NCBI RefSeq assembly: GCF_040448685.1
Contig: NZ_CP159290.1
Span: 806,001 to 870,000, forward strand
Source: Cellulosimicrobium sp. ES-005
Lineage (GTDB): Bacteria > Actinomycetota > Actinomycetes > Actinomycetales > Cellulomonadaceae
Length of the DNA stretch: 64,000 bases
Reading direction: 5' to 3'
This document shows, piece after piece, positions 1-64,000 of this stretch. The notes beneath the pieces were generated by a model, which did not search any database, had not been told where the DNA came from, and saw only the letters and a program-made list of their open reading frames with translations. The position numbers were made by a program, and so were the translations under genes. Positions within the stretch are counted from its first letter, which is position 1. Each line of letters starts with the position of its first letter.

Positions 1-74
1 GCGACCTCCTCCTGGTACACCTGGGCGCCCATGGGCACCTCGACCGCGACGGTCGCGACGACGAGCTGCGGCAT
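1..74 (-). CDS. Partial protein, possibly a family 4 glycosyltransferase (N-terminus only)
   Basis: Only the first 24 codons lie in the window; the gene runs off the left edge. The start ATG (72-74) has a purine-rich GAGGGGGA about 8 bases upstream. The visible N-terminus begins MPQLVVATVAVEVPMGAQ, a hydrophobic strand followed by a Gly-containing loop, as at the start of GT-B glycosyltransferases. It is divergent from the glycosyltransferase starting at 254 and shares its 180-bp promoter region. The functional call is an inference from this short pattern and the neighbour. That a gene starts here is better supported than what it encodes. Confidence 0.45.
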   Translation of the reverse strand, partial: MPQLVVATVAVEVPMGAQVYQEEV

Positions 75-142
75 CGGGCGGGTCCCCCTCGGGGCGTGGT
101 GAGCGGCGGGTGCGGCACGGTCGGGACGACCGGAGCGGTCGG

Positions 143-159
143 TAGAGTGGCCCACTCTA
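143..159. promoter_or_regulatory. 17-bp palindromic operator candidate between divergent genes
   Basis: The sequence TAGAGTGGCCCACTCTA is an 8+1+8 perfect inverted repeat midway between the divergent starts at 74 and 254. It is one of few AT-containing stretches in the interval. Size and symmetry fit a dimeric helix-turn-helix repressor site. The cognate regulator is not in this window. Confidence 0.45.
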
Positions 160-253
160 GTGGCGCGGACGCCCCGCCGGACCTGCGGGAGCGGGTGATG
201 AGCGGGTGATCGTGGACCGGGCGCGGGCCGTCCCGCGAGAGGGTGAGGGACGC

Positions 254-1447
254 ATGGCAGGGCGTCGTCGGGTGGCGCTGGTCGCGAGCTCGTTCGACCC
301 GCACACCGGGGGCGTCGAGTCGCACGTGCGTCACGTCGCCCGCGTGCTCGCGGCGCGGGGGACCGCGGTGGAGGTCTGGACCGTCGACCGGGGCGAGCGC
401 CTCGGCACGCGCCGCGTCGACGGCGTCCTCGTGCGCTACCTGCCGACCCCGCAGCCCTCGAGCCGGCCGGGCGACGTCGCCCGGTTCGCCCTCGCCGCGC
501 CGCGGGCGGCGCTCGCGTGGGGCCGGGCCTTCCGCGCGTTCCGGCCCGACGTGCTGCACGTGCAGTGCTTCGGCCCCAACGGCGCGTACGCCCTCGGCCT
601 GCGCACGCTCACGCGCACCCCGCTCGTCGTCAGCTCCCACGGGGAGACGTTCGCGGACGACCACGCCGTGTTCGAGCACTCGCGGCTGCTGCGGGCGGCG
701 TTGGAGCGCTCGATCGACGTCGCGGGCGCGGTGACGGGGTGCTCGCGCGTCGTCGCGGACGACCTGGTCCGCTTCGGGGCGCCCGACGCCGTGGTCGTCC
801 CGAACGGCGTCGACCTGGCCGGGTACGACCTGGTCGATCACGGTCCGCGGGACGTCGCCGCGGGGGAGCCCGCTCGGTCGGACGCGGTGCGCGAGCCCGT
901 GGTCGTCGCGGTGGGGCGGATCGAGCACGTCAAGGGGTTCGACCTGCTCGTGGACGCCTTCGCGTCCTCCGCGCTGCGCGACCGCGCGCGGCTCGTCGTC
1001 GTGGGCGACGGGAGCGAGGCGGGCGCGCTGCGCCGCCGGGTCGCGACGGCGGGGCTCGCGGACCGCGTCGAGCTCCCCGGGCGGCTCGACCCCGCCGAGG
1101 TGGCGGCCCGGCTCGCGGAGGCGGACGTGGTCGTCGTGCCGAGCCGCGCGGACGCCGCCCCGCTCGTGGTCCTGGAGGCGTGGCGCTCGGGCCGGCCGCT
1201 CGTGGCGACCGTGCGGGGCGGGCCCCCGGAGATCGTCACCGACGGCGTCGACGGCGTGCTCGTGGACCCCCAGGACACGCAGGCGCTCGCGGCGGCCGTG
1301 CTCGGCCTGCTCGACGACCCGGAGCGCGCGGGGCGGATCGGGGCTGCCGGGCGCCGACGGGTCGAGGACTTCACCTGGGAGCGGGTCGTGGACCGGTACG
1401 AGGACCTCTACGCGGGGCTCGCCGACGTCACGCCGAGGGGTCGCTGA
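254..1447 (+). CDS. Glycosyltransferase family 4 (GT-B fold)
   Basis: About 397 residues, the usual size for GT4 enzymes, which transfer sugars from nucleotide donors to lipid or polysaccharide acceptors at the cytoplasmic face of the membrane. The N-terminal Rossmann half starts RRVALVASSFDPHTGGVESH, with the Gly-Gly loop that binds the acceptor side. The C-terminal half carries the donor-binding signature VGRIEHVKGFDLLVDAF and the E-x7-E type motif in PLVVLEAW...GGPPEIV. The ATG at 254 is chosen because GAGGGTGAGGGA lies just upstream; an in-frame GTG at 206 has no clear ribosome site. The last 20 bp overlap the convergent PAP2 gene. Acceptor and product are unknown; it may work with the divergent edge gene. 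Confidence 0.85.
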   Translation: MAGRRRVALVASSFDPHTGGVESHVRHVARVLAARGTAVEVWTVDRGERLGTRRVDGVLVRYLPTPQPSSRPGDVARFALAAPRAALAWGRAFRAFRPDVLHVQCFGPNGAYALGLRTLTRTPLVVSSHGETFADDHAVFEHSRLLRAALERSIDVAGAVTGCSRVVADDLVRFGAPDAVVVPNGVDLAGYDLVDHGPRDVAAGEPARSDAVREPVVVAVGRIEHVKGFDLLVDAFASSALRDRARLVVVGDGSEAGALRRRVATAGLADRVELPGRLDPAEVAARLAEADVVVVPSRADAAPLVVLEAWRSGRPLVATVRGGPPEIVTDGVDGVLVDPQDTQALAAAVLGLLDDPERAGRIGAAGRRRVEDFTWERVVDRYEDLYAGLADVTPRGR

Positions 1448-2144
1448 CGCGGGGCGAGCCGGTCGTCCCGTCGGGCAGGACGGGAGGGCCTCCGGGGCGC
1501 GCGCTCGCCGTGCCCGCTCCTCGCGGGACGTCGAGCAGCCACACGACGGCGACGGTGACGGCGGCGGCGACGAGCAGCGAGCCGACGACGTCGCTCGGCC
1601 GGTGCGCGTACGTCACGACGGACGCGAGGGCGGCGACCGCGGTGACCACGAGCCCGGCCCAGCCCGCGACGGCGCGGGACGTCGGCCACGGCCACAGGAG
1701 CCAGATCGCGACGCACAGGCCGCCGACCACGGCGACGTGACCGCTCGGGAAGGTCTGGTAGGCGTAGCCGTGCTCCCCGAGGTCGGGCCGCACGAGGACC
1801 TCGCGGAGCCCGAGCGCGATCCCGACCGTCCCCAGCACGACCAGGACCGCGGCGAGGAGGTCGCGCCACGCGCGGCGCACGAGCGCGACCACGCCCAGGA
1901 CGGCGACGACGGCCGCGCACGCCACCGGGAGGCCTCGGCGCAGCGCCCCGGCGAGGTCGCGCCCGGCGTCGTGCAGGGGCGCGAGGGTCCGGAACGCCCC
2001 GGCGTCGGCCTGCTGCCCGGCCACGGTGAGGTGCGAGGCGGCCCAGAGCGCGACGAAGACCGCGACGACCAGCGCGAGCAGCACGAGGAGCGCGGACGAG
2101 CGAGGCCGGGGCGGCACGGGGTCCGGCGCCCCCGAGGTGGACAC
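1428..2144 (-). CDS. PAP2 family membrane phosphatase
   Basis: 238 residues with about five or six hydrophobic segments. The phosphatidic acid phosphatase type 2 motifs are visible: a degenerate first motif ending REVLVRP (the usual Lys seven residues before RP is not obvious), the second motif TFPSGH with the catalytic-site His, and the third motif TYAHRPSDVVGS with the nucleophilic His and its Asp. Such enzymes dephosphorylate undecaprenyl pyrophosphate or lipid phosphates on the outer face of the membrane. The GTG at 2144 is preferred because the upstream open frame is Arg/Gly-rich and antisense-like. It is convergent with the glycosyltransferase (20-bp overlap) and divergent from mfd. Substrate is not deducible. 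Confidence 0.82.
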   Translation of the reverse strand: MSTSGAPDPVPPRPRSSALLVLLALVVAVFVALWAASHLTVAGQQADAGAFRTLAPLHDAGRDLAGALRRGLPVACAAVVAVLGVVALVRRAWRDLLAAVLVVLGTVGIALGLREVLVRPDLGEHGYAYQTFPSGHVAVVGGLCVAIWLLWPWPTSRAVAGWAGLVVTAVAALASVVTYAHRPSDVVGSLLVAAAVTVAVVWLLDVPRGAGTASARPGGPPVLPDGTTGSPRVSDPSA

Positions 2145-2478
2145 GCCCCGAGCATGACGGAGCGGCGGGGACCCTGTCACCGGTCGTGGGCGGATCGCGC
2201 CGGGTGAAAACGTCGCGTCCCCGGTCGCCTGCCGGACGTCCGAGGGTCGGCTGCCGGTCGGCTGCCCTCGGTCGACGTGTGGGCGCCGGGGCGTACGCTG
2301 GGAGCCGTCGTCTCGCACGGCTCCAGCCCGGACCCGCTCGCCACCCGGTGAGCCTCGGTCCGGGCCGTTCGTGCTGCCCCGTCGTGTCCTCAACCAGCCC
2401 CGGCACCGTCCTCGACCCGGGCCCGCCTCGTGCGGCCGCCGACGCCACCGACCACCGTCCTCGGAGGGACCCCACCGC

Positions 2479-5400
2479 ATGAACCTCACCGGCATCCTGC
2501 CCGCGCTGCTCGCCGACCCCGCCGCGACGGCGGCGGTCGAGCACGTGCGCGCCCGTGGCGAGGCGGACGTGGTCGGCCCGGCCGGCGCGCGCCCGCCGCT
2601 GCTCGCCGCGATGGCGGGGGCGCGGGCGACCGGGCCGGCCGACGGGGTGCCCGGCGGCGACGAGCGCGCGGCCTCGGGCGACGCGTGGGCGACGGGCTCG
2701 CGTCCCCTCGTGGTCGTGACGGCGACCGGGCGCGACGCGGACGAGCTCGCGGCGAGCGTGCGCGCCTACCTGCCCGACGAGCTGGCGGACGTGGTCGCGG
2801 TCCTGCCGAGCTGGGAGACGCTGCCGCACGAGCGCCTGAGCCCGCGCGCGGACACCGTCGCCAAGCGCATCGCCGTGTTCCGCCGCCTCGCGCACCCGGA
2901 CCCGGAGGTCGGGCCGTCGGGCCCGGTCCGCGTGCTCGTCATGCCGGTGCGCGCGCTCCTCCAGCCGGTCGTGGACGGGCTGGGCGAGCTCGAGCCGGTC
3001 GAGCTGCACGCCGGGTCGACGGCCGACCTGACCGACGTCGCGGAGCGGCTCGTCGCGGCCGCGTACACGCGCGTCGACATGGTCGAGCGCCGCGGCGAGT
3101 TCGCGGTGCGCGGCGGCATCCTCGACGTGTTCCCGCCCACCGAGGACCACCCGCTGCGCGTCGAGTTCTGGGGCGACGAGGTCTCGGAGATCCGCTGGTT
3201 CGCCGTCGCGGACCAGCGCAGCCTCGAGATCGCCGAGCACGGGCTGTGGGCGCCGCCGTGCCGCGAGATCCTGCTCACCGAGTCGGTGCGGTCGCGGGCC
3301 GCGGCGCTCGTCGAGGACCTGCCGGGCGCCACGGAGATGCTCGACAAGCTGGCCGCGGGCGTCGCGGTCGAGGGCATGGAGTCGCTCGCGCCGGTGCTCG
3401 TGGACCGCATGGTCCCGGTGCTGGAGCTCGTGCCCGACGACGCGCTGCTCGTCGTCGACGACGCCGAGCGCGTGCGCCGCCGCGCCCACGACCTCGTCGC
3501 GACGACGGAGGAGTTCCTCGCCGCCGCCTGGACCGGCGCCGTCGCGGGCGGCAAGGCGCCGGTCGACCTGTCCGGGGCGTCGTTCGAGACGTTCGCCGAG
3601 GTCCGTGCGGTCGCGCAGCGTCGCGGCCTGGGCTGGTGGACGCTGTCGTCGTTCGCGCTCGACAACCCGGACCTGGACGTGGCGCCCGACGCCGGTCGGC
3701 CGGACGCGGCCGGAGCGGGCGCGGCGTCGGGCACGACCGCCGCGCACGTGGGCGAGAGCGCCGACGGCGTGCCCACCTTCACGCTGGGCGCGCGCGACGT
3801 CGAGTCCTACCGCGGCGACGTGGCGCGCGCGCTCGACGACGTGCGCGGTCTGCAGCACGCCGGCTGGCGGCTCGTGCTCACGACGGAGGGTCACGGGCCG
3901 GCCAAGCGCATGGTCGAGCAGCTCGGCGCGGCGGACACCCCGGCGCGCCTCGTGCCGCGGCTCGACGACGAGCCCGAGGGCGGCATCGTCCTCGTCACCC
4001 CGGCGATGGTCGGCAAGGGCTTCGTCGCGCCCGAGCTGCGGCTCGCCGTCTTCTCCGAGGCCGACCTCACGGGCCGGGCCGGCACGAGCACGCGCGACAT
4101 GCGCAAGATGCCGAGCCGGCGCCGCAACGTCGTCGACCCGCTCCAGCTCAAGGCGGGCGACTTCGTCGTGCACGAGCAGCACGGCGTGGGGCGGTTCGTC
4201 GAGCTCGTCCAGCGCACGCTCGGCACGGGCGGCAACGCGGCGACGCGCGAGTACCTCGTCATCGAGTACGCCAGCAGCAAGCGCGGCCAGCCGGGCGACC
4301 GGCTGTTCGTGCCCATGGACCAGCTCGACCAGGTCACCAAGTACACGGGCGGCGAGTCGCCGAGCCTCAACAAGATGGGCGGGGCCGACTGGGCCAAGAC
4401 GAAGACCCGCGCGCGCAAGCACGTCAAGGAGATCGCGGGCGAGCTCATCCGCCTGTACTCGGCGCGCATGGCGACGCAGGGCCACGCGTTCGGCCCGGAC
4501 ACGCCGTGGCAGCGCGAGCTGGAGGACGCGTTCGCGTACGTCGAGACGCCGGACCAGCTCGCGACGATCGACGAGGTCAAGGCGGACATGGAGAAGACGG
4601 TCCCCATGGACCGGCTCGTGTGCGGCGACGTCGGCTACGGCAAGACGGAGATCGCGATCCGCGCGGCGTTCAAGGCGGTCCAGGACGGCAAGCAGGTCGC
4701 GGTGCTCGTGCCCACGACGCTGCTCGTGCAGCAGCACCTCGAGACGTTCTCCGAGCGGTACGCGGGCTTCCCGGTGACGGTCAAGGCGCTGTCGCGCTTC
4801 CAGACCCCCAAGGAGTCCGAGGAGGTCGTGGACGGGCTGGCCAAGGGGACGGTGGACGTCGTCATCGGCACCCACCGCCTCATCACGGGCAGCGTGCGGT
4901 TCAAGGACCTGGGTCTGGTCATCATCGACGAGGAGCAGCGGTTCGGCGTCGAGCACAAGGAGACGCTCAAGCAGCTGCGGACCAACGTCGACGTGCTCGC
5001 CATGTCCGCGACCCCGATCCCGCGCACGCTCGAGATGGCCGTCACCGGCATCCGCGAGATGTCGACGCTCGCGACCCCGCCGGAGGAGCGCCACCCCGTC
5101 CTCACGTACGTCGGGGCGTACGAGGAGAAGCAGATCGCCGCGGCGCTGCGCCGCGAGCTCCTGCGCGAGGGCCAGGTGTTCTACGTGCACAACAAGGTCG
5201 AGACGATCGAGCGCACCGCGGCGCGGCTGCGCGAGCTCGTCCCCGAGGCCCGCGTGGGCGTCGCGCACGGCAAGATGAACGAGCACCAGCTCGACCAGGT
5301 GATCCGCGCGTTCTGGGAGAAGGAGCTCGACGTCCTCGTCTGCACGACGATCATCGAGACGGGCCTCGACATCTCCAACGCGAACACGCTCATCCTCGAG

Positions 5401-6225
5401 CGCGCGGACATGCTCGGGCTCTCCCAGCTCCACCAGCTCCGCGGACGCGTGGGCCGCGGTCGCGAGCGCGCGTACGCGTACTTCCTGTACCCGCCCGAGC
5501 GGCCCCTCACCGAGACCGCGCACGACCGCCTCGCCACGATCGCGGCCCACACCGACCTCGGCGCGGGCATGCAGGTCGCGATGAAGGACCTCGAGATCCG
5601 CGGCGCGGGCAACCTGCTCGGGGGCGAGCAGTCCGGGCACATCGCGGGCGTCGGGTTCGACCTGTACGTGCGGATGGTGGGGGAGGCCGTGGCGAACTAC
5701 CGCGGCGACGGTCCGGAGGAGCAGCCCGAGATCTCCATCGAGCTCCCCGTCGACGCGCACCTGCCCGAGTCGTACATCGCGACCGAGCGCCTGCGGCTCG
5801 AGGCGTACAAGAAGATCGCCGCGGCGACCGACGCGCCCGAGCTCGCCGAGGTCCGGGCCGAGCTCGTCGACCGGTACGGCGCCCTGCCGGACGTCGCGTC
5901 CGCGCTGTTCGACGTCGCGGACTTCCGCAACCACGCGCGCCGCGCGGGGCTCACGGACGTCACCGCGCAGGGCAAGTTCATCCGGTTCGCGCCCGTGGAC
6001 CTCGCGGAGTCCGCGCAGCTCCGGCTCAAGCGCCTCTACCCGGGCACGCTCCTCAAGCCCGCGATCCGCGCGTTCCTCGTCCCGTACCCGACGACGGCGC
6101 GCATCGGCGGCCGCCCGCTGCGCGGCGCCGAGGTGCTCGAGTGGGCGCGCCAGCTCATCGACGCCGTGATCGTCGGCGAGGTGAGCGCGGCGGCGACGGT
6201 CGGGACGTCGTCGGCCGCCCGCTGA
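2479..6225 (+). CDS. mfd: Transcription-repair coupling factor Mfd
   Basis: 1248 residues, full length for Mfd, the ATP-driven translocase that removes RNA polymerase stalled at DNA lesions and recruits UvrA. Order: UvrB-like N-terminal modules (about 1-500); RNA polymerase interaction domain near residue 555 ([20 protein letters not shown]); RecG-like helicase with Walker [10 protein letters not shown] near 720, IIDEEQRFG near 816 and motif [18 protein letters not shown]; and the TRCF C-terminal domain ([18 protein letters not shown]). The ATG at 2479 follows TCGGAGGGAC. The N-terminal 60 residues have an Ala/Gly-rich insertion rich in polar residues. It is convergent with a small membrane-protein gene 7 bp downstream. 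The call is secure. Confidence 0.98.
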
Positions 6226-6232
6226 GCGGGGG

Positions 6233-6451
6233 TCAGCTCTTCCGGCCGTCGAGGAAGTAGGCGATGGGGCCGACCCAGTTGACGAGCAGCGCGAGCCCCC
6301 ACGCGAGCTTGGTGCCGTTGACCTGCTCTGCCGGGCGGCGCAGCAGGTCGCGGTACGCCGCGGCGGTGAGCGTGACCTGTGCCGCGCCCACGACTCCGAC
6401 GGCGATCTTCTGACCCGTGGTCAGGTCCTTCCAGCGGCGCTTGGTCCCCAT
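6233..6451 (-). CDS. Small membrane protein with PLDc_N-type motif
   Basis: 72 residues. After a basic N-terminus (MGTKRRWKDL) there are two hydrophobic segments, VAVGVVGAAQVTLTAAAY-like near residues 14-32 and LALLVNWVGPIAYFLDG near 52-68. The second segment with its N-W-x-G-P-x-x-Y-F-x-x-G pattern matches the short PLDc_N (phospholipase D nuclease N-terminal) family, found both as stand-alone proteins and at the start of cardiolipin synthases. No catalytic domain is present, so an enzymatic role is unlikely. The ATG at 6451 has a strong site, CGGGAGGAGAC, on the minus strand. It is convergent with mfd; the function is unknown. Confidence 0.75.
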   Translation of the reverse strand: MGTKRRWKDLTTGQKIAVGVVGAAQVTLTAAAYRDLLRRPAEQVNGTKLAWGLALLVNWVGPIAYFLDGRKS

Positions 6452-6649
6452 GGCGTCGTCTCCTCCCGTGTGCGTACGGCTCGACGCTATGCCGTCCGGA
6501 CGCACGGTGCATGGCTCGTGGGCGGCCCGAGGTCCCGCCGGTGCGCGCTGCCCTCCCGGCCGAGGGATGCACCCCGAGGTGCGTCACCCGGCCGAGAGCG
6601 CCCTCGCTCGACGTGGGCGTGTCGACCGGGCGCCGCGTACGAGGTCGTG

Positions 6650-6704
6650 ACAGAGCACCGAGCGCTCTGTAAGGTTGCAGCAACATCCGGAAACTCTCTG
6701 CAAC
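6650..6704 (+). promoter_or_regulatory. Alpha-amylase promoter with inverted-repeat operators
   Basis: Two symmetric motifs lie about 115-165 bp before the amylase start. The first is ACAGAGC (6650-6656) ... GCTCTGT (6664-6670), 7+7+7. The second is GTTGCAGCAAC (6674-6684), 5+1+5, followed by CTGCAA at 6699-6704, so TTGCAG and CTGCAA also face each other. A TAAGGT hexamer (6670-6675) could be the -10. TTGCA-type repeats resemble those reported for LacI-family maltose regulators at Streptomyces amylase promoters; that regulator assignment is an inference. The rest of the 6452-6815 gap shows no gene. Confidence 0.5.
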
Positions 6705-6815
6705 GCCGCCGAGTCCCGGACGCGCCCGACACCCCGGGGCGCAGTCAGCACCGCGTGGCCCTCCCGCGCTCGAGGCCGAGCGCGCCGTCGGTCGCAGCAC
6801 CTCGAAGGAGCAGCA

Positions 6816-9023
6816 ATGACGCGCACCACCGATCCCGCCGGTCCGCCGGCACCCACTCCCGCCGCACCCCCCGCCGCGGACCGCGGCCGAGCGCGAGCCG
6901 ACCGACGCGACGGTCGGCTGCGGCGCCTCGTCGCCACCGTCGCCTCGGCGGCCCTCGCGCTCGGGACGGCGCTCGCCGCCACGGTCCCGGTCGCCGCGCC
7001 CGCCGCGGCCGCGCCGCCCGTGCCCACGCCCGTCGTCGACTCCCCGAACGGCCGGGGCGACGTGATCCTCAACCTCTTCCAGTGGACCTGGGACTCGGTG
7101 GCCGCCGAGTGCACCAGCACGATCGGCCCGGCCGGGTTCGGCTACGTCCAGGTCTCCCCGCCGCAGGAGACGATCCAGGGCACCGCGTGGTGGACCTCCT
7201 ACCAGCCCGTGAGCTACCGGATCGACTCGAAGCTCGGGACCCGGGCGGAGTTCGAGAACATGGTCGACACCTGCCGTGCCGCGGGCGTCGGCGTCATCGC
7301 CGACGCCGTCCTCAACCACATGGCGGGTGCGGACCAGGGCGGCGGGACGGGTGTCGCGGGCTCGTCGTACGGCGTCGAGAACTACCCCGGGCTCTACGGG
7401 CCGAACGACTTCAACGACTGCAAGGAGAACATCGGCAACCGGTACGGAGACCGGTACGTGGTGCAGAACTGCCGCCTCGTCTCGCTCCAGGACCTGCGGA
7501 CGGGCTCCGACTACGTGCGCGGCCGGATCGCGGGCTACCTCAACGACCTGCTCTCCCTCGGGGTCGCCGGGTTCCGGATCGACGCCGCGAAGCACATCCC
7601 GGCCGCGGACCTCGCGGCGATCAAGGCGCGGCTCACGAACCCGGACGTCTTCTGGGTGCACGAGGTCATCGGCGCGGGCGGCGAGCCCATCCAGCCCTCG
7701 GAGTACCTCGACTCCGGCGACTCGCACGAGTTCGACTACGCGCGCGAGCTCAAGTCCCGGTTCGACGGCCAGATCAAGGACCTGCGCACCATCGGCGACA
7801 ACAAGCTGCCCTCGGACCGCGCCGGCGTGTTCGTCGACAACCACGACACCGAGCGCAACGGCGAGACCATGAACTACAGGTGGGGCGCCAAGTACAAGCT
7901 CGCGAACACGTTCATGCTCTCGTGGCCGTACGGCGCGCCGAGCGTCTACTCGGGCTACACGTGGAACGACAAGGACGCCGGTGCCCCGGGCGCGTCCGCG
8001 ACGTCCGTGCCGGACGCGAGCTGCTCGAACAGCGCCTGGGTCTGCACGCAGCGCTGGACCGAGATCGCGGGCATGGTCGGCTTCCACAACGCCGTCGCCG
8101 GGACCGCGGTGACGAACTGGTGGGACGACGGGAACAACCACGTCGCGTACGGTCGCGGCAGCAAGGGGTACGTGACGATCAACAACTCCGCGAACGCGGT
8201 CACGCGCACCTACCAGACGTCGCTCCCGGCGGGTACGTACTGCGACGTCGTCGCGTCGAAGGACTGCGCCAAGACGGTCACGGTCTCCGGCTCCGGCACC
8301 TTCACCGCGACGGTCCCGGCGTACGGGGCGCTCGCGCTGCACGTCGGCGCCGTGGACGACGGCGGCACCGGCGGCCCGGGTCCCGTCGACCCGAGCGGCA
8401 CGACGACCGTCTACTACGCGACCGACAGGGGCTGGAACGCGTACAACGTCCACTACCGCGTCGGCACGGGCGCCTGGACCGCCGTGCCCGGGGTCGCGAT
8501 GACCGCGGCCTGCACCGGCTGGGTCGCGAAGGAGATCGTCCTGCCGGACGGCGCGACCGGTGCCGCCGCGACCGTCACGGCGGCGTTCACGAACGGCTCG
8601 GGCGCGTGGGACAACAACGGCGGCAAGGACTACTCCCTGTCGGGCGCCGCCGTCGCGGTCTCGGGCGGGACGGTCACGGCGGGCGACCCGTGCGAGGACG
8701 ACGGCGAGGGGCCCGGCCCCGTCGAGGGCCAGGGCGACGCGTCGTTCTCCGTCACGGCGACGACGACCTGGGGGCAGAACGTGCTCGTCGTCGGGAGCAT
8801 CCCGGCGCTCGGGTCATGGGCGCCCGCGAACGGCGTCGCGCTCTCGGCGGCGGGCTACCCCGTCTGGACCGCGACCCTCGACCTCCCGGCCGGGACGACG
8901 TTCGAGTACAAGTACGTCAAGCGCGACGGCGGCGGGAACGTCGTCTGGGAGAGCGGCGGCAACCGCACCGCGACGGTCGGACAGGACGGCTCCGTGACGC
9001 TGTCGGACACCTGGAGGTCGTGA
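6816..9023 (+). CDS. Secreted alpha-amylase, GH13 with CBM25 and CBM20
   Basis: 735 residues. A long Arg-rich N-region (about 45 residues) precedes a hydrophobic core and AAPAAAAPP, so it is exported; the twin-Arg content leaves Tat or Sec open. The GH13 barrel follows, with region I ADAVLNHM, nucleophile Asp256 in FRIDAAKH, acid/base Glu283 in WVHEVIG and Asp344 in FVDNHDTER. After a beta-sheet domain come a CBM25-like module (about 530-625, from TTVYYATDRGWNAYNVHYRVG) and a C-terminal CBM20 starch-binding module (about 642-735, VVGSIPALGSWAP). It cleaves internal alpha-1,4 bonds in starch. Start: AAGGAG six bases before the ATG. A strong hairpin follows the stop. It is probably monocistronic and sugar-regulated. 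Confidence 0.93.
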   Translation: MTRTTDPAGPPAPTPAAPPAADRGRARADRRDGRLRRLVATVASAALALGTALAATVPVAAPAAAAPPVPTPVVDSPNGRGDVILNLFQWTWDSVAAECTSTIGPAGFGYVQVSPPQETIQGTAWWTSYQPVSYRIDSKLGTRAEFENMVDTCRAAGVGVIADAVLNHMAGADQGGGTGVAGSSYGVENYPGLYGPNDFNDCKENIGNRYGDRYVVQNCRLVSLQDLRTGSDYVRGRIAGYLNDLLSLGVAGFRIDAAKHIPAADLAAIKARLTNPDVFWVHEVIGAGGEPIQPSEYLDSGDSHEFDYARELKSRFDGQIKDLRTIGDNKLPSDRAGVFVDNHDTERNGETMNYRWGAKYKLANTFMLSWPYGAPSVYSGYTWNDKDAGAPGASATSVPDASCSNSAWVCTQRWTEIAGMVGFHNAVAGTAVTNWWDDGNNHVAYGRGSKGYVTINNSANAVTRTYQTSLPAGTYCDVVASKDCAKTVTVSGSGTFTATVPAYGALALHVGAVDDGGTGGPGPVDPSGTTTVYYATDRGWNAYNVHYRVGTGAWTAVPGVAMTAACTGWVAKEIVLPDGATGAAATVTAAFTNGSGAWDNNGGKDYSLSGAAVAVSGGTVTAGDPCEDDGEGPGPVEGQGDASFSVTATTTWGQNVLVVGSIPALGSWAPANGVALSAAGYPVWTATLDLPAGTTFEYKYVKRDGGGNVVWESGGNRTATVGQDGSVTLSDTWRS

Positions 9024-9031
9024 CCTCGCGG

Positions 9032-9064
9032 CCCCGCCCCGGTCTCACCCAGACCGGGGCGGGG
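9032..9064 (+). terminator. Terminator hairpin after the amylase gene
   Basis: A perfect 14-bp stem, CCCCGCCCCGGTCT / AGACCGGGGCGGGG, with loop CACCC starts 8 bases after the amylase stop. It has no T tract, as is usual for high-GC actinobacterial terminators. Confidence 0.8.
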
Positions 9065-9089
9065 TCTGCCGCTACCGTGGCGGGAAATA

Positions 9090-9128
9090 GTTCAACCATT
9101 GTCTGAACCTGGTGTGTGCCCCTAGGGT
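9090..9128 (+). promoter_or_regulatory. Xylanase gene promoter with overlapping operator
   Basis: TTGTCT (9099-9104) and TAGGGT (9123-9128) are separated by 18 bases and fit a housekeeping-sigma promoter. The -35 is embedded in the inverted repeat GTTCA (9090-9094) - N9 - TGAAC (9104-9108), so a repressor there would block RNA polymerase. A G/C hairpin (CCCGGGCGC ... GCGCCCGGG, about 9133-9155) lies in the expected 5' leader. Confidence 0.5.
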
Positions 9129-9198
9129 GTGGCCCGGGCGCGCCGGTGCGCCCGGGGGCGACGTGCCCCGTGCAGCCGATCGCAAGGGAGCGACGACG

Positions 9199-12100
9199 AT
9201 GAGACGCACGTGGAGGACCGCCGTGGCGGGGGTGCTCGCCACCCTCGTGGCGAGCGGGGGAGCGAGCGCGGCGATGGGGATGGATGCGATGGGCGTGTCG
9301 ACGTCTGCCCAGGTCGATAACGATATCGATATCGTTCTAGAGAACGATTTCGAGTCGGCGACGACGGCGCCGTGGACCGCGCGCGGGCCGGTCACCGTCG
9401 CCATGACCGACGCGGAGGCGCACGGCGGGTCGTCGAGCCTCGCGGTGACGGGCCGGACCGCGGACTGGCACGGCGTCGCGACGGACGCGCTCGCGCTGCT
9501 CGAGCCGGGCGTCGCGTACGACGTCGAGGCGTGGGTCAAGCTGCCGGCGGGCGCCACCGGGTCGTCCGGCGTCCACTTCACCGTGCAGGAGACCGGCGCG
9601 GCGGGAGACGCGTACACGTGGGTCGGCGGGGCCGTCGCGACGACGGCCGACGGGTGGGTGGAGATCGGGGGGACGTACACCCTGCCCGCGGGCCTCACCG
9701 CGGCGACGCTCTACGTCGAGGCCGCGCCGGTCGCGGGTGCGCACCCGTCGTTCCTGCTGGACGACGTCCGCGTGACGACCGTCGCGACCGACCCGGGCGA
9801 CGTCGTGCCCGGGGGAGCGGTGAACCCCGTCCCGACGCCGGTGCGCCTCGCCGAGGGGTCCGGCGACGTCGCGGCCCTGACGTTCGACGACGGTCCGAAC
9901 CCCGGCACGACGCCCGCGCTCCTGGACTTCCTCGCCGAGCACGACCTGCACGCGGTGTTCTGCGTCATCGGCCAGAACGTCCAGGCGCCGGGCGGCGCCG
10001 AGCTCCTGCGCCGCATCGTCGACGAGGGCCACGTGCTGTGCAACCACTCGACGGGCTACGCCGACATGGGCGCGTGGTCCCCCGACCAGGTGCGCGCCGA
10101 CCTCGTCGAGAACCTCGGCATCCTGCGCGACGCGCTCGGCGACCCGGCGTACCCGGTCCCGTTCTTCCGCGCGCCGAACGGCTCGTGGGGCGCGACCCCC
10201 GAGGTCGCGGTCGCGCTCGGCATGCAGCCGCTCGCGGTCGTCAACACGATCTCCGACTGGGAGACCCAGGACGTCGAGACCCTCACCGCGAACCTGCGCG
10301 CCGCGATGAGGCCCGGCGAGGTCGTGCTCGCGCACGACGGCGGCGGCGACCGCGCGGGCACGCTCGCGGCGGTCGAGACGGTCGTCGCGGAGCGGCTCGC
10401 GGCCGGCTGGGACTTCACGTTCCCCGTCGGCACGCCGCCGCGCGGCGGCGAGGTCCTGCTGGAGACCGGCTTCGAGGACGGCCTCGGCGGCTGGGTGCCG
10501 CGCGCGGGCGACGCGACGACGCCGTCGCTCGACCTCACGGACGTGGCCCACGGCGGCGCGCAGGCCGCGGTCGTCTCCGGTCGCGACGGCCAGGGCGACG
10601 GCATCGGGCACGACGTGACCGGGCTGCTCGCCGCCGGCACGACGTACGAGCTCAGCGCGTGGGTCCGCTTCGCCGAGGGCCAGCCCGCGGACGACGTGTG
10701 GCTCAGCATCGCGCGCACGGTCGACGGGACGACGTCGTACTCGACCCTCGCACAGTTCTCGGGGATCACGAGCACCGGCTGGACGCAGATCACCGCGACG
10801 TTCCCGGGTGCCGCCGCGGACGAGGCGCTGCTCTACCTGGAGACGGACTACAACGGCGACAACACGAGCGACCTGCTCGTCGACGACGTCGTGCTGCGCG
10901 TGCCGCCGCCGCCCGCGGTCGAGGACCTCACGGGCATCAAGGAGACCGTCGACGTGCCGGTCGGGGTCGCGATCGACAGCCGGGAGACCTCGGGCGCGTC
11001 GTCCGAGCTGCTCCTGCGGCACTTCGACCAGATCACCGCCGAGAACCACATGAAGCCCGAGGCCTGGTACGACGAGGACCGGACCTTCCGGACGCACCCC
11101 GAGGCGACCGCGCTCATGGACTACGCGGCCGCCCACGACCTGCGCGTCTACGGGCACGTGCTCGTGTGGCACTCGCAGACGCCGGACTGGTTCTTCGAGG
11201 GCGCCGACGGCGCGCCCCTGACGACGTCCGAGGCGGACCGTCAGGTCCTGCGTGACCGCCTGCGGACCCACGTCTTCTCCGTCGCGGGGGCGCTCGCCGA
11301 CGCCTACGGCCCGTTCGGCGGCGACAACCCGCTCACGGCGTTCGACGTGGTGAACGAGGTCGTGTCGGACGGCGCGGAGAACCCCGACGGCCTGCGCCGC
11401 TCGGAGTGGTTCCGGATCCTCGGCGAGGAGTACCTCGACCTCGCGTTCGCGTACGCCGACGAGGCGTTCAACGACGTCTACGCCGACCCGGCGGCGAAGG
11501 AGCGCGGGGAGCGTCCGGTCGCGCTGTTCATCAACGACTACAACACCGAGCAGGGCGGCAAGCAGGACCGCTACCACGCGCTCGTCGAGCGCCTCCTGGC
11601 GCGCGGCGTGCCCGTCGACGGCGTGGGCCACCAGTTCCACGTGAGCCTCGCGATGCCGGTCTCCGCGCTCGAGGGCGCGATCGAGCGGTTCGCCGACCTG
11701 CCCGTGACGCAGGCCGTCACCGAGCTCGACGTGACGACCGGGACCCCGGTCACGCAGGCGAGCCTCGTCGAGCAGGGCTACTACTACCGCGACGCGTTCC
11801 GGGCGTTCCGCGCGCACGCGGACGACCTCTACTCCGTCACCGTGTGGGGCCTCACCGACGGCCGGAGCTGGCGCGTCGACAGCGGTGCGCCGCTCGTCTT
11901 CGACGACGCCCTGAAGGCCAAGCCCGCGTACCACGGCGTGGTCGACGGCGAGCTGCCCGCCCTGCTGCGCACGGCCGACGTGTTCGCCGGGGACGTCCCG
12001 CTCGACGGCGACGCCGCCGCGGCCCCGGACTGGCAGCGGCTCCCGCTGCACACCTTCGCCGCGCCGGGCGGGGCCGCCGGGGGAGAGGTCGGGTTCCAGC

Positions 12101-13281
12101 TCCGCTGGGCCCCGGACCACCTCACCGCGTTCGCGAGCGTCGACGACGCGACCGCCGACGCGGCCGACGCCGTGACGTTCGCGCTCGCCGGCGCGGAGCA
12201 CGTCGTCGGGCGCGACGGGACGACGAGCGCGGGGGCCGCCGCGGAGGTGACCGAGCGCGCGGGCGGGTACGACGTCGTCGCGCACCTCCCGCTCGACGCC
12301 GCCGCCGTGGGCGACACGCTCGCGCTCGACGTGCGCGCGACCGACGGCGGCGCGACGTCCGCCTGGAACACGCCCGGCGCGACGGGCACGCTGCGCCTGC
12401 TCGAGGAGCTGTCCTACCTCGAGGTCGCGCACGCGTCGGCCGCGCCCGCGGTCGACGGCGACATCGACGTCGTGTGGGCGGAGGCGAACGCGCCCGTGAC
12501 GACCGCGAAGGAGGTCCAGGGGAGCGGCGGCGCGGTCGCGACCGTCCGCACCCTGTGGCGCGACCGGACGCTCTACGTGCTCGCCGAGGTCGCCGACCCG
12601 GTGGTGGACGTGAGCGGCTCCGACCCGTGGGTGCAGGACTCGGTCGAGGTCTACGTCGACGCGGGCAACGCCAAGAACGGCGCCTACCGTGACCTGGACA
12701 CCCAGATCCGCGTGAGCGCCGAGAACGCGGTGTCGTTCGGCACGGGCGACGAGGCGGCGCAGCGGGCGCGCGTCACGAGCGCGACGACGCGCACGGCCGA
12801 CGGGTACGTCGTCGAGCTCGCGGTCGACCTCGCCGACCAGGGCGGTGAGGGCACGTTCCACGGGCTCGACCTCCAGGTCAACGACGCGTCCGAGGGCACG
12901 CGCACCGCGATCCGCAACTGGGCGGACCCGTCCGGGGCGGGCTACCAGTCGACGGCGCGCTGGGGCGTCGCACGGCTCGTCGGCGCGGGCACGGCGCCCG
13001 AGGTCGCGCTCGACGTCGAGGCGTCGGCGCGCTGCCTCGCGGGCAAGGCGTACGTCGCGGTCCGGGCCACGAACCGCGAGGACGTGCCGGTCGACGTGAC
13101 GCTCACGACCCCGTACGGGACGCGGACGTTCCCGGCGGTGGCGCCGGGCGCGAACGCGTACCAGTCCTTCGCGGTGCGCGCGACGTCGGTCCCGGCCACC
13201 ACGGCCACGATCACGGCAACGCTCGAGCCCGGCGGCCCCGCGTCGACGCGCGACATCGCGGTGGAGGCACGCACCTGCTGA
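9199..13281 (+). CDS. Secreted modular xylanase: CBM22-CE4-CBM22-GH10-CBM9-like
   Basis: 1360 residues; signal peptide MRRTWRTAVAGVLATLVASG with cleavage near residue 24. Modules in order: CBM22-like (about 47-195), a NodB/CE4 deacetylase-like domain (about 222-420), a second CBM22-like module (about 430-575), a GH10 endo-xylanase (about 577-915), two CBM9-like beta-sandwich repeats (about 930-1255), and a C-terminal beta domain ending with a Cys pair. GH10 is intact: HVLVWHSQTPDWF at 653, acid/base Glu720 in FDVVNEVV, nucleophile Glu842 in VTELDVT. In CE4, TFDDG (Asp230, Asp231) is kept, but the His-x3-His zinc motif reads HSTGY (His283, then Tyr287), and motif 3 is RAPNG. The xylanase activity is secure; the esterase activity is doubtful. 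Start: AAGGGAG before the ATG. Confidence 0.93.
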   Translation: MRRTWRTAVAGVLATLVASGGASAAMGMDAMGVSTSAQVDNDIDIVLENDFESATTAPWTARGPVTVAMTDAEAHGGSSSLAVTGRTADWHGVATDALALLEPGVAYDVEAWVKLPAGATGSSGVHFTVQETGAAGDAYTWVGGAVATTADGWVEIGGTYTLPAGLTAATLYVEAAPVAGAHPSFLLDDVRVTTVATDPGDVVPGGAVNPVPTPVRLAEGSGDVAALTFDDGPNPGTTPALLDFLAEHDLHAVFCVIGQNVQAPGGAELLRRIVDEGHVLCNHSTGYADMGAWSPDQVRADLVENLGILRDALGDPAYPVPFFRAPNGSWGATPEVAVALGMQPLAVVNTISDWETQDVETLTANLRAAMRPGEVVLAHDGGGDRAGTLAAVETVVAERLAAGWDFTFPVGTPPRGGEVLLETGFEDGLGGWVPRAGDATTPSLDLTDVAHGGAQAAVVSGRDGQGDGIGHDVTGLLAAGTTYELSAWVRFAEGQPADDVWLSIARTVDGTTSYSTLAQFSGITSTGWTQITATFPGAAADEALLYLETDYNGDNTSDLLVDDVVLRVPPPPAVEDLTGIKETVDVPVGVAIDSRETSGASSELLLRHFDQITAENHMKPEAWYDEDRTFRTHPEATALMDYAAAHDLRVYGHVLVWHSQTPDWFFEGADGAPLTTSEADRQVLRDRLRTHVFSVAGALADAYGPFGGDNPLTAFDVVNEVVSDGAENPDGLRRSEWFRILGEEYLDLAFAYADEAFNDVYADPAAKERGERPVALFINDYNTEQGGKQDRYHALVERLLARGVPVDGVGHQFHVSLAMPVSALEGAIERFADLPVTQAVTELDVTTGTPVTQASLVEQGYYYRDAFRAFRAHADDLYSVTVWGLTDGRSWRVDSGAPLVFDDALKAKPAYHGVVDGELPALLRTADVFAGDVPLDGDAAAAPDWQRLPLHTFAAPGGAAGGEVGFQLRWAPDHLTAFASVDDATADAADAVTFALAGAEHVVGRDGTTSAGAAAEVTERAGGYDVVAHLPLDAAAVGDTLALDVRATDGGATSAWNTPGATGTLRLLEELSYLEVAHASAAPAVDGDIDVVWAEANAPVTTAKEVQGSGGAVATVRTLWRDRTLYVLAEVADPVVDVSGSDPWVQDSVEVYVDAGNAKNGAYRDLDTQIRVSAENAVSFGTGDEAAQRARVTSATTRTADGYVVELAVDLADQGGEGTFHGLDLQVNDASEGTRTAIRNWADPSGAGYQSTARWGVARLVGAGTAPEVALDVEASARCLAGKAYVAVRATNREDVPVDVTLTTPYGTRTFPAVAPGANAYQSFAVRATSVPATTATITATLEPGGPASTRDIAVEARTC
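9319..9348. repeat. Two overlapping perfect palindromes inside the 5' coding region of the xylanase gene
   Basis: AACGATATCGATATCGTT (9319-9336) is an 18-bp perfect palindrome. ATCGTTCT-AG-AGAACGAT (9331-9348) is an 8+2+8 inverted repeat overlapping it by six bases. They encode residues about 41-50 (DNDIDIVLEN), just after the signal peptide, in an AT-rich island that contrasts sharply with the flanks. It could be an internal operator or mRNA structure. Confidence 0.6.
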
Positions 13282-13412
13282 CCCGCTGACCCGCCAACCC
13301 GTCGCCCGCGGACGGCGAGCAGGTGGTCGTGGCCCGTCCGGAGATCCGGACGAGCCACGACCGCCTGCTCGGCGGGCACGGATCGCCTGGTCGGCGAACC
13401 TACGATGACGTG

Positions 13413-14135
13413 GTGACCGCACCCGTGCCCCCGGCTCCTCAGCCCGTGTCCGCGACCGACCCGCTGCGCGACGTCGTCGCCGTCATGGACCGGCTGTACT
13501 CGCCGGGCGGGTGTCCTTGGGACCGCGAGCAGACGCACGAGTCGCTCGTGCGGTACCTGCTGGAGGAGGCGCACGAGCTCGCCGACGCCATCGAGACCGG
13601 CGACCGCGCGGGGATGCGCGAGGAGCTCGGCGACCTGCTGCTCCAGGTGCTCTTCCACGCGCGCATCGCGAGCGAGGAGCCGGACCCGTTCACGGTCGAC
13701 GACGTCGCCGCCGACCTCGCGGCGAAGCTCGTGCGACGCCATCCCCACGTGTTCGCCGACGCCGACGCGACCGACCTGCACGAGCAGTGGGACGCGATCA
13801 AGAAGGCCGAGAAGCAGCGCACGTCCGTGCTCGAGGGGATCTCGCACACCCAGGGCGCGCTCGCCCGCGCGCAGAAGGTCCTCTCCCGCGCCGGTCGCGG
13901 CGGCCTCGGCGACGTGGTCGGCACGGCGCTCGCGGCGCCGTCGGGCGGTGCGCCCGCCGCGGTCGGCGACGAGGGCACGACGGCGGACGAGCGGCTGGGG
14001 CGCGAGCTGCTCGCCCTCGTCGCGCGCGCCGAGGAGGACGGGCTCGACGCCGAGGCGGCGCTGCGCGGGGAGCTGCGGCGCGTCGAGGGCGAGATCGTCG
14101 CGGCCGAGACGCGGCGCGCGGAGGGGACGGCCTGA
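13413..14135 (+). CDS. mazG: MazG family nucleoside triphosphate pyrophosphohydrolase
   Basis: 240 residues. MazG hydrolyses non-canonical or excess NTPs to NMP and pyrophosphate. The all-alpha MazG domain (about 12-140) shows SPGGCPWDREQTHESL, then the metal-binding LLEEAHELADAIE and REELGDLLLQVLFHARIA helices carrying the E-E-x-x-E ... E-x-x-D ligands, and KLVRRHPHVF. A second, shorter helical region (about 185-235) may be the degenerate C-terminal MazG half. The GTG at 13413 is preferred: no Shine-Dalgarno, but a TACGAT -10-like box ends exactly 6 bases before it, so the mRNA is probably leaderless. It sits just before eno, a conserved order in Micrococcales. Confidence 0.9.
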   Translation: MTAPVPPAPQPVSATDPLRDVVAVMDRLYSPGGCPWDREQTHESLVRYLLEEAHELADAIETGDRAGMREELGDLLLQVLFHARIASEEPDPFTVDDVAADLAAKLVRRHPHVFADADATDLHEQWDAIKKAEKQRTSVLEGISHTQGALARAQKVLSRAGRGGLGDVVGTALAAPSGGAPAAVGDEGTTADERLGRELLALVARAEEDGLDAEAALRGELRRVEGEIVAAETRRAEGTA

Positions 14136-14239
14136 CCGGGACGTTCGTCCCGATCGTCGTCGCGCAGGTCCCCGACCCGGGGCCCACGGACCGGACGCAG
14201 CGGCGCAGGTCACATCCGGGCACTAGGCTGTGGTCGTAA

Positions 14240-15628
<1,389 letters not shown>

Positions 15629-15665
15629 CCCTCGGGTCACGCACGCCGCCGGGGCGACCCGGCAC

Positions 15666-15706
15666 CCGGAGCCCGGAGGGCCGCTCGTCGGCCCGCCGGG
15701 CTCCGG
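15666..15706. terminator. Terminator hairpin after eno
   Basis: An 18-bp stem (15666-15683 with 15689-15706) with a single A/G mismatch and a 5-base loop CTCGT lies 38 bases after the eno stop. The remainder of the 15629-15847 gap contains the ftsB-like promoter and no gene. Confidence 0.75.
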
Positions 15707-15847
15707 CGCGTCCGGGGCCCGGGCGGGCACCCGCACCCCGCCGCAGGTCACGGCCGCGGGTGAAGATGTCGTGTCGATCGGCTCACGTTCGCGGGCGCAC
15801 CGCGCGTGCTCCCGGGGCCGGGGCCGTCGCGGCAGCACAATCGGGGC

Positions 15848-16708
15848 ATGCCGTCCTCGCGCCGCCCCCCGCGCCCCGGTGCCCCCGCGCGTCCGGGGAC
15901 CGGGCCCGCGCGCGGGTCCGGGTCGAAGCCGGCGCCCCGGTCCGGGTCGACGTCGGCCGGTGCGTCCCGCCCGTCGGCGTCCAAGCCCGCGGCGCCGAAG
16001 GGCGCGTCGGGCACGCGGCCGACGACCGGGAAGGGCTCTGCGACGGGCCGCACGACCGGGGCGAAGCCCTCCTCGTCGGCGGGCGCGCGCCGCCCTGCCG
16101 CGCGCACGCAGCGACCGGCACCGTCGCGTCGCGCCGCGGGTCCCGCGCCGGAGGACCGGCGCCGCAGCCGGTACGGCTTCCTGCTTCCCGAGGTCGTGAC
16201 GGTCCGGACCCTCGTGCTGTCCGTCGTCGTGCTGCTCGCCGTGGTGCTGCTGCTGCCCACCCTGCGGGCGTACGTCAACCAGACGGGGGAGCTGCGCGAG
16301 CTGCGCAACGACCTCGCCCAGGCGCAGGCCCAGCACGACGACCTCCAGTCCGAGCTGGACCGCTGGGACGACCAGGCGTACGTCGAGCGCGAGGCCCGGG
16401 ACCGCCTGAACTTCGTCATGCCGGGCGAGCGGCCGTGGCGCGTGCTCGACCCGGAGACCGTCGTCGACGACATCGACCCGCAGACCGGGCAGACGATCAC
16501 CGACGGCCCCGTCCAGGGCTATGAGGACGGCACGCCCTGGTACGAGGCGATCTGGGCGTCGGTGCAGGTCGCGGGCGAGCAGCCGGTGTCGTCGGGAACG
16601 GGCGAGGGGGCCGGGACGGCCGACGACGGGGCTGGCGAGGAGTCCCCGCCCGCGGACGAGGACCCGGCCGGCGACGGCGCGGCGCCGTCGAGCGGGGAGA
16701 ATGGGTGA
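15848..16708 (+). CDS. FtsB/DivIC-type septum formation initiator
   Basis: 286 residues. A Pro/Ser/Ala/Arg-rich cytoplasmic region of about 115 residues precedes one membrane segment (VRTLVLSVVVLLAVVLLLP) and an extracellular coiled coil (ELRELRNDLAQAQAQHDDLQ). The family motif follows: DDQAYVEREARDRLNFVMPGE, in which W/D-x-x-x-Y-V-E-R-x-A-R-x-x-L is diagnostic. FtsB/DivIC bridges FtsL and FtsQ at the division site. The tail after residue 235 is acidic and low-complexity. ATG 15848 has no Shine-Dalgarno but a CACAAT box 6 bases upstream, suggesting a leaderless mRNA. The stop overlaps a possible GTG of the next gene, supporting an operon with the DUF501 gene and ppx. Confidence 0.9.
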   Translation: MPSSRRPPRPGAPARPGTGPARGSGSKPAPRSGSTSAGASRPSASKPAAPKGASGTRPTTGKGSATGRTTGAKPSSSAGARRPAARTQRPAPSRRAAGPAPEDRRRSRYGFLLPEVVTVRTLVLSVVVLLAVVLLLPTLRAYVNQTGELRELRNDLAQAQAQHDDLQSELDRWDDQAYVEREARDRLNFVMPGERPWRVLDPETVVDDIDPQTGQTITDGPVQGYEDGTPWYEAIWASVQVAGEQPVSSGTGEGAGTADDGAGEESPPADEDPAGDGAAPSSGENG

Positions 16709-16749
16709 CGCGTCGACCCGACGCGCCCGACCGACCCGAAGGAACACCC

Positions 16750-17277
16750 GTGCCCGACGCCCGCCTGGCCATCCCCGCCGACGACCCGGACGCCGTCGTC
16801 ACCGAGCGCGACCTCGAGACCCTCGCGGAGCAGCTCGGGCGCACCCCGCGCGGGGTCGTCGGCATCGCCGCGCGGTGCGCGTGCGGGCGCCCGCTCGTGG
16901 TCCGCACCGCGCCGCGGCTCGAGAACGGCACGCCGTTCCCCACGACCTTCTACCTCACGCACCCCGGTGCCGTGGCGGCCGCGTCGACGCTCGAGGCGAA
17001 CGGCGTCATGAAGGAGATGTCGCAGCGCCTCACGGAGGACGAGGAGCTCGCCGCCGCGTACCGGCGTGCGCACGAGCACTACCTCGCGCAGCGCGAGGCG
17101 CTCGGCCACGTCGAGGAGATCGACGGGATCTCGGCCGGGGGCATGCCCACGCGCGTCAAGTGCCTGCACGTGCTCGTGGGGCACGCCCTGGCCGCCGGCC
17201 CCGGGGTGAACCCGCTGGGCGACGAGGCGCTCGAGCGCGTGCGCGACGTCTGGCGCCCCGACCGCTGCACCTGCTGA
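16750..17277 (+). CDS. DUF501 domain protein
   Basis: 175 residues. A conserved actinobacterial protein found between the FtsB-like gene and ppx/gppA; its function is not established. Visible features are a Cys pair in RCACGRPLVV (about residues 41-48), a TFYLTHPGAVAAASTLEANG block, GISAGGMPTRVKCLHVLVGHALA with another Cys, and a C-terminal CTC. The clustered Cys and His residues could bind a metal; that is an inference. GTG 16750 is chosen because CGAAGGAAC lies before it; a GTG at 16705 overlapping the ftsB-like stop is the alternative. It is likely co-transcribed with both neighbours. Confidence 0.85.
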   Translation: MPDARLAIPADDPDAVVTERDLETLAEQLGRTPRGVVGIAARCACGRPLVVRTAPRLENGTPFPTTFYLTHPGAVAAASTLEANGVMKEMSQRLTEDEELAAAYRRAHEHYLAQREALGHVEEIDGISAGGMPTRVKCLHVLVGHALAAGPGVNPLGDEALERVRDVWRPDRCTC

Positions 17278-17298
17278 CGCCGTGGCACGCTTGGTCGC

Positions 17299-18333
17299 AT
17301 GACCTCTGGCTCCACCTCTCCCCTCACCCGTGACCCGGGCGCGCTCGCCGCGACGGCACCCTCGCCGGCCCCTGCAGGGGCCGGCGCCTCGCGCGTGGCC
17401 GCGATCGACTGCGGCACCAACTCGATCCGCCTGCTCGTCGCGGACGTCGACCCGGCGGCGGGCACGCTCGTCGACCTCGACCGACGCATGGAGGTCGTCC
17501 GGCTCGGCCAGGGGGTCGACCGCACGGGCCGCCTCGCGCCGGAGGCGCTCGCGCGCACGCTCGACGCCGCGCGCCGCTACGCCGACGTGATCGCGGAGCT
17601 CGGCGCGACGCGCACGCGGTTCGTCGCGACGTCGGCGACGCGGGACGCCGAGAACCGCGACGAGTTCGTCGCGGGCGTCCTGGCCGCGCTGGGCGTGGAG
17701 CCCGAGGTCGTCTCGGGCGAGGAGGAGGCCGCGCTGTCGTTCCGCGGCGCGACGTCGACGGTCGCGGCGCTGCGTCCGGGCCCCTACGCGGTCGTCGACC
17801 TCGGGGGCGGCTCGACCGAGCTCGTGCTCGGCACGACCACGCCCGACGCCGCGTTCTCCATGGACGTCGGGTGCGTGCGCATGACGGAGCGGCACCTGCG
17901 CTCCGACCCGCCGACCGCGGACGAGGAGGCCGCGGCCCGAGCCGACGTGCGGGCCGCGCTCGACGAGGCGGCGGCCGTCGTCCCGCTGGGGGAGGCGGCG
18001 ACGCTCGTGGGCCTTGCCGGGTCCGTCACGACGGTGACGGCCCACGCGCTGGGCCTCGCACGGTACGAGCGGGAGCGGATCGACGGCGCCGTGCTCCCGG
18101 TCGACGCGGTCCTCGCGGCGTGCGACGACCTGCTCCACCGCTCGCGCGCCGAGCGCGCCGCGCTCGGCTTCATGCACCCGGGCCGCGTGGACGTCATCGG
18201 CGCGGGCGCGCTCGTGTGGTCGGAGGTCGTGCGCCGCGTGCGCGACGACGTCGCCGCCGCGGGCGGTTCGCTCACCGAGGTCGTGACGAGCGAGCACGAC
18301 ATCCTCGACGGGATCGCCTGGTCCCTCGCCTGA
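17299..18333 (+). CDS. Ppx/GppA family exopolyphosphatase
   Basis: 344 residues, the short single-unit form typical of actinobacteria. It has the ASKHA fold of sugar kinases: phosphate-1 loop AAIDCGTNSIRLLVADVD, FVATSATRDAENRDEF, catalytic Glu in VVSGEEEA, phosphate-2 loop VVDLGGGSTELVLG, and adenosine-type motif VGLAGSVTTVTAHALG. Family members remove terminal phosphate from polyphosphate or pppGpp. The first 30 residues are a low-complexity Ala/Pro extension, and their DNA contains a 24-bp perfect palindrome. A start nearer the VAAIDCGT motif is therefore possible, but ATG 17299 with a CACGCT box seven bases upstream is plausible. Operon with the FtsB-like and DUF501 genes. Confidence 0.88.
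   Translation: MTSGSTSPLTRDPGALAATAPSPAPAGAGASRVAAIDCGTNSIRLLVADVDPAAGTLVDLDRRMEVVRLGQGVDRTGRLAPEALARTLDAARRYADVIAELGATRTRFVATSATRDAENRDEFVAGVLAALGVEPEVVSGEEEAALSFRGATSTVAALRPGPYAVVDLGGGSTELVLGTTTPDAAFSMDVGCVRMTERHLRSDPPTADEEAAARADVRAALDEAAAVVPLGEAATLVGLAGSVTTVTAHALGLARYERERIDGAVLPVDAVLAACDDLLHRSRAERAALGFMHPGRVDVIGAGALVWSEVVRRVRDDVAAAGGSLTEVVTSEHDILDGIAWSLA
17363..17386. repeat. 24-bp perfect palindrome near the 5' end of ppx
   Basis: The half-site CGCCGGCCCCTG is followed directly by its reverse complement CAGGGGCCGGCG. It lies 64 bp inside the annotated ppx frame, in a low-complexity stretch upstream of the first conserved motif. It would form a strong hairpin in the mRNA. Confidence 0.7.
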
Positions 18334-18342
18334 CCCGCCCGC

Positions 18343-18398
18343 CGAACCCGGGGTCGCTCCCTACCCACGCCGAGGCCCGGGGAGCGACCCCGGGTTCG
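18343..18398. terminator. Long hairpin, copy 1 of a dispersed intergenic repeat
   Basis: CGAACCCGGGGTCGCTCCC (18343-18361) pairs perfectly over 19 bp with GGGAGCGACCCCGGGTTCG (18380-18398) across an 18-base loop, just after the ppx stop. The right arm is found again, identical, at 20319-20337. It probably serves as the operon terminator. Confidence 0.7.
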
Positions 18399-18435
18399 CC
18401 GTCTCCCCGACCAGCATCGGAGTGTCGGTGTGCGT

Positions 18436-18468
18436 GGTACTGTGCATCGCGCGGTAGTGTGCATCGCG
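18436..18468 (+). promoter_or_regulatory. Direct-repeat operator/promoter of the PadR gene
   Basis: GGTACTGTGCATCGCG (18436-18451) and GGTAGTGTGCATCGCG (18453-18468) are 16-bp direct repeats differing at one base, with a 17-bp period. TAGTGT in the second copy could be the -10. The position 67 bp before the PadR start suggests autoregulation. Confidence 0.55.
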
Positions 18469-18534
18469 TGAGCCCGTCGTGGTCGGCGGGCCGAGTGCCG
18501 GGACGGACCAGGGCCACGCCCGACGGAGGGTCGG

Positions 18535-18867
18535 ATGGACACCACGCAGCTGCTCAAGGGGGTGCTCGACGCCGCGGTCCTCGCGGCGGTCGAGGCCGAG
18601 GACGGGTACGGGTACGACGTCGTGCGACGCCTGCGCGCGGCGGGGCTGGACGACGTCGGCGACGCGTCGGTGTACGGGACGCTCCGGCGCCTGTACGCGA
18701 GCGGGGCGCTGACGACGTACGTCGTGCCGTCCGACGCCGGCCCGCACCGCAAGTACTACGGGATCAACGCGCAGGGGCGGGCGATGCTCGACCTGCACCG
18801 CAAGGAGTGGCAGACGTTCGCGGGCACCGTGTCCGCGCTGCTGCGGACCGGAGAGGTGGCCGCCTGA
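18535..18867 (+). CDS. PadR family transcriptional regulator
   Basis: 110 residues, the short PadR form (winged helix plus one dimer helix). The family pattern is clear: LLKGVLDAAVLAAVEAEDGY, YDVVRRLRAAGL, ASVYGTLRRLYASGAL (recognition helix region), and the wing GPHRKYYGINAQGRAMLDLH. PadR proteins usually repress a neighbouring transporter or membrane-protein gene and their own gene. GGAGGG precedes the ATG. The stop codon overlaps the ATG of the next gene (TGATG), so the two are translationally coupled and probably form a sensor/regulator pair. A 16-bp direct repeat upstream is the likely operator. Confidence 0.9.
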   Translation: MDTTQLLKGVLDAAVLAAVEAEDGYGYDVVRRLRAAGLDDVGDASVYGTLRRLYASGALTTYVVPSDAGPHRKYYGINAQGRAMLDLHRKEWQTFAGTVSALLRTGEVAA

Positions 18868-20270
18868 TGAGCACGACGACGCCCGCGCAGCAGCCCGCCG
18901 GGGCGCCCGTGGGCTTGGCCTTCTACGAGCACGTCCACGCGTACGCGCAGCAGGTGCGCGCGCACCTCGCCGACCTGCGGCCGGAGCAGGTCGAGGAGCT
19001 CACCGACGGGCTCGAGGCCGACCTCGCCGAGGCGGTCGTCGACGCGCCGGGCGCGCTGCCGCGCCGCAGTGGTCCCGCTCGTCCGCTGCCCGACGGCGGC
19101 CCCGCCGACCCGGGCGGAGCCGTCGCCGACGACACGGGCCTCGACCTCGTCGCGTTCTTCGGCCCGCCGGCGGAGTACGCCGCCGAGCTGCGGGGCGCCG
19201 CGGGGCTCCCGTCCGTCGCCGCGCCGGGCGGCGCGCGCCGCCCCCGCATCGGGCTGCGCGGGCGGCTGCTCGTGCTCGGCGGGATCCTGTCGTCCGGGTG
19301 GCGCTCCCTGTGGCGGCCCGTCACCTCGACGTCCCAGTGGGCCTCCGTCATGGAGTTCCTGCGGACCCTGACGCCCGCGTGGTGGATCCTGCGCGGCTGG
19401 GTCGTGGCGACGCTCCTGCTCGCGCTGCTCGGCGGCTACCAGGTCGCGGTCCTGCCGCGGGACCTCTCCGCACGGGTCGTGGTGCTCGCCGCCGTGGTGG
19501 TGAGCGTCCAGTGGGGTCGGGGTCGTTGGCTGCCCACGACCTGGCTGCCCAAGGTCGTGCGCCCGCTGTCCGTCGCGGCGGCCGTCGCGGCGGTCCCGAC
19601 CGTGCTCTACGTCACCGCGGCGAGCGCCTCGGTCTCCGTGTCCGGGTGGGACAGCGGCTACCAGCAGGGGTGGGCCGACGCGAGCGGCGGGACGCAGCCC
19701 GTCTCCTACGGCGGCCCCTCGGGGCCGGGCGGCGACGGCGTGTGGGTCGACGGGATGCAGGTCTCCAACCTGTTCGTCTACGACGCCGCGGGAGACCCCG
19801 TGCGCGACGTCCAGATCTTCGACGACCGCGGCCGCCAGGTGCGCACCGTGACCGAGGAGGGCGCCTACGGACCGTGGTCGGTGCCCGACGTCGAGGGCGC
19901 GTGGTACTTCCAGCCGACGCTCTCGACGGACGGTCGCGAGCGCTGGAACGTCTACCCGCTGCGCGCGGTCGCGGAGGAGGACGTCGAGTACGCGGACGGC
20001 GACGGGCGCCCCGTCCCGGCGACGGGCACGCGCACGCGCGAGATGCCGTGGCCCTTCCTCAAGGCGCCCACCGCCGTGCCCTCCAGCGTCGGCTCGGACG
20101 ACGCGACGTCGGGCACGGGCGAGCCGGGTGACACGGACGACCCCGCGCCGTCGGGCGACGCGACGGACCCGGCCGAGGGCACGGCACCCGAGCCCGCGCC
20201 GACCCCGCCCGCGGGCGGCACGCAGCCGCAACCGACGGGCCCGACCCCCGTCGTCGGCGCGATCGGCTGA
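18867..20270 (+). CDS. Membrane protein with HAAS-like N-terminus, PadR partner
   Basis: 467 residues. The N-terminal helical region YEHVHAYAQQVRAHLADL ... EELTDGLEADLAEAV (about 25-60) resembles the HAAS domains encoded beside PadR genes. Then come about three or four hydrophobic segments: TPAWWILRGWVVATLLLALL, a central VVVLAAVVVSV, and LSVAAAVAAVPTVLYVT. An extracellular beta-rich region (about 290-400, NLFVYDAAGDPVRDVQIFDD) and an acidic Pro/Thr/Gly-rich tail complete it. The layout suggests a sensor or envelope protein whose amount is set by the coupled PadR regulator. The specific function is unknown. Start overlaps the padR stop by one base. Confidence 0.8.
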   Translation: MSTTTPAQQPAGAPVGLAFYEHVHAYAQQVRAHLADLRPEQVEELTDGLEADLAEAVVDAPGALPRRSGPARPLPDGGPADPGGAVADDTGLDLVAFFGPPAEYAAELRGAAGLPSVAAPGGARRPRIGLRGRLLVLGGILSSGWRSLWRPVTSTSQWASVMEFLRTLTPAWWILRGWVVATLLLALLGGYQVAVLPRDLSARVVVLAAVVVSVQWGRGRWLPTTWLPKVVRPLSVAAAVAAVPTVLYVTAASASVSVSGWDSGYQQGWADASGGTQPVSYGGPSGPGGDGVWVDGMQVSNLFVYDAAGDPVRDVQIFDDRGRQVRTVTEEGAYGPWSVPDVEGAWYFQPTLSTDGRERWNVYPLRAVAEEDVEYADGDGRPVPATGTRTREMPWPFLKAPTAVPSSVGSDDATSGTGEPGDTDDPAPSGDATDPAEGTAPEPAPTPPAGGTQPQPTGPTPVVGAIG

Positions 20271-20281
20271 CGGAAAGGCGC

Positions 20282-20337
20282 CGAGCCCGGGATCGCTCCC
20301 CAGCCGGGGGTCGCCGTCGGGAGCGACCCCGGGTTCG
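20282..20337. repeat. Long hairpin, copy 2 of the dispersed intergenic repeat
   Basis: The left arm CGAGCCCGGGATCGCTCCC (20282-20300) differs from copy 1 at two bases. The right arm (20319-20337) is identical to that at 18380-18398. The stem has one G-U type and one A-C position. It lies 11 bases after the stop of the HAAS-like gene, so it is also a terminator candidate. A shorter relative (CCGGGG-GCGA-CCCCGG) is at 21951-21966. Confidence 0.65.
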
Positions 20338-20458
20338 GCCCGTCGGGCCGCGCGGAATGTCGGGTCTGCCCGGTGCGCAGGGCGGGCGTGGGGCGCGTCA
20401 CGCCCGTCTGACGGACGCTCCGGCTCGCCTGTGCCGCAACCGGTAATACTCTGGAACC

Positions 20459-21943
20459 ATGCCTCAGAATGACCTGACCTCGGTCAGCCGTGCCCAGACC
20501 GCTTCGCCGCGGCCCCGCAAGGTGCCCCGCGTCGTCGTCCTCGGCGGCGGCTCCGTGGGTCTGTACGCCGCGCGCCGACTGCGCAAGAAGCTCGGTCGCC
20601 GCGAGGCGGCGATCGTCGTCGTCGACCCGCGCCCGTACATGACGTACGCGCCCTTCCTCCCCGAGGCGGCCGCGGGCTCGATCGACGGCCGCGACGTCGT
20701 CGCGCCGCACCGCCGCGCCCTCAAGGGCGTCGACGTGCTCCAGGGCAAGGTCGTCTCGATCGACCACGCCGCGCGCCGCGTGACGATCCACCCGGAGGAG
20801 GGCGACGACTACTCGGTCACGTACGACCACCTGATCGTCGGCCTCGGCTCGGTGTCGCGCACGCTCCCCATCCCCGGGCTCGCGGAGAACGCGATCGGCT
20901 TCAAGAACGTGGAGGAGGCCATCGCGGTCCGCAACCACGTGCTCAACCGCATGGACGTCGCGTCGTCCACGTGGGACGAGGGGCTGCGTCGCCGCATGCT
21001 GACGTTCACGTTCGTGGGCGGCGGGTTCGCGGGCGTCGAGGCGATCGCCGAGATCGAGGACATGGCGCGCTACGCGACCCGCAACTACGCGACGATCGAG
21101 GAGAAGGACCTCCGCTTCGTCATGATCGAGGGCGCCGGGCGCATCCTGCCCGAGCTCAGCGAGCCCATGGCGGGCTATGCGCTCGAGGAGCTGAAGAAGC
21201 GCGGGATCGAGTTCCACCTCAACACGTTCCTGTCGTCGTGCGTCGACGGCCACGTCGTCACGTCGACGGGCGTCGAGTTCGACTCCGACACGATCGTGTG
21301 GACCGCGGGCGTCAAGGCGAACCCGGTCATCAAGGAGGCGTCCGACCTCCCCGTGGACAAGATGGGCCGCGTCACGGTGCTCCCGACGCTCCAGGTCGCC
21401 GACGCCGACGGCAACGTCGTGCCGAACGCGTGGGCCGCGGGCGACTGCGCCGCCGTCCCGGACGTGCTCAACCCGGGCAAGTTCTGCCCCCCGAACGCGC
21501 AGCACGCGATCCGCGAGGCCACGCGCCTGGCCGACAACCTCGCGCTCGAGCTGCACAGCGAGAAGCCGGTCGAGTACCGCCACAAGAGCGTCGGCACGGT
21601 CGCGTCCCTCGGCCTGTACAAGGGCGTCGCGGAGCTGTTCGGCGTGTTCAAGCTGCGCGGCGTGCTCGCGTGGCTCATGCACCGCAGCTACCACGTCATG
21701 GCGATGCCGACGGGCAACCGCAAGATCCGCATCTTCATCGGCTGGATCGGGCAGTTCCTCCTGGGTCGCGAGCTCGTGTCGCTCGGCTCCCTGCACGACC
21801 CGCGCGCGGAGTTCCGCGCCGCGTCGGTGCCGCCCAAGAAGGACGGCGAGCCGGTCAAGCAGACCGCGCAGGGCTCGGCCGCCGCGGCCGAGGCGGGCGT
21901 CTCCGCCGACGCGGACGAGAAGGTCCCGGCCAAGGCGTCCTGA
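20459..21943 (+). CDS. ndh: Type II NADH dehydrogenase (FAD-dependent)
   Basis: 494 residues. NDH-2 passes electrons from NADH to menaquinone at the inner membrane surface without pumping protons. The FAD-binding GxGxxG-type loop is VVVLGGGSVGLYAARRLRKK (about residues 22-41). The NADH-binding loop is FTFVGGGFAGVEAIAEIEDM (near 182). AAGDCAAVPDV near 325 is the second FAD motif. The C-terminal membrane-anchoring part is FKLRGVLAWLMHRSYHVMAMP, and the acidic Lys/Ala tail is extra. There is no Shine-Dalgarno; TACTCT ends 6 bases before the ATG, within GGTAATACTCTGG, so a leaderless mRNA is likely. A strong terminator follows at 21979. Confidence 0.92.
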   Translation: MPQNDLTSVSRAQTASPRPRKVPRVVVLGGGSVGLYAARRLRKKLGRREAAIVVVDPRPYMTYAPFLPEAAAGSIDGRDVVAPHRRALKGVDVLQGKVVSIDHAARRVTIHPEEGDDYSVTYDHLIVGLGSVSRTLPIPGLAENAIGFKNVEEAIAVRNHVLNRMDVASSTWDEGLRRRMLTFTFVGGGFAGVEAIAEIEDMARYATRNYATIEEKDLRFVMIEGAGRILPELSEPMAGYALEELKKRGIEFHLNTFLSSCVDGHVVTSTGVEFDSDTIVWTAGVKANPVIKEASDLPVDKMGRVTVLPTLQVADADGNVVPNAWAAGDCAAVPDVLNPGKFCPPNAQHAIREATRLADNLALELHSEKPVEYRHKSVGTVASLGLYKGVAELFGVFKLRGVLAWLMHRSYHVMAMPTGNRKIRIFIGWIGQFLLGRELVSLGSLHDPRAEFRAASVPPKKDGEPVKQTAQGSAAAAEAGVSADADEKVPAKAS

Positions 21944-21978
21944 CCGCCGTCCGGGGGCGACCCCGGAGCCGTGCCCGA

Positions 21979-22018
21979 CGACGAGGGGCGAGCCGCCGGT
22001 GCGGCTCGCCCCTCGTCG
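21979..22018. terminator. Terminator hairpin between ndh and the tRNA gene
   Basis: A perfect 18-bp stem, CGACGAGGGGCGAGCCGC with its complement at 22001-22018, and a CGGT tetraloop. It sits 36 bases after the ndh stop. Confidence 0.85.
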
Positions 22019-22097
22019 CGTCCCGACGTGTCCGGCGCCTCCTCGGCAGGCGTCGACCGTCCCGGCTCGGTCCGCGGTCGCGGTAGATTCGGGCCGC

Positions 22098-22171
22098 GCC
22101 CCCATGGCCCAACTGGCAGAGGCGGCCGGCTTAAACCCGGCGTGTTCCGGGTTCGAGTCCCGGTGGGGGCA
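22098..22171 (+). tRNA. tRNA with TAA anticodon (Leu by anticodon), short variable loop
   Basis: 74 nt. Acceptor GCCCCCA pairs with TGGGGGC, discriminator A at 22171. The D arm runs 22107-22123 with a GG in its loop. The anticodon stem GCCGG/CCGGC encloses CTTAAAC, so the anticodon is TAA (22132-22134). The variable loop is only GTGTT. The T arm is CCGGG-TTCGAGT-CCCGG. CCA is not encoded (ACCG). Bacterial tRNA-Leu normally has a long variable arm, so this short form is odd. A TAGATT -10-like box lies at 22084-22089. Confidence 0.85.
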
Positions 22172-22177
22172 CCGACG

Positions 22178-22579
22178 TCACGAGAGCCCGGTCGGGCCCT
22201 CGGGCTCGGGCGGCGGCGCGGCCTCCTGGCCGAGGATCACGACGGTGCCGTCCGGGTCCTGCACGCGCGCGACGCGCTCGCCCCACGGCTGGTCCGTGGG
22301 CGGCTGGAGCACCGGCACTCCGGCCGCGGCGAGGTGCTCGACGGCCCGGTCGCAGTCGTCGACGTACACCCACAGCGCGGTGCGCGCGACGCCGGCGGGC
22401 ATCGTGCCGTCGTCGAGCCCGATCCCGAGCGGCGAGCCGCCGACGTGCACGCTCACGTACACGGGCGCGCCCTCGTCGGGGAAGGCGTACTCGACGGTCC
22501 CGCGCAGCAGGTCGCGGTAGAAGACGAGCGACCGCTCCACGTCGGCCACGGAGAGGATCGGGAAGAGGCTGCGGAACAT
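22178..22579 (-). CDS. VOC family (glyoxalase/bleomycin-resistance fold) protein
   Basis: 133 residues, one VOC domain of paired beta-alpha-beta-beta-beta units. Features: SLFPILSVADVERSLVFYRD at the start, LWVYVDDCDRAVEHLAAAGV in the middle, and DQPWGERVARVQDPDGTVVIL at the end, the usual place of the last ligand. The typical metal-ligand Glu after DPDG is not present (DPDGTVVIL), and a first-strand His is also lacking, so it may bind rather than transform a small molecule. GAGGAGCC lies before the ATG. The gene ends 7 bp from the convergent tRNA gene. Ligand is unknown. Confidence 0.82.
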   Translation of the reverse strand: MFRSLFPILSVADVERSLVFYRDLLRGTVEYAFPDEGAPVYVSVHVGGSPLGIGLDDGTMPAGVARTALWVYVDDCDRAVEHLAAAGVPVLQPPTDQPWGERVARVQDPDGTVVILGQEAAPPPEPEGPTGLS

Positions 22580-22700
22580 CGGCCTGGCTCCTCGGTGCGC
22601 ACGGGTGGGTGCTCCCATCGTGCGCGCCCGGCGTCGGGTGCGCTCCCCGGGCCGGGCCGGGCCGGGCCGCCGCCGTCGGGTCGGCCGCCCGCGCCTGCGG

Positions 22701-23345
22701 TCAGGCGGCGGTCCGCCCCAGGGCGTCGTCGAGGAACGCGCGGACGTCGGCGAGCTCGCGCGCGTCGATGCCGTGCGCGAGGCCGGGGTAGACGCGCTCG
22801 ACGAGCGTCGAGCGGCCCGGCAGCCACGCGGCCGTCCGCTCGATCGCGTGCGGCGCGATGACGCGGTCCTCGGCCCCGCGGCCCCAGAACACGGGCGGCC
22901 GGGACGCGGCGAGCGCGGCGTCCGCGGGCTGCTCCGCGGCCTGGACGAACCCGCCGAGGACGACGGTCGCCGCCACGCGCTCGGGGCGCGTGCGCAGGAG
23001 CTGGGACGCCATGAGCCCGCCCTGGGAGAACCCGACGGGGACGACCGGCCGGTCAGGGCCGAGCTCGGCGTCGACCCACGCCCAGACGGCCTCGGTCGCG
23101 CGCGCCACGGGCGCCGGGTCGGGGTCGCCCGGCGTGACGATCGGGAACCACGCGAAGCCGCCGTGGGGGAGAGGGAGCGGGGCGCGCAGCGAGACCCACG
23201 GCGCGCCCAGGTGCGGGCCGAGGCCCGCAAGGTCGTGCTCGTGCGAGCCGTACCCGTGCAGCAGCACGACGACGGGCCCCGCGGCGGGCTGTCCTGCCAG
23301 GCCCGGGTCGGGGCGGACGGCGACGAGCGCGGTGGGCGCGCTCAT
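22701..23345 (-). CDS. Phospholipase/carboxylesterase family alpha/beta hydrolase
   Basis: 214 residues. The fold is recognised from VVVLLHGYGSHEHDLAGLGP (oxyanion region), the nucleophile elbow VPVGFSQGGLMASQLL (G-F-S-Q-G), the Asp region FWGRGAEDRVIAPH and the catalytic His in YPGLAHGIDARELADVRAFL. It belongs to the group of small serine esterases acting on acyl or thioester bonds. It sits directly downstream of the two-domain VOC protein gene, whose stop overlaps its ATG (ATGA), as in the hydroquinone/catechol-responsive gene pairs of other bacteria. Role in aromatic or electrophile detoxification is an inference from that pairing. Confidence 0.88.
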   Translation of the reverse strand: MSAPTALVAVRPDPGLAGQPAAGPVVVLLHGYGSHEHDLAGLGPHLGAPWVSLRAPLPLPHGGFAWFPIVTPGDPDPAPVARATEAVWAWVDAELGPDRPVVPVGFSQGGLMASQLLRTRPERVAATVVLGGFVQAAEQPADAALAASRPPVFWGRGAEDRVIAPHAIERTAAWLPGRSTLVERVYPGLAHGIDARELADVRAFLDDALGRTAA

Positions 23346-24268
23346 CGCGCCAGGAGCTCGTCGGTCGTCGTGCCGGGCACGGCCAGCGTGACCCGCGTGC
23401 CCCACGGGTCGTGCACGACGACGGAGCGGCCGTCGTCGGCGTGCTGCAGGCCGCGGGCCCGCAGGCGGGCGACGAGCGCGTCGAGGTCGTCGCGACCGGG
23501 GACGGTGACCGCGACGTCCCCGAGCCCCAGGCTCGCGGCGCGCGGGCCGGCGCCGGCGCTGTTCCAGACGTTCATCGCGACGTGGTGGTGGTACCCGCCG
23601 GCGGACGCGAACAGGGCGCCGCTGTACTCGGTGACCGTGGCCTCGAACCCGACGGCGTCGACGTAGAAGTCGCGCGCGGTCGCGATGTCGCCGACCTGGA
23701 GATGGACGTGCCCCACCCGCCCGGCGAGCGCGGGCCCGGCGTCGAACGTCTCCTGGTCGAGGTGCGTGCGCAGGTACGCGTTCGGGTCCAGGTACTCGGT
23801 CGCCATGACGATCTGGCCGCGCTCGCGCACCCACGTCTCGCGGGGGCGGTCGGTGTACAGCTCGACCCCGTTCCCCTCGGGGTCGGTGAAGTAGAACGCC
23901 TCGCTGACGAGGTGGTCGCTCGACCCGACGAACGCCCCCCGACGGTCCTGCGCGGCCCGGTAGACGGTCGCGGCGAGGCTCGCGGCGTCGTCGAACAGGA
24001 ACGCGGTGTGGAACAGGCCGGCCTGACGCCGGTCGACGGCGGGCAGGCCGGGCGTGTGCACGAGGCGCAGCATGGGCGTCGTGCCGCGGCCGAGGACGCG
24101 GTGCACCTCGGTGCCGCGCGAGCGCTCCTCGAGCGGGGCCAGCGCGAACGCGCCCGTGTAGTAGGACGTCATCTGCTCGAGGTCGCCGACGCGCAGCGTG
24201 ACGGCGTCCATGCTCGTGGACGGGGACAGGAGGCGGTCGGTCGGCGCGCCCGGGGTGCTCGTGGTCAT
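23342..24268 (-). CDS. Two-domain VOC protein, extradiol dioxygenase-like
   Basis: 308 residues with two VOC domains (about 15-150 and 170-300), similar in layout to CatE-type catechol 2,3-dioxygenases. Domain 1 shows AVTLRVGDLEQMTSYYTGAF, LFHTAFLF and FTDPEGNGVELYTDRP. Domain 2 shows VGHVHLQVGDIATARDFYVD and GGYHHHVAMNVWNS, which supply His ligands. The expected Glu near the C-terminus is replaced in HDPWGTRVTLAV, so metal binding may differ. SD-like GGAGCAG before ATG 24268. It overlaps the downstream esterase gene. A palindrome covering its -10 suggests repression by a MarR/TetR-type regulator. Confidence 0.85.
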   Translation of the reverse strand: MTTSTPGAPTDRLLSPSTSMDAVTLRVGDLEQMTSYYTGAFALAPLEERSRGTEVHRVLGRGTTPMLRLVHTPGLPAVDRRQAGLFHTAFLFDDAASLAATVYRAAQDRRGAFVGSSDHLVSEAFYFTDPEGNGVELYTDRPRETWVRERGQIVMATEYLDPNAYLRTHLDQETFDAGPALAGRVGHVHLQVGDIATARDFYVDAVGFEATVTEYSGALFASAGGYHHHVAMNVWNSAGAGPRAASLGLGDVAVTVPGRDDLDALVARLRARGLQHADDGRSVVVHDPWGTRVTLAVPGTTTDELLAR

Positions 24269-24281
24269 GTCTGCTCCAACT

Positions 24282-24299
24282 GTTGTCGCTACAACTATA
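24282..24299 (-). promoter_or_regulatory. Operator overlapping the -10 of the VOC/esterase operon
   Basis: GTTGT (24282-24286) and ACAAC (24291-24295) form a 5+4+5 inverted repeat on an AT-rich island. Read on the minus strand, TATAGT (24299-24294) is a good -10 and overlaps the repeat, so a bound repressor would block transcription. No regulator gene is adjacent. Confidence 0.5.
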
Positions 24300-24361
24300 T
24301 TCCACCACGCCGCCGGACGATCCCGACACGCGGGGCGCTTCCTTGCTAGGGTCGCCGCGAA

Positions 24362-24469
24362 CCACGCGGGGCGTCCCGCCCGGGTGACCGGGCCGAGGGA
24401 CTGAGACGAGCGGTACGGCCGCCCGGACCCGTCGAACCTGATCTCGCTAGCACGAGCGGAGGAACGTGG
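24362..24469 (+). promoter_or_regulatory. TPP riboswitch (THI element)
   Basis: The conserved TPP aptamer parts are in order: GCGGGGCGTCC at the 5' side, CTGAGA (24401-24406), ACCTGAT (24436-24442) and AGCGGAGGAACG at the 3' side. P1 is CCACG (24362-24366) paired with CGTGG (24465-24469). P1 ends two bases before the start ATG at 24472, and the only ribosome site (GGAGG, 24458-24462) lies inside the aptamer. No intrinsic terminator is visible, so control is likely translational: thiamine pyrophosphate would hide the site. A TAGGGT -10-like box is at 24347-24352. Confidence 0.9.
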
Positions 24470-24471
24470 GC

Positions 24472-25224
24472 ATGACGACGCCTGCTGCCATCACCCTGAA
24501 CCCTGTCCTCGCGGACGACCCGACCGCGCTCGTCCGGCCGGGGGAGACCGGCTTCACGGTCGACCTCGCGCGCCGGTACGCGCACCTCTTCGACGAGTTC
24601 TACGACCACCCGTTCCTCGCCGGGCTGCGCGACGGGTCGGTCGAGCCGGACGCGGTGCGGCACTACGTCGGCCAGGACCACCAGTACCTCACGGCGTACC
24701 TGCGCTGCTACGGGCTCGGCATGGCGCTCGCGCCGGACCGCGAGTGGGCCGCGTACTTCCACGAGAAGGCCGGGTTCCTGCTCGACGACGAGTCGCACGC
24801 CCACCACGCGATGTGCGACTTCCTCGGCGTGGCCTACGAGGACGCGCAGACGAACCGCCTCGCCCCGAGCGCGCAGGCGTACGTCGACCACATGCTCGCC
24901 GCGGGCCGCGACTCGCTCGGCGTGCTGCTCGCCGCCCTCCTGCCGTGCCCGTGGACCTACATCTGGTCGGCGCGGCGGTTCTGGCTCGCCGAGCGCGAGA
25001 CGACGCCCGGCGCGATCGGGGACGACCACCCGCTCGCGGGCTGGTGGGAGTTCTACGCTGCCGAGCGCACCGAGGGGGTCCTGGCCGACCTGCGCGAGCG
25101 GCTCGACGCGCTCGCCGCCGACGCGGGCGAGGCGGAGCGCGCCCGCATGGAGCGCGCGTTCGAGCTGAGCTGCCGCCACGAGATCCGGTTCTGGCAGATG
25201 GCGCGGTCGCTCGAGCGGTGGTGA
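24472..25224 (+). CDS. tenA: TenA family protein (thiaminase II / aminopyrimidine aminohydrolase)
   Basis: 250 residues, all-helical TenA fold. Residues typical of the family are visible: YDHPFLAGLRDGSVEPDAVRHYVGQDHQYL, the catalytic Cys region LAALLPCPWTYIWSA, the long helix with AERTEGVLADLRERLDAL, and the C-terminal FELSCRHEIRFWQMA with a Glu/Trp pair. TenA salvages the pyrimidine half of degraded thiamine (aminohydrolase) or cleaves thiamine. The upstream TPP riboswitch ties it to thiamine supply. ATG 24472 is chosen over GTG 24466 because of the spacing from GGAGG and because GTG lies within P1 of the aptamer. No other thiamine gene is in the window. Confidence 0.92.
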   Translation: MTTPAAITLNPVLADDPTALVRPGETGFTVDLARRYAHLFDEFYDHPFLAGLRDGSVEPDAVRHYVGQDHQYLTAYLRCYGLGMALAPDREWAAYFHEKAGFLLDDESHAHHAMCDFLGVAYEDAQTNRLAPSAQAYVDHMLAAGRDSLGVLLAALLPCPWTYIWSARRFWLAERETTPGAIGDDHPLAGWWEFYAAERTEGVLADLRERLDALAADAGEAERARMERAFELSCRHEIRFWQMARSLERW

Positions 25225-25282
25225 CGTCCCTCCCGGACCGGTGAGCGCCCGACGTCGGGCCTTACGCCAGGAGCAGATCCTC

Positions 25283-25322
25283 GCCCGGGTGCCTCGGCAC
25301 CCGGGCGGGGCGCGGGTAGCGT
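25283..25322 (+). promoter_or_regulatory. Palindrome and -10 box of the clgR-like gene
   Basis: GCCCGGGTGCC-TC-GGCACCCGGGC (25283-25306) is an 11+2+11 perfect inverted repeat. TAGCGT (25317-25322) follows and ends 6 bases before the ATG. The palindrome sits where the -35 would be. It may be an operator or, alternatively, the tenA terminator. Confidence 0.5.
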
Positions 25323-25328
25323 GACCGC

Positions 25329-25817
25329 ATGGACGCGACGAGCGCGGTGCCGAACGCAGGGCCGAGCGGAGTGCCGAGCGGAGTGCCGGCGAGCCCCCGG
25401 CCCCGGGAGGGCGGTCGGCCGGAGCCGCTCCTGCGCCACGTGATCGGCGGCATCCTCCGACGGGCCCGGCTCGCGCAGGGTCGGACGCTCGTCGACGTCG
25501 CGGCTGCCGCACGGGTCTCGACCGCTTACCTTTCCGAGGTGGAGCGCGGCCGCAAGGAGGCGTCGTCCGAGGTCCTGGCCGCCGTCTGCGGCGCCCTCGG
25601 CCTGCGCCTCGTGGACCTCGTGGCTCGCACGGGGGAGGAGCTGCGCCCGCTCGCCCCCGTGCGCGTGCTCTCCTCCGTCCGGGAGCGCGGTGCGCTCTCC
25701 GCGCCGCGGGACCCCGCACCCGCCGGCGAACCCGTGCGCGACCTCCCGGTCGCGCGCACGACGCTCGCGGCGCGGGCGACCGTGCGCACCGCCGACGTGC
25801 TGCTCCTCGCGGCCTGA
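25329..25817 (+). CDS. clgR: ClgR-type XRE family transcriptional regulator
   Basis: 162 residues. The Cro/CI-type helix-turn-helix spans about residues 37-100: [61 protein letters not shown]. This is the pattern of ClgR, the activator of clpP and other protease genes in actinobacteria, and clpP1-clpP2 lie 1.2 kb downstream. The C-terminus ends LLLAA, like the ssrA and ClgR degrons recognised by Clp proteases, which would make a feedback loop (inference). The N-terminal 30 residues are low-complexity. No Shine-Dalgarno: a TAGCGT box ends 6 bases before ATG 25329, so the mRNA is probably leaderless. Confidence 0.82.
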
Positions 25818-25941
25818 CTCCCGCGGGGCCGGCCGCACCGGCTGACGCGCGGCCGGCACGGGGCCCGCACCTGGCCGGCTCCTGGTCGGCACCGCGTGTC
25901 GCGCCCCGGCGCGGCGCGGCGGGCGCCGCTACCGTCGAGGG

Positions 25942-26919
25942 ATGACGGAGCCGCAGACCGCGCACGGCACGGCAGAGCAGACCGCCCCGGCCCTCCAGGA
26001 GCTCGTCGACGACGCCGCGTTCCTCTCGCACGAGCACCAGCTCCACCTCGTCGACCGCCACGGCGACGACGCGTGGGGCGCCGAGATGGCCACGGGGACG
26101 TTCACCTTCACCGCACCGGACGGCGGGACGACGACGTGCCGGCTCCAGTTCCTCGGCACGGCCGCGCCCGGCCCCGGGAGCTGGATGTGGGCGTGGAACA
26201 ACGTCAACGACTTCCCGGACGACGTGCTGCGCGCCGCCGAGAAGACCCGCGAGACCGGCCTGCGCGAGGCGACCGAGGCGGAGCTGCCGCTCACCGACGA
26301 CCTCCCGTACCGCCTCGCGCTCGCGGCGAAGGCCGTCACCGGGACCTGGACCCACTACAGCGCACCCGTCGGCGGCGGGACGCGCGCCTGGTTCCTCCTC
26401 GACGCCGACGATCTCGCGCTGCCCGCGCCGAGCGTGCCGCGCGTCGTGCGGGTGCTGAGCGAAGGCCTGCTGTCCGTGACGGTCGTCGACCACCGGCGCG
26501 CCGTCGCGTCCTACGCCGTCGCTCGCGGGCTCCGGACGGCGCAGGGCGACGGCGCGGTCGAGCTCGCCCTGCCCGACGGGAGCGTGACCGTCCGGTTCGA
26601 CGAGCGCGGCCGCATCGCCGGCATCGCGGCGACGGGGCGCGCGGTGTCCGCGCCGGCGCACGATCCCGAGCCGGGAGCAGCGGATCCGGACGCCCACGCG
26701 CCCGGCGCGGACACCGCCGTCGACCCTGACGTGGACTCCGCGGACGTGCCCGACGCGGACACCGCCGACGTGCCCGACGCGGACACCGCCGATGTCCCCG
26801 ACCCGGACGCTGCCGAGGTGCCGGAACCCGGAGAGCCCGCGTCGACGGAGGAACCGGGCCTGGCGGCCGAGCCCGCGCAGGAGCCGCGTCGACGCTCCTG
26901 GTTCCGGCGACGCGGGTAG
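25942..26919 (+). CDS. DUF6882-like protein with acidic repeat tail
   Basis: 325 residues. The N-terminal 170 residues have the pattern ELVDDAAFLSHEHQLHLVDR, GSWMWAWNNVNDFPDDVLRAAEK and RLALAAKAVTGTWTHYSAPV, seen in DUF6882-type conserved hypotheticals. The middle (about 175-235) is beta-rich. The tail (about 245-310) is acidic, with three 8-residue DVPDADTA repeats, and the end is very basic (RRRSWFRRRG). No catalytic motif or membrane segment is recognised. There is no Shine-Dalgarno; TACCGT ends 6 bases before the ATG, so it is likely leaderless. The function is unknown. Confidence 0.75.
   Translation: MTEPQTAHGTAEQTAPALQELVDDAAFLSHEHQLHLVDRHGDDAWGAEMATGTFTFTAPDGGTTTCRLQFLGTAAPGPGSWMWAWNNVNDFPDDVLRAAEKTRETGLREATEAELPLTDDLPYRLALAAKAVTGTWTHYSAPVGGGTRAWFLLDADDLALPAPSVPRVVRVLSEGLLSVTVVDHRRAVASYAVARGLRTAQGDGAVELALPDGSVTVRFDERGRIAGIAATGRAVSAPAHDPEPGAADPDAHAPGADTAVDPDVDSADVPDADTADVPDADTADVPDPDAAEVPEPGEPASTEEPGLAAEPAQEPRRRSWFRRRG
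26743..26814 (+). repeat. Three 24-bp tandem repeats in the acidic tail of the DUF6882-like gene
   Basis: The units at 26743-26766 and 26767-26790 are identical, and 26791-26814 is diverged. They encode DVPDADTA, DVPDADTA and DVPDPDAA. The repeat number is likely to vary between strains. Confidence 0.8.
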
Positions 26920-27016
26920 GCCCCGTGCGGCAGCGCACCGCGAGTGCTGCGTCTGCGGCCGAGAGATGCGTCCCGGGACGCGTCCGTCGACCGCGGACGC
27001 AGCGCTCGACCCGGGT

Positions 27017-27622
27017 TCAGGCCGCCGCGGCGAGCTTGCGCGACGTGACGACGGCGTCCGCGACGCCGTACTCGACGGCCTGGCGCGCCGTGAGCACGAG
27101 GTCACGGTCGGTGTCCGCGCGCAGGCGCTCGACGGTCTGCCCCGTGTGACGCGACAGGACCTCCTCCGTCTCGGACCGGATCCGCAGGATCTCCTCGGCC
27201 TGGATCGACAGGTCGGAGATCGTGCCCTCGCCGCCGCCCGAGGGCTGGTGCAGCAGCACGCGCGAGTGCTCGAGCACGAACCGCTTGCCCGGCGTCCCCG
27301 CCGCCAGCAGCACGGCCGCGGCCGAGGCCGCCTGGCCCATGCAGATGGTCGACACGTCGCAGCGGACGAACTGCATCGTGTCGTAGATCGCCATGAGCGC
27401 GGTCGCGGAGCCGCCGGGGGAGTTGATGTACAGGCCGATCTCCTGGTCCGGGGCGTCCGACTCCAGGTGCAGGAGCTGCGCCATGACGACGTTCGCGACG
27501 CCGTCGTCGATCTCCGTGCCGAGGAAGACGATGCGCTCCGACAGGAGGCGGGAGAAGACGTCGAACGCGCGCTCCCCGAGCGGGGTCTTCTCGACGACGG
27601 TCGGGATCGTGTAGCTCGCCAT
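27017..27622 (-). CDS. clpP2: ATP-dependent Clp protease proteolytic subunit (second of pair)
   Basis: 201 residues. Serine peptidase forming heptameric rings that mix with ClpP1 and are fed by ClpX or ClpC. Features: the [16 protein letters not shown] start of the core, LYINSPGGS, nucleophile Ser in [20 protein letters not shown] (the usual A-S-M-G is A-S-A-A here), catalytic His in [10 protein letters not shown], and Asp in [19 protein letters not shown]. The ATG at 27622 overlaps the clpP1 stop (TGATG), so the pair is translationally coupled. The C-terminus ends KLAAAA. Expression is probably under ClgR, encoded nearby. Confidence 0.95.
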
Positions 27623-28293
27623 CACAGTCCCACCTTCCGGGCCGCGCGGGCGGGACGGACGTCGTCGACGGACTCGACGATCCGGTCGACCATGCCGTAG
27701 TCGAGCGCCTGCTGCGCCGTGAACCAGCGGTCGCGGTCGGAGTCGTCCGCGATGGTCTCGACGCTCTGGCCGGTGCTCTCCGCGGTCAGCCGGTGCATGA
27801 GCCCCTTGGTGTACACGAGGTTCTCGGCCTGGATCGCGATGTCGACGGCGGTGCCGCCGATGCCCGCCGACGGCTGGTGCATCATGATGCGCGCGTGCGG
27901 CAGCGCGAACCGCTTGCCCGGCGTCCCCGCGCACAGCAGGAACTGCCCCATGCTCGCGGCGAAGCCCATCGCGACGGTCGAGACGTCGTTGGGGATGAGC
28001 CGCATCGTGTCGTAGATCGCCAGCCCGGCGCTCACCGAGCCGCCGGGGGAGTTGATGTACAGCGCGACGTCCGCGCGCGGGTCCTCCGCCGAGAGCAGGA
28101 GGAGCTGCGCGCACAGACGGTTCGCGACGGCGTCGTCCACGGCCGAGCCGAGGACGACGATGCGCTGGTGCAGCAGGCGCGTCGTGAGCTGGTCGTCGAA
28201 GGACGACGACGCCGGGGCGGCGGCCTCCGCGTGCGGTCTCCGGGCTTCGCCCAGCGGGTTACCGGTCTGGTGGTGGGTCGGGTGCGTGGTCAT
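27622..28293 (-). CDS. clpP1: ATP-dependent Clp protease proteolytic subunit (first of pair)
   Basis: 223 residues. It has an N-terminal extension of about 30 residues ([20 protein letters not shown], likely a removed propeptide), then the ClpP core: [40 protein letters not shown], catalytic Ser in [19 protein letters not shown], His in [10 protein letters not shown], and Asp in [20 protein letters not shown]. It forms a mixed tetradecamer with ClpP2. The ATG at 28293 has no clear ribosome site, but CACGCT ends 6 bases upstream on the minus strand, so the transcript may be leaderless. It is the first gene of the clpP1-clpP2 operon. A palindromic region lies 35-78 bp upstream. Confidence 0.95.
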
Positions 28294-28327
28294 GCGACCA
28301 GCGTGCGCCCCGGCGCGGATCGGAGGA

Positions 28328-28371
28328 GCGACGATCTGCCGTGGGCTCATCTGCCGACGGCAGATCGTCGC
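28328..28371. promoter_or_regulatory. Inverted repeats upstream of clpP1
   Basis: GCGACGATCTGCCGT (28328-28342) pairs perfectly with ACGGCAGATCGTCGC (28357-28371). Inside it, ATCTGCCG-A-CGGCAGAT (28349-28365) is an 8+1+8 palindrome, and ATCTGCCG occurs three times counting both strands. The position before clpP1 fits an activator or repressor site such as ClgR; the same hairpin could also terminate the large upstream gene, whose stop is 15 bp away. Confidence 0.5.
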
Positions 28372-28386
28372 GTCCTCGACCGTGAA

Positions 28387-31300
28387 TCACCAGATCGGCC
28401 ACGACCGGCGTTCGACGGTGATCCCGTTGGCGGGCGAGATGCTCACCCAGACCTGCGCGGTGCGCTGCGTGCCGTACGGGTTGCCGAGGACACAGGGCAG
28501 GTCGACGTAGCTGCCGGCATTGAGCTGGCGCGTGTAGCTGTTGCCGGAGACGCTGTTGCCGTCCCAGAAGCACTCGAACGTGTAGGAGCCCGACGGGAAG
28601 TCCGCGTTGGCCTGCACGCGGAACTGGGTGCACATGGACCCGACGCAGCCCGACACGTCGGAACGTGGCCCGCGGACCACCCACGCCCGCGGGTCCGGGG
28701 GCGGCGGCGGGGCGTCGGTCTGGATCCGCTTCTTCGCGCTCCAGTCGCCGCACCCCGCGGCGTTGCACGCCCGCGCGTCGAGGTAGACGTCCTGCGAGTA
28801 TCCGCTGATCGCGACGCTCGTCGTGGTGCCGGTCTTGTTCTGGGTCCCGGTGAGCCGCCACTCGTACCGCGAGATGGTGTTGCCGCCGTTGGAGGACGGG
28901 GCGGTGATGGTGAACGTTCCCGCGGTGCCGCTCGACTTCGTCGCGGTGACGCCTGGCACGCCAGGCTTCTGGTAGGCGTTGATGGATGCCGACGCGGGGC
29001 TGGACGTCGAGGTGCCGCCGTTGTTCGTCGCGACGACCGTGAACGTGTACGACCCGGGTGCGAGGTCGGTGAAGTCGACCGAGGTCCCGCTGACCTGCTT
29101 GGTCGTCCCACCAGGAGTGGCCTTGACCGTGTACGACGTGATCGGGCTGCCGTTGGCGTCGGCGGCTCCCCACGAGACGCGCGGGATGCCGCTGTCCTGC
29201 GAGGACGACCCGACGTTCTGCACGGTGGGCTTCGGCGGCGCCTCGGGACGGCCGTACGGCACGACCGCGGCGGACTGCGGGCTCTCCGCCGTCACGCCCG
29301 CCTTGTTCTCGGCCGTCACGGTGAACGTGTAGGACGACTCGTTGTCGAGCCCGGTCGCCTTGTGGCTCGTCCCCGTGAGAGAGGTCGGCGCGCCGTCGCG
29401 CGCGCCGTTCTTGTAGCGCTGCAGGCTGTACGCCTTGATCGCGTCGCCGTTCTCGAACGGCGGCTCCCACGACACGTCGATGGACCCGCCGTTGAGCGGG
29501 GAGTCGGAGGCGCGCGTCGCGCTGGGCGTCTTCGGGACGTCGGGCAGACCCGCCGGGATCTCCTCGGCGGAGTAGTCGCCCCACTCCGAGGGGTCGGGGG
29601 CGAGGTTCACGGCCTGCACGCGCACCCGGTACGCGACGCCGTTCTTCAGCCCGGTCCAGACGGTCTGGTTCCCGGTGAGGGACTGCATCTGGATGGCGCC
29701 GCTCGGCGGTGCCGGGGAGATCTCCAGGTTGACGGTCTCGATGGGCGAGCGGTCGGTGTAGGTCTTGTTGGTCCAGGTGACGGTCAGGGACTGGTCGCCG
29801 AACTCGAGGGTGGGCGCGGCGGGCGGGTCGGGCTTCTCGTCGGGGCGGGCCTCGGCCGAGGGCGGGGACGCGGGTCCGTCGCCGACGGCGTTGGTCGCGT
29901 ACACGGTGAAGGTGTACTTGACGTTGTTGGTGAGGCCGTCGAGGGTGCAGGTCGTGGTGCCGCAGGCCTTCTCGTAGCCGTTCTGGGAGCGCACGGTGTA
30001 GCCGGTGATCTCGGCGCCGTTGTTGTTCGGCGGGTCCCAGGACAGCACGACCGTCTTGGACCGCACCTCCTCGACCTGCGGGGTCGCAGGAGCTTCGGGC
30101 TTGCCGAGCACCTTGACCTGGACGCGGCCCTCGACCAGGCGGTCGGCGTCCTTGGTCGCGTCCTGGACGCGGTACGTGACGACCATGATGCCGACGTAGT
30201 TCTCGGCCGGGGTGATCGTGACGTCGTTCCCGGCGTAGGAGACGTCGCCCTGGCCCGTCTCGACACCGGCACCCACGATCTCCAGGGGCGTGTCGGGGAA
30301 GGGGTTGGCGTCGTTGGCGAGGACGTTCACCGTGGTGGCCTTGCCCTGGTGGGCGTCGTCGACGGTGTCCTGGTTGGCCCGGGCGAGGGGTCGGGTGGAG
30401 GCCACGACGGTGAGGGTCGCGGTGCCCTCGACCGGGGGGTGCTCGCCGTCGGTGACGGTGATCGGGACCTGCACGACCGAACCCTTGGGCACGTCCGGGG
30501 ACGCCTGGGCGTGCAGCGTGCTGCCCTCGACCGTCACGGTGACGCCCTGGGCCTGGCCGGTGGCCTTGAAGGTCAAGGAGTCGCCGTCGGGGTCGGTCGC
30601 GAAGCGTGCGAGGTCGATCGAGGCCTCCTCGCCCGCCGCGACGTCGAGCGTCGGGGTGGAGAGCTCGGGCGGCAGGTTCTCCGGCGGGACCACGCTGATC
30701 GGCAGCGTGAGCAGCGCGGTGTGGCCCTCGGGGTCGTCGGGGCCGGAGCCGTCGGTCACCTCGAAGGTGACGGCGGCCGGCCCGACGTACTCGGCATTCG
30801 ACGTGTAGACGATCTCGGTGGTCGAGGGCACCTCGCGGGTCCCCTCGAGCGCGGTGACCTTCTCCTCGGTCGTCAGGCGCGGGGTCTTGCCCTCGACGAC
30901 GAGCACGTAGTCCGTGATGTCGATCGGCAGCGGCTCGCCGCTGACGACCTCCAGAGGCGTGATGCCCGGACGCAGGGTCGGTGCCTGGTCCGTCATCCCC
31001 GGCACCTTGACGAAGGCCTTGGCGGTGAGGCCGTCGATGTCGGTGGCGGTGTAGGTGATGACCTGGCGGTTCTCGGTGAGGGTGACGACGAGCTCGCCGG
31101 TGTCGGTGACGGTGGCGGTGGTCGCGTCGGTGGTGACGGTGAGCTCGGTCGCGGCGCCGTCGGGGTCGGCGTCGTTGTCCAGGACGGGGACGGTGACCTC
31201 GGTCTTGCCGAGGATGTCCTCGACGGGCACGGTGTCGTCGCGGGCGACGGGGGGCAGCAGGGGCGCGTCGGCGGCGACGTTGACGGTGACGGCGCCGGTG

Positions 31301-34300
31301 GCGCGGGCGCCGTAGGTGTCCTGGACCTGGTAGTAGAACGTGTAGGCGCCGTCGGCGTCGGGGGAGGTCAGGACGATGCGGTCGGTCACGACCTCGGCGT
31401 CCAGGTCGTGGGTGTCCTCGATGGCGCCGGGGACCAGGCCGACCTGGTCGCCGTCGGGGTCGGTGTCGTTGGCCAGGGCCGCGACCGAGACCGTGCGCCC
31501 CGGGCGCACCGTGATCTCGTCGTCCACCGCCACGGGAGGCTGGTTGGTCTCGGCGGGCCGGGCGATGCCGACCTGGACCGTCCCGACGGCGGTGGCCCCG
31601 CGGGCGTCGAGCACGGAGTAGGTGAACGTGTCGTGCCCGGTGGCGTTCTTCGACGCCGCGTACTCGATCAGTCCGTCCACGACCCGGGCGGTGCCCTTGG
31701 CGGCGGGGGTCGCGATGCCGGTGACCTGGACGGAGTCGCCGTCGGGGTCGATCCCGTCCAGGGGGACCGCGATGCGCACGCTGGACCCGGACAGCACGCG
31801 GGCGTCGATCTCGCGGGGCTGCGGGGGTGCGTTGTCCTCGCCGTCGCGGATGCGGATCGTGACCTGGGCGGAGTCCTCCTGCCCGTTGACGTCGCGCACC
31901 CGGTAGATCGCGTACGCGGTCCCGGCCTCGGGGCCGGCCTTGAACCGTAGCGTGTCCTCCGAGACGAACGCCTCGCCCAGGGCGGGGTCCACGTCCTGCT
32001 CGAGCTCGGGCTGCAGGAACAGCTCCAGCCCGTCGGGGTGGGTGTCGTTCTTCAGCACCGGGATCGTCACCACGTCCCCGGCGTGCACCGTGACCTCGTC
32101 CGCCGCCGCCTGCGGCGGCTGCAACCGCGTCGGCGCCGGCACGGGGATCACGCGTACCTGGCCGGTCGCCGTCTCGGTCCCGTTGGAGGCCGTGTACTCC
32201 ACGGTCACGGGCGTGTCCAGGCGCCGGATCTCGGTCACCCGGAGCATCTGGTGCGCCAGGATCGCGACCGACACCCCGGCGTCGGCCGGGACGCGCACGG
32301 ACTGCACGACGAGGACGCCGCCGGCGGGGTCGGTGTCGTTGGCCAGCACGTCCACGAGGGTGCTGCCGCCCGCCGGGAGCAGGGCGGTGTCGGTCACCAC
32401 GATCGGGGCGCCCTCGGCCTCCGACGGCGGCAGCACGTCCACCCGCACCAGACCCGTCGTCGCGTTCGGACCATCGGTGACCTGGTACGTCAGGTCGTAC
32501 GACCGCGGCTCCATCGACACGAACGTGAACGTGCCCGCGTCATAGTTCGGCGTGATCTCCGCGGGCGCGGACTCCGACACCGACGCCAGGCGCAACTCGT
32601 CACCGTTCGGATCGGTGTCGTTGCGCAACGGCTCCACCGTCACCGGCTGACCCGCCGGCACCACCACGTGATCGTTCACCGCCACCGGCGGCTGCGGGCC
32701 CGGCACCACGTCCACCAGCAGCTTGCCCTCGAAGGACATCTCACCGTCGGAGACGAGCAGGGTCACGATCTTGCGGCCCGTCGAGCCGCCGCCGTCGCGG
32801 AACTCGACCGTGCCGTCCGGGCGCGAGCGCACGTCGTCCCCGGCCACGGTCGCCGCGGCCGACGCCAGGTACAGGTCGTCCCCGTCCGGGTCCTTGAAGT
32901 ACGGCAGGACCTTGATCGTGGCCCGACCACCCTGGGCCACCCGCAGCACCGGGTCGCCCGTCTGCTCCGGCGGCGCGTTCTCCCCCCACGGGGAGACCTT
33001 GAGCGTGACGCCGGCCTCGGCCACGCCCCCGCGACCGTCCGCGACCGAGTACCGGAACGTGCCCGTCCCCTGCGCGTCCTCGGGCACGACCGCCTGCAGC
33101 GCCGCACCGCCCATGATCGCCTGCACCGTCGCGTTGGCCGGGGAGTCCCCCGCCAGCGACGCCGTCATCACGTCCCCGTCCGGGTCCACGTCGTTGCCCA
33201 GCACCGGCAGGATCGTCGTGCGACCCGGACGCACCCCGAAGCTGTCGTCCTGCGGCTGCGGCGGCTTGTTCGGCTGCGACCGGTCCGCGATGAACTGGTC
33301 CACCTGCTCCGGGTTCGTCAGCTCCGCGTCGGACTCCTCACCCTCGGCCTCCTCCGGCATCTGCACGTCCCAGTCGTCGACCTTCTGGTACTCGTCCGCC
33401 GCCATCCACAACGTCCCCGCCGACAGGTCGTTCAGCACGATCACGCGCCGGTTCACCCGGTACTCGAGGCGGGTCTGGGGGTCCAGGCCCTCGAGGCGCT
33501 CGTCGACGTCCCGACCCGTGCCGTCGCAGTCGCGGATGACCTGACCCGTCGAGGCCCACGCCCCGTACGTGCAGGCACCGAGCTGGACGGGTGCCGCCGG
33601 CACGCCCTGCGCGGCACGCCGCTGCGCGTCCCCGCCCTTCAGCGGCTGGGAGACGAGGGCGTCCGTCGTGGCGACCACGACCACGTCCGAGGACTGCGAC
33701 GGCTGCTGCAGGCGCGCGTCCCCGCCCCCCTCGATCGCCACGCTCTTCCCGCCGGGCAGGATCAGGTGGGACGCGGACCGGTCGAGCACCACGGGCTTGT
33801 CACCGACCGCGGTCACCTCGACCTCCGCGCCCTTGCTCACCGGCAGGGGCGCGGAGGAGGCCTCACCGTCCACCGTGCCCTTGGACGTCGTCGCCACCGT
33901 CCACAGCGTCCCCGTCGACGGGATCGCCGCGAACACCGTCCCGTCCTGCGACACGGTCAGCGCGCCGTCACCGCCGACCTCGGCCACGGGGTCCAGCTTC
34001 TCCGCGTCGAACGACGTCGCCCCGTCGAACGGCAGCACCCACAGCAGACCCTCCTCGCCGTCGAGGATCGCCGTCGTCGCGCCACCGGAGACCACCTGCG
34101 CCCCCGCCGGCAGACGAACCTGTCCGTCCAGCTTGAGGTGCGCGACGTTCACGGGGGACGCGGAGCTCGTCCCGGAGTCGTCCAGCAGCACCCGGCCCGC
34201 GTCCTGCTGCACGTCGAACGACGCGCTGCCCGCGTTCAGCGTCCCGTCCATCGCCTGCGACTCGTAGTTGAACCGACCCAGCAGCCCGGCCGACGACTTC

Positions 34301-34455
34301 GTCACCCACACGCCCGAGTCGTTCAGGTCCACGTCCGCCGTGGCCTCGCCCTCGTAGAACAGCGCCATCCCGACCAGCGCCGTCGAGAACACCGACACGG
34401 TGCTCACCGACGCGACGGTCCGACGATGCTCGCGGATGCTCGAGAGAAGGCCCAC
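28387..34455 (-). CDS. Giant membrane-anchored surface protein with Ig/cadherin-like and fibronectin III repeats
   Basis: 2022 residues. A short basic cytoplasmic N-terminus and one membrane segment (about 14-35, VSTVSVFSTALVGMALFYEG) precede a beta-propeller-like extracellular region (about 40-330). About 11 Ig/cadherin-like repeats follow (about 390-1450), most with a Ca-binding-type DPDGD or NDTDPDGD motif. Five fibronectin type III domains come next (about 1455-1915), with a C-terminal Cys-containing domain. The protein probably projects through the cell wall. In many actinobacteria such genes lead a MoxR-DUF58-transglutaminase operon; none of those genes is here. GTG 34455 is chosen because AGGGAG is 5 bases upstream; a TTG at 34458 is too close to it. 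DNA of neighbouring repeats is similar, a recombination risk. Confidence 0.88.
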   Translation of the reverse strand: MGLLSSIREHRRTVASVSTVSVFSTALVGMALFYEGEATADVDLNDSGVWVTKSSAGLLGRFNYESQAMDGTLNAGSASFDVQQDAGRVLLDDSGTSSASPVNVAHLKLDGQVRLPAGAQVVSGGATTAILDGEEGLLWVLPFDGATSFDAEKLDPVAEVGGDGALTVSQDGTVFAAIPSTGTLWTVATTSKGTVDGEASSAPLPVSKGAEVEVTAVGDKPVVLDRSASHLILPGGKSVAIEGGGDARLQQPSQSSDVVVVATTDALVSQPLKGGDAQRRAAQGVPAAPVQLGACTYGAWASTGQVIRDCDGTGRDVDERLEGLDPQTRLEYRVNRRVIVLNDLSAGTLWMAADEYQKVDDWDVQMPEEAEGEESDAELTNPEQVDQFIADRSQPNKPPQPQDDSFGVRPGRTTILPVLGNDVDPDGDVMTASLAGDSPANATVQAIMGGAALQAVVPEDAQGTGTFRYSVADGRGGVAEAGVTLKVSPWGENAPPEQTGDPVLRVAQGGRATIKVLPYFKDPDGDDLYLASAAATVAGDDVRSRPDGTVEFRDGGGSTGRKIVTLLVSDGEMSFEGKLLVDVVPGPQPPVAVNDHVVVPAGQPVTVEPLRNDTDPNGDELRLASVSESAPAEITPNYDAGTFTFVSMEPRSYDLTYQVTDGPNATTGLVRVDVLPPSEAEGAPIVVTDTALLPAGGSTLVDVLANDTDPAGGVLVVQSVRVPADAGVSVAILAHQMLRVTEIRRLDTPVTVEYTASNGTETATGQVRVIPVPAPTRLQPPQAAADEVTVHAGDVVTIPVLKNDTHPDGLELFLQPELEQDVDPALGEAFVSEDTLRFKAGPEAGTAYAIYRVRDVNGQEDSAQVTIRIRDGEDNAPPQPREIDARVLSGSSVRIAVPLDGIDPDGDSVQVTGIATPAAKGTARVVDGLIEYAASKNATGHDTFTYSVLDARGATAVGTVQVGIARPAETNQPPVAVDDEITVRPGRTVSVAALANDTDPDGDQVGLVPGAIEDTHDLDAEVVTDRIVLTSPDADGAYTFYYQVQDTYGARATGAVTVNVAADAPLLPPVARDDTVPVEDILGKTEVTVPVLDNDADPDGAATELTVTTDATTATVTDTGELVVTLTENRQVITYTATDIDGLTAKAFVKVPGMTDQAPTLRPGITPLEVVSGEPLPIDITDYVLVVEGKTPRLTTEEKVTALEGTREVPSTTEIVYTSNAEYVGPAAVTFEVTDGSGPDDPEGHTALLTLPISVVPPENLPPELSTPTLDVAAGEEASIDLARFATDPDGDSLTFKATGQAQGVTVTVEGSTLHAQASPDVPKGSVVQVPITVTDGEHPPVEGTATLTVVASTRPLARANQDTVDDAHQGKATTVNVLANDANPFPDTPLEIVGAGVETGQGDVSYAGNDVTITPAENYVGIMVVTYRVQDATKDADRLVEGRVQVKVLGKPEAPATPQVEEVRSKTVVLSWDPPNNNGAEITGYTVRSQNGYEKACGTTTCTLDGLTNNVKYTFTVYATNAVGDGPASPPSAEARPDEKPDPPAAPTLEFGDQSLTVTWTNKTYTDRSPIETVNLEISPAPPSGAIQMQSLTGNQTVWTGLKNGVAYRVRVQAVNLAPDPSEWGDYSAEEIPAGLPDVPKTPSATRASDSPLNGGSIDVSWEPPFENGDAIKAYSLQRYKNGARDGAPTSLTGTSHKATGLDNESSYTFTVTAENKAGVTAESPQSAAVVPYGRPEAPPKPTVQNVGSSSQDSGIPRVSWGAADANGSPITSYTVKATPGGTTKQVSGTSVDFTDLAPGSYTFTVVATNNGGTSTSSPASASINAYQKPGVPGVTATKSSGTAGTFTITAPSSNGGNTISRYEWRLTGTQNKTGTTTSVAISGYSQDVYLDARACNAAGCGDWSAKKRIQTDAPPPPPDPRAWVVRGPRSDVSGCVGSMCTQFRVQANADFPSGSYTFECFWDGNSVSGNSYTRQLNAGSYVDLPCVLGNPYGTQRTAQVWVSISPANGITVERRSWPIW

Positions 34456-34631
34456 CAATGCTCCCTAAGTACGTGGTCGGGGCGCACGAGACCGCGTCGT
34501 CCTGTCGAGCCGGGTGGCGAGAGAGGGGGAGACGCGCGTCTGTGCCCACAGAACGCCCCGTCGAGGGTAACCGAGCGGTCGGGGTCGCCGACATGGTGAC
34601 CACTCCCCATGCGGGTGGAATCTCCGGGTGT

Positions 34632-34880
34632 TCAGGGCAGAAGGGACGCTCGCGACAGCGCCGCACGGTCGAGCGTGTGCTCCGCGGCGGCGTGGAGCGG
34701 GTCGGACGAGCGGGTCGACGTGGTCCCCGGGGCGACGGCGAGCCGGTCGCGTCGCGCCTGTGCGCGCGCCGCGGCGCGGCGGCGCCCGAGGTCGCTCAGC
34801 GCCGAGCCGACGACGACGAGCAGACGGTCGGCGCCGCGCGGCTCGGCGGTGCGGGGCAGGGTGGGGGAGTACGCGCTCAT
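34632..34880 (-). CDS. Small hypothetical protein coupled to an ArsR-like regulator
   Basis: 82 residues, basic, without membrane segments. Its middle, [30 protein letters not shown], would form a hydrophobic strand followed by an Arg/Ala-rich amphipathic helix. Small proteins of this type often follow HTH-regulator genes in actinobacteria, but I know no function. AAGGAG lies 7 bases before the ATG, and the ATG overlaps the stop of the regulator gene (ATGA), which argues for a real coupled gene. The 34456-34631 gap downstream contains only the promoter region of the giant surface-protein gene. Confidence 0.65.
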   Translation of the reverse strand: MSAYSPTLPRTAEPRGADRLLVVVGSALSDLGRRRAAARAQARRDRLAVAPGTTSTRSSDPLHAAAEHTLDRAALSRASLLP

Positions 34881-35491
34881 GAGGGGTTCTCCTTGCCGTC
34901 GATCGTGGGGAAGACGTTGAAGTGGATCTGCACGGGGCGCGCGCCCGGCGCCTGCTCCTGGCCCTCGAACCGGTGGAGTGTCGCGTCGAGCGCGTCCCAG
35001 GCGTCCGCGACCTCGTTCATCTGGTCAGCGGTGAGCCACATGCTGGCGGTCGTGAGGCGCGTCCCGTCGAGCCAGCGGGTCGGGAGCTCGGAGGAGCGTT
35101 CCAGGAACGCCTGGATCTTGCGGGCGCGCGCGTTCTCGAACTCCCGGCTCACCATCGCGGTGGCGAGCGTGGTCGCCGTGTCCTCGGTCTCGTCGGGCGT
35201 GCTCACGGTGAAGCCGCCCGGCGGCCGTTCCCACCACCGCTCCCGCGCCGTGCCGCGGCCGGCCACCTCGCGGACGAAGCCGTGCCGGGCGAGCTGGCGC
35301 AGGTGGTAGCTCGTCGAGCCGCTGGACTCGCCGACGAGGTCGGCGAGGCGGCTCGCGGTGAGCGCGCCATGGGTGGAGAGCAGGTCGAGGATCTGCACCC
35401 GCAGCGGATGCGCGAGCGCCTTGAGCTGCGCCGGACCGAGCGCCGGGTGGCGCTCGGCGCTCGGGGGTGTGGTGTCGCCGTCGGTGCTCAT
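34877..35491 (-). CDS. ArsR-like winged-helix transcriptional regulator
   Basis: 204 residues. The N-terminal winged helix (about 15-95) reads LKALAHPLRVQILDLLSTHG, ASRLADLVGESSGSTSYHLRQL (recognition helix) and HGFVREVAGRGTARERWW (wing). The C-terminal half is helical (EFENARARKIQAFLERSSEL ... MNEVADAWDALDATLHRFEG), as in the longer HTH_20-type proteins. It has no Cys metal site of the ArsR/SmtB kind, so the ligand is unknown. The start is ATG 35491; an upstream start at 35518 would run into the operator. It is probably autoregulated through CTTTGCAA repeats and divides its promoter region with the divergent MpaB-family gene. Confidence 0.85.
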   Translation of the reverse strand: MSTDGDTTPPSAERHPALGPAQLKALAHPLRVQILDLLSTHGALTASRLADLVGESSGSTSYHLRQLARHGFVREVAGRGTARERWWERPPGGFTVSTPDETEDTATTLATAMVSREFENARARKIQAFLERSSELPTRWLDGTRLTTASMWLTADQMNEVADAWDALDATLHRFEGQEQAPGARPVQIHFNVFPTIDGKENPS

Positions 35492-35508
35492 GGCACGAGA
35501 GTAGCCAC

Positions 35509-35540
35509 GCAAAGACACCTTTGCAAGAGGTTCTTTGCAA
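35509..35540. promoter_or_regulatory. CTTTGCAA repeats: operator of the ArsR-like gene
   Basis: GCAAAG-ACAC-CTTTGC (35509-35524) is a 6+4+6 inverted repeat. CTTTGCAA occurs at 35519-35526 and 35533-35540, 14 bp apart. The AT-rich cluster is 18-49 bp upstream of the regulator start and in the shared region with the gene at 35614. Confidence 0.6.
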
Positions 35541-35613
35541 CGAGTTCTTGGGACGCGTTGCGAGGCGAGGCGCGAGGGGGCGAGGGGCGGCGCGAGGTGC
35601 GAGCATCGGTCGC

Positions 35614-36459
35614 ATGGCCCACGTGGTGGAGCGGGTGCGCGGGGCGACGGAGCGCGCGATCTTCCTCCGGGTCGCGGGCCCGGACGCGACCGCCACGAGG
35701 GCGCGCATCCACGAGACGCCGGGTCCGCGCTGGTTCGACCGGGGCTCGCCGGTCCAGCGCGTGCACGGCGACGCGTCGATGTTCGTCGGAGGGCTGCGCG
35801 CCCTGCTCCTCCAGAGCCTGCACCCGCTGGCCATGGCGGGCGTCGCCGCGCACTCGGGTTACCGGGGCGACCCCTGGGGGCGCCTCCAGCGCACGTCGAC
35901 CTTCATCGCCGTGACGACGTTCGGCACCGCCGACGACGCCGAGCGCGCGGTCGCAGCGGTCCGCGCGGTCCACGAGCGCGTCCGGGGCCGGGCGCCCGAC
36001 GGCCGCCGCTACCGGGCGAGCGACCCCGACCTGCTGCGGTGGGTCCACGTCGCGGAGACCCAGAGCTTCCTCGTCGCGCACCAGTCGTTCGGTCGACGCC
36101 CGCTCGACGCGCAGGGGTGCGACGAGTACGTCGCCCAGGCCGCCGTCGTCGGGCGCGCGCTGGGGGTCGTGGACGCGCCCCTGACCCGTCGGGAGCTGGA
36201 CGCGGCGGTCGAGGAGTACCGGCCGGCGCTCTCGTTCACGCCGTCCGCGCTCGACGCCGCGCGGTTCCTGCTCGTCGAGCCCCCGCTCCCGTGGCCGGTG
36301 CGACCGGCCTACGCCGGGCTGGCCGTCGCCGCGCGCGAGTCGCTGCCCGCGTGGGCCCGCGCCGGGATGCCGCGGGTGCGCGGCCTGCCGGCGTGGTGGG
36401 CGCGGCCCGCCGGCGCCACGGTCACGCGGCTGATCCGCTGGGCGCTCCCTGCGTCGTGA
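35614..36459 (+). CDS. Oxygenase MpaB family protein (DUF2236)
   Basis: 281 residues. The family pattern is visible: FDRGSPVQRVHGDASMFVGG, LLLQSLHPLAMAGVAAHSGY, the SDPDLLRWVHVAETQSFLVAH block and PLPWPVRPAYAGLAVAARES. The conserved His and Arg residues in HP and WVH are thought to hold a haem in related fungal and bacterial oxygenases (mycophenolic acid pathway MpaB, latex-clearing protein). Direct evidence for haem here is lacking. No signal peptide is evident. It is divergent from the ArsR-like regulator, which may control it. The start ATG 35614 has no strong ribosome site. The substrate is unknown. Confidence 0.82.
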   Translation: MAHVVERVRGATERAIFLRVAGPDATATRARIHETPGPRWFDRGSPVQRVHGDASMFVGGLRALLLQSLHPLAMAGVAAHSGYRGDPWGRLQRTSTFIAVTTFGTADDAERAVAAVRAVHERVRGRAPDGRRYRASDPDLLRWVHVAETQSFLVAHQSFGRRPLDAQGCDEYVAQAAVVGRALGVVDAPLTRRELDAAVEEYRPALSFTPSALDAARFLLVEPPLPWPVRPAYAGLAVAARESLPAWARAGMPRVRGLPAWWARPAGATVTRLIRWALPAS

Positions 36460-36508
36460 GGTCGCGGCGCCGTGAGGTCGCGCCCTCCGTGCGGGCTCAC
36501 GGCGGTGG

Positions 36509-37048
36509 TCACGGCGTGTCGCGCCGCCGGCGGTAGGCGTCGAGGTCGCCGTTGAGGCGGCCCAGCAGCTCGGCGAGCAGCGCGCGGTCCAGGCGGGACC
36601 AGTCGCCCAGCACGTCGGCGTACAGCTCCGTCCGCGCGACCCGGTGCGCGGCGAGCTCGTCGAGGCCCTCGCTCGTCGGCTCGACGACGACCGCGCGGCC
36701 GTCACGGGGGTCGCGCGCGCGGCGGACGTGACCGGCCCGTTCGAGCGCGACGACCTGGCGGGTGACTGTCGACGCGTCGAGGCCGAGGCGCTCCGCGAGC
36801 GCGTTCACGTGCAGGGGGCCGTGCGTCCCGAGCGTGTGGAGGAGGAGGTAGCCGGAGCGGTCGAGCGTCCCGCCGCGGCGCGAGGTGCCCGGCGTCCCCG
36901 ACGCGCGGGTGCGCTCGGCGCGCCGCAGGAGCTGCGCGACCTCGAGCTCGATCGCGCCGAGCACGTCGTGCGCGGTCGCGTCGTCGCGCGCCGACGCCCC
37001 GCCGGACGACGCACCGGCTCCGTGATCGTTTCCCTCGGCAACCGTCAT
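36509..37048 (-). CDS. MarR family transcriptional regulator
   Basis: 179 residues. The MarR winged helix is seen in RSGYLLLHTLGTHGPLHVNA, LAERLGLDASTVTRQVVALERAGHV (helix-turn-helix) and the wing RRARDPRDGRAVVVEPTSEG. The N-terminal 25 residues are low-complexity. It is divergent from an MFS exporter gene, the usual arrangement for a repressor of a drug or metabolite pump. There is no Shine-Dalgarno; on the minus strand TAGAAT ends 6 bases before the ATG, so the mRNA is probably leaderless. Repeated CAGATAC elements in the short shared region are the likely operator. Confidence 0.9.
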   Translation of the reverse strand: MTVAEGNDHGAGASSGGASARDDATAHDVLGAIELEVAQLLRRAERTRASGTPGTSRRGGTLDRSGYLLLHTLGTHGPLHVNALAERLGLDASTVTRQVVALERAGHVRRARDPRDGRAVVVEPTSEGLDELAAHRVARTELYADVLGDWSRLDRALLAELLGRLNGDLDAYRRRRDTP

Positions 37049-37087
37049 AGGTGTATTCTACAGATACTTACCTGTCAGATACAGATA
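37049..37087. promoter_or_regulatory. AT-rich divergent promoter with CAGATAC repeats
   Basis: CAGATAC occurs at 37061-37067 and 37076-37082, with CAGATA again at 37082-37087. The minus-strand -10 TAGAAT (37060-37055) is next to the first copy. The island is strikingly AT-rich relative to the flanks and fits a MarR-controlled promoter of the regulator and the MFS gene. Confidence 0.5.
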
Positions 37088-37152
37088 AAGGCTGCCGCCG
37101 AGTCCCCTCGGGCCGAGCGGCACTCTCCCGCCGACCAGGAAGTACGAACGCA

Positions 37153-38385
37153 GTGGCCTCCACGCGCAACGAACCGAACCGCACCGCCATCTACGCGACC
37201 GCTCTCACGGCGTTCTTCGCGATCGCCGGCATCGCGGTCGTCGACCCGATCCTGCCCGTCATCGGGGAGGAGATCGGGGCGTCGACCTGGCAGATCGAGC
37301 TCCTCTTCACGGCCTACATCGCCGTGATGGCGCTCGGCATGATCCCTGCCGTCATGGCCACGGGTCGGTTCGGCTACAAGAAGATCCTCGCGACCGGCGT
37401 GAGCCTCGTCGCCGTGGCCGCGGTGCTCGCGGCCCTGAGCACGAGCATCGGCCAGCTCGCCGCGCTGCGCGGGCTGTGGGGCCTCGGCAACGCGATGTTC
37501 TTCGCGACCGCGATGGTCCTGCTCGTCTCGCTCGCCAACGACCGCGAGTGGGTCGTCGAGCTCTTCGAGACGTGCGTCGGGCTCGGCTTCGCCGTCGGCC
37601 CGCTGCTCGGCGGCCTGCTGGGCGGCATCTCGTGGCGGGTCCCGTTCTTCGTCTGCGGCGTCTTCATGCTCGTCGCGCTGCTCGTGTCCGTGACGCGCCT
37701 CCAGGACCCGGCCGAGAAGCCCGCGCCCCTGCGGCTCGGCCAGGTGTTCCGCCTCTTCCGCAAGCCCGGCTTCCTCGCGCTCGCCGCGGTCACCGCCGCG
37801 TACAACTTCTGCTTCTTCATCGTGCTCGGGTACACGCCCGTCTTCCTCGGGCTCGACGTCGTGCCGCTGGGCCTCGTCTTCACCGCGTGGGGCGTGGGGC
37901 TCGCGGTCGGGATCCTCGTCGTCGGGCACCGCCTCGCCCACCGCGTGGGCGCGGTCCAGACGCTCGGCGTCGCGATCGTGGGCGTGCTGGTCGCGCTGGT
38001 CCTGCTGGCGCTCGACCTCGGGACGGCGTGGTCCGTCGTCGTGCTCGTGGGGGCGGGCGTCTTCATGGGCATCGCGAACGCGAACCTGACCGACCTGTCG
38101 CTCGCGCTCGGCGACCCGGACCGGCGCGTGACGACGGGCGCGTTCAACCTCGTGCGCTGGGGCTTCGCCGCGCCCGCGCCGGTCATCGCGGGCCTGCTGC
38201 ACCCGGTCTCCGCGACGGCCCCGTTCTGGCTGGGCGCGGGGATCCTGGTGCTCGGCGTCGTCGTGTTCGTGGCGTTCGGCCACCGGATGGCGGGGGAGCT
38301 CGGCGAGCGCGTGCTGTGGTCGCGCTGGAACCGCCGCGCGCGTGCCGTCGAGGGGACGCCCGAGGAGGCGCTCGGCGAGGTCTGA
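37153..38385 (+). CDS. MFS transporter, drug-exporter type
   Basis: 410 residues with about 12 membrane segments. The N-terminal AIYATALTAFFAIAGIAVVDPILPVIGEEI has the D-P/ILP pattern of DHA1 proton-coupled exporters. The loop 2-3 motif A is a variant, MATGRFGYKKILATG. The antiporter-type motif C region reads GLGFAVGPLLGGLLGGISWR with the G-x-x-x-G-P-x-x-G-G signature. It would export a toxic compound or metabolite. GTG 37153 is used; AGGAAG lies about 11 bases before it. The divergent MarR gene probably represses it. The cytoplasmic C-terminus is basic and then acidic. Substrate unknown. Confidence 0.9.
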   Translation: MASTRNEPNRTAIYATALTAFFAIAGIAVVDPILPVIGEEIGASTWQIELLFTAYIAVMALGMIPAVMATGRFGYKKILATGVSLVAVAAVLAALSTSIGQLAALRGLWGLGNAMFFATAMVLLVSLANDREWVVELFETCVGLGFAVGPLLGGLLGGISWRVPFFVCGVFMLVALLVSVTRLQDPAEKPAPLRLGQVFRLFRKPGFLALAAVTAAYNFCFFIVLGYTPVFLGLDVVPLGLVFTAWGVGLAVGILVVGHRLAHRVGAVQTLGVAIVGVLVALVLLALDLGTAWSVVVLVGAGVFMGIANANLTDLSLALGDPDRRVTTGAFNLVRWGFAAPAPVIAGLLHPVSATAPFWLGAGILVLGVVVFVAFGHRMAGELGERVLWSRWNRRARAVEGTPEEALGEV

Positions 38386-38433
38386 GCACCGACGACGACG
38401 AGGCGGGAGTCCCGGGCCTGCGGCTCGGGTCCC

Positions 38434-38928
38434 TCAGTCCTCCGGGGCGGTCGAGGTGTCGGTCGGGGTGTCCGCGGCCGACGTCTCCGCGACCTGGGTG
38501 AGGGCCTCGATCCCGACCGTGAGCGCGCGCAGGTCCGCGACGTCGAGCCGGGCGAGCAGGTCCGTGAGCGGCTCGTCCTCCTGCGCGGCGATGCGCCGCA
38601 CGGCCGCGGCGCCGCGCGGCGTCGCGGCGACCAGCCGCACCCGACCGTCCTGCGGGTCGGGACGGCGCGCGGCCATCCCCGCCGCCTCCAGCCGGTCCAC
38701 GATCCCCGAGAGCGTCGCCGGGGAGATGCCGAGCACCTCCGCGAGCCGGTGCGAGCTCGTCTCGCCGTCGAGCTGGAGGACCGCGAGCGCGCGCAGCTGG
38801 GGGACCGTGAGGGTCGTGCGCAGCAAGGGCTCGAGCCGTTGGGCGAGGAGCAGCTCGGCGAGGCGGCGCTGCGCGTCCTCGAGGCGCCGCGCCAGCGCCG
38901 CGCGCTCGTCGTCGGCGGGGTGGGTCAC
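38434..38928 (-). CDS. MarR family transcriptional regulator
   Basis: 164 residues. The winged helix is seen in LTVPQLRALAVLQLDGETSS, RLAEVLGISPATLSGIVDRLEAAGM and the wing RRPDPQDGRVRLVAATPRG. GTG 38928 is preferred: TAGAGT ends 7 bases upstream on the minus strand, so a leaderless mRNA is likely; an ATG at 38961 is the alternative. It is divergent from the RND exporter gene at 39042, with a CGTTA-CGC-TAACG palindrome between them. Repression of that pump is the natural inference. The Thr/Asp-rich C-terminal tail is low-complexity. Confidence 0.88.
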   Translation of the reverse strand: MTHPADDERAALARRLEDAQRRLAELLLAQRLEPLLRTTLTVPQLRALAVLQLDGETSSHRLAEVLGISPATLSGIVDRLEAAGMAARRPDPQDGRVRLVAATPRGAAAVRRIAAQEDEPLTDLLARLDVADLRALTVGIEALTQVAETSAADTPTDTSTAPED

Positions 38929-38975
38929 GGCGCAGACTCTATCGGTGGGAGCGGGAACCATCCCGAGATGCTTCG

Positions 38976-38988
38976 CGTTACGCTAACG
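38976..38988. promoter_or_regulatory. Palindrome between the MarR and RND genes
   Basis: CGTTA-CGC-TAACG is a 5+3+5 inverted repeat in the only AT-containing stretch between the divergent starts at 38928 and 39042. It is a likely MarR operator. Confidence 0.5.
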
Positions 38989-39041
38989 AAATCGCGACGC
39001 CGACGTCGTCTCCCACCCGACCTGGAACCCTTGGAGGCTCC

Positions 39042-42000
39042 GTGTCCCGTCTCGCCCGGCTGGCGCTGGCCAACCGCGCGCTCGTCGCGCTCGCCACGGT
39101 CGCGATCGCGATCTTCGGCGTCATCAGCATGGGGTCGCTCAAGCAGGAGCTCATCCCGAGCCTGCAGATCCCGACCGCCGCCGTCGTCGGCGTCTACCCG
39201 GGCTCGGCCCCGGCGATCGTCGAGCAGCAGGTGACCGTCCCCGTCGAGACGGCGGCGCGCGCCGTCAAGGGCGTGGAGGACGTCACATCGACGTCGTCGA
39301 CCGGCATGTCCGTGACGACGGTGCAGTTCGCCTACGGCACGGACATGGACGCCGCGGCCTCCCAGCTCCAGACGGCGATCACGCGCCTGCAGTCCCAGCT
39401 CCCCGAGGACGTCGAGCCCCAGGTCGTCACGGGGTCGGTGGACGACCTGCCCGTGATCCAGCTCGCCGTGTCCGGCGGAGCCGACGACGCGGCGCTGGCC
39501 GACACCGTCTCGTCGAGCGTCGTCCCGGCGCTCGAGGACGTCGAGGGCGTGCGCAGCGTCGCGGTGAGCGGCATCGCCGACCAGCAGGTGACGGTCGACC
39601 TCGACCCGGCCGCGCTCGCCGCCGCCGGGCTCAGCCCGGCGCAGGTCTCCACGATCCTCCAGGACAACGGGGTCGTGATCCCCGCCGGGACCGTCGCCGA
39701 GGGCGACCGGACCCTCAGCGTGCAGGTCGGCACCGCCGTCACGACCGTCGACGAGCTCGCCGCGCTGCCGCTCGTGTCCCCGACCGCGGCGCCCGGCACC
39801 GCGCCCGTCGCGCTCGGCGACGTCGCGACCGTGACCGCGGGCCCCGAGCCCGCGACGTCGTACTCGCGCCTCGACGGCGAGAACGCGCTCGCGGTCGCGA
39901 TCACCAAGACGCCCGCGGGCAACACGGTCGAGGTGTCGCACGCCGTCCAGGAGGCGATCGACGACCTCTCCGGCGTGCTCGACGCGCAGGACGTGCGGGT
40001 CGACGTCGTGTTCGACCAGGCGCCGTTCATCGAGGAGTCCATCGAGGGCCTCGCGACGGAGGGCCTGCTCGGCCTCCTGTTCGCCGTCGTCGTGATCCTG
40101 CTGTTCCTCGCCTCGCTGCGCTCGACGCTCGTCTCGGCGGTGTCGATCCCGCTGTCGCTGTTCGTGACGTTCATCGTCATGAACGCCACGGGCTACACGC
40201 TGAACATCCTCACGCTCGGCGCCATGACGGTCGCGATCGGCCGCGTGGTCGACGACTCGATCGTCGTCATCGAGAACATCAAGCGGCACCTGTCGTACGG
40301 CGAGGAGAAGGTGGGCGCCATCATCGGCGCCGTCAAGGAGGTCGCGGGCGCGATCACCGCCTCGACCGTGGCGACCGTCGCCGTCTTCCTGCCCATCGCG
40401 CTCGTGGGCGGCATGGTCGGCGAGCTCTTCCGGCCCTTCGCGCTCACCGTCGCCATCGCGATGCTCGCGTCGCTCTTCGTGGCGCTGACGATCGTCCCGG
40501 TCCTCGCGTACTGGTTCATCACGTCCCCGCCCGTCCCGGCGGACCCGGAGGCCGCGCGCCTCGCGGGCGAGCGGGCGCGCGCCGCGGCGGAGGCCAAGGA
40601 GCGCCGCGGTCTGTGGCAGCGCGGGTACGTCCCGACGCTGCGGGCGGCGCTGCGCCACCCGGCGATCACGCTCGGCGTGTCCGTCGCGATCCTCGCCGGG
40701 ACGCTCGCGCTCGTGCCGCGCCTGGAGACCAACTTCCTCGGCGACACCGGCCAGGACACGCTCACCGTCACCGAGTCGTTCGCGCCCGGCACGTCGCTCG
40801 AGGCGCAGGACGCCGCCGCGCGCGACGTGGAGCAGGCGCTCATGGGCGTCGACGGCGTCGCGACCGTGCAGACGACGGTCGGCACAGCGGGCGGCCCCGA
40901 GGCCGCGTTCTTCGGCGGCGGGGGCTCCCCGACGGCGACGTTCGCCGTCACGCTCGACCCGGACGCCGACGCCGTCGCCGCCCAGGAGGACGTGCGCGAC
41001 GCCGTCGCCGGTCTGGGCGGAGACGCGAGCGAGGGCATCGAGGTCGCCGGTGCGGACGCCGCGTTCGGCAGCTCGACGGTCGACCTCGTCGTGCGCGCCC
41101 CCGACACCGAGACCCTCACGGCTGCCGCAGCCGACGTTCAGCAGCTCGCCGAGGACGCCGACGGCGCCGCGCAGGTGACCAACAACCTCGCCTCCGCGCA
41201 GTCCACGGTCCAGGTGACCGTCGACCGCGACGCCGCGGCCGCCGTCGGGCTCACCGAGACCCAGGTCGCCGGGACGGTCGCGGGGACGATGTCTCCCGCG
41301 CCGATCGGCACCGTGAACCTCGGCGACGGTCCGGTCCAGGTCCGCGTCCTCGCGGGCGAGGCCCCGGCGACGGTCGCGGAGCTGGAGCAGGTCGTGCTGC
41401 CCACCGCGGCAGGACCCGTCCCGCTCACGCAGGTCGCCGAGGTCGCGGAGGTCGAGGTCCCCACCTCGATCACCCGGGTCGACGGCGAGCGCAGCGCGAC
41501 GATCTCCGTCACGCCCGCCGGCCAGGACCTCGGCGCGCTCACCGCCGAGCTCACGACCGCGATCGACAGCCTCGACCTGGAGGGCGGGGCGACCGTCGAG
41601 ATCGGTGGCGTCGCGTCCGACCAGGCCGACGCGTTCGCCGACCTCGGGCTCGCGCTGCTCGTCGCGATCCTCATCGTCTACCTCGTCATGGTCGCGACGT
41701 TCCGCAGCCTCCTGCAGCCGTTCATCCTGCTCGTGTCGATCCCGTTCGCCGCGACGGGCGCGCTGCTCCTGCTGCTCGCCACCGCGACGCCGCTCGGCGT
41801 GCCGGCCCTCATCGGCCTGCTCATGCTCGTCGGCATCGTGGTGTCCAACGCGATCGTGCTCATCGACCTCATCAACCAGTACCGCGAGCGCGGCCGGTCG
41901 CTCGACGACGCCGTCATGGAGGGGGCGCGCAAGCGCCTGCGTCCGATCGTCATGACGGCTGCGGCGACGATCTTCGCGCTCACCCCGATGGCGATCGGCA

Positions 42001-42236
42001 TCACCGGCGGCGGGGCGTTCATCTCCCAGCCCCTCGCGCTCGTCGTCATCGGCGGCCTGCTGAGCTCGACGCTGCTGACCCTGGTCGTCGTCCCGGTGCT
42101 CTACACGCTCGCCGAGCGCCGCGGCGAGAAGCGCGCGGCGAAGAAGGCCGCCAAGCAGGAGGCCGCTGCCCAGGCCGAGGCCGACAAGGCCGAGCAGTCC
42201 GAGAAGGCCGCCGCCCAGCCCGTTGCGGAGGCGTAG
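39042..42236 (+). CDS. RND family efflux transporter (AcrB/HAE1-like)
   Basis: 1064 residues. 12 membrane segments with two large periplasm-type loops, as in HAE1 pumps, which is unusual in a Gram-positive. The N-terminal segment is ALANRALVALATVAIAIFGV. Porter-loop motifs include YPGSAPAIVEQQVTVPVETA and DLDPAALAAAGLSPAQVSTI. The central membrane part has LFLASLRSTLVSAVSIPLSL and VAIGRVVDDSIVVIENIKRH, the D-D motif that relays protons in TM4. The C-terminal half repeats LLMLVGIVVSNAIVLIDLIN and the R-x-R-P-I-x-M-T motif as RLRPIVMTAAATI. The tail is Lys/Ala-rich. No outer-membrane partners are near. Start GTG with GGAGG 5 bases upstream; likely controlled by the divergent MarR. Confidence 0.93.
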   Translation: MSRLARLALANRALVALATVAIAIFGVISMGSLKQELIPSLQIPTAAVVGVYPGSAPAIVEQQVTVPVETAARAVKGVEDVTSTSSTGMSVTTVQFAYGTDMDAAASQLQTAITRLQSQLPEDVEPQVVTGSVDDLPVIQLAVSGGADDAALADTVSSSVVPALEDVEGVRSVAVSGIADQQVTVDLDPAALAAAGLSPAQVSTILQDNGVVIPAGTVAEGDRTLSVQVGTAVTTVDELAALPLVSPTAAPGTAPVALGDVATVTAGPEPATSYSRLDGENALAVAITKTPAGNTVEVSHAVQEAIDDLSGVLDAQDVRVDVVFDQAPFIEESIEGLATEGLLGLLFAVVVILLFLASLRSTLVSAVSIPLSLFVTFIVMNATGYTLNILTLGAMTVAIGRVVDDSIVVIENIKRHLSYGEEKVGAIIGAVKEVAGAITASTVATVAVFLPIALVGGMVGELFRPFALTVAIAMLASLFVALTIVPVLAYWFITSPPVPADPEAARLAGERARAAAEAKERRGLWQRGYVPTLRAALRHPAITLGVSVAILAGTLALVPRLETNFLGDTGQDTLTVTESFAPGTSLEAQDAAARDVEQALMGVDGVATVQTTVGTAGGPEAAFFGGGGSPTATFAVTLDPDADAVAAQEDVRDAVAGLGGDASEGIEVAGADAAFGSSTVDLVVRAPDTETLTAAAADVQQLAEDADGAAQVTNNLASAQSTVQVTVDRDAAAAVGLTETQVAGTVAGTMSPAPIGTVNLGDGPVQVRVLAGEAPATVAELEQVVLPTAAGPVPLTQVAEVAEVEVPTSITRVDGERSATISVTPAGQDLGALTAELTTAIDSLDLEGGATVEIGGVASDQADAFADLGLALLVAILIVYLVMVATFRSLLQPFILLVSIPFAATGALLLLLATATPLGVPALIGLLMLVGIVVSNAIVLIDLINQYRERGRSLDDAVMEGARKRLRPIVMTAAATIFALTPMAIGITGGGAFISQPLALVVIGGLLSSTLLTLVVVPVLYTLAERRGEKRAAKKAAKQEAAAQAEADKAEQSEKAAAQPVAEA

Positions 42237-42307
42237 CCCGCCGAGGTAGAGCCCTGGTCTACCGAGGTAGAGGTTAGGTCGGGTTTCAGGCGCGCGGGGT
42301 CGGGTCC

Positions 42308-42422
42308 GCGGTGGGGGTGGGCTCGGTGCTCAGGGCTGCGGCGCCGTCACCCTGGACTGTCGGGCGTGGGTCTTTGGAGCGCCGCTCTGACGCCCCTTCG
42401 CATCCGAGCCCACCCCCACCGC
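42308..42422. repeat. 19-bp perfect inverted repeat
   Basis: GCGGTGGGGGTGGGCTCGG (42308-42326) is the exact reverse complement of 42404-42422. The loop is 77 bases. It lies left of the 21-bp repeat array. Confidence 0.8.
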
Positions 42423-42464
42423 TCGGCCGTCGCCGCACCCTGGCCCGAGCTCGCCCGAGCCAGC

Positions 42465-42590
42465 TCGCCGACGTAGACCCGTGGTCCGCCGAGGTAGGCC
42501 CGTGGTCCGCCGAGGTGGGCCCGTGGTCCGCCGAGGTGGGCCCGTGGTCCGCCGAGGTGGGCCCGTGGTCCGCCGAGGTAGAGGCCTGGT
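42465..42590. repeat. Tandem array of six 21-bp units
   Basis: Units start at 42465 (degenerate), 42486, 42507, 42528, 42549 and 42570. The three central units are identical (CCGCCGAGGTGGGCCCGTGGT); outer units carry AGGTAG variants like the end copies. Units are directly joined, so there are no spacers and it is not a CRISPR. Confidence 0.9.
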
Positions 42591-42624
42591 TCGACGACGT
42601 CCGCTCGCACTGCGTTGCAGCGTC

Positions 42625-42654
42625 GCCGTCGGCCGTCGGCCGACGGCCGACGGC
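42625..42654. repeat. 30-bp perfect palindrome
   Basis: The half-site GCCGTCGGCCGTCGG (42625-42639) is followed with no spacer by its reverse complement (42640-42654). It is itself built from two 7-bp repeats per arm. Confidence 0.85.
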
Positions 42655-42750
42655 CAGATCGCCTGGGAGACGCCGGTTGGCGGCCCTCGGTCGAACCGAC
42701 ACCGCGGGCGGTCGCCCGAGGTGGCCCAAGACCAGGGCGAGACGACGCCG

Positions 42751-42848
42751 GGCGGGGTGGGTGGTGGTGCCGCGTCGTGGTCGGGCCTGGCGGGAGCCGC
42801 GAGGAACGAGCGGCGGATGGTAGACGCGGCACCACCACCCACCCCGCC
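42751..42848. repeat. 26-bp perfect inverted repeat
   Basis: The left arm 42751-42776 (beginning GGCGGGGTGGGTGGTGGTGC) is the exact reverse complement of 42823-42848. The loop is 46 bases. This is one of the longest perfect stems in the window. Confidence 0.85.
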
Positions 42849-42933
42849 ACCCAAGGTGACCAGACCGCCGTCGGGCACGAAACCAGGGCTCTACCTGGGC
42901 GGACCACGCCTCTACCTCGGCGGGCGGACGACC

Positions 42934-43635
42934 TCAGGAGGGGCGGGCCACGCCCGTCTCGTAGGCGAGGACGACGGCCTGGACGCGGTCGCGGAGGCCG
43001 AGCTTGCCGAGGACGCGGCCGACGTGGGTCTTGACGGTCGCCTCGGACAGGACGAAGCGCTCGGCGATCTCGGCGTTCGTCAGGCCCTCGCCGAGCGCCT
43101 CGAAGACCTCGAGCTCGCGCGCCGTGAGCTCGGCGAGGCGGGGGTCGTGCAGGCCGGTCTGGCTCGGCGCGGGAGCGACCGTCCCGTCCTGGGGGAGCTG
43201 CCCGGAGAACATCTCGAGCATGCGGCGCGTGATGCGCGGTGACACCGCGGCGTCGCCGCTCGCGACGGCGCGGATCGCCCCGACGAGCTCGCCCGGCTTG
43301 GCGTCCTTGAGCAGGAACCCGCTCGCGCCGGCGCGCAGGGCGGCGAACGCGTACTCGTCGAGGTCGAACGTCGTGAGGATGATGACCCGCGACTCCGGCT
43401 GGGCCGCGACGATGCGCTCGGTCGCCTCGATGCCGTTGGTGCCGGGCATGCGGACGTCCATGAGCACGACGTCGGGGCGCAGGGCGGCGGCCTGCGCGAT
43501 CCCGGTCACGCCGTCGCCGGCCTCGCCGACGACCTCGATGTCGTCCTCGGCGGCGAGGATCATGCGGAAGCCCATGCGCAGCAGGGCCTGGTCGTCGACG
43601 AGCAGCACCCGGGTCGGTGCGCCGCTGTCCGTCAT
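42934..43635 (-). CDS. NarL/LuxR family response regulator
   Basis: 233 residues. Receiver domain (about 8-125): acidic pocket VLLVDDQ (Asp14, Asp15), phospho-acceptor Asp60 in VLMDVRMPGTNG, Thr in ILTTFD, Lys in FLLKDAKP. The C-terminal LuxR helix-turn-helix is LTARELEVFEALGEGLTNAEIAERF ... SEATVKTHVGRVLGKLGLRDRVQ. It is the last gene of a four-gene set (ABC ATPase, permease, kinase, regulator). Its ATG overlaps the kinase stop (ATGA). It would be phosphorylated by that kinase and probably controls the ABC genes. Confidence 0.95.
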   Translation of the reverse strand: MTDSGAPTRVLLVDDQALLRMGFRMILAAEDDIEVVGEAGDGVTGIAQAAALRPDVVLMDVRMPGTNGIEATERIVAAQPESRVIILTTFDLDEYAFAALRAGASGFLLKDAKPGELVGAIRAVASGDAAVSPRITRRMLEMFSGQLPQDGTVAPAPSQTGLHDPRLAELTARELEVFEALGEGLTNAEIAERFVLSEATVKTHVGRVLGKLGLRDRVQAVVLAYETGVARPS

Positions 43636-45131
43636 GTGCGTTCCCGTCCGTCGTCGCGTGCGCCGATCTCCCGGCCGGGGTCGAGGTCGAGGCGCAGGCT
43701 CGCCCGCACCTCCCAGCCGGTGCCGCTCGGCCCCGCCGACACCGTACCGCCGTACACGGCCGCCCTCTCCCGCATCCCGATGACGCCGCGGCCCGTCCCG
43801 ACCGGGACGCCGGGCGGGTGCTGCTCCGCGACGGACGGCGGGAGGCCGCGCTCGTCGACGCTCGCGCCCTCGCCGGGCCGGCGCCCCGCCTGGTTGACGA
43901 CCCGCAGCTCGAGCCAGTCCGCGCCGGGCTCGGCGCGGCGGGAGACCTCGACGAGGACCATGGGGGACAGCGGCGCGTAGCGCAGCACGTTCGTCAGGGA
44001 CTCCTGGACGATGCGGTGCGCGGTCTGGCGCAGCGCCGGCCCGGGCGTCGGCTGCGGGCCGGAGCGCACGAGCCGGACGGGCAGACCGGCGGTCCGGAAG
44101 CGCTCGACGATCTCCTCGAGCTCGGGCGTCTCGTGCGCCGGGGCGAGGGGCACGGTCTGCTCGCCGCCGGGCTCGCGCAGGACGCCGAGCACGCGCCGCA
44201 TGTCGGCGAGCGCGGCGCGGCCGGTCGCGGTGAGCTCGTCGAGCGCGTGGCCCGCGAGCTCGGGGTTCTTCGCGCCCGACGCCTTGGCGCCGTCCGCGAG
44301 GGCGACCATCACCGTGAGGGAGTGCGCGACGACGTCGTGCATCTCGCGCGCGATGCGCGTGCGCTCGGCGGCCGCGGCGAGCTGGGCCTGCTGGTCGCGG
44401 TCGCGCGCGATGGAGTTGGCGCGCTCGACGAGGTCGGACACGTGCTGCCGACGGGCGCGCACGTTGGTGCCGATCGCGAGGGCGACCAGGCAGAGGATGG
44501 TCGTGACGAGGATGCCGACGACGCGGTCGACGGTCGCGCGGCCGGGCTCGACGCTCTGGCGCAGGATCTCCCCGTCGGCGGTCGTGACGATGTCGTACCA
44601 GAGGAGCGTCGCGCCGGACAGGGCCAGGACGACGATGGCGAGGACCGGCCACGCGATGCGCGACGGCCGCGAGGCGGCGACGGCGTAGACCGCGAACATG
44701 GCCGCGACCTCGAAGCCGGCGGTGTCGCCGGTGACCGCGATGGCGAGGACGCCGAGGACGGTGAGGCCGAGCGCGACGGTGACGGGTCGGCGGCGGCGCC
44801 AGTACAGGAGCGCCCCGCCGAGGAGGAAGAAGACGAGCGACAGCGGGGTCGAGCCGCGGGGCTGCTCCGCGAAGAGCGCGTAGAGCACGCCCGGCACGAC
44901 GAACACCGCGACGATGACCCAGTCCATGACGACCGGGCGGCGGGCGAAGTAGCGGCGCACCGGGCCGAGGCGCCGCGCGTCGAGCTCGGTGAAGGGCTCG
45001 GGCGCGGGCCGCATCGGCAGGGGCGCCGTCCCCGGCGCGCTCGCCGAGACGGCGTCCGGGCGCGCCACGGCCGACGCCGGACGAGCGGGCTGCTCGTCCG
45101 GCGTCGGCGGGGTGGTGGGCCGGGAGGTCAC
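43632..45131 (-). CDS. Sensor histidine kinase, HisKA_3 type
   Basis: 499 residues. The N-terminal 70 residues are a Pro/Ala-rich cytoplasmic region. Next come about five or six membrane segments (about 75-215: WVIVAVFVVPGVLYALF, LSLVFFLLGGALLYWR, VALGLTVLGVLAIAVTG), with no large sensor loop, so it may sense the membrane or the ABC partner. The dimerisation motif with the phospho-His is RTRIAREMHDVVAHSLTVMV. The ATPase part has the N-box RIVQESLTNVLRYAP and the G-box GRGVIGMRERAAVYGG. GTG 45131 overlaps the permease stop (GTGA). It pairs with the downstream NarL-type regulator. Confidence 0.93.
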   Translation of the reverse strand: MTSRPTTPPTPDEQPARPASAVARPDAVSASAPGTAPLPMRPAPEPFTELDARRLGPVRRYFARRPVVMDWVIVAVFVVPGVLYALFAEQPRGSTPLSLVFFLLGGALLYWRRRRPVTVALGLTVLGVLAIAVTGDTAGFEVAAMFAVYAVAASRPSRIAWPVLAIVVLALSGATLLWYDIVTTADGEILRQSVEPGRATVDRVVGILVTTILCLVALAIGTNVRARRQHVSDLVERANSIARDRDQQAQLAAAAERTRIAREMHDVVAHSLTVMVALADGAKASGAKNPELAGHALDELTATGRAALADMRRVLGVLREPGGEQTVPLAPAHETPELEEIVERFRTAGLPVRLVRSGPQPTPGPALRQTAHRIVQESLTNVLRYAPLSPMVLVEVSRRAEPGADWLELRVVNQAGRRPGEGASVDERGLPPSVAEQHPPGVPVGTGRGVIGMRERAAVYGGTVSAGPSGTGWEVRASLRLDLDPGREIGARDDGRERT

Positions 45132-46000
45132 GCGTCCCGGCGCTTGAGCACGACCGCCGCGGCGACGGTGAGCGCCGCGGTCCAGCCGGCGAGGACCGCG
45201 AAGCCGGGCCACGGGCCGATCGCGTCGGGGGACGACATCCCGCCGCCGAGCACGACCTGCTCGCCCGCGGACGCGGGCAGCGAGTTCATGAGGGTCTGGA
45301 CCCAGTCGGCCCCCGTGACGCCCATGACGATGTTGAGCACCATCGAGAGGACGAAGAACACGGCGACGAGCGTGAAGATCGCGCCCGCGGAGCTGCGGAG
45401 CAGGACGCCGACCGCGACGGAGAACAGCGCGACGGCCGTGAGGTACAGCACGACGCCGATCAGGGCGCGCTGGTCGTCGGCGGACGAGAAGTCGACCGTC
45501 ATGTCCTTGCCCGACAGGATCGGGTAGGTCACGAGGTAGGACAGCCCGACGGCGACGACGGTCGAGACGGCCGTGACGATGCCCACGACGATCATCTTCG
45601 CCGCGAGCGCGGGGGTGCGGCGCGGGACGGCGGAGAGCGTGGAGCGGATCATGCCCGTGGAGTACTCACCCGTGACGGTGAGCGCGCCGAGCACCGCGAC
45701 GGCGAGCTGGGCGAACGAGTAGCCGACCGTGATCACCATGACGCCGACGCCGTCGGTCGAGCCCATCCCCGCCTCCTCGGGCGAGACGCCCGCGGAGTCC
45801 ATCGAGGTCATGACGGCCGCGAACATGAGGGAGAAGCCCACCATGACCGCGACGGTGATGCCGAGCGTCCACCACGTGGAGCGCAGCGAGCGGAACTTAA
45901 TCCACTCCGAGCGCAGCACGTGGCCGAAGGTGAGGCGGTAGGGGGACGTGCGGGACGCCGTCGGGCTGGTGGCGCCCGGGGCGAGGGTCGTGGCGCTCAT
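45128..46000 (-). CDS. ABC-2 type transporter permease
   Basis: 290 residues with six hydrophobic segments. After a polar N-terminus comes FGHVLRSEWIKFRSLRSTWWTLGIT, a common start of actinobacterial ABC permeases (S-E-W-I-K-x-R-S-L-R-S-T). The TGEYSTGMIRSTLSAVPRRTPALAAK block in the middle is likewise typical and may contact the ATPase. Its ATG at 46000 overlaps the stop of the ATPase gene, and its own stop overlaps the kinase GTG. Such exporters often remove antimicrobials or membrane-active compounds. Substrate unknown. Confidence 0.92.
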   Translation of the reverse strand: MSATTLAPGATSPTASRTSPYRLTFGHVLRSEWIKFRSLRSTWWTLGITVAVMVGFSLMFAAVMTSMDSAGVSPEEAGMGSTDGVGVMVITVGYSFAQLAVAVLGALTVTGEYSTGMIRSTLSAVPRRTPALAAKMIVVGIVTAVSTVVAVGLSYLVTYPILSGKDMTVDFSSADDQRALIGVVLYLTAVALFSVAVGVLLRSSAGAIFTLVAVFFVLSMVLNIVMGVTGADWVQTLMNSLPASAGEQVVLGGGMSSPDAIGPWPGFAVLAGWTAALTVAAAVVLKRRDA

Positions 46001-46986
46001 CGCTGCGCTCCTTCGAGGGAGTCGGTGGGGGCCGGTGCGTCCGCGGGCGCACCCGCCGCGCCGTGGCCGATGTGGATCTGCGCGGACTCGGTCTGGTACT
46101 CGACGGAGTCGGCCGTGAGGGCCATGTAGGCGTCCTCGAGCGTCGACGTGACGGGCGTGAGCTCGTGCAGGACGAAGCCCTTCGCGGCGGCGAGCTCGCC
46201 GATCCCGGGCGCGTCCGCGCCGGTGACCACGAGCAGGCTCGGCTCGTCGCTCGTGACGGTCGCGCCGTCGCTCGTGAGGATCTCGGCGAGCTGCGTGGCG
46301 TGCGGCGTGCGGACGCGGACCGTGCGCTGCTGGGTGCCGTTGACGATGTCGCTCACCGGGGCGTCCGCGATGATGCGGCCCTTGCCGATGACGATGATGT
46401 GGTCCGCCGTGAGGGCGACCTCGCTCATGAGGTGGCTCGACAGGAAGACCGTGCGGCCCTCCGACGCGAGGTACCGGGCGAGGTTGCGCACCCACAGGAC
46501 GCCCTCGGGGTCGAGCCCGTTGACCGGCTCGTCGAGGATGAGCGTCTTGGGGTCGCCGAGCAGCGCGGACGCGATGCCCAGGCGCTGGCCCATGCCGAGC
46601 GAGAAGCCGCCGACGCGCTTCTTCGCGACCGACTGCAGGCCGGTCATGTCGATGACCTCGTCCACGCGCTTGGTGGGGATGCCGTGCGTCGCGGCCATCG
46701 CGAGGAGGTGGTTGTAGGCGGTGCGCCCGGTGTGGACGGCCTTGGCGTCGAGCAGCGCGCCCACCTCGGTGAGGGGGGAGCGGTGCTGCGCGTACGGGCG
46801 CCCGTTGACGGTGACGTGCCCCGCGGTCGGGCGGTCCAGACCCATGATCATGCGCATGGTCGTGGACTTGCCGGCGCCGTTGGGGCCGAGGAAGCCGGTG
46901 ACGGTCCCGGGACGCACGGTGAACGAGATGCCGTCCACCGCGGTCTTGGGCCCGTACCGCTTGGTCAGGCCGCGTGCTTCGATCAT
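45997..46986 (-). CDS. ABC transporter ATP-binding protein
   Basis: 329 residues, about 100 longer than the core. Walker A GFLGPNGAGKSTTMRMIMGL, Q-loop region, signature FSLGMGQRLGIASALLG (S-L-G-M-G-Q), Walker B TLILDEPVNGLDPEG, and switch His in VFLSSHLMSEVAL are all present. The C-terminal extension (about 215-300) is the DUF4162-like domain of multidrug and bacitracin-type exporters. GGAGGGGCG precedes the ATG. It is the first gene of a coupled operon with the permease, histidine kinase and response regulator. A 24-bp palindrome about 170 bp upstream may be its regulator site. Confidence 0.95.
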   Translation of the reverse strand: MIEARGLTKRYGPKTAVDGISFTVRPGTVTGFLGPNGAGKSTTMRMIMGLDRPTAGHVTVNGRPYAQHRSPLTEVGALLDAKAVHTGRTAYNHLLAMAATHGIPTKRVDEVIDMTGLQSVAKKRVGGFSLGMGQRLGIASALLGDPKTLILDEPVNGLDPEGVLWVRNLARYLASEGRTVFLSSHLMSEVALTADHIIVIGKGRIIADAPVSDIVNGTQQRTVRVRTPHATQLAEILTSDGATVTSDEPSLLVVTGADAPGIGELAAAKGFVLHELTPVTSTLEDAYMALTADSVEYQTESAQIHIGHGAAGAPADAPAPTDSLEGAQR

Positions 46987-47156
46987 GACTTCGCCCCTCC
47001 GAGGGTCGTTCGTCCGGGATGGTTCTGGTGCTCGCGGGCGGGGGTCGCACCGGGTCCGACCGGGGGCCTCACCGCGAGGTACGTCACGAGCCTAGGGACG
47101 TGGACGACGTCGGACAGCCCCCGTGCGACGTATCTTGCCCGGGGCGTGGGCCGGGC

Positions 47157-47180
47157 GACGTACGCCGCGCGGCGTACGTC
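47157..47180. promoter_or_regulatory. 24-bp perfect palindrome upstream of the ABC/two-component operon
   Basis: GACGTACGCCGC is followed directly by its reverse complement GCGGCGTACGTC. Related words, GTACGTCACG (about 47079-47088) and GCGACGTATC (about 47125-47134), lie nearer the ABC start. Together they suggest a regulator site; the local NarL-type protein is one candidate. Confidence 0.5.
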
Positions 47181-47250
47181 ACGCCGCGCGGGATGGTCCG
47201 CTGGTCGGGACTTCGCGCTCGCAGGGGCGAAAGCCGGTGAGAAACCGGCG

Positions 47251-47276
47251 GGAACAGTGGCCACGGCTCGCACGTT
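47251..47276 (+). promoter_or_regulatory. Possible ECF-sigma promoter of the Bax1-I gene
   Basis: GGAAC (47251-47255) and CGTT (47273-47276) are 17 bases apart, the pattern of extracytoplasmic-function sigma promoters (SigE-like). A TAGGAT box follows at 47280-47285 and could instead be a housekeeping -10. Two small hairpins (GCCGGT-GAGAA-ACCGGC and GGGAAC...GTTCCC) are also here. The rest of 46987-47374 contains no gene. Confidence 0.35.
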
Positions 47277-47374
47277 CCCTAGGATGAACACAGGCCAGCG
47301 ACACCCGACTCGAGGCGAGACGCCGATGACGAGGCCCGCTGAGAGGTAGTGGACGCCGCGACCAGGAGGAGCTC

Positions 47375-48268
47375 ATGAGCAACCCCGTCTTCAACAACAG
47401 CGCGGTCTTCGGGGATCCGAAGAACCAGCGCGGTGGGGCGGCCACGCAGGCCGGACCCGCCTACGGGAGCCCGCCCCCGCAGGGCCAGGGCCCCGCCTAC
47501 GGCACGCCGCCGCAGCAGGGTGCGCAGTGGGGCGCGTACGGCGCCCAGACCGCCGACGCCGCGTCGCTCGACGCGATGTACAACGCGCCGTCGGCGACGA
47601 CCGCGGACACCAAGCGCCTGACCTACGACGACGTCATCATGAAGACGGGCGGTCTGCTCGCCCTCCTCGTCGTGGTCGGTGCGGGCTCGTGGATGGTCAC
47701 GCCGCAGATGCCGGCGCTGTGGATCGTCGGTGCGGTCGTCGGCCTCGTGCTCGGCCTGGTGAACTCGTTCAAGCGGAACCCGAGCCCCGCGCTCATCGTG
47801 CTGTACACGGTCGCGCAGGGCCTGTTCCTCGGCGGCATCAGCCGCTTCTACGAGACGGCGTGGAACGGCGTCGTGCCGTCGGCCGTCGTGGCCACGGTCG
47901 CGACGTTCGCCGCCGCCCTGTTCCTGTTCAAGTCCGGCCGCGTGCGCGTCACGCCGAAGTTCATGCGCTGGCTGCTCATCGCGATGGTCGGCTACCTGGT
48001 CTTCTCGCTGGTGAACGTCGTCCTCATCATGACGGGCGTCCTGGGCGGCTGGGGCCTGTACAGCGGCTGGGGCATCATCGCCAGCCTCCTTGGCGTCGGC
48101 CTGGCCGCCGCGTCGCTCATCGTCGACTTCGACTCGATCAAGCGCGGCGTCGAGGGCGGCGTGCCCGCCAAGTTCGCGTGGTCGGCGGCGTTCGGCCTGC
48201 TCGTCACGCTGATCTGGCTCTACCTCGAGTTCCTGCGCCTCTTCGCGATCCTGCAGAGCAGCGACTGA
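47375..48268 (+). CDS. Bax1-I/YccA family membrane protein
   Basis: 297 residues. A Gly/Gln/Pro-rich cytoplasmic N-terminus of about 75 residues is followed by a conserved LTYDDVIMKTGGLLALLVVVG entry and seven hydrophobic segments: WIVGAVVGLVLGLVNSF, ALIVLYTVAQGLFLGGISRF, VVATVATFAAALFLFKSG, LLIAMVGYLVFSLVNVVLIM and others. It ends with the family block DFDSIKRGVEGGVPAKFAWSA. Members related to BI-1/YccA are linked to membrane-protein quality control or ion leak; the bacterial role is not settled. AGGAGGAGCTC precedes the ATG. A second membrane-protein gene begins 3 bp after the stop. Confidence 0.92.
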   Translation: MSNPVFNNSAVFGDPKNQRGGAATQAGPAYGSPPPQGQGPAYGTPPQQGAQWGAYGAQTADAASLDAMYNAPSATTADTKRLTYDDVIMKTGGLLALLVVVGAGSWMVTPQMPALWIVGAVVGLVLGLVNSFKRNPSPALIVLYTVAQGLFLGGISRFYETAWNGVVPSAVVATVATFAAALFLFKSGRVRVTPKFMRWLLIAMVGYLVFSLVNVVLIMTGVLGGWGLYSGWGIIASLLGVGLAAASLIVDFDSIKRGVEGGVPAKFAWSAAFGLLVTLIWLYLEFLRLFAILQSSD

Positions 48269-48270
48269 CG

Positions 48271-48789
48271 GTGGCGCGCAGCACCCGTGAACCGGCACCC
48301 GCGGCGGACCTCCCGCCGCGGGTGCCGGTCTTTCTCGCCGGCCTCGTCGTCGCCGCGGCGGCGATGCTCGGCGTCCAGGTCCTCTACATGGTCGTCTCCG
48401 GCGCCCCGCCCGCGTGGCTCGCGTTCGCGGCGCTCCTCATCCTGCTCAGCGTCCCGACCGCGGGCGCCGCGGTGGCCTGGCTCGGCACCCGGATCACGCG
48501 CGACGCGTCCGAGCGCCGGGCCGCGCTGGTGTTCGCCGCGCTCGGCCTCGTCGCGGGCGCGCTGTGGGGGTCGCTGCTCGCCGGCGGCCTCGCGCGGCAG
48601 CTCGCCGACGCCGGCGCGAGCGGCGGGGGAGCGCTGGTCGCGGGCGCGGCGGCCGTCGTCGGTGTCACGGCCGCGATCGGGGCCGGGCTGGGCCGCCTCA
48701 CCGCGCGCGAGGCGTCCGACCGGCCGCTCCTCGTCGTCGTGCTCGGCGTCGTCGTGGTCCTCGTCGCCCTCCTGGGCTTCTTCGGCTGA
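48271..48789 (+). CDS. Hypothetical membrane protein
   Basis: 172 residues with four clear hydrophobic segments: VPVFLAGLVVAAAAMLGVQV, LAFAALLILLSVPTAGAAVA, ALVFAALGLVAGALWGSLLA and the C-terminal [20 protein letters not shown] fifth Gly/Ala-rich one lies at about 115-140. The start is GTG 48271, three bases after the Bax1-I stop; no separate ribosome site is visible, so translation is probably coupled. No family is recognised. The position suggests it works with or is co-expressed with the Bax1-I protein. Confidence 0.75.
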   Translation: MARSTREPAPAADLPPRVPVFLAGLVVAAAAMLGVQVLYMVVSGAPPAWLAFAALLILLSVPTAGAAVAWLGTRITRDASERRAALVFAALGLVAGALWGSLLAGGLARQLADAGASGGGALVAGAAAVVGVTAAIGAGLGRLTAREASDRPLLVVVLGVVVVLVALLGFFG

Positions 48790-48810
48790 GCCCCACACGC
48801 GCAGGCTGCG

Positions 48811-49512
48811 TCAGGCGGGGAGGCGGCCCGTCGTCGAGGCGAAGCCGAGCCAGGTGTGGCGGTTGCCCGCCCAGCACCAGCCGACCTTCGGGGCGCCGCG
48901 GCGCTCGCGACCGTCGCGGCCCGTGCCGTTCGAGATCCACAGCGCCGGGGTGCGGGCGTCGAGGCGGCCGTCGGGCTTGCGCAGGCGCGACCCGATGGTC
49001 ATGTAGCAGAGGTTGCGCGTGAGGACGCTCGGGGCCTGGAGCGCCCAGTGGATGCCCTCGTGCAGCAGCATGGGCGTGCGCCCGCGGGCCGTGAGCTCGG
49101 GCAGCGCCTCGTCCGGCGACCAGTTCGCCAGGTCGTCGCCGCGGTCCGGACCGGCCACGAGGTAGAGCGGGCCGTCGGGGACCTCGACGCCGTCGATCGG
49201 CGCGAACCGGTCGACGTCCGTCATGTCGACGACGACGAAGCCCTCCTTCTCGCCGTCGCGCGCCGGGAGCCGCAGCAGGGGTGCGAGGGCCGACGGCGGC
49301 GCGAGCCTCCGGTCGACGACGAGCAGCGCCCCGGCGGGTGCGGTGGCAGCGAGACCGGCCGCGGCGGTGCGGAACGCGTCGGGCGTCAGGCCGGCGATCT
49401 CATGGACGCCGAGCGCGACGAGGCGCTCGGCCTGGGCGACGATGTCGGGCAGGTCGGGGAGCGTCGTCGCGGGGGCGGTCGGCTGCGGGGCGGCGGTGGT
49501 CGTCTCGGGCAC
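48811..49512 (-). CDS. DUF5701 family protein
   Basis: 233 residues, soluble. The C-terminal half has the conserved pattern YLVAGPDRGDDLANWSPDEA, GRTPMLLHEGIHWAL, NLCYMTIGSRLR, PALWISNGTG and PKVGWCWAGNRHTWLGFAS, which I recognise as DUF5701. The function is not known. The invariant Trp/Cys/His residues near the C-terminus suggest a binding site. The start is GTG 49512 with GAGAGGTGA before it on the minus strand. It converges on the membrane-protein gene ending at 48789 and is divergent from the cystathionine beta-synthase gene, with 125 bp shared. Confidence 0.82.
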   Translation of the reverse strand: MPETTTAAPQPTAPATTLPDLPDIVAQAERLVALGVHEIAGLTPDAFRTAAAGLAATAPAGALLVVDRRLAPPSALAPLLRLPARDGEKEGFVVVDMTDVDRFAPIDGVEVPDGPLYLVAGPDRGDDLANWSPDEALPELTARGRTPMLLHEGIHWALQAPSVLTRNLCYMTIGSRLRKPDGRLDARTPALWISNGTGRDGRERRGAPKVGWCWAGNRHTWLGFASTTGRLPA

Positions 49513-49637
49513 AGGTCACCTCTCGGTCGGGGCGGTCGGAGGGCTCAACGCTGTACACCGTACGGAAATTCCCGCCGTCGTGCTGCCGGAGGGCCGCACG
49601 ACGTACGCGTACCGCGCGGATCGGGGATGATCGGGGC

Positions 49638-51047
49638 ATGAGATACGCAGAGCACGTGTCCGAGCTCGTCGGCGGTACCCCGCTCGTCCGGCTGTCCCGT
49701 GTCACCGAAGGCCTCAGCGCGACGATCCTCGCCAAGGTCGAGTACGTGAACCCCGGCGGCTCGGTGAAGGACCGCATCGCGCTGAAGATGGTCGAGGCCG
49801 CGGAGGCGTCGGGCGAGCTGGCCCCGGGCGGCACGATCGTCGAGCCCACGTCCGGCAACACGGGCGTCGGCCTCGCGCTCGTCGCGCAGCGCAAGGGGTA
49901 CGACTGCGTGTTCGTGTGCCCCGACAAGGTGAGCCAGGACAAGCGCGACGTGCTGCGCGCGTACGGCGCGCGCGTCGTCGTGACGCCGACCGCCGTCGCG
50001 CCCGACCACCCGGACTCCTACTACTCGGTCTCCGACCGGCTGGTCCGCGAGATCCCGGGCGCGTGGAAGCCGAACCAGTACGCGAACCCGAACGGCCCGG
50101 CGTCGCACTACGAGTCCACCGGCCCCGAGGTCTGGGCGGACACCGACGGCCGCGTGACCCACTTCGTCGCGGGCGTCGGCACGGGCGGCACCATCACGGG
50201 CACCGGGCGCTACCTCAAGGACGTCTCGGCGGACCGCGCGGAGGCCGACGGCGGTCGCGTGCGCGTCGTGGGCGCCGACCCGGCGGGCTCGGTGTACTCC
50301 GGGGGCGACGGGCGGCCGTACCTCGTCGAGGGCGTGGGCGAGGACTTCTGGCCGGCCGCGTACGACCCGTCGGTCCCCGACGAGGTCATCGCCGTGTCGG
50401 ACGCCGACTCGTTCGCGATGACGCGGCGCCTCGCGCGCGAGGAGGGCCTGCTCGTGGGCGGGTCGTGCGGCATGGCGGTCGAGGCGACGCTGCGGCTCGC
50501 GCGCCGGCTCGAGGAGGAGGACCCGGAGGCGGCGGCGCGGGCCGTCATCGTCGTCCTGCTGCCGGACAGCGGGCGCGGCTACCTCTCGAAGATCTTCAAC
50601 GACGCGTGGATGCGGTCCTACGGGTTCCTGCCCGACGAGGAGGGTGTGACCGCAGGCGACGTGCTGCGCGCCAAGGACGGCCGCCTGCCCGACCTCGTGC
50701 ACACGCACCCGAGCGAGACGGTCCGCGACGCCATCGAGATCCTGCGCGAGTACGGGGTGTCGCAGATGCCCGTCGTGGGCGCCGAGCCGCCGGTGAAGAG
50801 CGGCGAGGTCGCGGGGTCGGTGAGCGAGCGGGAGCTGCTCGACGCCGTGTTCTCCGGCCGCGCGTCGCTCGCCGACCGCGTCGACCAGCACATGGAGCCC
50901 CGCTTCCCGCTCATCGGCGCGGGGGAGGGCGTCGAGGCGGTGCGCGCCGCGCTGCACGACGCCGACGCGCTCCTCGTGGTGGAGGACGGCGACCCGGTAG
51001 GCGTCCTCACCCGGCACGACCTCCTGGGCTTCGTCGCCGCCCGCTGA
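49638..51047 (+). CDS. cbs: Cystathionine beta-synthase
   Basis: 469 residues. PLP-dependent beta-replacement of serine (or O-acetylserine) with homocysteine to give cystathionine; the first step of transsulfuration. Features: VGGTPLVRLSRV, the PLP Lys in NPGGSVKDRIALKM, the TSGNTGVGLAL phosphate loop, GTGGTITGTGRYLK, and GLLVGGSCGMAVEA. The C-terminal part (about 350-469) has two CBS domains (TVRDAIEILREYGVSQMPVV and GVEAVRAALHDADALLVVED), which regulate in other enzymes. The length and CBS pair separate it from plain cysteine synthase. No Shine-Dalgarno: GATGAT ends 6 bases before ATG 49638, so it is probably leaderless. Confidence 0.92.
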   Translation: MRYAEHVSELVGGTPLVRLSRVTEGLSATILAKVEYVNPGGSVKDRIALKMVEAAEASGELAPGGTIVEPTSGNTGVGLALVAQRKGYDCVFVCPDKVSQDKRDVLRAYGARVVVTPTAVAPDHPDSYYSVSDRLVREIPGAWKPNQYANPNGPASHYESTGPEVWADTDGRVTHFVAGVGTGGTITGTGRYLKDVSADRAEADGGRVRVVGADPAGSVYSGGDGRPYLVEGVGEDFWPAAYDPSVPDEVIAVSDADSFAMTRRLAREEGLLVGGSCGMAVEATLRLARRLEEEDPEAAARAVIVVLLPDSGRGYLSKIFNDAWMRSYGFLPDEEGVTAGDVLRAKDGRLPDLVHTHPSETVRDAIEILREYGVSQMPVVGAEPPVKSGEVAGSVSERELLDAVFSGRASLADRVDQHMEPRFPLIGAGEGVEAVRAALHDADALLVVEDGDPVGVLTRHDLLGFVAAR

Positions 51048-51062
51048 CGCTCCCCGGCGCCG

Positions 51063-51121
51063 GCCGAACACGACATGGGTGTCGTTATCCGTGGGAGAAC
51101 GACGCCCATGTCGTGCTCGGC
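51063..51121. terminator. Bidirectional hairpin between convergent genes
   Basis: A 24-bp stem (51063-51086 with 51098-51121) with two mismatches and an 11-base loop lies between the cbs stop and the convergent membrane-protein gene. It should end transcripts from both sides. Confidence 0.75.
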
Positions 51122-51148
51122 AGCGATCGGGGTCGTTCTCGGGAGCGG

Positions 51149-51847
51149 TCAGGGGCGTGGTTCGCGGAGCGCCACGATGGCGAGGAGAGCGCACCCGGCG
51201 CCGAGCAGGACGCCGTGCGCGACCCGCAGCCCCGGCCCGCCCCAGAACTGCGGCAGCAGCAGGACGAGGCCGAGGGCGAACGGCAGGGTGAGCCACCAGC
51301 GCGCGACGCGCCGGAGCGCGACGGCGGTCAGCGCGCCGCCCGCCGCCAGGAGGAGCAGCCCCGCACCGAAGAGCGTGACCGCGAGCGGTCCCGTGCGCAG
51401 GTCCGTCACGACGGCGAGGAACCCGGACGCGGCGGGGTCGCTCGTGGCGGTCGCGGCGCGGGCGACCGCCTGGATGCCGAACATCTCCGCGCCGAAGAAG
51501 AGCGCGGCGAGGAATCCTCCCGCCCACGCCAGCCCGGTCGCGGACGCGAGCAGGGCGGTCGTGCGGCGCGGAGCGCCCGGGGCGAGGGCCGAGCGCAGCC
51601 CCAGGAGAGCGGGCGCGAGCAGCCCGATCGCGAGGATGCCGCACAGGTGCGCGACGACCCACCGGTCGGACGCGAACGCAGCGGCGAGCCCGGCCGTCGG
51701 GCGCGCCTCGTCCGGCCACGGCCGCAGCACGGGGAACAGGACGAACCCGGCGCCCGCCGCGACGAGCGCGGCGGCGGTCAGGCGTCGGGTGCGGGTCGAG
51801 GCCGACGGCGTGGTCGTGCCGGGCGCGGTGGTGGTGGTCGAGCTCAC
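51149..51847 (-). CDS. Hypothetical multi-pass membrane protein
   Basis: 232 residues with six hydrophobic segments (e.g. LTAAALVAAGAGFVLFPVLR, VVAHLCGILAIGLLAPALLG, LAVTLFGAGLLLLAAGGALT, FALGLVLLLPQF). A Thr/Ser-rich N-terminus precedes them. The layout resembles DUF4386-like integral membrane proteins, but I cannot assign it firmly. GGAGG lies 6 bases before GTG 51847. It is 69 bp downstream of the TetR gene on the same strand, so it is probably the third gene of the hydrolase-tetR operon. The function is unknown. Confidence 0.78.
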   Translation of the reverse strand: MSSTTTTAPGTTTPSASTRTRRLTAAALVAAGAGFVLFPVLRPWPDEARPTAGLAAAFASDRWVVAHLCGILAIGLLAPALLGLRSALAPGAPRRTTALLASATGLAWAGGFLAALFFGAEMFGIQAVARAATATSDPAASGFLAVVTDLRTGPLAVTLFGAGLLLLAAGGALTAVALRRVARWWLTLPFALGLVLLLPQFWGGPGLRVAHGVLLGAGCALLAIVALREPRP

Positions 51848-51916
51848 GGGAGCCTCCGGGGTGGTTGCGCGGGACGGATGGGGGTCTTCGCCGGGGCCGG
51901 TCTGCGGCGCGGGGCG

Positions 51917-52507
51917 TCAGGAGCCTCGGGAGAGCGACTCGAGGCCGGCGAGCACCGAGCGGACGTGGAGGTCGAAGCTGCGGTCGAGGTCGTCGGGCAG
52001 CCGGTAGCCGCCGCCGAGCTCGAGCGCGACGAACCCGTGCAGGCTCGCGCGCACGGACCGGATCGCGTCGACCGTGCGCTCCTCGGGGAGGTCGAAGCCG
52101 CGCAGCACGGCGGCGACGACCTGGACGCTGCGGCCGGCCGCCGCGGAGAGCGTGGCGTCGGCGGGGTCGTCCGGGTCGGGCGCGACCTGGACCGCGGCGT
52201 ACCGGCCCGGGTGGGCGCGCGCGTAGCGGCGGGTCGCGTGCGCGAGGGCCGCGACGGCGTCGGGCCCGGCGAGGCCGACGGTGGCGTCGGTGAGGGCGCG
52301 CGTGTAGTCCTCGACGGACACCACGGCGACCTCGCGCCGCAGGGCCGCGAGCGACCCGACGTGCTTGTAGAGGCTCGGCGTCGCGACGCCCGCCTGGGCG
52401 GCGACCTTCGCGAGCGTGAGGTCGGCGAACCCGGTCGGGCCGCCCGCGTCGACGAGGTCGACGGCGATCCGCACGACCGCCGCGTGGGAGAGCCCCGCCC
52501 TAGCCAC
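51917..52507 (-). CDS. TetR family transcriptional regulator
   Basis: 196 residues. The N-terminal helix-turn-helix (about 5-52) reads LSHAAVVRIAVDLVDAGGPT, GFADLTLAKVAAQAGVATPSLYKHVGSLAALRREV, with the typical SLYKHV recognition helix. The helical ligand domain (about 65-190) is of the WHG/TetR_C_33 type (AHPGRYAAVQVAPDPDDP, FDLPEERTVDAIRSVRASLHGFVALE). GTG 52507 has GGAGGG upstream and overlaps the end of the hydrolase gene by 8 bp, so the two are co-translated. The GGCTAAT-GCC-ATTAGCC palindrome at the operon promoter is its likely operator. Confidence 0.9.
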   Translation of the reverse strand: MARAGLSHAAVVRIAVDLVDAGGPTGFADLTLAKVAAQAGVATPSLYKHVGSLAALRREVAVVSVEDYTRALTDATVGLAGPDAVAALAHATRRYARAHPGRYAAVQVAPDPDDPADATLSAAAGRSVQVVAAVLRGFDLPEERTVDAIRSVRASLHGFVALELGGGYRLPDDLDRSFDLHVRSVLAGLESLSRGS

Positions 52508-53393
52508 GGGTGCCCTCCGGCCCCTGCGACCCTCCGCGGCGCGCGCCCGGGCGCGCGGCGTCGTCCGGCAGGTCCGCGAGGAACGCGAGCGTCGCGGCGA
52601 CGACCTCCTCGGGCGCCTGGAGCTGGGGGTAGTGGCCCACCTCGGGGAGGACGAGGGTGGTCGCGCCGAGCGACTCCTGCGCCCATGCGGCCTCGGCCGC
52701 CGGGTCGGCGTAGTCGGGGTCGAGCGCGCCGAAGATCGCGAGCGCGGACGCCCAGACCTGCGCGACGCGCGGCTCGACGACACGGTGGTCGAGCTGGAGG
52801 GCCAGGTCGCGGAAGGAGCGCAGGCGTCCGGGCTCGGCGAGGTTGGCGCGGATCGCGGCCTGGTGCGCCGCGAGGCGCGCGGGCGTGCGGCCCTTGTTCA
52901 GCGACCCGTAGAACGACGCCCAGAACGCGGCCCCCCACGGGCGGGCGAGCGCGAGGCGGTAGAGGACGCGCATCGCACGGAGCTTCGCGGGCGAGGACGG
53001 CTCGTGCAGGAACCCGTCGAGCAGGACGAGCCCGCGCACGAGGTCGGGGCGCTCGGCCGCGGCGATCACCGCCGCGGATGCCGCCATCGAGCTCCCGAGC
53101 AGCACCGCAGGCCCGGCGTCCAGGTGCTCGACGAGCGCGACGTAGTCGGACGCGGTCGCCTCGTCGCCGTGGGTCGAGAACGTCGTGTCGCTGTCGCCGT
53201 GGCCGCGCAGGTCCACGACGACCACGCGGTAGCCCGCAGCCACGAGGTGCGGGGCGACGTCGTCGTAGGTGGCGCGCAGGTCGCCCATGCCGGGCGACGC
53301 GACGACGAGGGGGCCGGTGCCCTCGTCGGTGTAGGCGAGACGCCCCTCGGCCCGGGCGAGGTGGTGCACGGCTGGTCGCTGGCTCGTATTCAT
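52500..53393 (-). CDS. Alpha/beta hydrolase
   Basis: 297 residues. The fold is shown by VVASPGMGDLRATYDDVAPH (oxyanion side), VVVVDLRGHGDSD, the nucleophile elbow VLLGSSMAASAAVIAA (G-S-S-M-A), a cap domain (about 130-215), the Asp region FGALDPDYADPAAE and the catalytic His in VLPEVGHYPQLQAPEEV. The arrangement is like haloperoxidase/epoxide-hydrolase-type enzymes; the substrate is unknown. The C-terminus is Gly/Arg-rich. Start ATG 53393 lies 9 bp from the palindrome at 53402, so the operon with tetR is likely self-regulated. No clear Shine-Dalgarno. Confidence 0.9.
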   Translation of the reverse strand: MNTSQRPAVHHLARAEGRLAYTDEGTGPLVVASPGMGDLRATYDDVAPHLVAAGYRVVVVDLRGHGDSDTTFSTHGDEATASDYVALVEHLDAGPAVLLGSSMAASAAVIAAAERPDLVRGLVLLDGFLHEPSSPAKLRAMRVLYRLALARPWGAAFWASFYGSLNKGRTPARLAAHQAAIRANLAEPGRLRSFRDLALQLDHRVVEPRVAQVWASALAIFGALDPDYADPAAEAAWAQESLGATTLVLPEVGHYPQLQAPEEVVAATLAFLADLPDDAARPGARRGGSQGPEGTRG

Positions 53394-53401
53394 AGCCCTG
53401 A

Positions 53402-53418
53402 GGCTAATGCCATTAGCC
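53402..53418. promoter_or_regulatory. Operator palindrome of the hydrolase-tetR operon
   Basis: GGCTAAT-GCC-ATTAGCC is a 7+3+7 perfect inverted repeat, 9 bp upstream of the hydrolase start. Length and position fit a TetR dimer site that overlaps the promoter. Confidence 0.65.
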
Positions 53419-53531
53419 AGCGATGGCAAGGGCGCGGGCCGTGGTCGTCCCCGTCGCGCCGGGGCGACCCCGCGTAGGGTGGGGAGACCCGCGTCCGCGC
53501 GGGCTTCCTGCACCCGACGAGAGGCACCCTC

Positions 53532-53942
53532 GTGACCGACCAGCCCACCCTTCCCACCGCCTCCGGATCGTTCGGCGACAAGCCGACGCTGACCTTCCCG
53601 GAGACGGACGCGCCCAGCGGTCTGCAGGTCGTCGTGCTCAGCGAGGGCGACGGCCCGGCCGTCACGTCGGGGCGCAACATCGTCGTGCACTACCTCGGCC
53701 AGACGTGGGGCGGGCACGTGTTCGACAACTCCTACGACCGCGGCGACACGATCGCGTTCCCGATCGGCGTCGGCGCCGTGATCGGCGGCTGGGACAAGGG
53801 CCTCGTCGGCCAGAACGTCGGCTCGCGCGTGCTGCTCTCGATCCCGCCGGAGCACGGCTACGGCCAGCGCGGCGTGCCGCAGGCCGGCATCGCGGGCACG
53901 GACACGCTCGTCTTCGTCGTGGACGTCGTCGACGTCCAGTGA
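53532..53942 (+). CDS. FKBP-type peptidyl-prolyl cis-trans isomerase
   Basis: 136 residues, a single cytoplasmic FKBP domain without signal peptide. It catalyses proline isomerisation during folding. The core is seen from GRNIVVHYLGQTWGGHVFDN (Tyr and Asp-type pocket residues), FPIGVGAVIGGWDKGLVGQN (V-I-x-G-W loop, with the Trp floor of the pocket), SRVLLSIPPEHGYGQRG and DTLVFVVDVVDV. Start GTG 53532 with GAGAGGCAC upstream. A TAGGGT -10-like box is near 53475. A 21-bp perfect hairpin follows the stop. Confidence 0.94.
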   Translation: MTDQPTLPTASGSFGDKPTLTFPETDAPSGLQVVVLSEGDGPAVTSGRNIVVHYLGQTWGGHVFDNSYDRGDTIAFPIGVGAVIGGWDKGLVGQNVGSRVLLSIPPEHGYGQRGVPQAGIAGTDTLVFVVDVVDVQ

Positions 53943-53952
53943 CACCTCCCTG

Positions 53953-54011
53953 CTGAGTGCGGGGTGTTCGTCGCCGCGGAGCCGTCCCGACGACGAACAC
54001 CCCGCACTCAG
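53953..54011. terminator. Bidirectional terminator between FKBP and methyltransferase genes
   Basis: CTGAGTGCGGGGTGTTCGTCG... (53953-53973, 21 bp) pairs perfectly with 53991-54011 across a 17-base loop. The right arm includes the stop codon of the convergent methyltransferase gene (54008-54010). Confidence 0.8.
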
Positions 54012-55222
54012 CGGCGCGTCGAGCAGGTCACGGTGAAGCGCGGGCCGCGCGCGACCTGGGTGGTCGGCCCGACCGTGCGCTCCAGCGCCGGCCGGTAGCG
54101 CAGGTGCGAGTTCCACACGCACCACAGCTCCCCGCCCGGCCGCAGGACCCGCCCCGCCGTCGCGAACATGCGGTGCGCCGCGTCGGTGCGCAGGGCGGCG
54201 CCGTCGTGGAACGGCGGGTTGAGCAGCACGACGTCGGCGCTCGCCTCGGCGAGCGTCGCGCCGGCGTCGTCGCGCACCGTGCGCACGCGGTCGCCGACCC
54301 CGTTCTCGCGCGCCGTGAGCGCCGCCGACCGCACCGCCGCGTCGGAGCGGTCCGCCGCGACGACGTGCGCCCCCGGCCAGCGCCGCGCCGCCCACGTGGC
54401 GAGCACGCCCGTCCCGCAGCCGAGGTCGACGACGTCGCGCGGACCCGTCCCGCCGGGCGCCCGTCCGTCCGGGCCCGCGGCGTCGAGCTGCTCGAGCAGG
54501 AACCGCGTCCCGAGGTCGAGGCCGGCCCCCGCGAAGGCCGCCCCGAACGCGACGACCCGCAGCCCGAGGTCGGGCAGCTCGGCCGTCACGGGAGAGGTGA
54601 ACCCGCCGCGCGCGGGGCGCGGGGACGACGCGACGAGCGCGCGCGACTTCCCGCGCGCGAGGCTCGCCCGCACGTCGACGAACGACTCGGCGAGGACGTC
54701 GTTCATCGCGCGGGTCATGTGCTTGACGCGTCCGCCCGCCAGCAGCACCACGTCCGGGCGGGCCTCGCGCGCGACGTGCTCCGCGACGTCGCGGAGCGCC
54801 GCGAGGCTGCGGGGGAGGCGCAGCAGCACGACGCGCGCCCCGGACAGCAGGTCGGGGCCCAGGGCGCGGTGCACGACCGCCCCCTCCATGCCCACCGCGG
54901 TCGCGTTCGCGTCGAGGGCCGCCTCCGCGGTGCACGCGTCCTGGTGGACGCGCACCCGCCCGCGGCCCGGCGTCGGCCCCGTGGCGGTCGACGGCGCGGC
55001 GAGCAGCGCGGCCCCCAGCGTGAGGGCCCCGTACCGGTCGTCGACGACCGCCACCGACTCCCGGCCGGCGCTCGTCAGCCACGGCGCGTCCTCGACCAGG
55101 AGGTCGAGCAGCAGGCGGTCCACGGGGTCGACGGCGACCGGCGCGTCCTCGCGGGCCGGGCCGGTGTCGTCGGTGCGCAGGCGCGCGAGCAGCGCGGCGA
55201 GGTCGGGCGGCGAGGTCGTCAC
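54008..55222 (-). CDS. Class I SAM-dependent methyltransferase, RsmC/RlmG-like
   Basis: 404 residues with two Rossmann-like halves, as in RsmC/RlmG rRNA guanine-N2 methyltransferases. The N-terminal half (about 30-220) is degenerate. The C-terminal half holds the SAM site VVDLGCGTGVLATWAARRWP, VVAADRSDAAVRSAALTARENG and the catalytic NPPF motif (VVLLNPPFHDGAAL), the mark of exocyclic-amine methylation. LWCVWNSHLRYRPALER is also typical of the family. The target is probably 16S or 23S rRNA; which one is not deducible. Start GTG 55222 with GGGGAGA upstream. Confidence 0.88.
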   Translation of the reverse strand: MTTSPPDLAALLARLRTDDTGPAREDAPVAVDPVDRLLLDLLVEDAPWLTSAGRESVAVVDDRYGALTLGAALLAAPSTATGPTPGRGRVRVHQDACTAEAALDANATAVGMEGAVVHRALGPDLLSGARVVLLRLPRSLAALRDVAEHVAREARPDVVLLAGGRVKHMTRAMNDVLAESFVDVRASLARGKSRALVASSPRPARGGFTSPVTAELPDLGLRVVAFGAAFAGAGLDLGTRFLLEQLDAAGPDGRAPGGTGPRDVVDLGCGTGVLATWAARRWPGAHVVAADRSDAAVRSAALTARENGVGDRVRTVRDDAGATLAEASADVVLLNPPFHDGAALRTDAAHRMFATAGRVLRPGGELWCVWNSHLRYRPALERTVGPTTQVARGPRFTVTCSTRR

Positions 55223-55378
55223 CGGACCAGTCTCCCCGACGGTGCGAGCATCCCGCCCCGGCCCGCGCCGCCGCGCCGCCGCGGTCGCGCCGTCGCGCTG
55301 CGGCTCGGGGTCGTCGTCCTGTCGCCGTGCCGTGCGGCGCGCGCTACTGTGCGGTTCCCGGACAGCGAGGAGGCACCC

Positions 55379-56773
55379 GTGGACGTCCCGCGAACCCTGG
55401 CCGAGTCCCGCGCCGCGGGCCGCGCCCTGCGCGACCGGGTGCCGCGCCGCACGCAGGGGGCGCTCCTGCTCCCCGAGCGCGACCCGGTCGCCGTCATCGA
55501 GGAGCAGAACCGCGACCGGCTGCAGGACCTCGTCCCGCTCCGGATCGGGCGGATGCTGGAGTCGCCGTTCGCGTTCTACCGCGGCACGGCGGCCACGATG
55601 GCCCATGACCTGCGCGACGGCCCGCGTACCGGTGTGCACGTCGTGGCGTGCGGCGACGCGCACGTCTCCAACTTCGGCCTGTTCGCGTCGCCCGAGCGCC
55701 GGGTCCTGTTCGACCTCAACGACTTCGACGAGGCGTCGGACGCGCCGTGGGAGTGGGACGTCAAGCGGCTCGCCGCGAGCATGTACGTCGGCGGGCGCGA
55801 CAAGGGGCTGTCCGAGGCGGACTGCGCCGACGCGGCGCGCAGCGCGGTGCGGGGCTACCGCGAGACGCTCGCCGAGGCGTTCGCGCGCAGCGCCCTCGAC
55901 CGCTTCTCGTTCCAGATCGACACCGACCTCATCGAGCCGCTGCTGCTCAAGGAGGGGCGGCAGGAGCTGCAGCGCACCCTGAAGAAGGCGCGTCGACGCA
56001 CGTCGGAGCAGGTGGTCCAGAAGATCACCGGGCAGACCGAGGACGGGCGGACGCGAATCGTCGACCAGCCGCCCGTCACCCAGCACGTCACGACGGCGAC
56101 CCTCGACGAGCTGACCGCGCTGTTCGAGGCGTACCGCGAGCCGCTGCGCGCCGACGTCCGCCTGCTGCTGAGCCAGTTCACGGTCGTCGACTACGTGCTG
56201 CGGGTCGTCGGCGTGGGCAGCGTGGGGACCCGCTGCTACATCGTGCTGCTCGAGGGGCCGGCGGGCGAGCCGCTCGTCCTCCAGGTGAAGGAGGCGACGA
56301 CCTCCGTCCTCGCGACCTACGGGGGGATGGTCGACGCGCTGCCGTCGGGCCTGGTGCCGGCCGGGAAGGTGCCCGCCCAGGGCCGCCGGGTCGTGGCCGC
56401 CCAGCGGATCCTCCAGGCGCAGTCGGACCCGTTCCTGGGCTGGATCACGGTCGAGGCGCCCGCGCGCACGGGCCGCCCGCGCGTCGACTTCTTCTGGCGG
56501 CAGTTCCGCGACATGAAGGGGTCGGTCGAGCTCGACCGGCTCTCTGCCAACCAGTTCGTGCGGTACGGCGAGCTGTGCGGGCGCGTGCTCGCCCGTGCGC
56601 ACAGCCAGTCGCCCGGCACGCGGGTGGCCTCCGGGTACCTCGGCCGCTCCGACGCGTTCGACGACGCCATCGCGCGCTGGTCGCGCGCGTACGCGGACGT
56701 CGTCGAGAGCGACTACGCCGCGCTCGAGGCCGCCGTCGCGAGCGGCCGCCTGCCCGCCGAGCGGGACGCCTGA
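55379..56773 (+). CDS. DUF2252 family protein
   Basis: 464 residues. The whole length matches DUF2252: RIGRMLESPFAFYRGTAATM near the N-terminus, CGDAHVSNFGLFASPERRVLFDLNDFDEA (about 100-125), VKRLAASMYVGGRDKGLS, and FFWRQFRDMKGSVELDRL towards the C-terminus. The G-D-x-H-x-x-N and D-x-N-D motifs recall the catalytic and metal loops of aminoglycoside-phosphotransferase-like kinases, so a phosphotransferase role is an inference; no function is established. No signal peptide. GAGGAGG lies 6 bases before GTG 55379. The next gene starts 30 bp after the stop. Confidence 0.88.
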   Translation: MDVPRTLAESRAAGRALRDRVPRRTQGALLLPERDPVAVIEEQNRDRLQDLVPLRIGRMLESPFAFYRGTAATMAHDLRDGPRTGVHVVACGDAHVSNFGLFASPERRVLFDLNDFDEASDAPWEWDVKRLAASMYVGGRDKGLSEADCADAARSAVRGYRETLAEAFARSALDRFSFQIDTDLIEPLLLKEGRQELQRTLKKARRRTSEQVVQKITGQTEDGRTRIVDQPPVTQHVTTATLDELTALFEAYREPLRADVRLLLSQFTVVDYVLRVVGVGSVGTRCYIVLLEGPAGEPLVLQVKEATTSVLATYGGMVDALPSGLVPAGKVPAQGRRVVAAQRILQAQSDPFLGWITVEAPARTGRPRVDFFWRQFRDMKGSVELDRLSANQFVRYGELCGRVLARAHSQSPGTRVASGYLGRSDAFDDAIARWSRAYADVVESDYAALEAAVASGRLPAERDA

Positions 56774-56803
56774 GGCGGGCCGCGCGACCGTAGGCTGGGC
56801 GCC

Positions 56804-57175
56804 ATGACGGACGACGCCGGGCTCCCCGGACCCGAGGCTCCCACCGCCGACCCGCCGCGCGGGACCGCACGCGTCGCGGTGGAGTACTGCACGCAGTGCC
56901 GGTGGCTCCTGCGGGCCGCGTGGGTCGCTCAGGAGCTGCTGCAGACCTTCCGCACGCGGCTCGGCGAGGTCGCCCTGGTGCCGGGGACGGACGGCGTCTT
57001 CCGCGTCACGCTCGACGCCGGCGACGGACCCGTGCTCCTCTGGGACCGCAAGGCCGACGGCGGGTTCCCCGAGATCCCGGACCTCAAGCGGCGCGTGCGG
57101 GACGCCGTCGCGCCGGACCTCGCGCTCGGCCACACGGACCGGGCCGCCGCCCGGTCAGGGTCCGGCGAGGGCTGA
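56804..57175 (+). CDS. SelT/SelW/SelH (Rdx) family thioredoxin-like protein
   Basis: 123 residues. The core runs from about 23 to 100: VAVEYCTQCRWLLRAAWVAQELL with the C-x-x-C redox pair (selenocysteine position occupied by Cys), EVALVPGTDGVFRVTLDAGD, and VLLWDRKADGGFPEIPDLKRRVRD, with the G-F-P-E-x-P/K pattern of the family. It is probably a redox protein; partner unknown. No Shine-Dalgarno; TAGGCT ends 7 bases before the ATG, so the mRNA is likely leaderless. Its stop is 5 bp from the convergent DUF5997 gene. Confidence 0.88.
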   Translation: MTDDAGLPGPEAPTADPPRGTARVAVEYCTQCRWLLRAAWVAQELLQTFRTRLGEVALVPGTDGVFRVTLDAGDGPVLLWDRKADGGFPEIPDLKRRVRDAVAPDLALGHTDRAAARSGSGEG

Positions 57176-57179
57176 GGGC

Positions 57180-57560
57180 TCAGCCCTTCTTGGCGCGGGC
57201 GGCGGCGAGCCGCTCCTCCTCGGCGCGGACCTTCTTCTGCACCTCGCGCTCGGTCGCGAGCCACGCCGGCGGGTCCTGGCGCAGGGCGTCGATCTCCTCC
57301 GTCGTCAGCGGCTCCGTGAGGCCGCCGCGCGTGAGGCCGGAGATGGAGACGCCCAGGCGACCCGCGACGACGGGGCGAGGGTGGGGGCCGTTGCGGCGCA
57401 GGTCGGCGAGCCACTCCGGCGGGTTCTTCTCGAGCTCCTCGAGCTGGGCCCGCGTGATCGTGCCCTCCTGGAACTCCGGCGGCGTGGCGGGCAGGTACAC
57501 CCCGAGCTTCTTCGCCGCGGTGGCGGGCTTCATGGTCTGCGCGGACTGCTTGGGGGTCAT
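57180..57560 (-). CDS. DUF5997 family protein
   Basis: 126 residues, soluble and charged. Core: TMKPATAAKKLGVYLPATPPEFQ, ITRAQLEELEKNPPEWLADL, VVAGRLGVSISGLTRGGLTE and IDALRQDPPAWLATEREVQK, ending in a Lys/Arg/Ala-rich helix (AEEERLAAARAKKG). The two N/D-P-P-x-W-L blocks look like a repeated helical unit. DUF5997 has no known function. On the minus strand TACCCT ends 7 bases before ATG 57560, so it is probably leaderless. It is divergent from the LysR-like protein gene at 57615 with only 54 bp between, an association I recall as frequent in actinobacteria. Confidence 0.85.
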   Translation of the reverse strand: MTPKQSAQTMKPATAAKKLGVYLPATPPEFQEGTITRAQLEELEKNPPEWLADLRRNGPHPRPVVAGRLGVSISGLTRGGLTEPLTTEEIDALRQDPPAWLATEREVQKKVRAEEERLAAARAKKG

Positions 57561-57614
57561 GGGCTCCAGGGTAGTCGGCCGGTCGGGCATCGGCGGCGCG
57601 CCTAGGCTGGTCGG

Positions 57615-58499
57615 GTGGACGACGACGCGGGCACGGCCCCCGAGGTGACGAACGGCGCGACCCCCGGCGACGGCGGTGCGGTGCGGCGGTTCCGCCTCGC
57701 GTACGTGCCGGGCGCGACGCCGGCGAAGTGGGTGCGCACGTGGCGCGAGCGCCTCGCCGACGTGCCGCTCGACCTCGTCGCCGTCAAGGCGCGCGATGCC
57801 GAGCGCGCGCTGCGCGACGACGAGGCGGACGCCGCGATCCTCCGTCTGCCGGTCGACCGCGACGTCCTCAGCGCGATCCGGCTCTACGACGAGGCGCCGG
57901 TCGTGCTCGTCTCGCGCGACCACCTGCTCGCCGCGATCGAGCCCGACGAGCCCGTCGCCCTCGCCGACCTCGCCGACGACGTGCTGCTGCGACCGCTCGA
58001 CGACGTCGTGCCGTGGGCGGGCGAGCCCGGCGCCGCGGACGACGCCCCGGAGCCCCCGGGCACGCCGGCCGTCGAGCGTCCGGCGACGACGGGCGACGCC
58101 GTCGTGCTCGTCGCGGCGAACGTGGGGGTGGCGGTCGTGCCGCAGTCGCTCGCGCGCCTGCACCACCGCAAGGACGTGACGTACCGGCGCCTCGACGACG
58201 CGCCGACCGCCCCGGTCGCGCTCGCGTGGGTCGCGGACCGGGACGACGAGCTGGTCGAGGAGATGGTCGGCATCGTGCGAGGCCGCACGGTCAACAGCTC
58301 GCGCGGCCGTCGTGCCGAGGCGGCCGCCGCGGAGCCGGAGGCTCCCCGTGGCGCGGGCCGCGGTGGAACCCGTGGACAGGTCGGTCGCGGGGGAGGGCGC
58401 GGCGCGTCGGCGCGCGGGCGTTCCGGCGGGGGGAAGCCGGGTCGCGGCGGCGGCCAGAAGGGGCGCGACGCCCGGGGACGCGGCGGAAAGCGCCGGTGA
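57615..58499 (+). CDS. LysR substrate-binding-domain-like protein without HTH, RG-rich tail
   Basis: 294 residues. Residues about 23-215 resemble the LysR effector-binding domain (FRLAYVPGATPAKWVRTWRE, VKARDAERALRDDEADAAIL, VVLVSRDHLLAAIEPDEPVA, VLVAANVGVAVVPQSLARLH). There is no N-terminal helix-turn-helix, so it cannot bind DNA as a LysR protein does. The last 70 residues are Arg/Gly-rich (RGRGGKRR end), a composition seen in RNA-binding tails. TAGGCT ends 6 bases before GTG 57615 and no Shine-Dalgarno is present, so leaderless. Divergent from the DUF5997 gene. The function is unknown; a joint role with DUF5997 is an inference. Confidence 0.85.
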   Translation: MDDDAGTAPEVTNGATPGDGGAVRRFRLAYVPGATPAKWVRTWRERLADVPLDLVAVKARDAERALRDDEADAAILRLPVDRDVLSAIRLYDEAPVVLVSRDHLLAAIEPDEPVALADLADDVLLRPLDDVVPWAGEPGAADDAPEPPGTPAVERPATTGDAVVLVAANVGVAVVPQSLARLHHRKDVTYRRLDDAPTAPVALAWVADRDDELVEEMVGIVRGRTVNSSRGRRAEAAAAEPEAPRGAGRGGTRGQVGRGGGRGASARGRSGGGKPGRGGGQKGRDARGRGGKRR

Positions 58500-58570
58500 G
58501 GTCCGCACCGGGCTCGCCGGCCGGGCGCCGGGAGCGCGCTGACGTTCCTGGACGCTTAGATCGGCCTTGA

Positions 58571-58580
58571 CTTATATAAG
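58571..58580. promoter_or_regulatory. AT palindrome at the ArsR promoter
   Basis: CTTATATAAG is a 10-bp perfect palindrome within TTGACTTATATAAGCACC, 14 bp upstream of the ArsR start. The TATATA core doubles as a -10. This fits an autoregulatory ArsR operator. Confidence 0.55.
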
Positions 58581-58593
58581 CACCAGGTGAAAC

Positions 58594-58989
58594 ATGGGTC
58601 TCATGGAAGCGTTCGACGTCCTCGGCGACCCGGTCCGGCGGCGGATCCTCGAGCACCTCGCCCGCGGCGAGCGACCGGCGGGGGAGCTCGCCGCGCTCGT
58701 GGGCGAGGAGTTCGGGATCAGCCAGCCCGCCGTGTCCCAGCACCTCAAGGTGCTGCGCACGAGCGGCTTCGCGACCGTGCGGCCCGAGGGGACCCGGCGC
58801 CTCTACGCGCTCGACCCCGCGGCGCTCGACGAGGTCGAGGACTGGGCCGCGGGCCTGCGCCGGTTCTGGGAGCAGCGGCTCGACGCGCTCGGCACCGAGC
58901 TCGCTCGCGGTGCCCGCGAGCGGCGCCGCGCCGCGGCCGCCGACGAGGACGCCGGACGCCCGACCGACACCACCAGGAGGACAGCATGA
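58594..58989 (+). CDS. ArsR family transcriptional regulator
   Basis: 131 residues. The winged helix is seen in AFDVLGDPVRRRILEHLARG, AGELAALVGEEFGISQPAVSQHLKVLRTSGF (recognition helix S-Q-P-A-V-S-Q-H-L) and the wing ATVRPEGTRRLYALDPAAL. There are no Cys metal ligands, as in the ArsR proteins paired with SRPBCC genes. Start ATG 58594 with AGGTGA nearby; ATG 58603 is possible. The stop overlaps the ATG of the SRPBCC gene (ATGA), so the two are coupled. An AT palindrome covers the promoter. Confidence 0.92.
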   Translation: MGLMEAFDVLGDPVRRRILEHLARGERPAGELAALVGEEFGISQPAVSQHLKVLRTSGFATVRPEGTRRLYALDPAALDEVEDWAAGLRRFWEQRLDALGTELARGARERRRAAAADEDAGRPTDTTRRTA

Positions 58990-59642
58990 AGGACTTCATC
59001 GCCGAGCTCGAGGCCGCGCGGCGCTCCGTCGGGACGGGGACGCTCCCTGCGGGCGAGGCCCGCGTCCTCACGATCGAGCGGACCTACCCGGCCGACGTCG
59101 AGGACGTGTGGGACGCCGTCACCGACCCCGAGCGCATCCCGCGCTGGTTCCTGCCCGTCACGGGCGACTTCCGCGTCGGCGGCACGTACCAGGTCGAGGG
59201 CAACGCGGGCGGCGAGATCCGCGCGTGCGACGCGCCGACCCTCCTCCGGCTCACCTGGGTCATGGGCCCGCCGACGCCGGAGGACTCGTCGGTCGTCGAG
59301 CTCCGCCTCGCGCCCGCGCCCGACGGCGGCACGACCCTCACGCTCGAGCACACCGCCGTCGTGCCGCCGGAGACGTGGGGCGTGTACGGACCGGGGGCCG
59401 TCGGCGTCGGCTGGGACGGCGCGCTCCTGGGCCTCGCGCTGCACCTCGACGGGGCCGGGCCGCTCGACCCCGAGGAGGTCCTCGCGAGCCCCGAGCTGCG
59501 GGTGTTCAACACCGCGAGCAGCGAGGCGTGGGGCGCGGCGCTCGCGGCCGCGGACGGGCTGGGCGCGGACGAGGTCGCGGCGCGCGTCGCCGCCACGACG
59601 GCCTTCTACGTCCCCGCCGACGACGCCCCCGAGCCGAGCTGA
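58986..59642 (+). CDS. SRPBCC/AHSA1-like domain protein
   Basis: 218 residues. The AHSA1/START-like fold is indicated by LTIERTYPADVEDVWDAVTDPERIPRWFLPVTGDFRVGG (the W-D-A-V-T-D-P-x-x-x-x-x-W motif), GGEIRACDAPTLLRLTWVMG and a C-terminal helix GWDGALLGLALHLDG. It is a hydrophobic-ligand binding protein; ligand unknown. AGGAGG lies 7 bases before the ATG. It is coupled to the upstream ArsR gene, a common pair in actinobacteria. The C-terminal 40 residues extend beyond the usual domain. Confidence 0.9.
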   Translation: MKDFIAELEAARRSVGTGTLPAGEARVLTIERTYPADVEDVWDAVTDPERIPRWFLPVTGDFRVGGTYQVEGNAGGEIRACDAPTLLRLTWVMGPPTPEDSSVVELRLAPAPDGGTTLTLEHTAVVPPETWGVYGPGAVGVGWDGALLGLALHLDGAGPLDPEEVLASPELRVFNTASSEAWGAALAAADGLGADEVAARVAATTAFYVPADDAPEPS

Positions 59643-59771
59643 ACCGGGTCGCACGCGCGCGGGGCCGGTCGTGATCGTGCCTCACGCCCGTGCGATCGTG
59701 TCTCGGCGTCGTCGCGCGAGTGTCCGGCCCTGGGGGGAGGGTCGACGGCGGACATCCCCCGCGGGGCGGAT

Positions 59772-59800
59772 GTTCACCTGCCGTTCACCCGGCTTACCCT
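59772..59800 (+). promoter_or_regulatory. PHO box and -10 of the PAP2 phosphatase gene
   Basis: GTTCACC occurs at 59772-59778 and 59783-59789 with an exact 11-bp period, the layout of PhoP direct-repeat units in Streptomyces. TACCCT (59795-59800) follows and ends 6 bases before the ATG, so the box sits at the -35 position. PhoP activation under phosphate starvation is the inference. Confidence 0.65.
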
Positions 59801-59806
59801 CGTGCG

Positions 59807-60658
59807 ATGACCCCGCCCGATTCGTCCCGTACCTCGACCCTGCTCGACCGCCCCGCCGCACCCCTCGGCACCACGTCCGGCACGGTGCCGGGAACGGCGT
59901 CGCGCCCGCTGCCGGAGCCGTCCGCGGACGCGTCGAACCGGGCCGCCGGTCAGGTCCTCGTCGCGGTGTCGTGGCTGGTCGGAGCAGCGCTCGTGGTGCT
60001 GGTCGCACGGCTCCTGCGCGGGCCGAGCGAGGCGCTCTACCTCGCGATCACGGCCCGGACCGCCGATCTCCCGGGGTCCGAGCTCGTCGCGGAGGGCGGG
60101 GTCCTCGTCCTCCTCGGCCTGTGCGCGGTCGTCGCGTGGCGGTCGCGCCGTGCGGGGGCGTCCGCCGTCGGGACGACGCTCGTCGCCGGAGCGGGCGCCG
60201 TCGTCGCCTACGCCGCGAGCGAGGCCGTGAAGTCGCTCGTCCGCCAGCCGCGAGGGTGCTGGGAGCTCGTGGAGGTCGCGCACTGCCCGGCGGCGGGGGA
60301 CTGGTCGTTCCCCAGCAACCACACCGCCATCGCGTTCGCCCTCGCGACGGCGGTCGTCCTCGCGGGTGCGCCTGCCGTGCGCGTCCCGGGAGCGGTGCCC
60401 GCCCGGCACGCCTACCGGTCGCCGCTGCGCGACGTCGCGCTGTGGGTCGTGCTCCCCGTGGCGCTCGCCGTCGCCGTCGCGTCCGCGCGGGTCGCCCAGG
60501 GGGTGCACTTCCCGCACGACGTCGTCGCGGGCGCGGCCGTCGGGGTCGCCGTCGTCGTCGCGACGGTGACGGTCCTCGCCGGCCCGGCGACGGTCGCGGT
60601 CACCGCGGCGTGCCGCGTGGACGGGGTCCGTCGGGTCCTGCTGGCGCGACCGTCCTGA
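59807..60658 (+). CDS. PAP2 family membrane phosphatase, probably phosphate-regulated
   Basis: 283 residues. After a polar 45-residue N-terminus there are about six membrane segments (VLVAVSWLVGAALVVLVARL, VLVLLGLCAVVAW, TTLVAGAGAVVAYAA, DVALWVVLPVALAVAVA). The PAP2 motifs are complete: KSLVRQPRG (K-x6-RP type variant), DWSFPSNHTAIAF (P-S-N-H) and ASARVAQGVHFPHDVVAG (S-R-x5-H-x3-D). It would dephosphorylate lipid or other organic phosphates outside the cell. No Shine-Dalgarno; TACCCT 6 bases before the ATG suggests a leaderless mRNA. The PHO box links it to phosphate scavenging. Confidence 0.9.
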   Translation: MTPPDSSRTSTLLDRPAAPLGTTSGTVPGTASRPLPEPSADASNRAAGQVLVAVSWLVGAALVVLVARLLRGPSEALYLAITARTADLPGSELVAEGGVLVLLGLCAVVAWRSRRAGASAVGTTLVAGAGAVVAYAASEAVKSLVRQPRGCWELVEVAHCPAAGDWSFPSNHTAIAFALATAVVLAGAPAVRVPGAVPARHAYRSPLRDVALWVVLPVALAVAVASARVAQGVHFPHDVVAGAAVGVAVVVATVTVLAGPATVAVTAACRVDGVRRVLLARPS

Positions 60659-60677
60659 ACCGGCTCGGGCGGCACCG

Positions 60678-61529
60678 TCAGCGTGGCGCGGTGACGAACA
60701 CGTCGAACAGCTCCGGGTGGTGGGCGTGCACGAGCACGGCGAACACCACGACGTCGAAGAGCAGGTGGACGGCCACCACGTAGGTGAGCGACTTGCTCCA
60801 GGAGAAGATCCAGCCCTGGACCAGGGCGAACGGGACGGTGAGGAGCGGACCCCACTCGCGGTACCCGAGCTCCCACAGGAACGACACGAAGACGGCCGCC
60901 TGGAGCAGGTTCGCCGTCCACAGGCCGAAGTGCTCGCGGTACAGCGCGAACACGACGCACACGAAGAACAGCTCGTCCCAGATCCCCACCGCGTTGACAC
61001 CGACGAACAGCCGGGCGATCTCCTGCCCGCCCGTGATCTCCGGCCAGTTGAGGTACGCGCCCGAGCCGATGAAGTAGAACGGCAGGATCAGGTACCCCGC
61101 GACGACGACCACGACGAGGTAGACGATCTGCCCCCGGGTCCAGCGCCGCCCGGTGGCGACGGGGAACCGGACGACGTCCTCGCGGAACGCGAACCGCGAG
61201 AGCGCCCACGGGACGAGCACGGCGAGGGACAGCACGACGGCGAAGCGCACCATCCCCGCGTCCGACAGGTCGGCCTCGAGCGAGATCGTCGAGATGATCG
61301 CCATGCCGGTGCCGACCAGCGCGAGGTCACGCCCGAGGCGGCGGTCCACGGCGAGCCCGAGCGCCACGCCGAGCACGAGCGGCACGTACCCGAGCGGGCG
61401 CACGTGCACCGCGAACAGCAGCACCGCGGAGCCGGAGACCAGCACCGCGGCGAGCAGCCGCAGCGGCGAGCCGACCGCCCAGGGCGGTCGGGCGGCGTCG
61501 GGCACCGGGGCGAGGGCGGGGGACGTCAC
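60678..61529 (-). CDS. CPBP family intramembrane protease-like protein
   Basis: 283 residues with about eight membrane segments. The C-terminal part matches the CPBP (CAAX protease and bacteriocin-processing) family: motif 1 as WDELFFVCVVFALYREHF (usual E-E-x3-R, here D-E with R further on), motif 2 near FVSFLWELGYREWG, and motif 3 His in YVVAVHLLFDVVVF. The departure from E-E-x-x-x-R makes protease activity uncertain. GTG 61529 is used; CACCGT ends 6 bases upstream on the minus strand; GTG 61535 is an alternative. It converges on the PAP2 gene 19 bp away. Confidence 0.82.
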   Translation of the reverse strand: MTSPALAPVPDAARPPWAVGSPLRLLAAVLVSGSAVLLFAVHVRPLGYVPLVLGVALGLAVDRRLGRDLALVGTGMAIISTISLEADLSDAGMVRFAVVLSLAVLVPWALSRFAFREDVVRFPVATGRRWTRGQIVYLVVVVVAGYLILPFYFIGSGAYLNWPEITGGQEIARLFVGVNAVGIWDELFFVCVVFALYREHFGLWTANLLQAAVFVSFLWELGYREWGPLLTVPFALVQGWIFSWSKSLTYVVAVHLLFDVVVFAVLVHAHHPELFDVFVTAPR

Positions 61530-61581
61530 CCGCACACGGTGCCACGACCGGCGGCGCGGGGCACGTGCCGCGCCGCGGGAG

Positions 61582-62418
61582 TCAGAGTTCCTCGTACACC
61601 GCCGGGTCCTGGTCGTTCGTGCGCCCGTCGGGCCGGGCGAGGCCCGTGAGGGCGTTCATCTCGTGGGTCGTCAGCTCGAACGAGAAGACGTCGAGGTTCT
61701 CGCGCTGGCGCTCGGGCGACGACGCCTTGGGCAGCGGCACGACGCCGAGCTGCACGTGCCAGCGCAGGATCGCCTGGACGGGCGAGACCCCGTGCGCGGC
61801 GGCCACCGCCGTGACGACGGGGTCGCGCAGGAGGTCGTTCGCACGACCGATCGGGCTCCACGCCTCGGTGACGACCCCGCGCTCGGCGTCGGCGGCCCGC
61901 TGCGCTGCCTGCGGGAAGTACGGGTGCAGCTCGACCTGGTTCACGAGCGGGGTCACGCCCGTCGCGGCGATCACCGCGTCGAGGTGCTCGGGCAGGAAGT
62001 TCGACACCCCGACGTGGCGGACCAGCCCGCGCTCGCGGCACTCGACCAGCGCCTCGTACGCCTCGACGTACTTCCCGACGCGCGGGTTCGGCCAGTGGAT
62101 CAGGTACAGGTCGATCCGGTCGAGACCGGTCCGGAACAGCGACTCCTCGACGGTGCGGACGGCGTCGTCGTGGGCCTGGTGGCGGCCGGGGAGCTTGGAC
62201 GTGACGAGCACGTCGTCGCGCGGGACGTCCGCGCGTCGCACCGCGGCGCCGACCGCGCCCTCGTTCTCGTAGCTGAACGCCGAGTCGATCAGCCGGTAGC
62301 CCGCGTCGATCGCGCGGGCGATCGAGTCCGCACCCTCCTCGCCGCCCAGCCTGTAGGTGCCGAAGCCGATCGCGGGGATCGTCGTGCCGTCCGGGGCGCT
62401 GAGGGTGGGGATCGTCAT
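61582..62418 (-). CDS. Aldo/keto reductase
   Basis: 278 residues, AKR5-like size. NADPH-dependent carbonyl reduction in the cytoplasm; close relatives include 2,5-diketo-gluconate reductases. The TIM-barrel tetrad is visible: Asp in YRLIDSAFSYENEGAVGAA, Tyr in the same stretch, Lys in VLVTSKLPGRHQ, and His in LYLIHWPNP. The cofactor region includes PLVNQVELHPYFPQ, WSPIGRA, ILRWHVQLGVVPLPKASSPERQRENLDVFSFEL. ATG 62418 has no clear ribosome site, but CAGGAT ends 6 bases upstream on the minus strand. Substrate not deducible. Confidence 0.94.
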   Translation of the reverse strand: MTIPTLSAPDGTTIPAIGFGTYRLGGEEGADSIARAIDAGYRLIDSAFSYENEGAVGAAVRRADVPRDDVLVTSKLPGRHQAHDDAVRTVEESLFRTGLDRIDLYLIHWPNPRVGKYVEAYEALVECRERGLVRHVGVSNFLPEHLDAVIAATGVTPLVNQVELHPYFPQAAQRAADAERGVVTEAWSPIGRANDLLRDPVVTAVAAAHGVSPVQAILRWHVQLGVVPLPKASSPERQRENLDVFSFELTTHEMNALTGLARPDGRTNDQDPAVYEEL

Positions 62419-62498
62419 GGGCCCATCCTGCGTCGGGCCGGGCGCGGCACGCACCCCGACGGGACCGGGCGCCGGGGCCCTCGGGCGAGAAGCGAGAA

Positions 62499-62530
62499 GT
62501 GGCCCCGATCCACGGGGGATCAGGGGCCAC
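62499..62530 (-). terminator. Terminator hairpin after msrA
   Basis: GTGGCCCC-GATCC (62499-62511) pairs with GGATC-A-GGGGCCAC (62517-62530), one bulged A, loop ACGGG. It lies 20 bases beyond the msrA stop. Confidence 0.8.
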
Positions 62531-62550
62531 GACTCACCTCTCGGCGGGCG

Positions 62551-63231
62551 CTACGCGGCGCTCGGGAACGGGACGCCCGTGGTCGCGTGGCAGCGGTAGC
62601 CGTTCGGGTTCTTGGCGGGGCTCAAGTACTGCTGGTGGTAGTCCTCGGCGTAGTAGAACGGGCCGGCCTCGGCCGCGGGGCGCATCTCGGTCGTCACCGG
62701 GTCGTAGCCCTTGGCCTCGAGCACCGCGGAGTAGCGCGCCGCGGTGTCGCGGACCGCCTGCTCCTGCTCCGGCGTCGTCCAGTACACGGCGGACCGGTAC
62801 TGGGTGCCGACGTCGTTGCCCTGGCGGTAGCCCTGCGTCGGGTCGTGGCGCTCCCAGAAGATCTTGAGGAGCTCCTCCTCGGAGACCTTCGTCGGGTCGT
62901 ACGCGACGAGCGCCGTCTCGGTGTGGCCCGTGCGCGCGGTGCACGCCTCCTCGTAGGTCGGGTTCGGCGTCGTGCCGCCCATGTAGCCGACGGCGGTGCT
63001 CACCACCCCCGGGACCTGCCAGAAGATCTCCTCGGCGCCCCAGAAGCAGCCCATCGCCAGGTAGAGCACGCGCGTGCCCTCCGGCCACGGGCCGGTGATC
63101 GAGGTGCCGAGCACGGTGTGGGGACGCGGTGCCTGCAGCACGGGCGACTGGCGCCCGGGCAGCGCGTCCTCGGGGGCGACCATCGTCGTCTTGCCGGACG
63201 AGCCGAAGATCGCGTCGAAGATCGAGTTCAT
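62551..63231 (-). CDS. msrA: Peptide-methionine (S)-S-oxide reductase MsrA
   Basis: 226 residues, the long form with an N-terminal extension of about 45 residues. It reduces methionine-S-sulfoxide in proteins. The catalytic Cys62 is in [78 protein letters not shown] and the C-terminal [23 protein letters not shown] (with Cys as a recycling residue) complete the family. AGGAGGTAAGCG before ATG 63231 is the strongest ribosome site in this part. A hairpin follows the stop. Confidence 0.97.
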
Positions 63232-63376
63232 CGCTTACCTCCTGAAGGACCCGGACGACCGGGGCGCTGGCCCACGACGCATCGTCCTGGCACGGGGTAG
63301 AACGCCGTGGGGGCGGCGGGTGTTCCGGGCCGACGCCGGCCCGTCGCGAGCCGGGCGGGCGCACCGCACGAGCCTC

Positions 63377-64000
63377 TCACGGGACGATCGAGTCGATGTA
63401 GCCGCCGTCGACGCGCACCGCCGCGCCGGTCGTCGCCGACGCCAGCGGCGACGCGAGGTAGGCGACCAGGTGCGCGATCTCCTCCGGCTCGATGAGGCGC
63501 TGGAGCAGCGACTGCGGGCGGTGCTCGCGCATGAACACGCGCTGCGCCTCGTCCCAGGGCAGGTCGTCGCCGACGAGCTCGCGCGCGAACGCCTCGACCC
63601 CGCCCGTGTGCGTGGGGCCGGCGAGCACGCTGTTCACCGTGACGCCCGTGCCGGCCGCCGCCTTGGCGAACCCGCGCGAGACGCCGAGCAGCGCCGTCTT
63701 GCTCACGCCGTAGTGGATCATCTCGGCCGGGATCACGACCGCCGAGTCGCTGCCCACGAACTGCACGCGGCCCCACCCGCGCTCGATCATCCCGGGCAGG
63801 TAGGTGCGCGTGAGCCGCACGCCCGCGAGGACGTTCACCTCGAAGTAGCGGCGCCACGTCGCGTCGTCGATCGCGAGCGGGTCCTCGCTCGAGAAGATCC
63901 CGAGGTTGTTCACCAGGACGTCGACGTGCGGCACGGCGTCGAGCACCGCGGCCGTGCCCTCGTCGGTCGCGAGGTCGGCCGCGACGCCGAGCACGTCCGC
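63377..64000 (-). CDS. Short-chain dehydrogenase/reductase (5' end beyond the window)
   Basis: The last 208 or so residues of a classical SDR; the N-terminal part with the cofactor G-x-x-x-G-x-G loop lies beyond 64000. Visible: VAADLATDEG (about one strand after the Rossmann start), DVLVNNLGIF (N-N-x-G), FEVNVLAGVRLTRTYLPGMI, catalytic Ser in VQFVGSDSAVVIPAEM, Tyr and Lys in IHYGVSKTALLGVSRG, and NSVLAGPTHTGG. The C-terminus GAAVRVDGGYIDSIV is typical. It oxidises or reduces an alcohol/carbonyl with NAD(P). The 63232-63376 gap shows no other gene. Confidence 0.9.
   Translation of the reverse strand, partial: ADVLGVAADLATDEGTAAVLDAVPHVDVLVNNLGIFSSEDPLAIDDATWRRYFEVNVLAGVRLTRTYLPGMIERGWGRVQFVGSDSAVVIPAEMIHYGVSKTALLGVSRGFAKAAAGTGVTVNSVLAGPTHTGGVEAFARELVGDDLPWDEAQRVFMREHRPQSLLQRLIEPEEIAHLVAYLASPLASATTGAAVRVDGGYIDSIVP

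Follow-up and report, generated by a model that had tools for sequence, protein, structure and literature searches.

A composite block of REP-like repeats at convergent gene ends in Cellulosimicrobium, with a candidate strand-specific structured element

The GTAG REPs are reported to be dispersed repeats located mostly between convergent or tandem genes and beside 3' ends; their TAG serves as a source of stop codons, and some copies are found inside genes, DNA repair genes included (PMC3733652). The Rickettsia palindromic elements (RPE) are palindromic repeats that have inserted, in frame, in unrelated genes (PMC10969869), and REPs can themselves be sites where IS110-family elements insert (PMC11208160). 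A search of literature titles and abstracts found no description of a repeat family in Cellulosimicrobium. In the window, i.e., the whole 64-kb stretch of Cellulosimicrobium DNA analysed here, a repeat block at 42237..42933 fills the gap between convergent genes encoding an RND transporter and a response regulator. The genome consists of one contig of 4.86 Mb, and the RND gene has its best named relatives in the same genus, namely C. cellulans PW (99%) and C. funkei U11 (97%). The block and its flanks are organised as follows:

39042..42236, + strand: RND (AcrB-type) transporter gene (Pfam ACR_tran)
42238..42279, + strand: left terminal pair of 21-bp units, starting one base after the RND stop codon
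42280..42447, + strand: HP1 module, with a perfect outer stem of 17 bp (42310-42326/42404-42420) and a conserved apical part
42465..42590, + strand: tandem array of six 21-bp units
42625..42654, no strand assigned: perfect 15-bp palindrome
42695..42881, + strand: HP2 module
42751..42776, + strand: 5' stem arm of HP2, 26 bp, perfect
42777..42822, + strand: HP2 core, with an inner stem at 42796-42800/42810-42814
42777-42795 and 42815-42822, + strand: internal loop of the HP2 core
42801-42809, + strand: apical loop of the HP2 core, GAGGAACGA
42823..42848, + strand: 3' stem arm of HP2
42882..42923, - strand: right terminal inverted pair of 21-bp units
42934..43635, - strand: LuxR-type response-regulator gene (Pfam Response_reg and GerE)

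The RND stop codon ends at 42236 and a single base separates it from the first 21-bp unit, while 10 bases lie between the last unit and the end of the response-regulator gene (42934), in agreement with the first-pass annotation, which had the block start 1 base after one stop codon and end about 10 bases before the other. Its account of ten units, i.e., two direct, six in tandem and two inverted, likewise holds: all ten were mapped by comparison with four unit variants, allowing up to 5 mismatches to the closest, at 42238 and 42259 (+), at 42465, 42486, 42507, 42528, 42549 and 42570 (+), and at 42882 and 42903 (-), the copies being unequal, with 5 mismatches in the one at 42259. At up to 3 mismatches, the consensus proposed in that annotation matches 5 times within the 64-kb window, never outside the block, and 100 shuffles give no match. 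The unit pairs at the two block ends are inverted relative to each other and constitute the terminal inverted repeats previously noted, a feature of MITEs, and the long perfect hairpins said to lie between them correspond to the 26-bp stem at 42751-42776/42823-42848, the left stem, listed by the repeat search as 33 nt at 82% with a perfect stretch of 17 bp, and the 15-bp palindrome. On either strand, the fold of the whole block is better than those of 20 shuffles (z -11.0 and -10.2). No canonical terminator, i.e., a stem followed by a T tract, occurs in the block, and a CRISPR array is rejected, the array units standing head to tail without spacers.

What did not survive is the view of the block as one element. 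Mapping its pieces on 60 fetched loci resolved a 21-bp unit, HP1 on the left and HP2 on the right, and the block combines at least three modules, each of them dispersed separately. Compared with its own genome, it returns 134 matches: the block itself, a 75% relative that spans almost its whole length, and partial matches, some of which fall inside the block. HP1 and HP2 occur together at 8 places in the genome, window included, in constant order and relative direction; among these 8 aligned copies the six-unit array is present only in the window, whose middle consists of units and the palindrome versus different DNA in the other 7. The array also varies between strains: in L031, which is 99% identical, it counts 4 units instead of 6, and the palindrome there shows a 27-bp gap.

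Taken on its own, the 21-bp unit is a genome-wide repeat tied to gene 3' ends and enriched in the genus. Its 13-nt core has 47 exact copies in the genome (reversed control, 0), 3 to 59 in each of 15 other genomes of the genus and 0 to 5 in 43 genomes outside it, the reversed control giving 0 to 2 anywhere. The 60 own-genome loci contain 57 clusters of units or hairpin modules, 11 of which were set aside as being inside genes or having no called neighbour, neighbouring genes being called by our own codon-usage scorer and not taken from annotation. A stop codon is found at most 25 nt away in 32 of the 46 remaining, intergenic clusters (32/43 of those having a neighbouring 3' end), and in 10 clusters the nearest stop is the TAG inside the unit, in which the tetranucleotide GTAG is present. 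Between tandem genes, 21 of 22 clusters are closer to the 3' end of the upstream gene (p = 1e-5), and a convergent setting is seen in 21/46 clusters compared with 10/53 gene pairs of the window (p = 3e-5). As for structure, neither four single-unit sequences nor a 26-nt GTAG-to-GTAG stretch outdo their shuffles in folding (of 200 mononucleotide shuffles, 29 to 100% fold as low), so hairpins need inverted unit pairs; with a loop of 3-4 nt such pairs form long hairpins, of which there are 11 in the 60 loci, with 17-38 pairs and few mismatches. Read in the opposite direction the unit has an open frame of 7 codons, and it recurs in frame, as 7-residue repeats (DQGSTSA-like), in a molybdopterin oxidoreductase gene read as narG and in an EamA transporter gene. 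In these two genes four and three unit copies, respectively, were detected (L146:1702-1785 and L165:1770-1853).

The unit is also the site of a 1.4-kb IS110-family element (PF01548, PF02371), five copies of which, 99-100% identical, were present in the fetched loci (L115:619-2061; also L113, L123, L125 and L127), all 5/5 at the same point of the 21-bp unit. The leading (5') non-coding end of the element folds better than shuffles (z -3.8) and contains CGAGGTAGAGCCG, a 13-nt piece of the unit. IS110-group elements encode a bridge RNA in that end (PMC11208160), and CGAGGTAGAGCCG is here read as a putative bridge-RNA target guide for the unit.

HP2 is of another nature. Its core of about 46 nt, GUGG(n)nGGGYCUGGCGGGA - inner stem - GAGGnACGA - inner stem - GGAUGGUA, is nearly invariant and is set in arms of 10-34 bp, which can differ almost wholly between copies yet still pair; the 76 distinct HP2 hairpins of the fetched loci have 35 different 12-nt inner arm sequences. 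Twenty sequences with distinct arms were taken, from which L171, L188 and L190, originating from other genomes and aligned out of register, were left out of both the model and the pair count. In the 17 retained, 99.1% of cells are paired and both-side changes are seen in 15/19 pairs; 0/500 shuffles reach such pairing, and sliding the partner destroys it. The covariance analysis proposed at first pass thus shows pairs covarying beyond shuffled and slid controls, as looked for in a structured RNA. In Rfam, the block and its surroundings match no family to E 1, and 12 loci with HP1 or HP2 copies give three matches to E 1, each rejected as an identity for HP2: msiK in L172 is above threshold but about 1.3 kb from HP2 and unrelated, RAGATH-31 in L139 is alone in overlapping HP2, at E 0.82 with 25.7 bits against a gathering threshold of 71.8 and was taken as chance, and MIR949 in L206 is far below the Rfam threshold. 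Separately, Aeromicrobium repeats of a different kind (L077, about 11620 and about 13050, - strand) share the GAGGAACGA apical loop, borne on a stem of 5 bp; GAGGAACGA is perhaps a recognition loop shared by actinobacterial repeats.

Copies of HP2 at orthologous sites are of particular value in that they tell compensation apart from mere copy variety. The gap between ruvC and yebC (Pfam RuvC, TACO1/YebC) has HP2, in one direction, in 15/17 genus genomes and lacks it in 2/17; the 9 distinct arm pairs are 99.4% paired with both-side changes in 10/20 pairs, a level reached by 0/1000 shuffles, the shuffled control being the one applied there. The core at this site is 45, 47, 49 or 50 nt long and is therefore not a conserved reading frame; the differences of 2, 4 and 5 nt dispose of a conserved protein-coding gene, one of the grounds on which the initial interpretation could have fallen. 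Comparison of the window's own junction in relatives, also suggested then, covered the 10 loci with a convergent response regulator at 0-834 bp, 4 of which keep HP2 (L031, L040, L041 and L066), and between L041 and L066 an inner-arm change from C-G to T-A is compensated. By eye, L032, L048, L053 and L072 have a shorter, different hairpin in place of HP2, L059 a hairpin of unit-like sequence, and L039 just 17 bp. Loss of HP2 is tolerated at this junction and at ruvC-yebC. The RND-gap hairpin of L032, L048, L053 and L072 is GCCGAGCAGGTGGTCCTGGCGCGTC and relatives, with a top also closed by GTC/GAC.

HP2 further occurs in frame in linkers of LigD, of a MocR-type regulator and of PriA (L135:1821-1868; L140:1761-1808; L171:1485-1558). 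In the MocR-type regulator it is recognisable by eye, sometimes decayed, in the linkers of 10/14 orthologs, with a fragment in L261 and three more linkers without HP2, and the lengths of the 14 linkers, worked out by hand, differ by multiples of 3. With ligD and priA added to ruvC-yebC, HP2 leans towards DNA repair genes, a tendency reported for REPs too, in numbers that are tiny here.

Which strand is structured can be read from the mismatches in the arms. If the structure were a duplex or a cruciform, every G.T would appear as A.C on the complementary strand, and neither would have an advantage. The strand with the HP2 core shows 19 G.T versus 2 A.C when the penalty for both is 2 (66 distinct arm pairs, 1599 pairs; p = 2e-4), and 32 versus 7 when it is 1 (70 arm pairs, 1840 pairs; p = 7e-5), p values that are optimistic, the HP2 copies being related. 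A count of 27 G.T versus 2 A.C came from a score that favoured G.T and was set aside for the symmetric ones. The ruvC-yebC arms have 8 G.T versus 0 A.C in 198 pairs; the simple unit hairpins, with 0 G.T and 2 A.C in 11, have too few mismatches to serve as a control for this strand comparison. Because G.T exceed A.C on the core strand, one strand carries the HP2 structure, which fits one single strand, i.e., RNA or single-stranded DNA, and not a symmetric cruciform. The direction of HP2 relative to its neighbours is not fixed: among 4 tandem contexts in the own genome it is sense in 2 and antisense in 2. In the ruvC-yebC gap both genes are antisense to the structured strand, and an RNA would therefore need its own promoter. 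The block of the window has 0 sigma70-like promoters in a scan that does not cover GC-rich actinobacterial promoters. This antisense strand, with no promoter found, is the main difficulty in reading HP2 as RNA.

With respect to distribution, the HP2 core pattern at up to 2 mismatches has 24 matches in the genome, where about 30 places contain HP2 whole or in part, in both directions and mostly between genes. At the same setting all 16 of 16 genus genomes have the core, with 2 to 41 copies apiece, as do 4 of 133 further genomes searched, i.e., a few actinobacteria outside the genus. A covariance model finds HP2 in at least 5 of 394 genomes of the class, own included, a lower bound as 12 candidates per genome were scored with strict filters, and in 4 of the 80 named RND-relative loci, all Cellulosimicrobium. 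Such recurrence across genus genomes and in other assemblies dispels two doubts raised at the outset, namely that the block was unique to one assembly or an assembly artefact. Isoptericola sp. BMS4 exhibits two weaker look-alikes of HP2 directly 3' of its RND gene (L043:11351 and 11496); they adjoin masked bases near the RND stop, and the model reported none there at E 0.01.

The family is partly mobile, partly old and fixed. For ten loci the flanks were looked for in four further genomes of the genus, and 17 regions covering six loci were read. The HP2 block is missing from the L111 site in G002, the L116 site in G005 and G002, and the L119 site in G005 and G012; the short sites of L111, L116 and L119 in other genomes have flanks too diverged for a target-site duplication to be read, and no parent element was identified. 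At the L111 site, a gene with a formyl-transferase domain lies between units in place of HP1/HP2 in G009 (L312:723-1238), possibly a gene cassette flanked by inverted units, and HP2 is in the opposite direction in G012 (L315). At the L116 site in G009 (L316, G009:C1:1254150-1255150), a further palindrome sits inside the HP2 core, i.e., a repeat within a repeat. As the L111, L116 and L119 sites differ between genomes, the modules between inverted units turn over, possibly by recombination between dispersed units. The ruvC-yebC site (L133), for its part, has HP2 in all four comparison genomes, and some species have decayed copies (L258, L259). As for a mobiliser, a Y1 transposase/RAYT (PF01797) was found in 1/39 genomes, outside the genus, and in none of the 16 genus genomes, so that a RAYT is rejected in this role; a phage, plasmid or viral origin is likewise rejected, given that, at the sensitivity used, nothing in phages, plasmids or viral contigs matched.

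As a 3'-end repeat this family is ordinary; what is unusual is HP2, a one-strand element whose core is fixed and whose arms are free. We lean towards considering the block a REP-like 3'-gap repeat nest, in which inverted units would serve as 3'-end hairpins and HP2 would act as a + strand RNA. Inverted unit pairs may end or stabilise transcripts as 3'-end hairpins and may also be landing or recombination sites, between which HP1 and HP2 would collect. The RNA of HP2 would be made from the + strand of the window, as a small RNA or a 3' RNA element, and would show its conserved internal loop and GAGG-N-ACGA loop to a partner, probably a protein. At the level of sequence, a near-fixed core combined with matched-pair stem changes suggests an undescribed structured RNA rather than junk. 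The structured RNA envisaged at first pass is hence backed for HP2 by covariation and, on one strand, by G.T outnumbering A.C, a pattern that single-stranded DNA would fit as well. That HP2 could be a new actinobacterial structured-RNA family, spread in the manner of a repeat and retained at given sites throughout the genus, is proposed tentatively, with chances a little below even. If so, HP2 would be a repeat-borne small RNA or a ligand of an RNA-binding protein with many copies per genome, its fixed recognition core carried in free arms and made even antisense to ruvC-yebC.

Other explanations share part of this evidence. RAYTs recognise REPs on one strand, and a one-strand structure is equally expected of a single-stranded DNA substrate; HP2, and perhaps HP1, could as such be a hairpin for an HUH-type or other single-strand transposase, its core kept by copying and not by function. 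We regard this as unlikely: dispersed copies in both directions, presence or absence at L111, L116 and L119, and copies in a few other genera or families, inside genes and, in L316, as a nested insertion, all speak for it, but the own genome and 15 others of the genus have no Y1 transposase, phages, plasmids and viral contigs gave no match at the sensitivity used, copying should carry the arms along, yet these can differ almost wholly, and transposition alone does not explain compensated orthologs across the genus. The miniature mobile element of the first-pass annotation accordingly stands as far as dispersed copies, filled and empty sites and occurrences in few other genera are concerned, and falters on the transposase, sought as Y1 and not found in the 16 genus genomes, and on copies that are old and stay in place. 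Template switching in quasi-palindromes can also yield compensatory arm changes, and HP2 could then be selfish or neutral debris of old palindromic repeats whose arms are kept perfect in this way, with no function. Arms that pair whatever their sequence, the decayed copies L258 and L259, and the lack of HP2 in 2/17 ruvC-yebC gaps and 3/14 MocR linkers, one more linker having a fragment only, agree with such debris; it accounts neither for an unpaired core that hardly varies in distant genomes nor for G.T outnumbering A.C, correction being expected to be symmetric for copies in both directions, and we hold it for quite improbable. Far less credible still are units working as a double-stranded protein-binding array for chromosome organisation, an early suggestion that the many copies over the whole chromosome and the conservation of the 21-bp unit would suit. 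Against it, the clusters stay close to stop codons, a hairpin that tolerates G.T is not needed for a double-stranded site, and HP2 has no replichore strand bias, the 24 copies, counted by hand with the origin assumed at the contig start, being 9 - and 5 + in the first half and 6 - and 4 + in the second.

The function of common REP-like repeats is an old question, for which HP2 has the advantage of being traceable at single orthologous sites through the genus, with natural compensatory mutations. The mismatch pattern moreover names the structured strand, making an RNA role of such repeats directly testable. The family also joins three things reported apart, i.e., 3'-end repeats supplying stop codons, in-frame insertion and an IS110 landing site.

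Set against described systems, the unit resembles GTAG REPs by its GTAG, its location at 3' ends and its TAG used as a stop codon. It differs in that a single 21-bp unit is not the self-complementary unit of 20-40 bp that characterises them, in that the associated RAYT (Y1_Tnp) gene was not found in 16 genus genomes, and in that HP2, whose arms vary freely around a conserved core, is a much larger hairpin. The unit is called REP-like and not REP because it is not a palindrome when single and no RAYT was found in the genus. The likeness to RPE lies in units or HP2 in the open frames of ligD, the MocR-type regulator, priA, the molybdopterin oxidoreductase gene and the EamA transporter; the differences are another lineage and sequence, own-genome HP2 copies lying mostly between genes, and conservation of HP2 at orthologous sites with compensatory arms. 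The IS110-family element found here in units is like IS621 in REPs (PMC11208160); in terms of IS110 targeting, units are the targets, and HP1 and HP2 are not part of the IS. With the structured RNAs of Rfam, among which no family scored above threshold for it, HP2 shares covarying stems around a conserved internal loop. Judged on sequence comparisons, the best reading is that the repeat family would belong with REP/RPE-like palindromic repeats and that HP2 would be a new strand-specific structured element among them.
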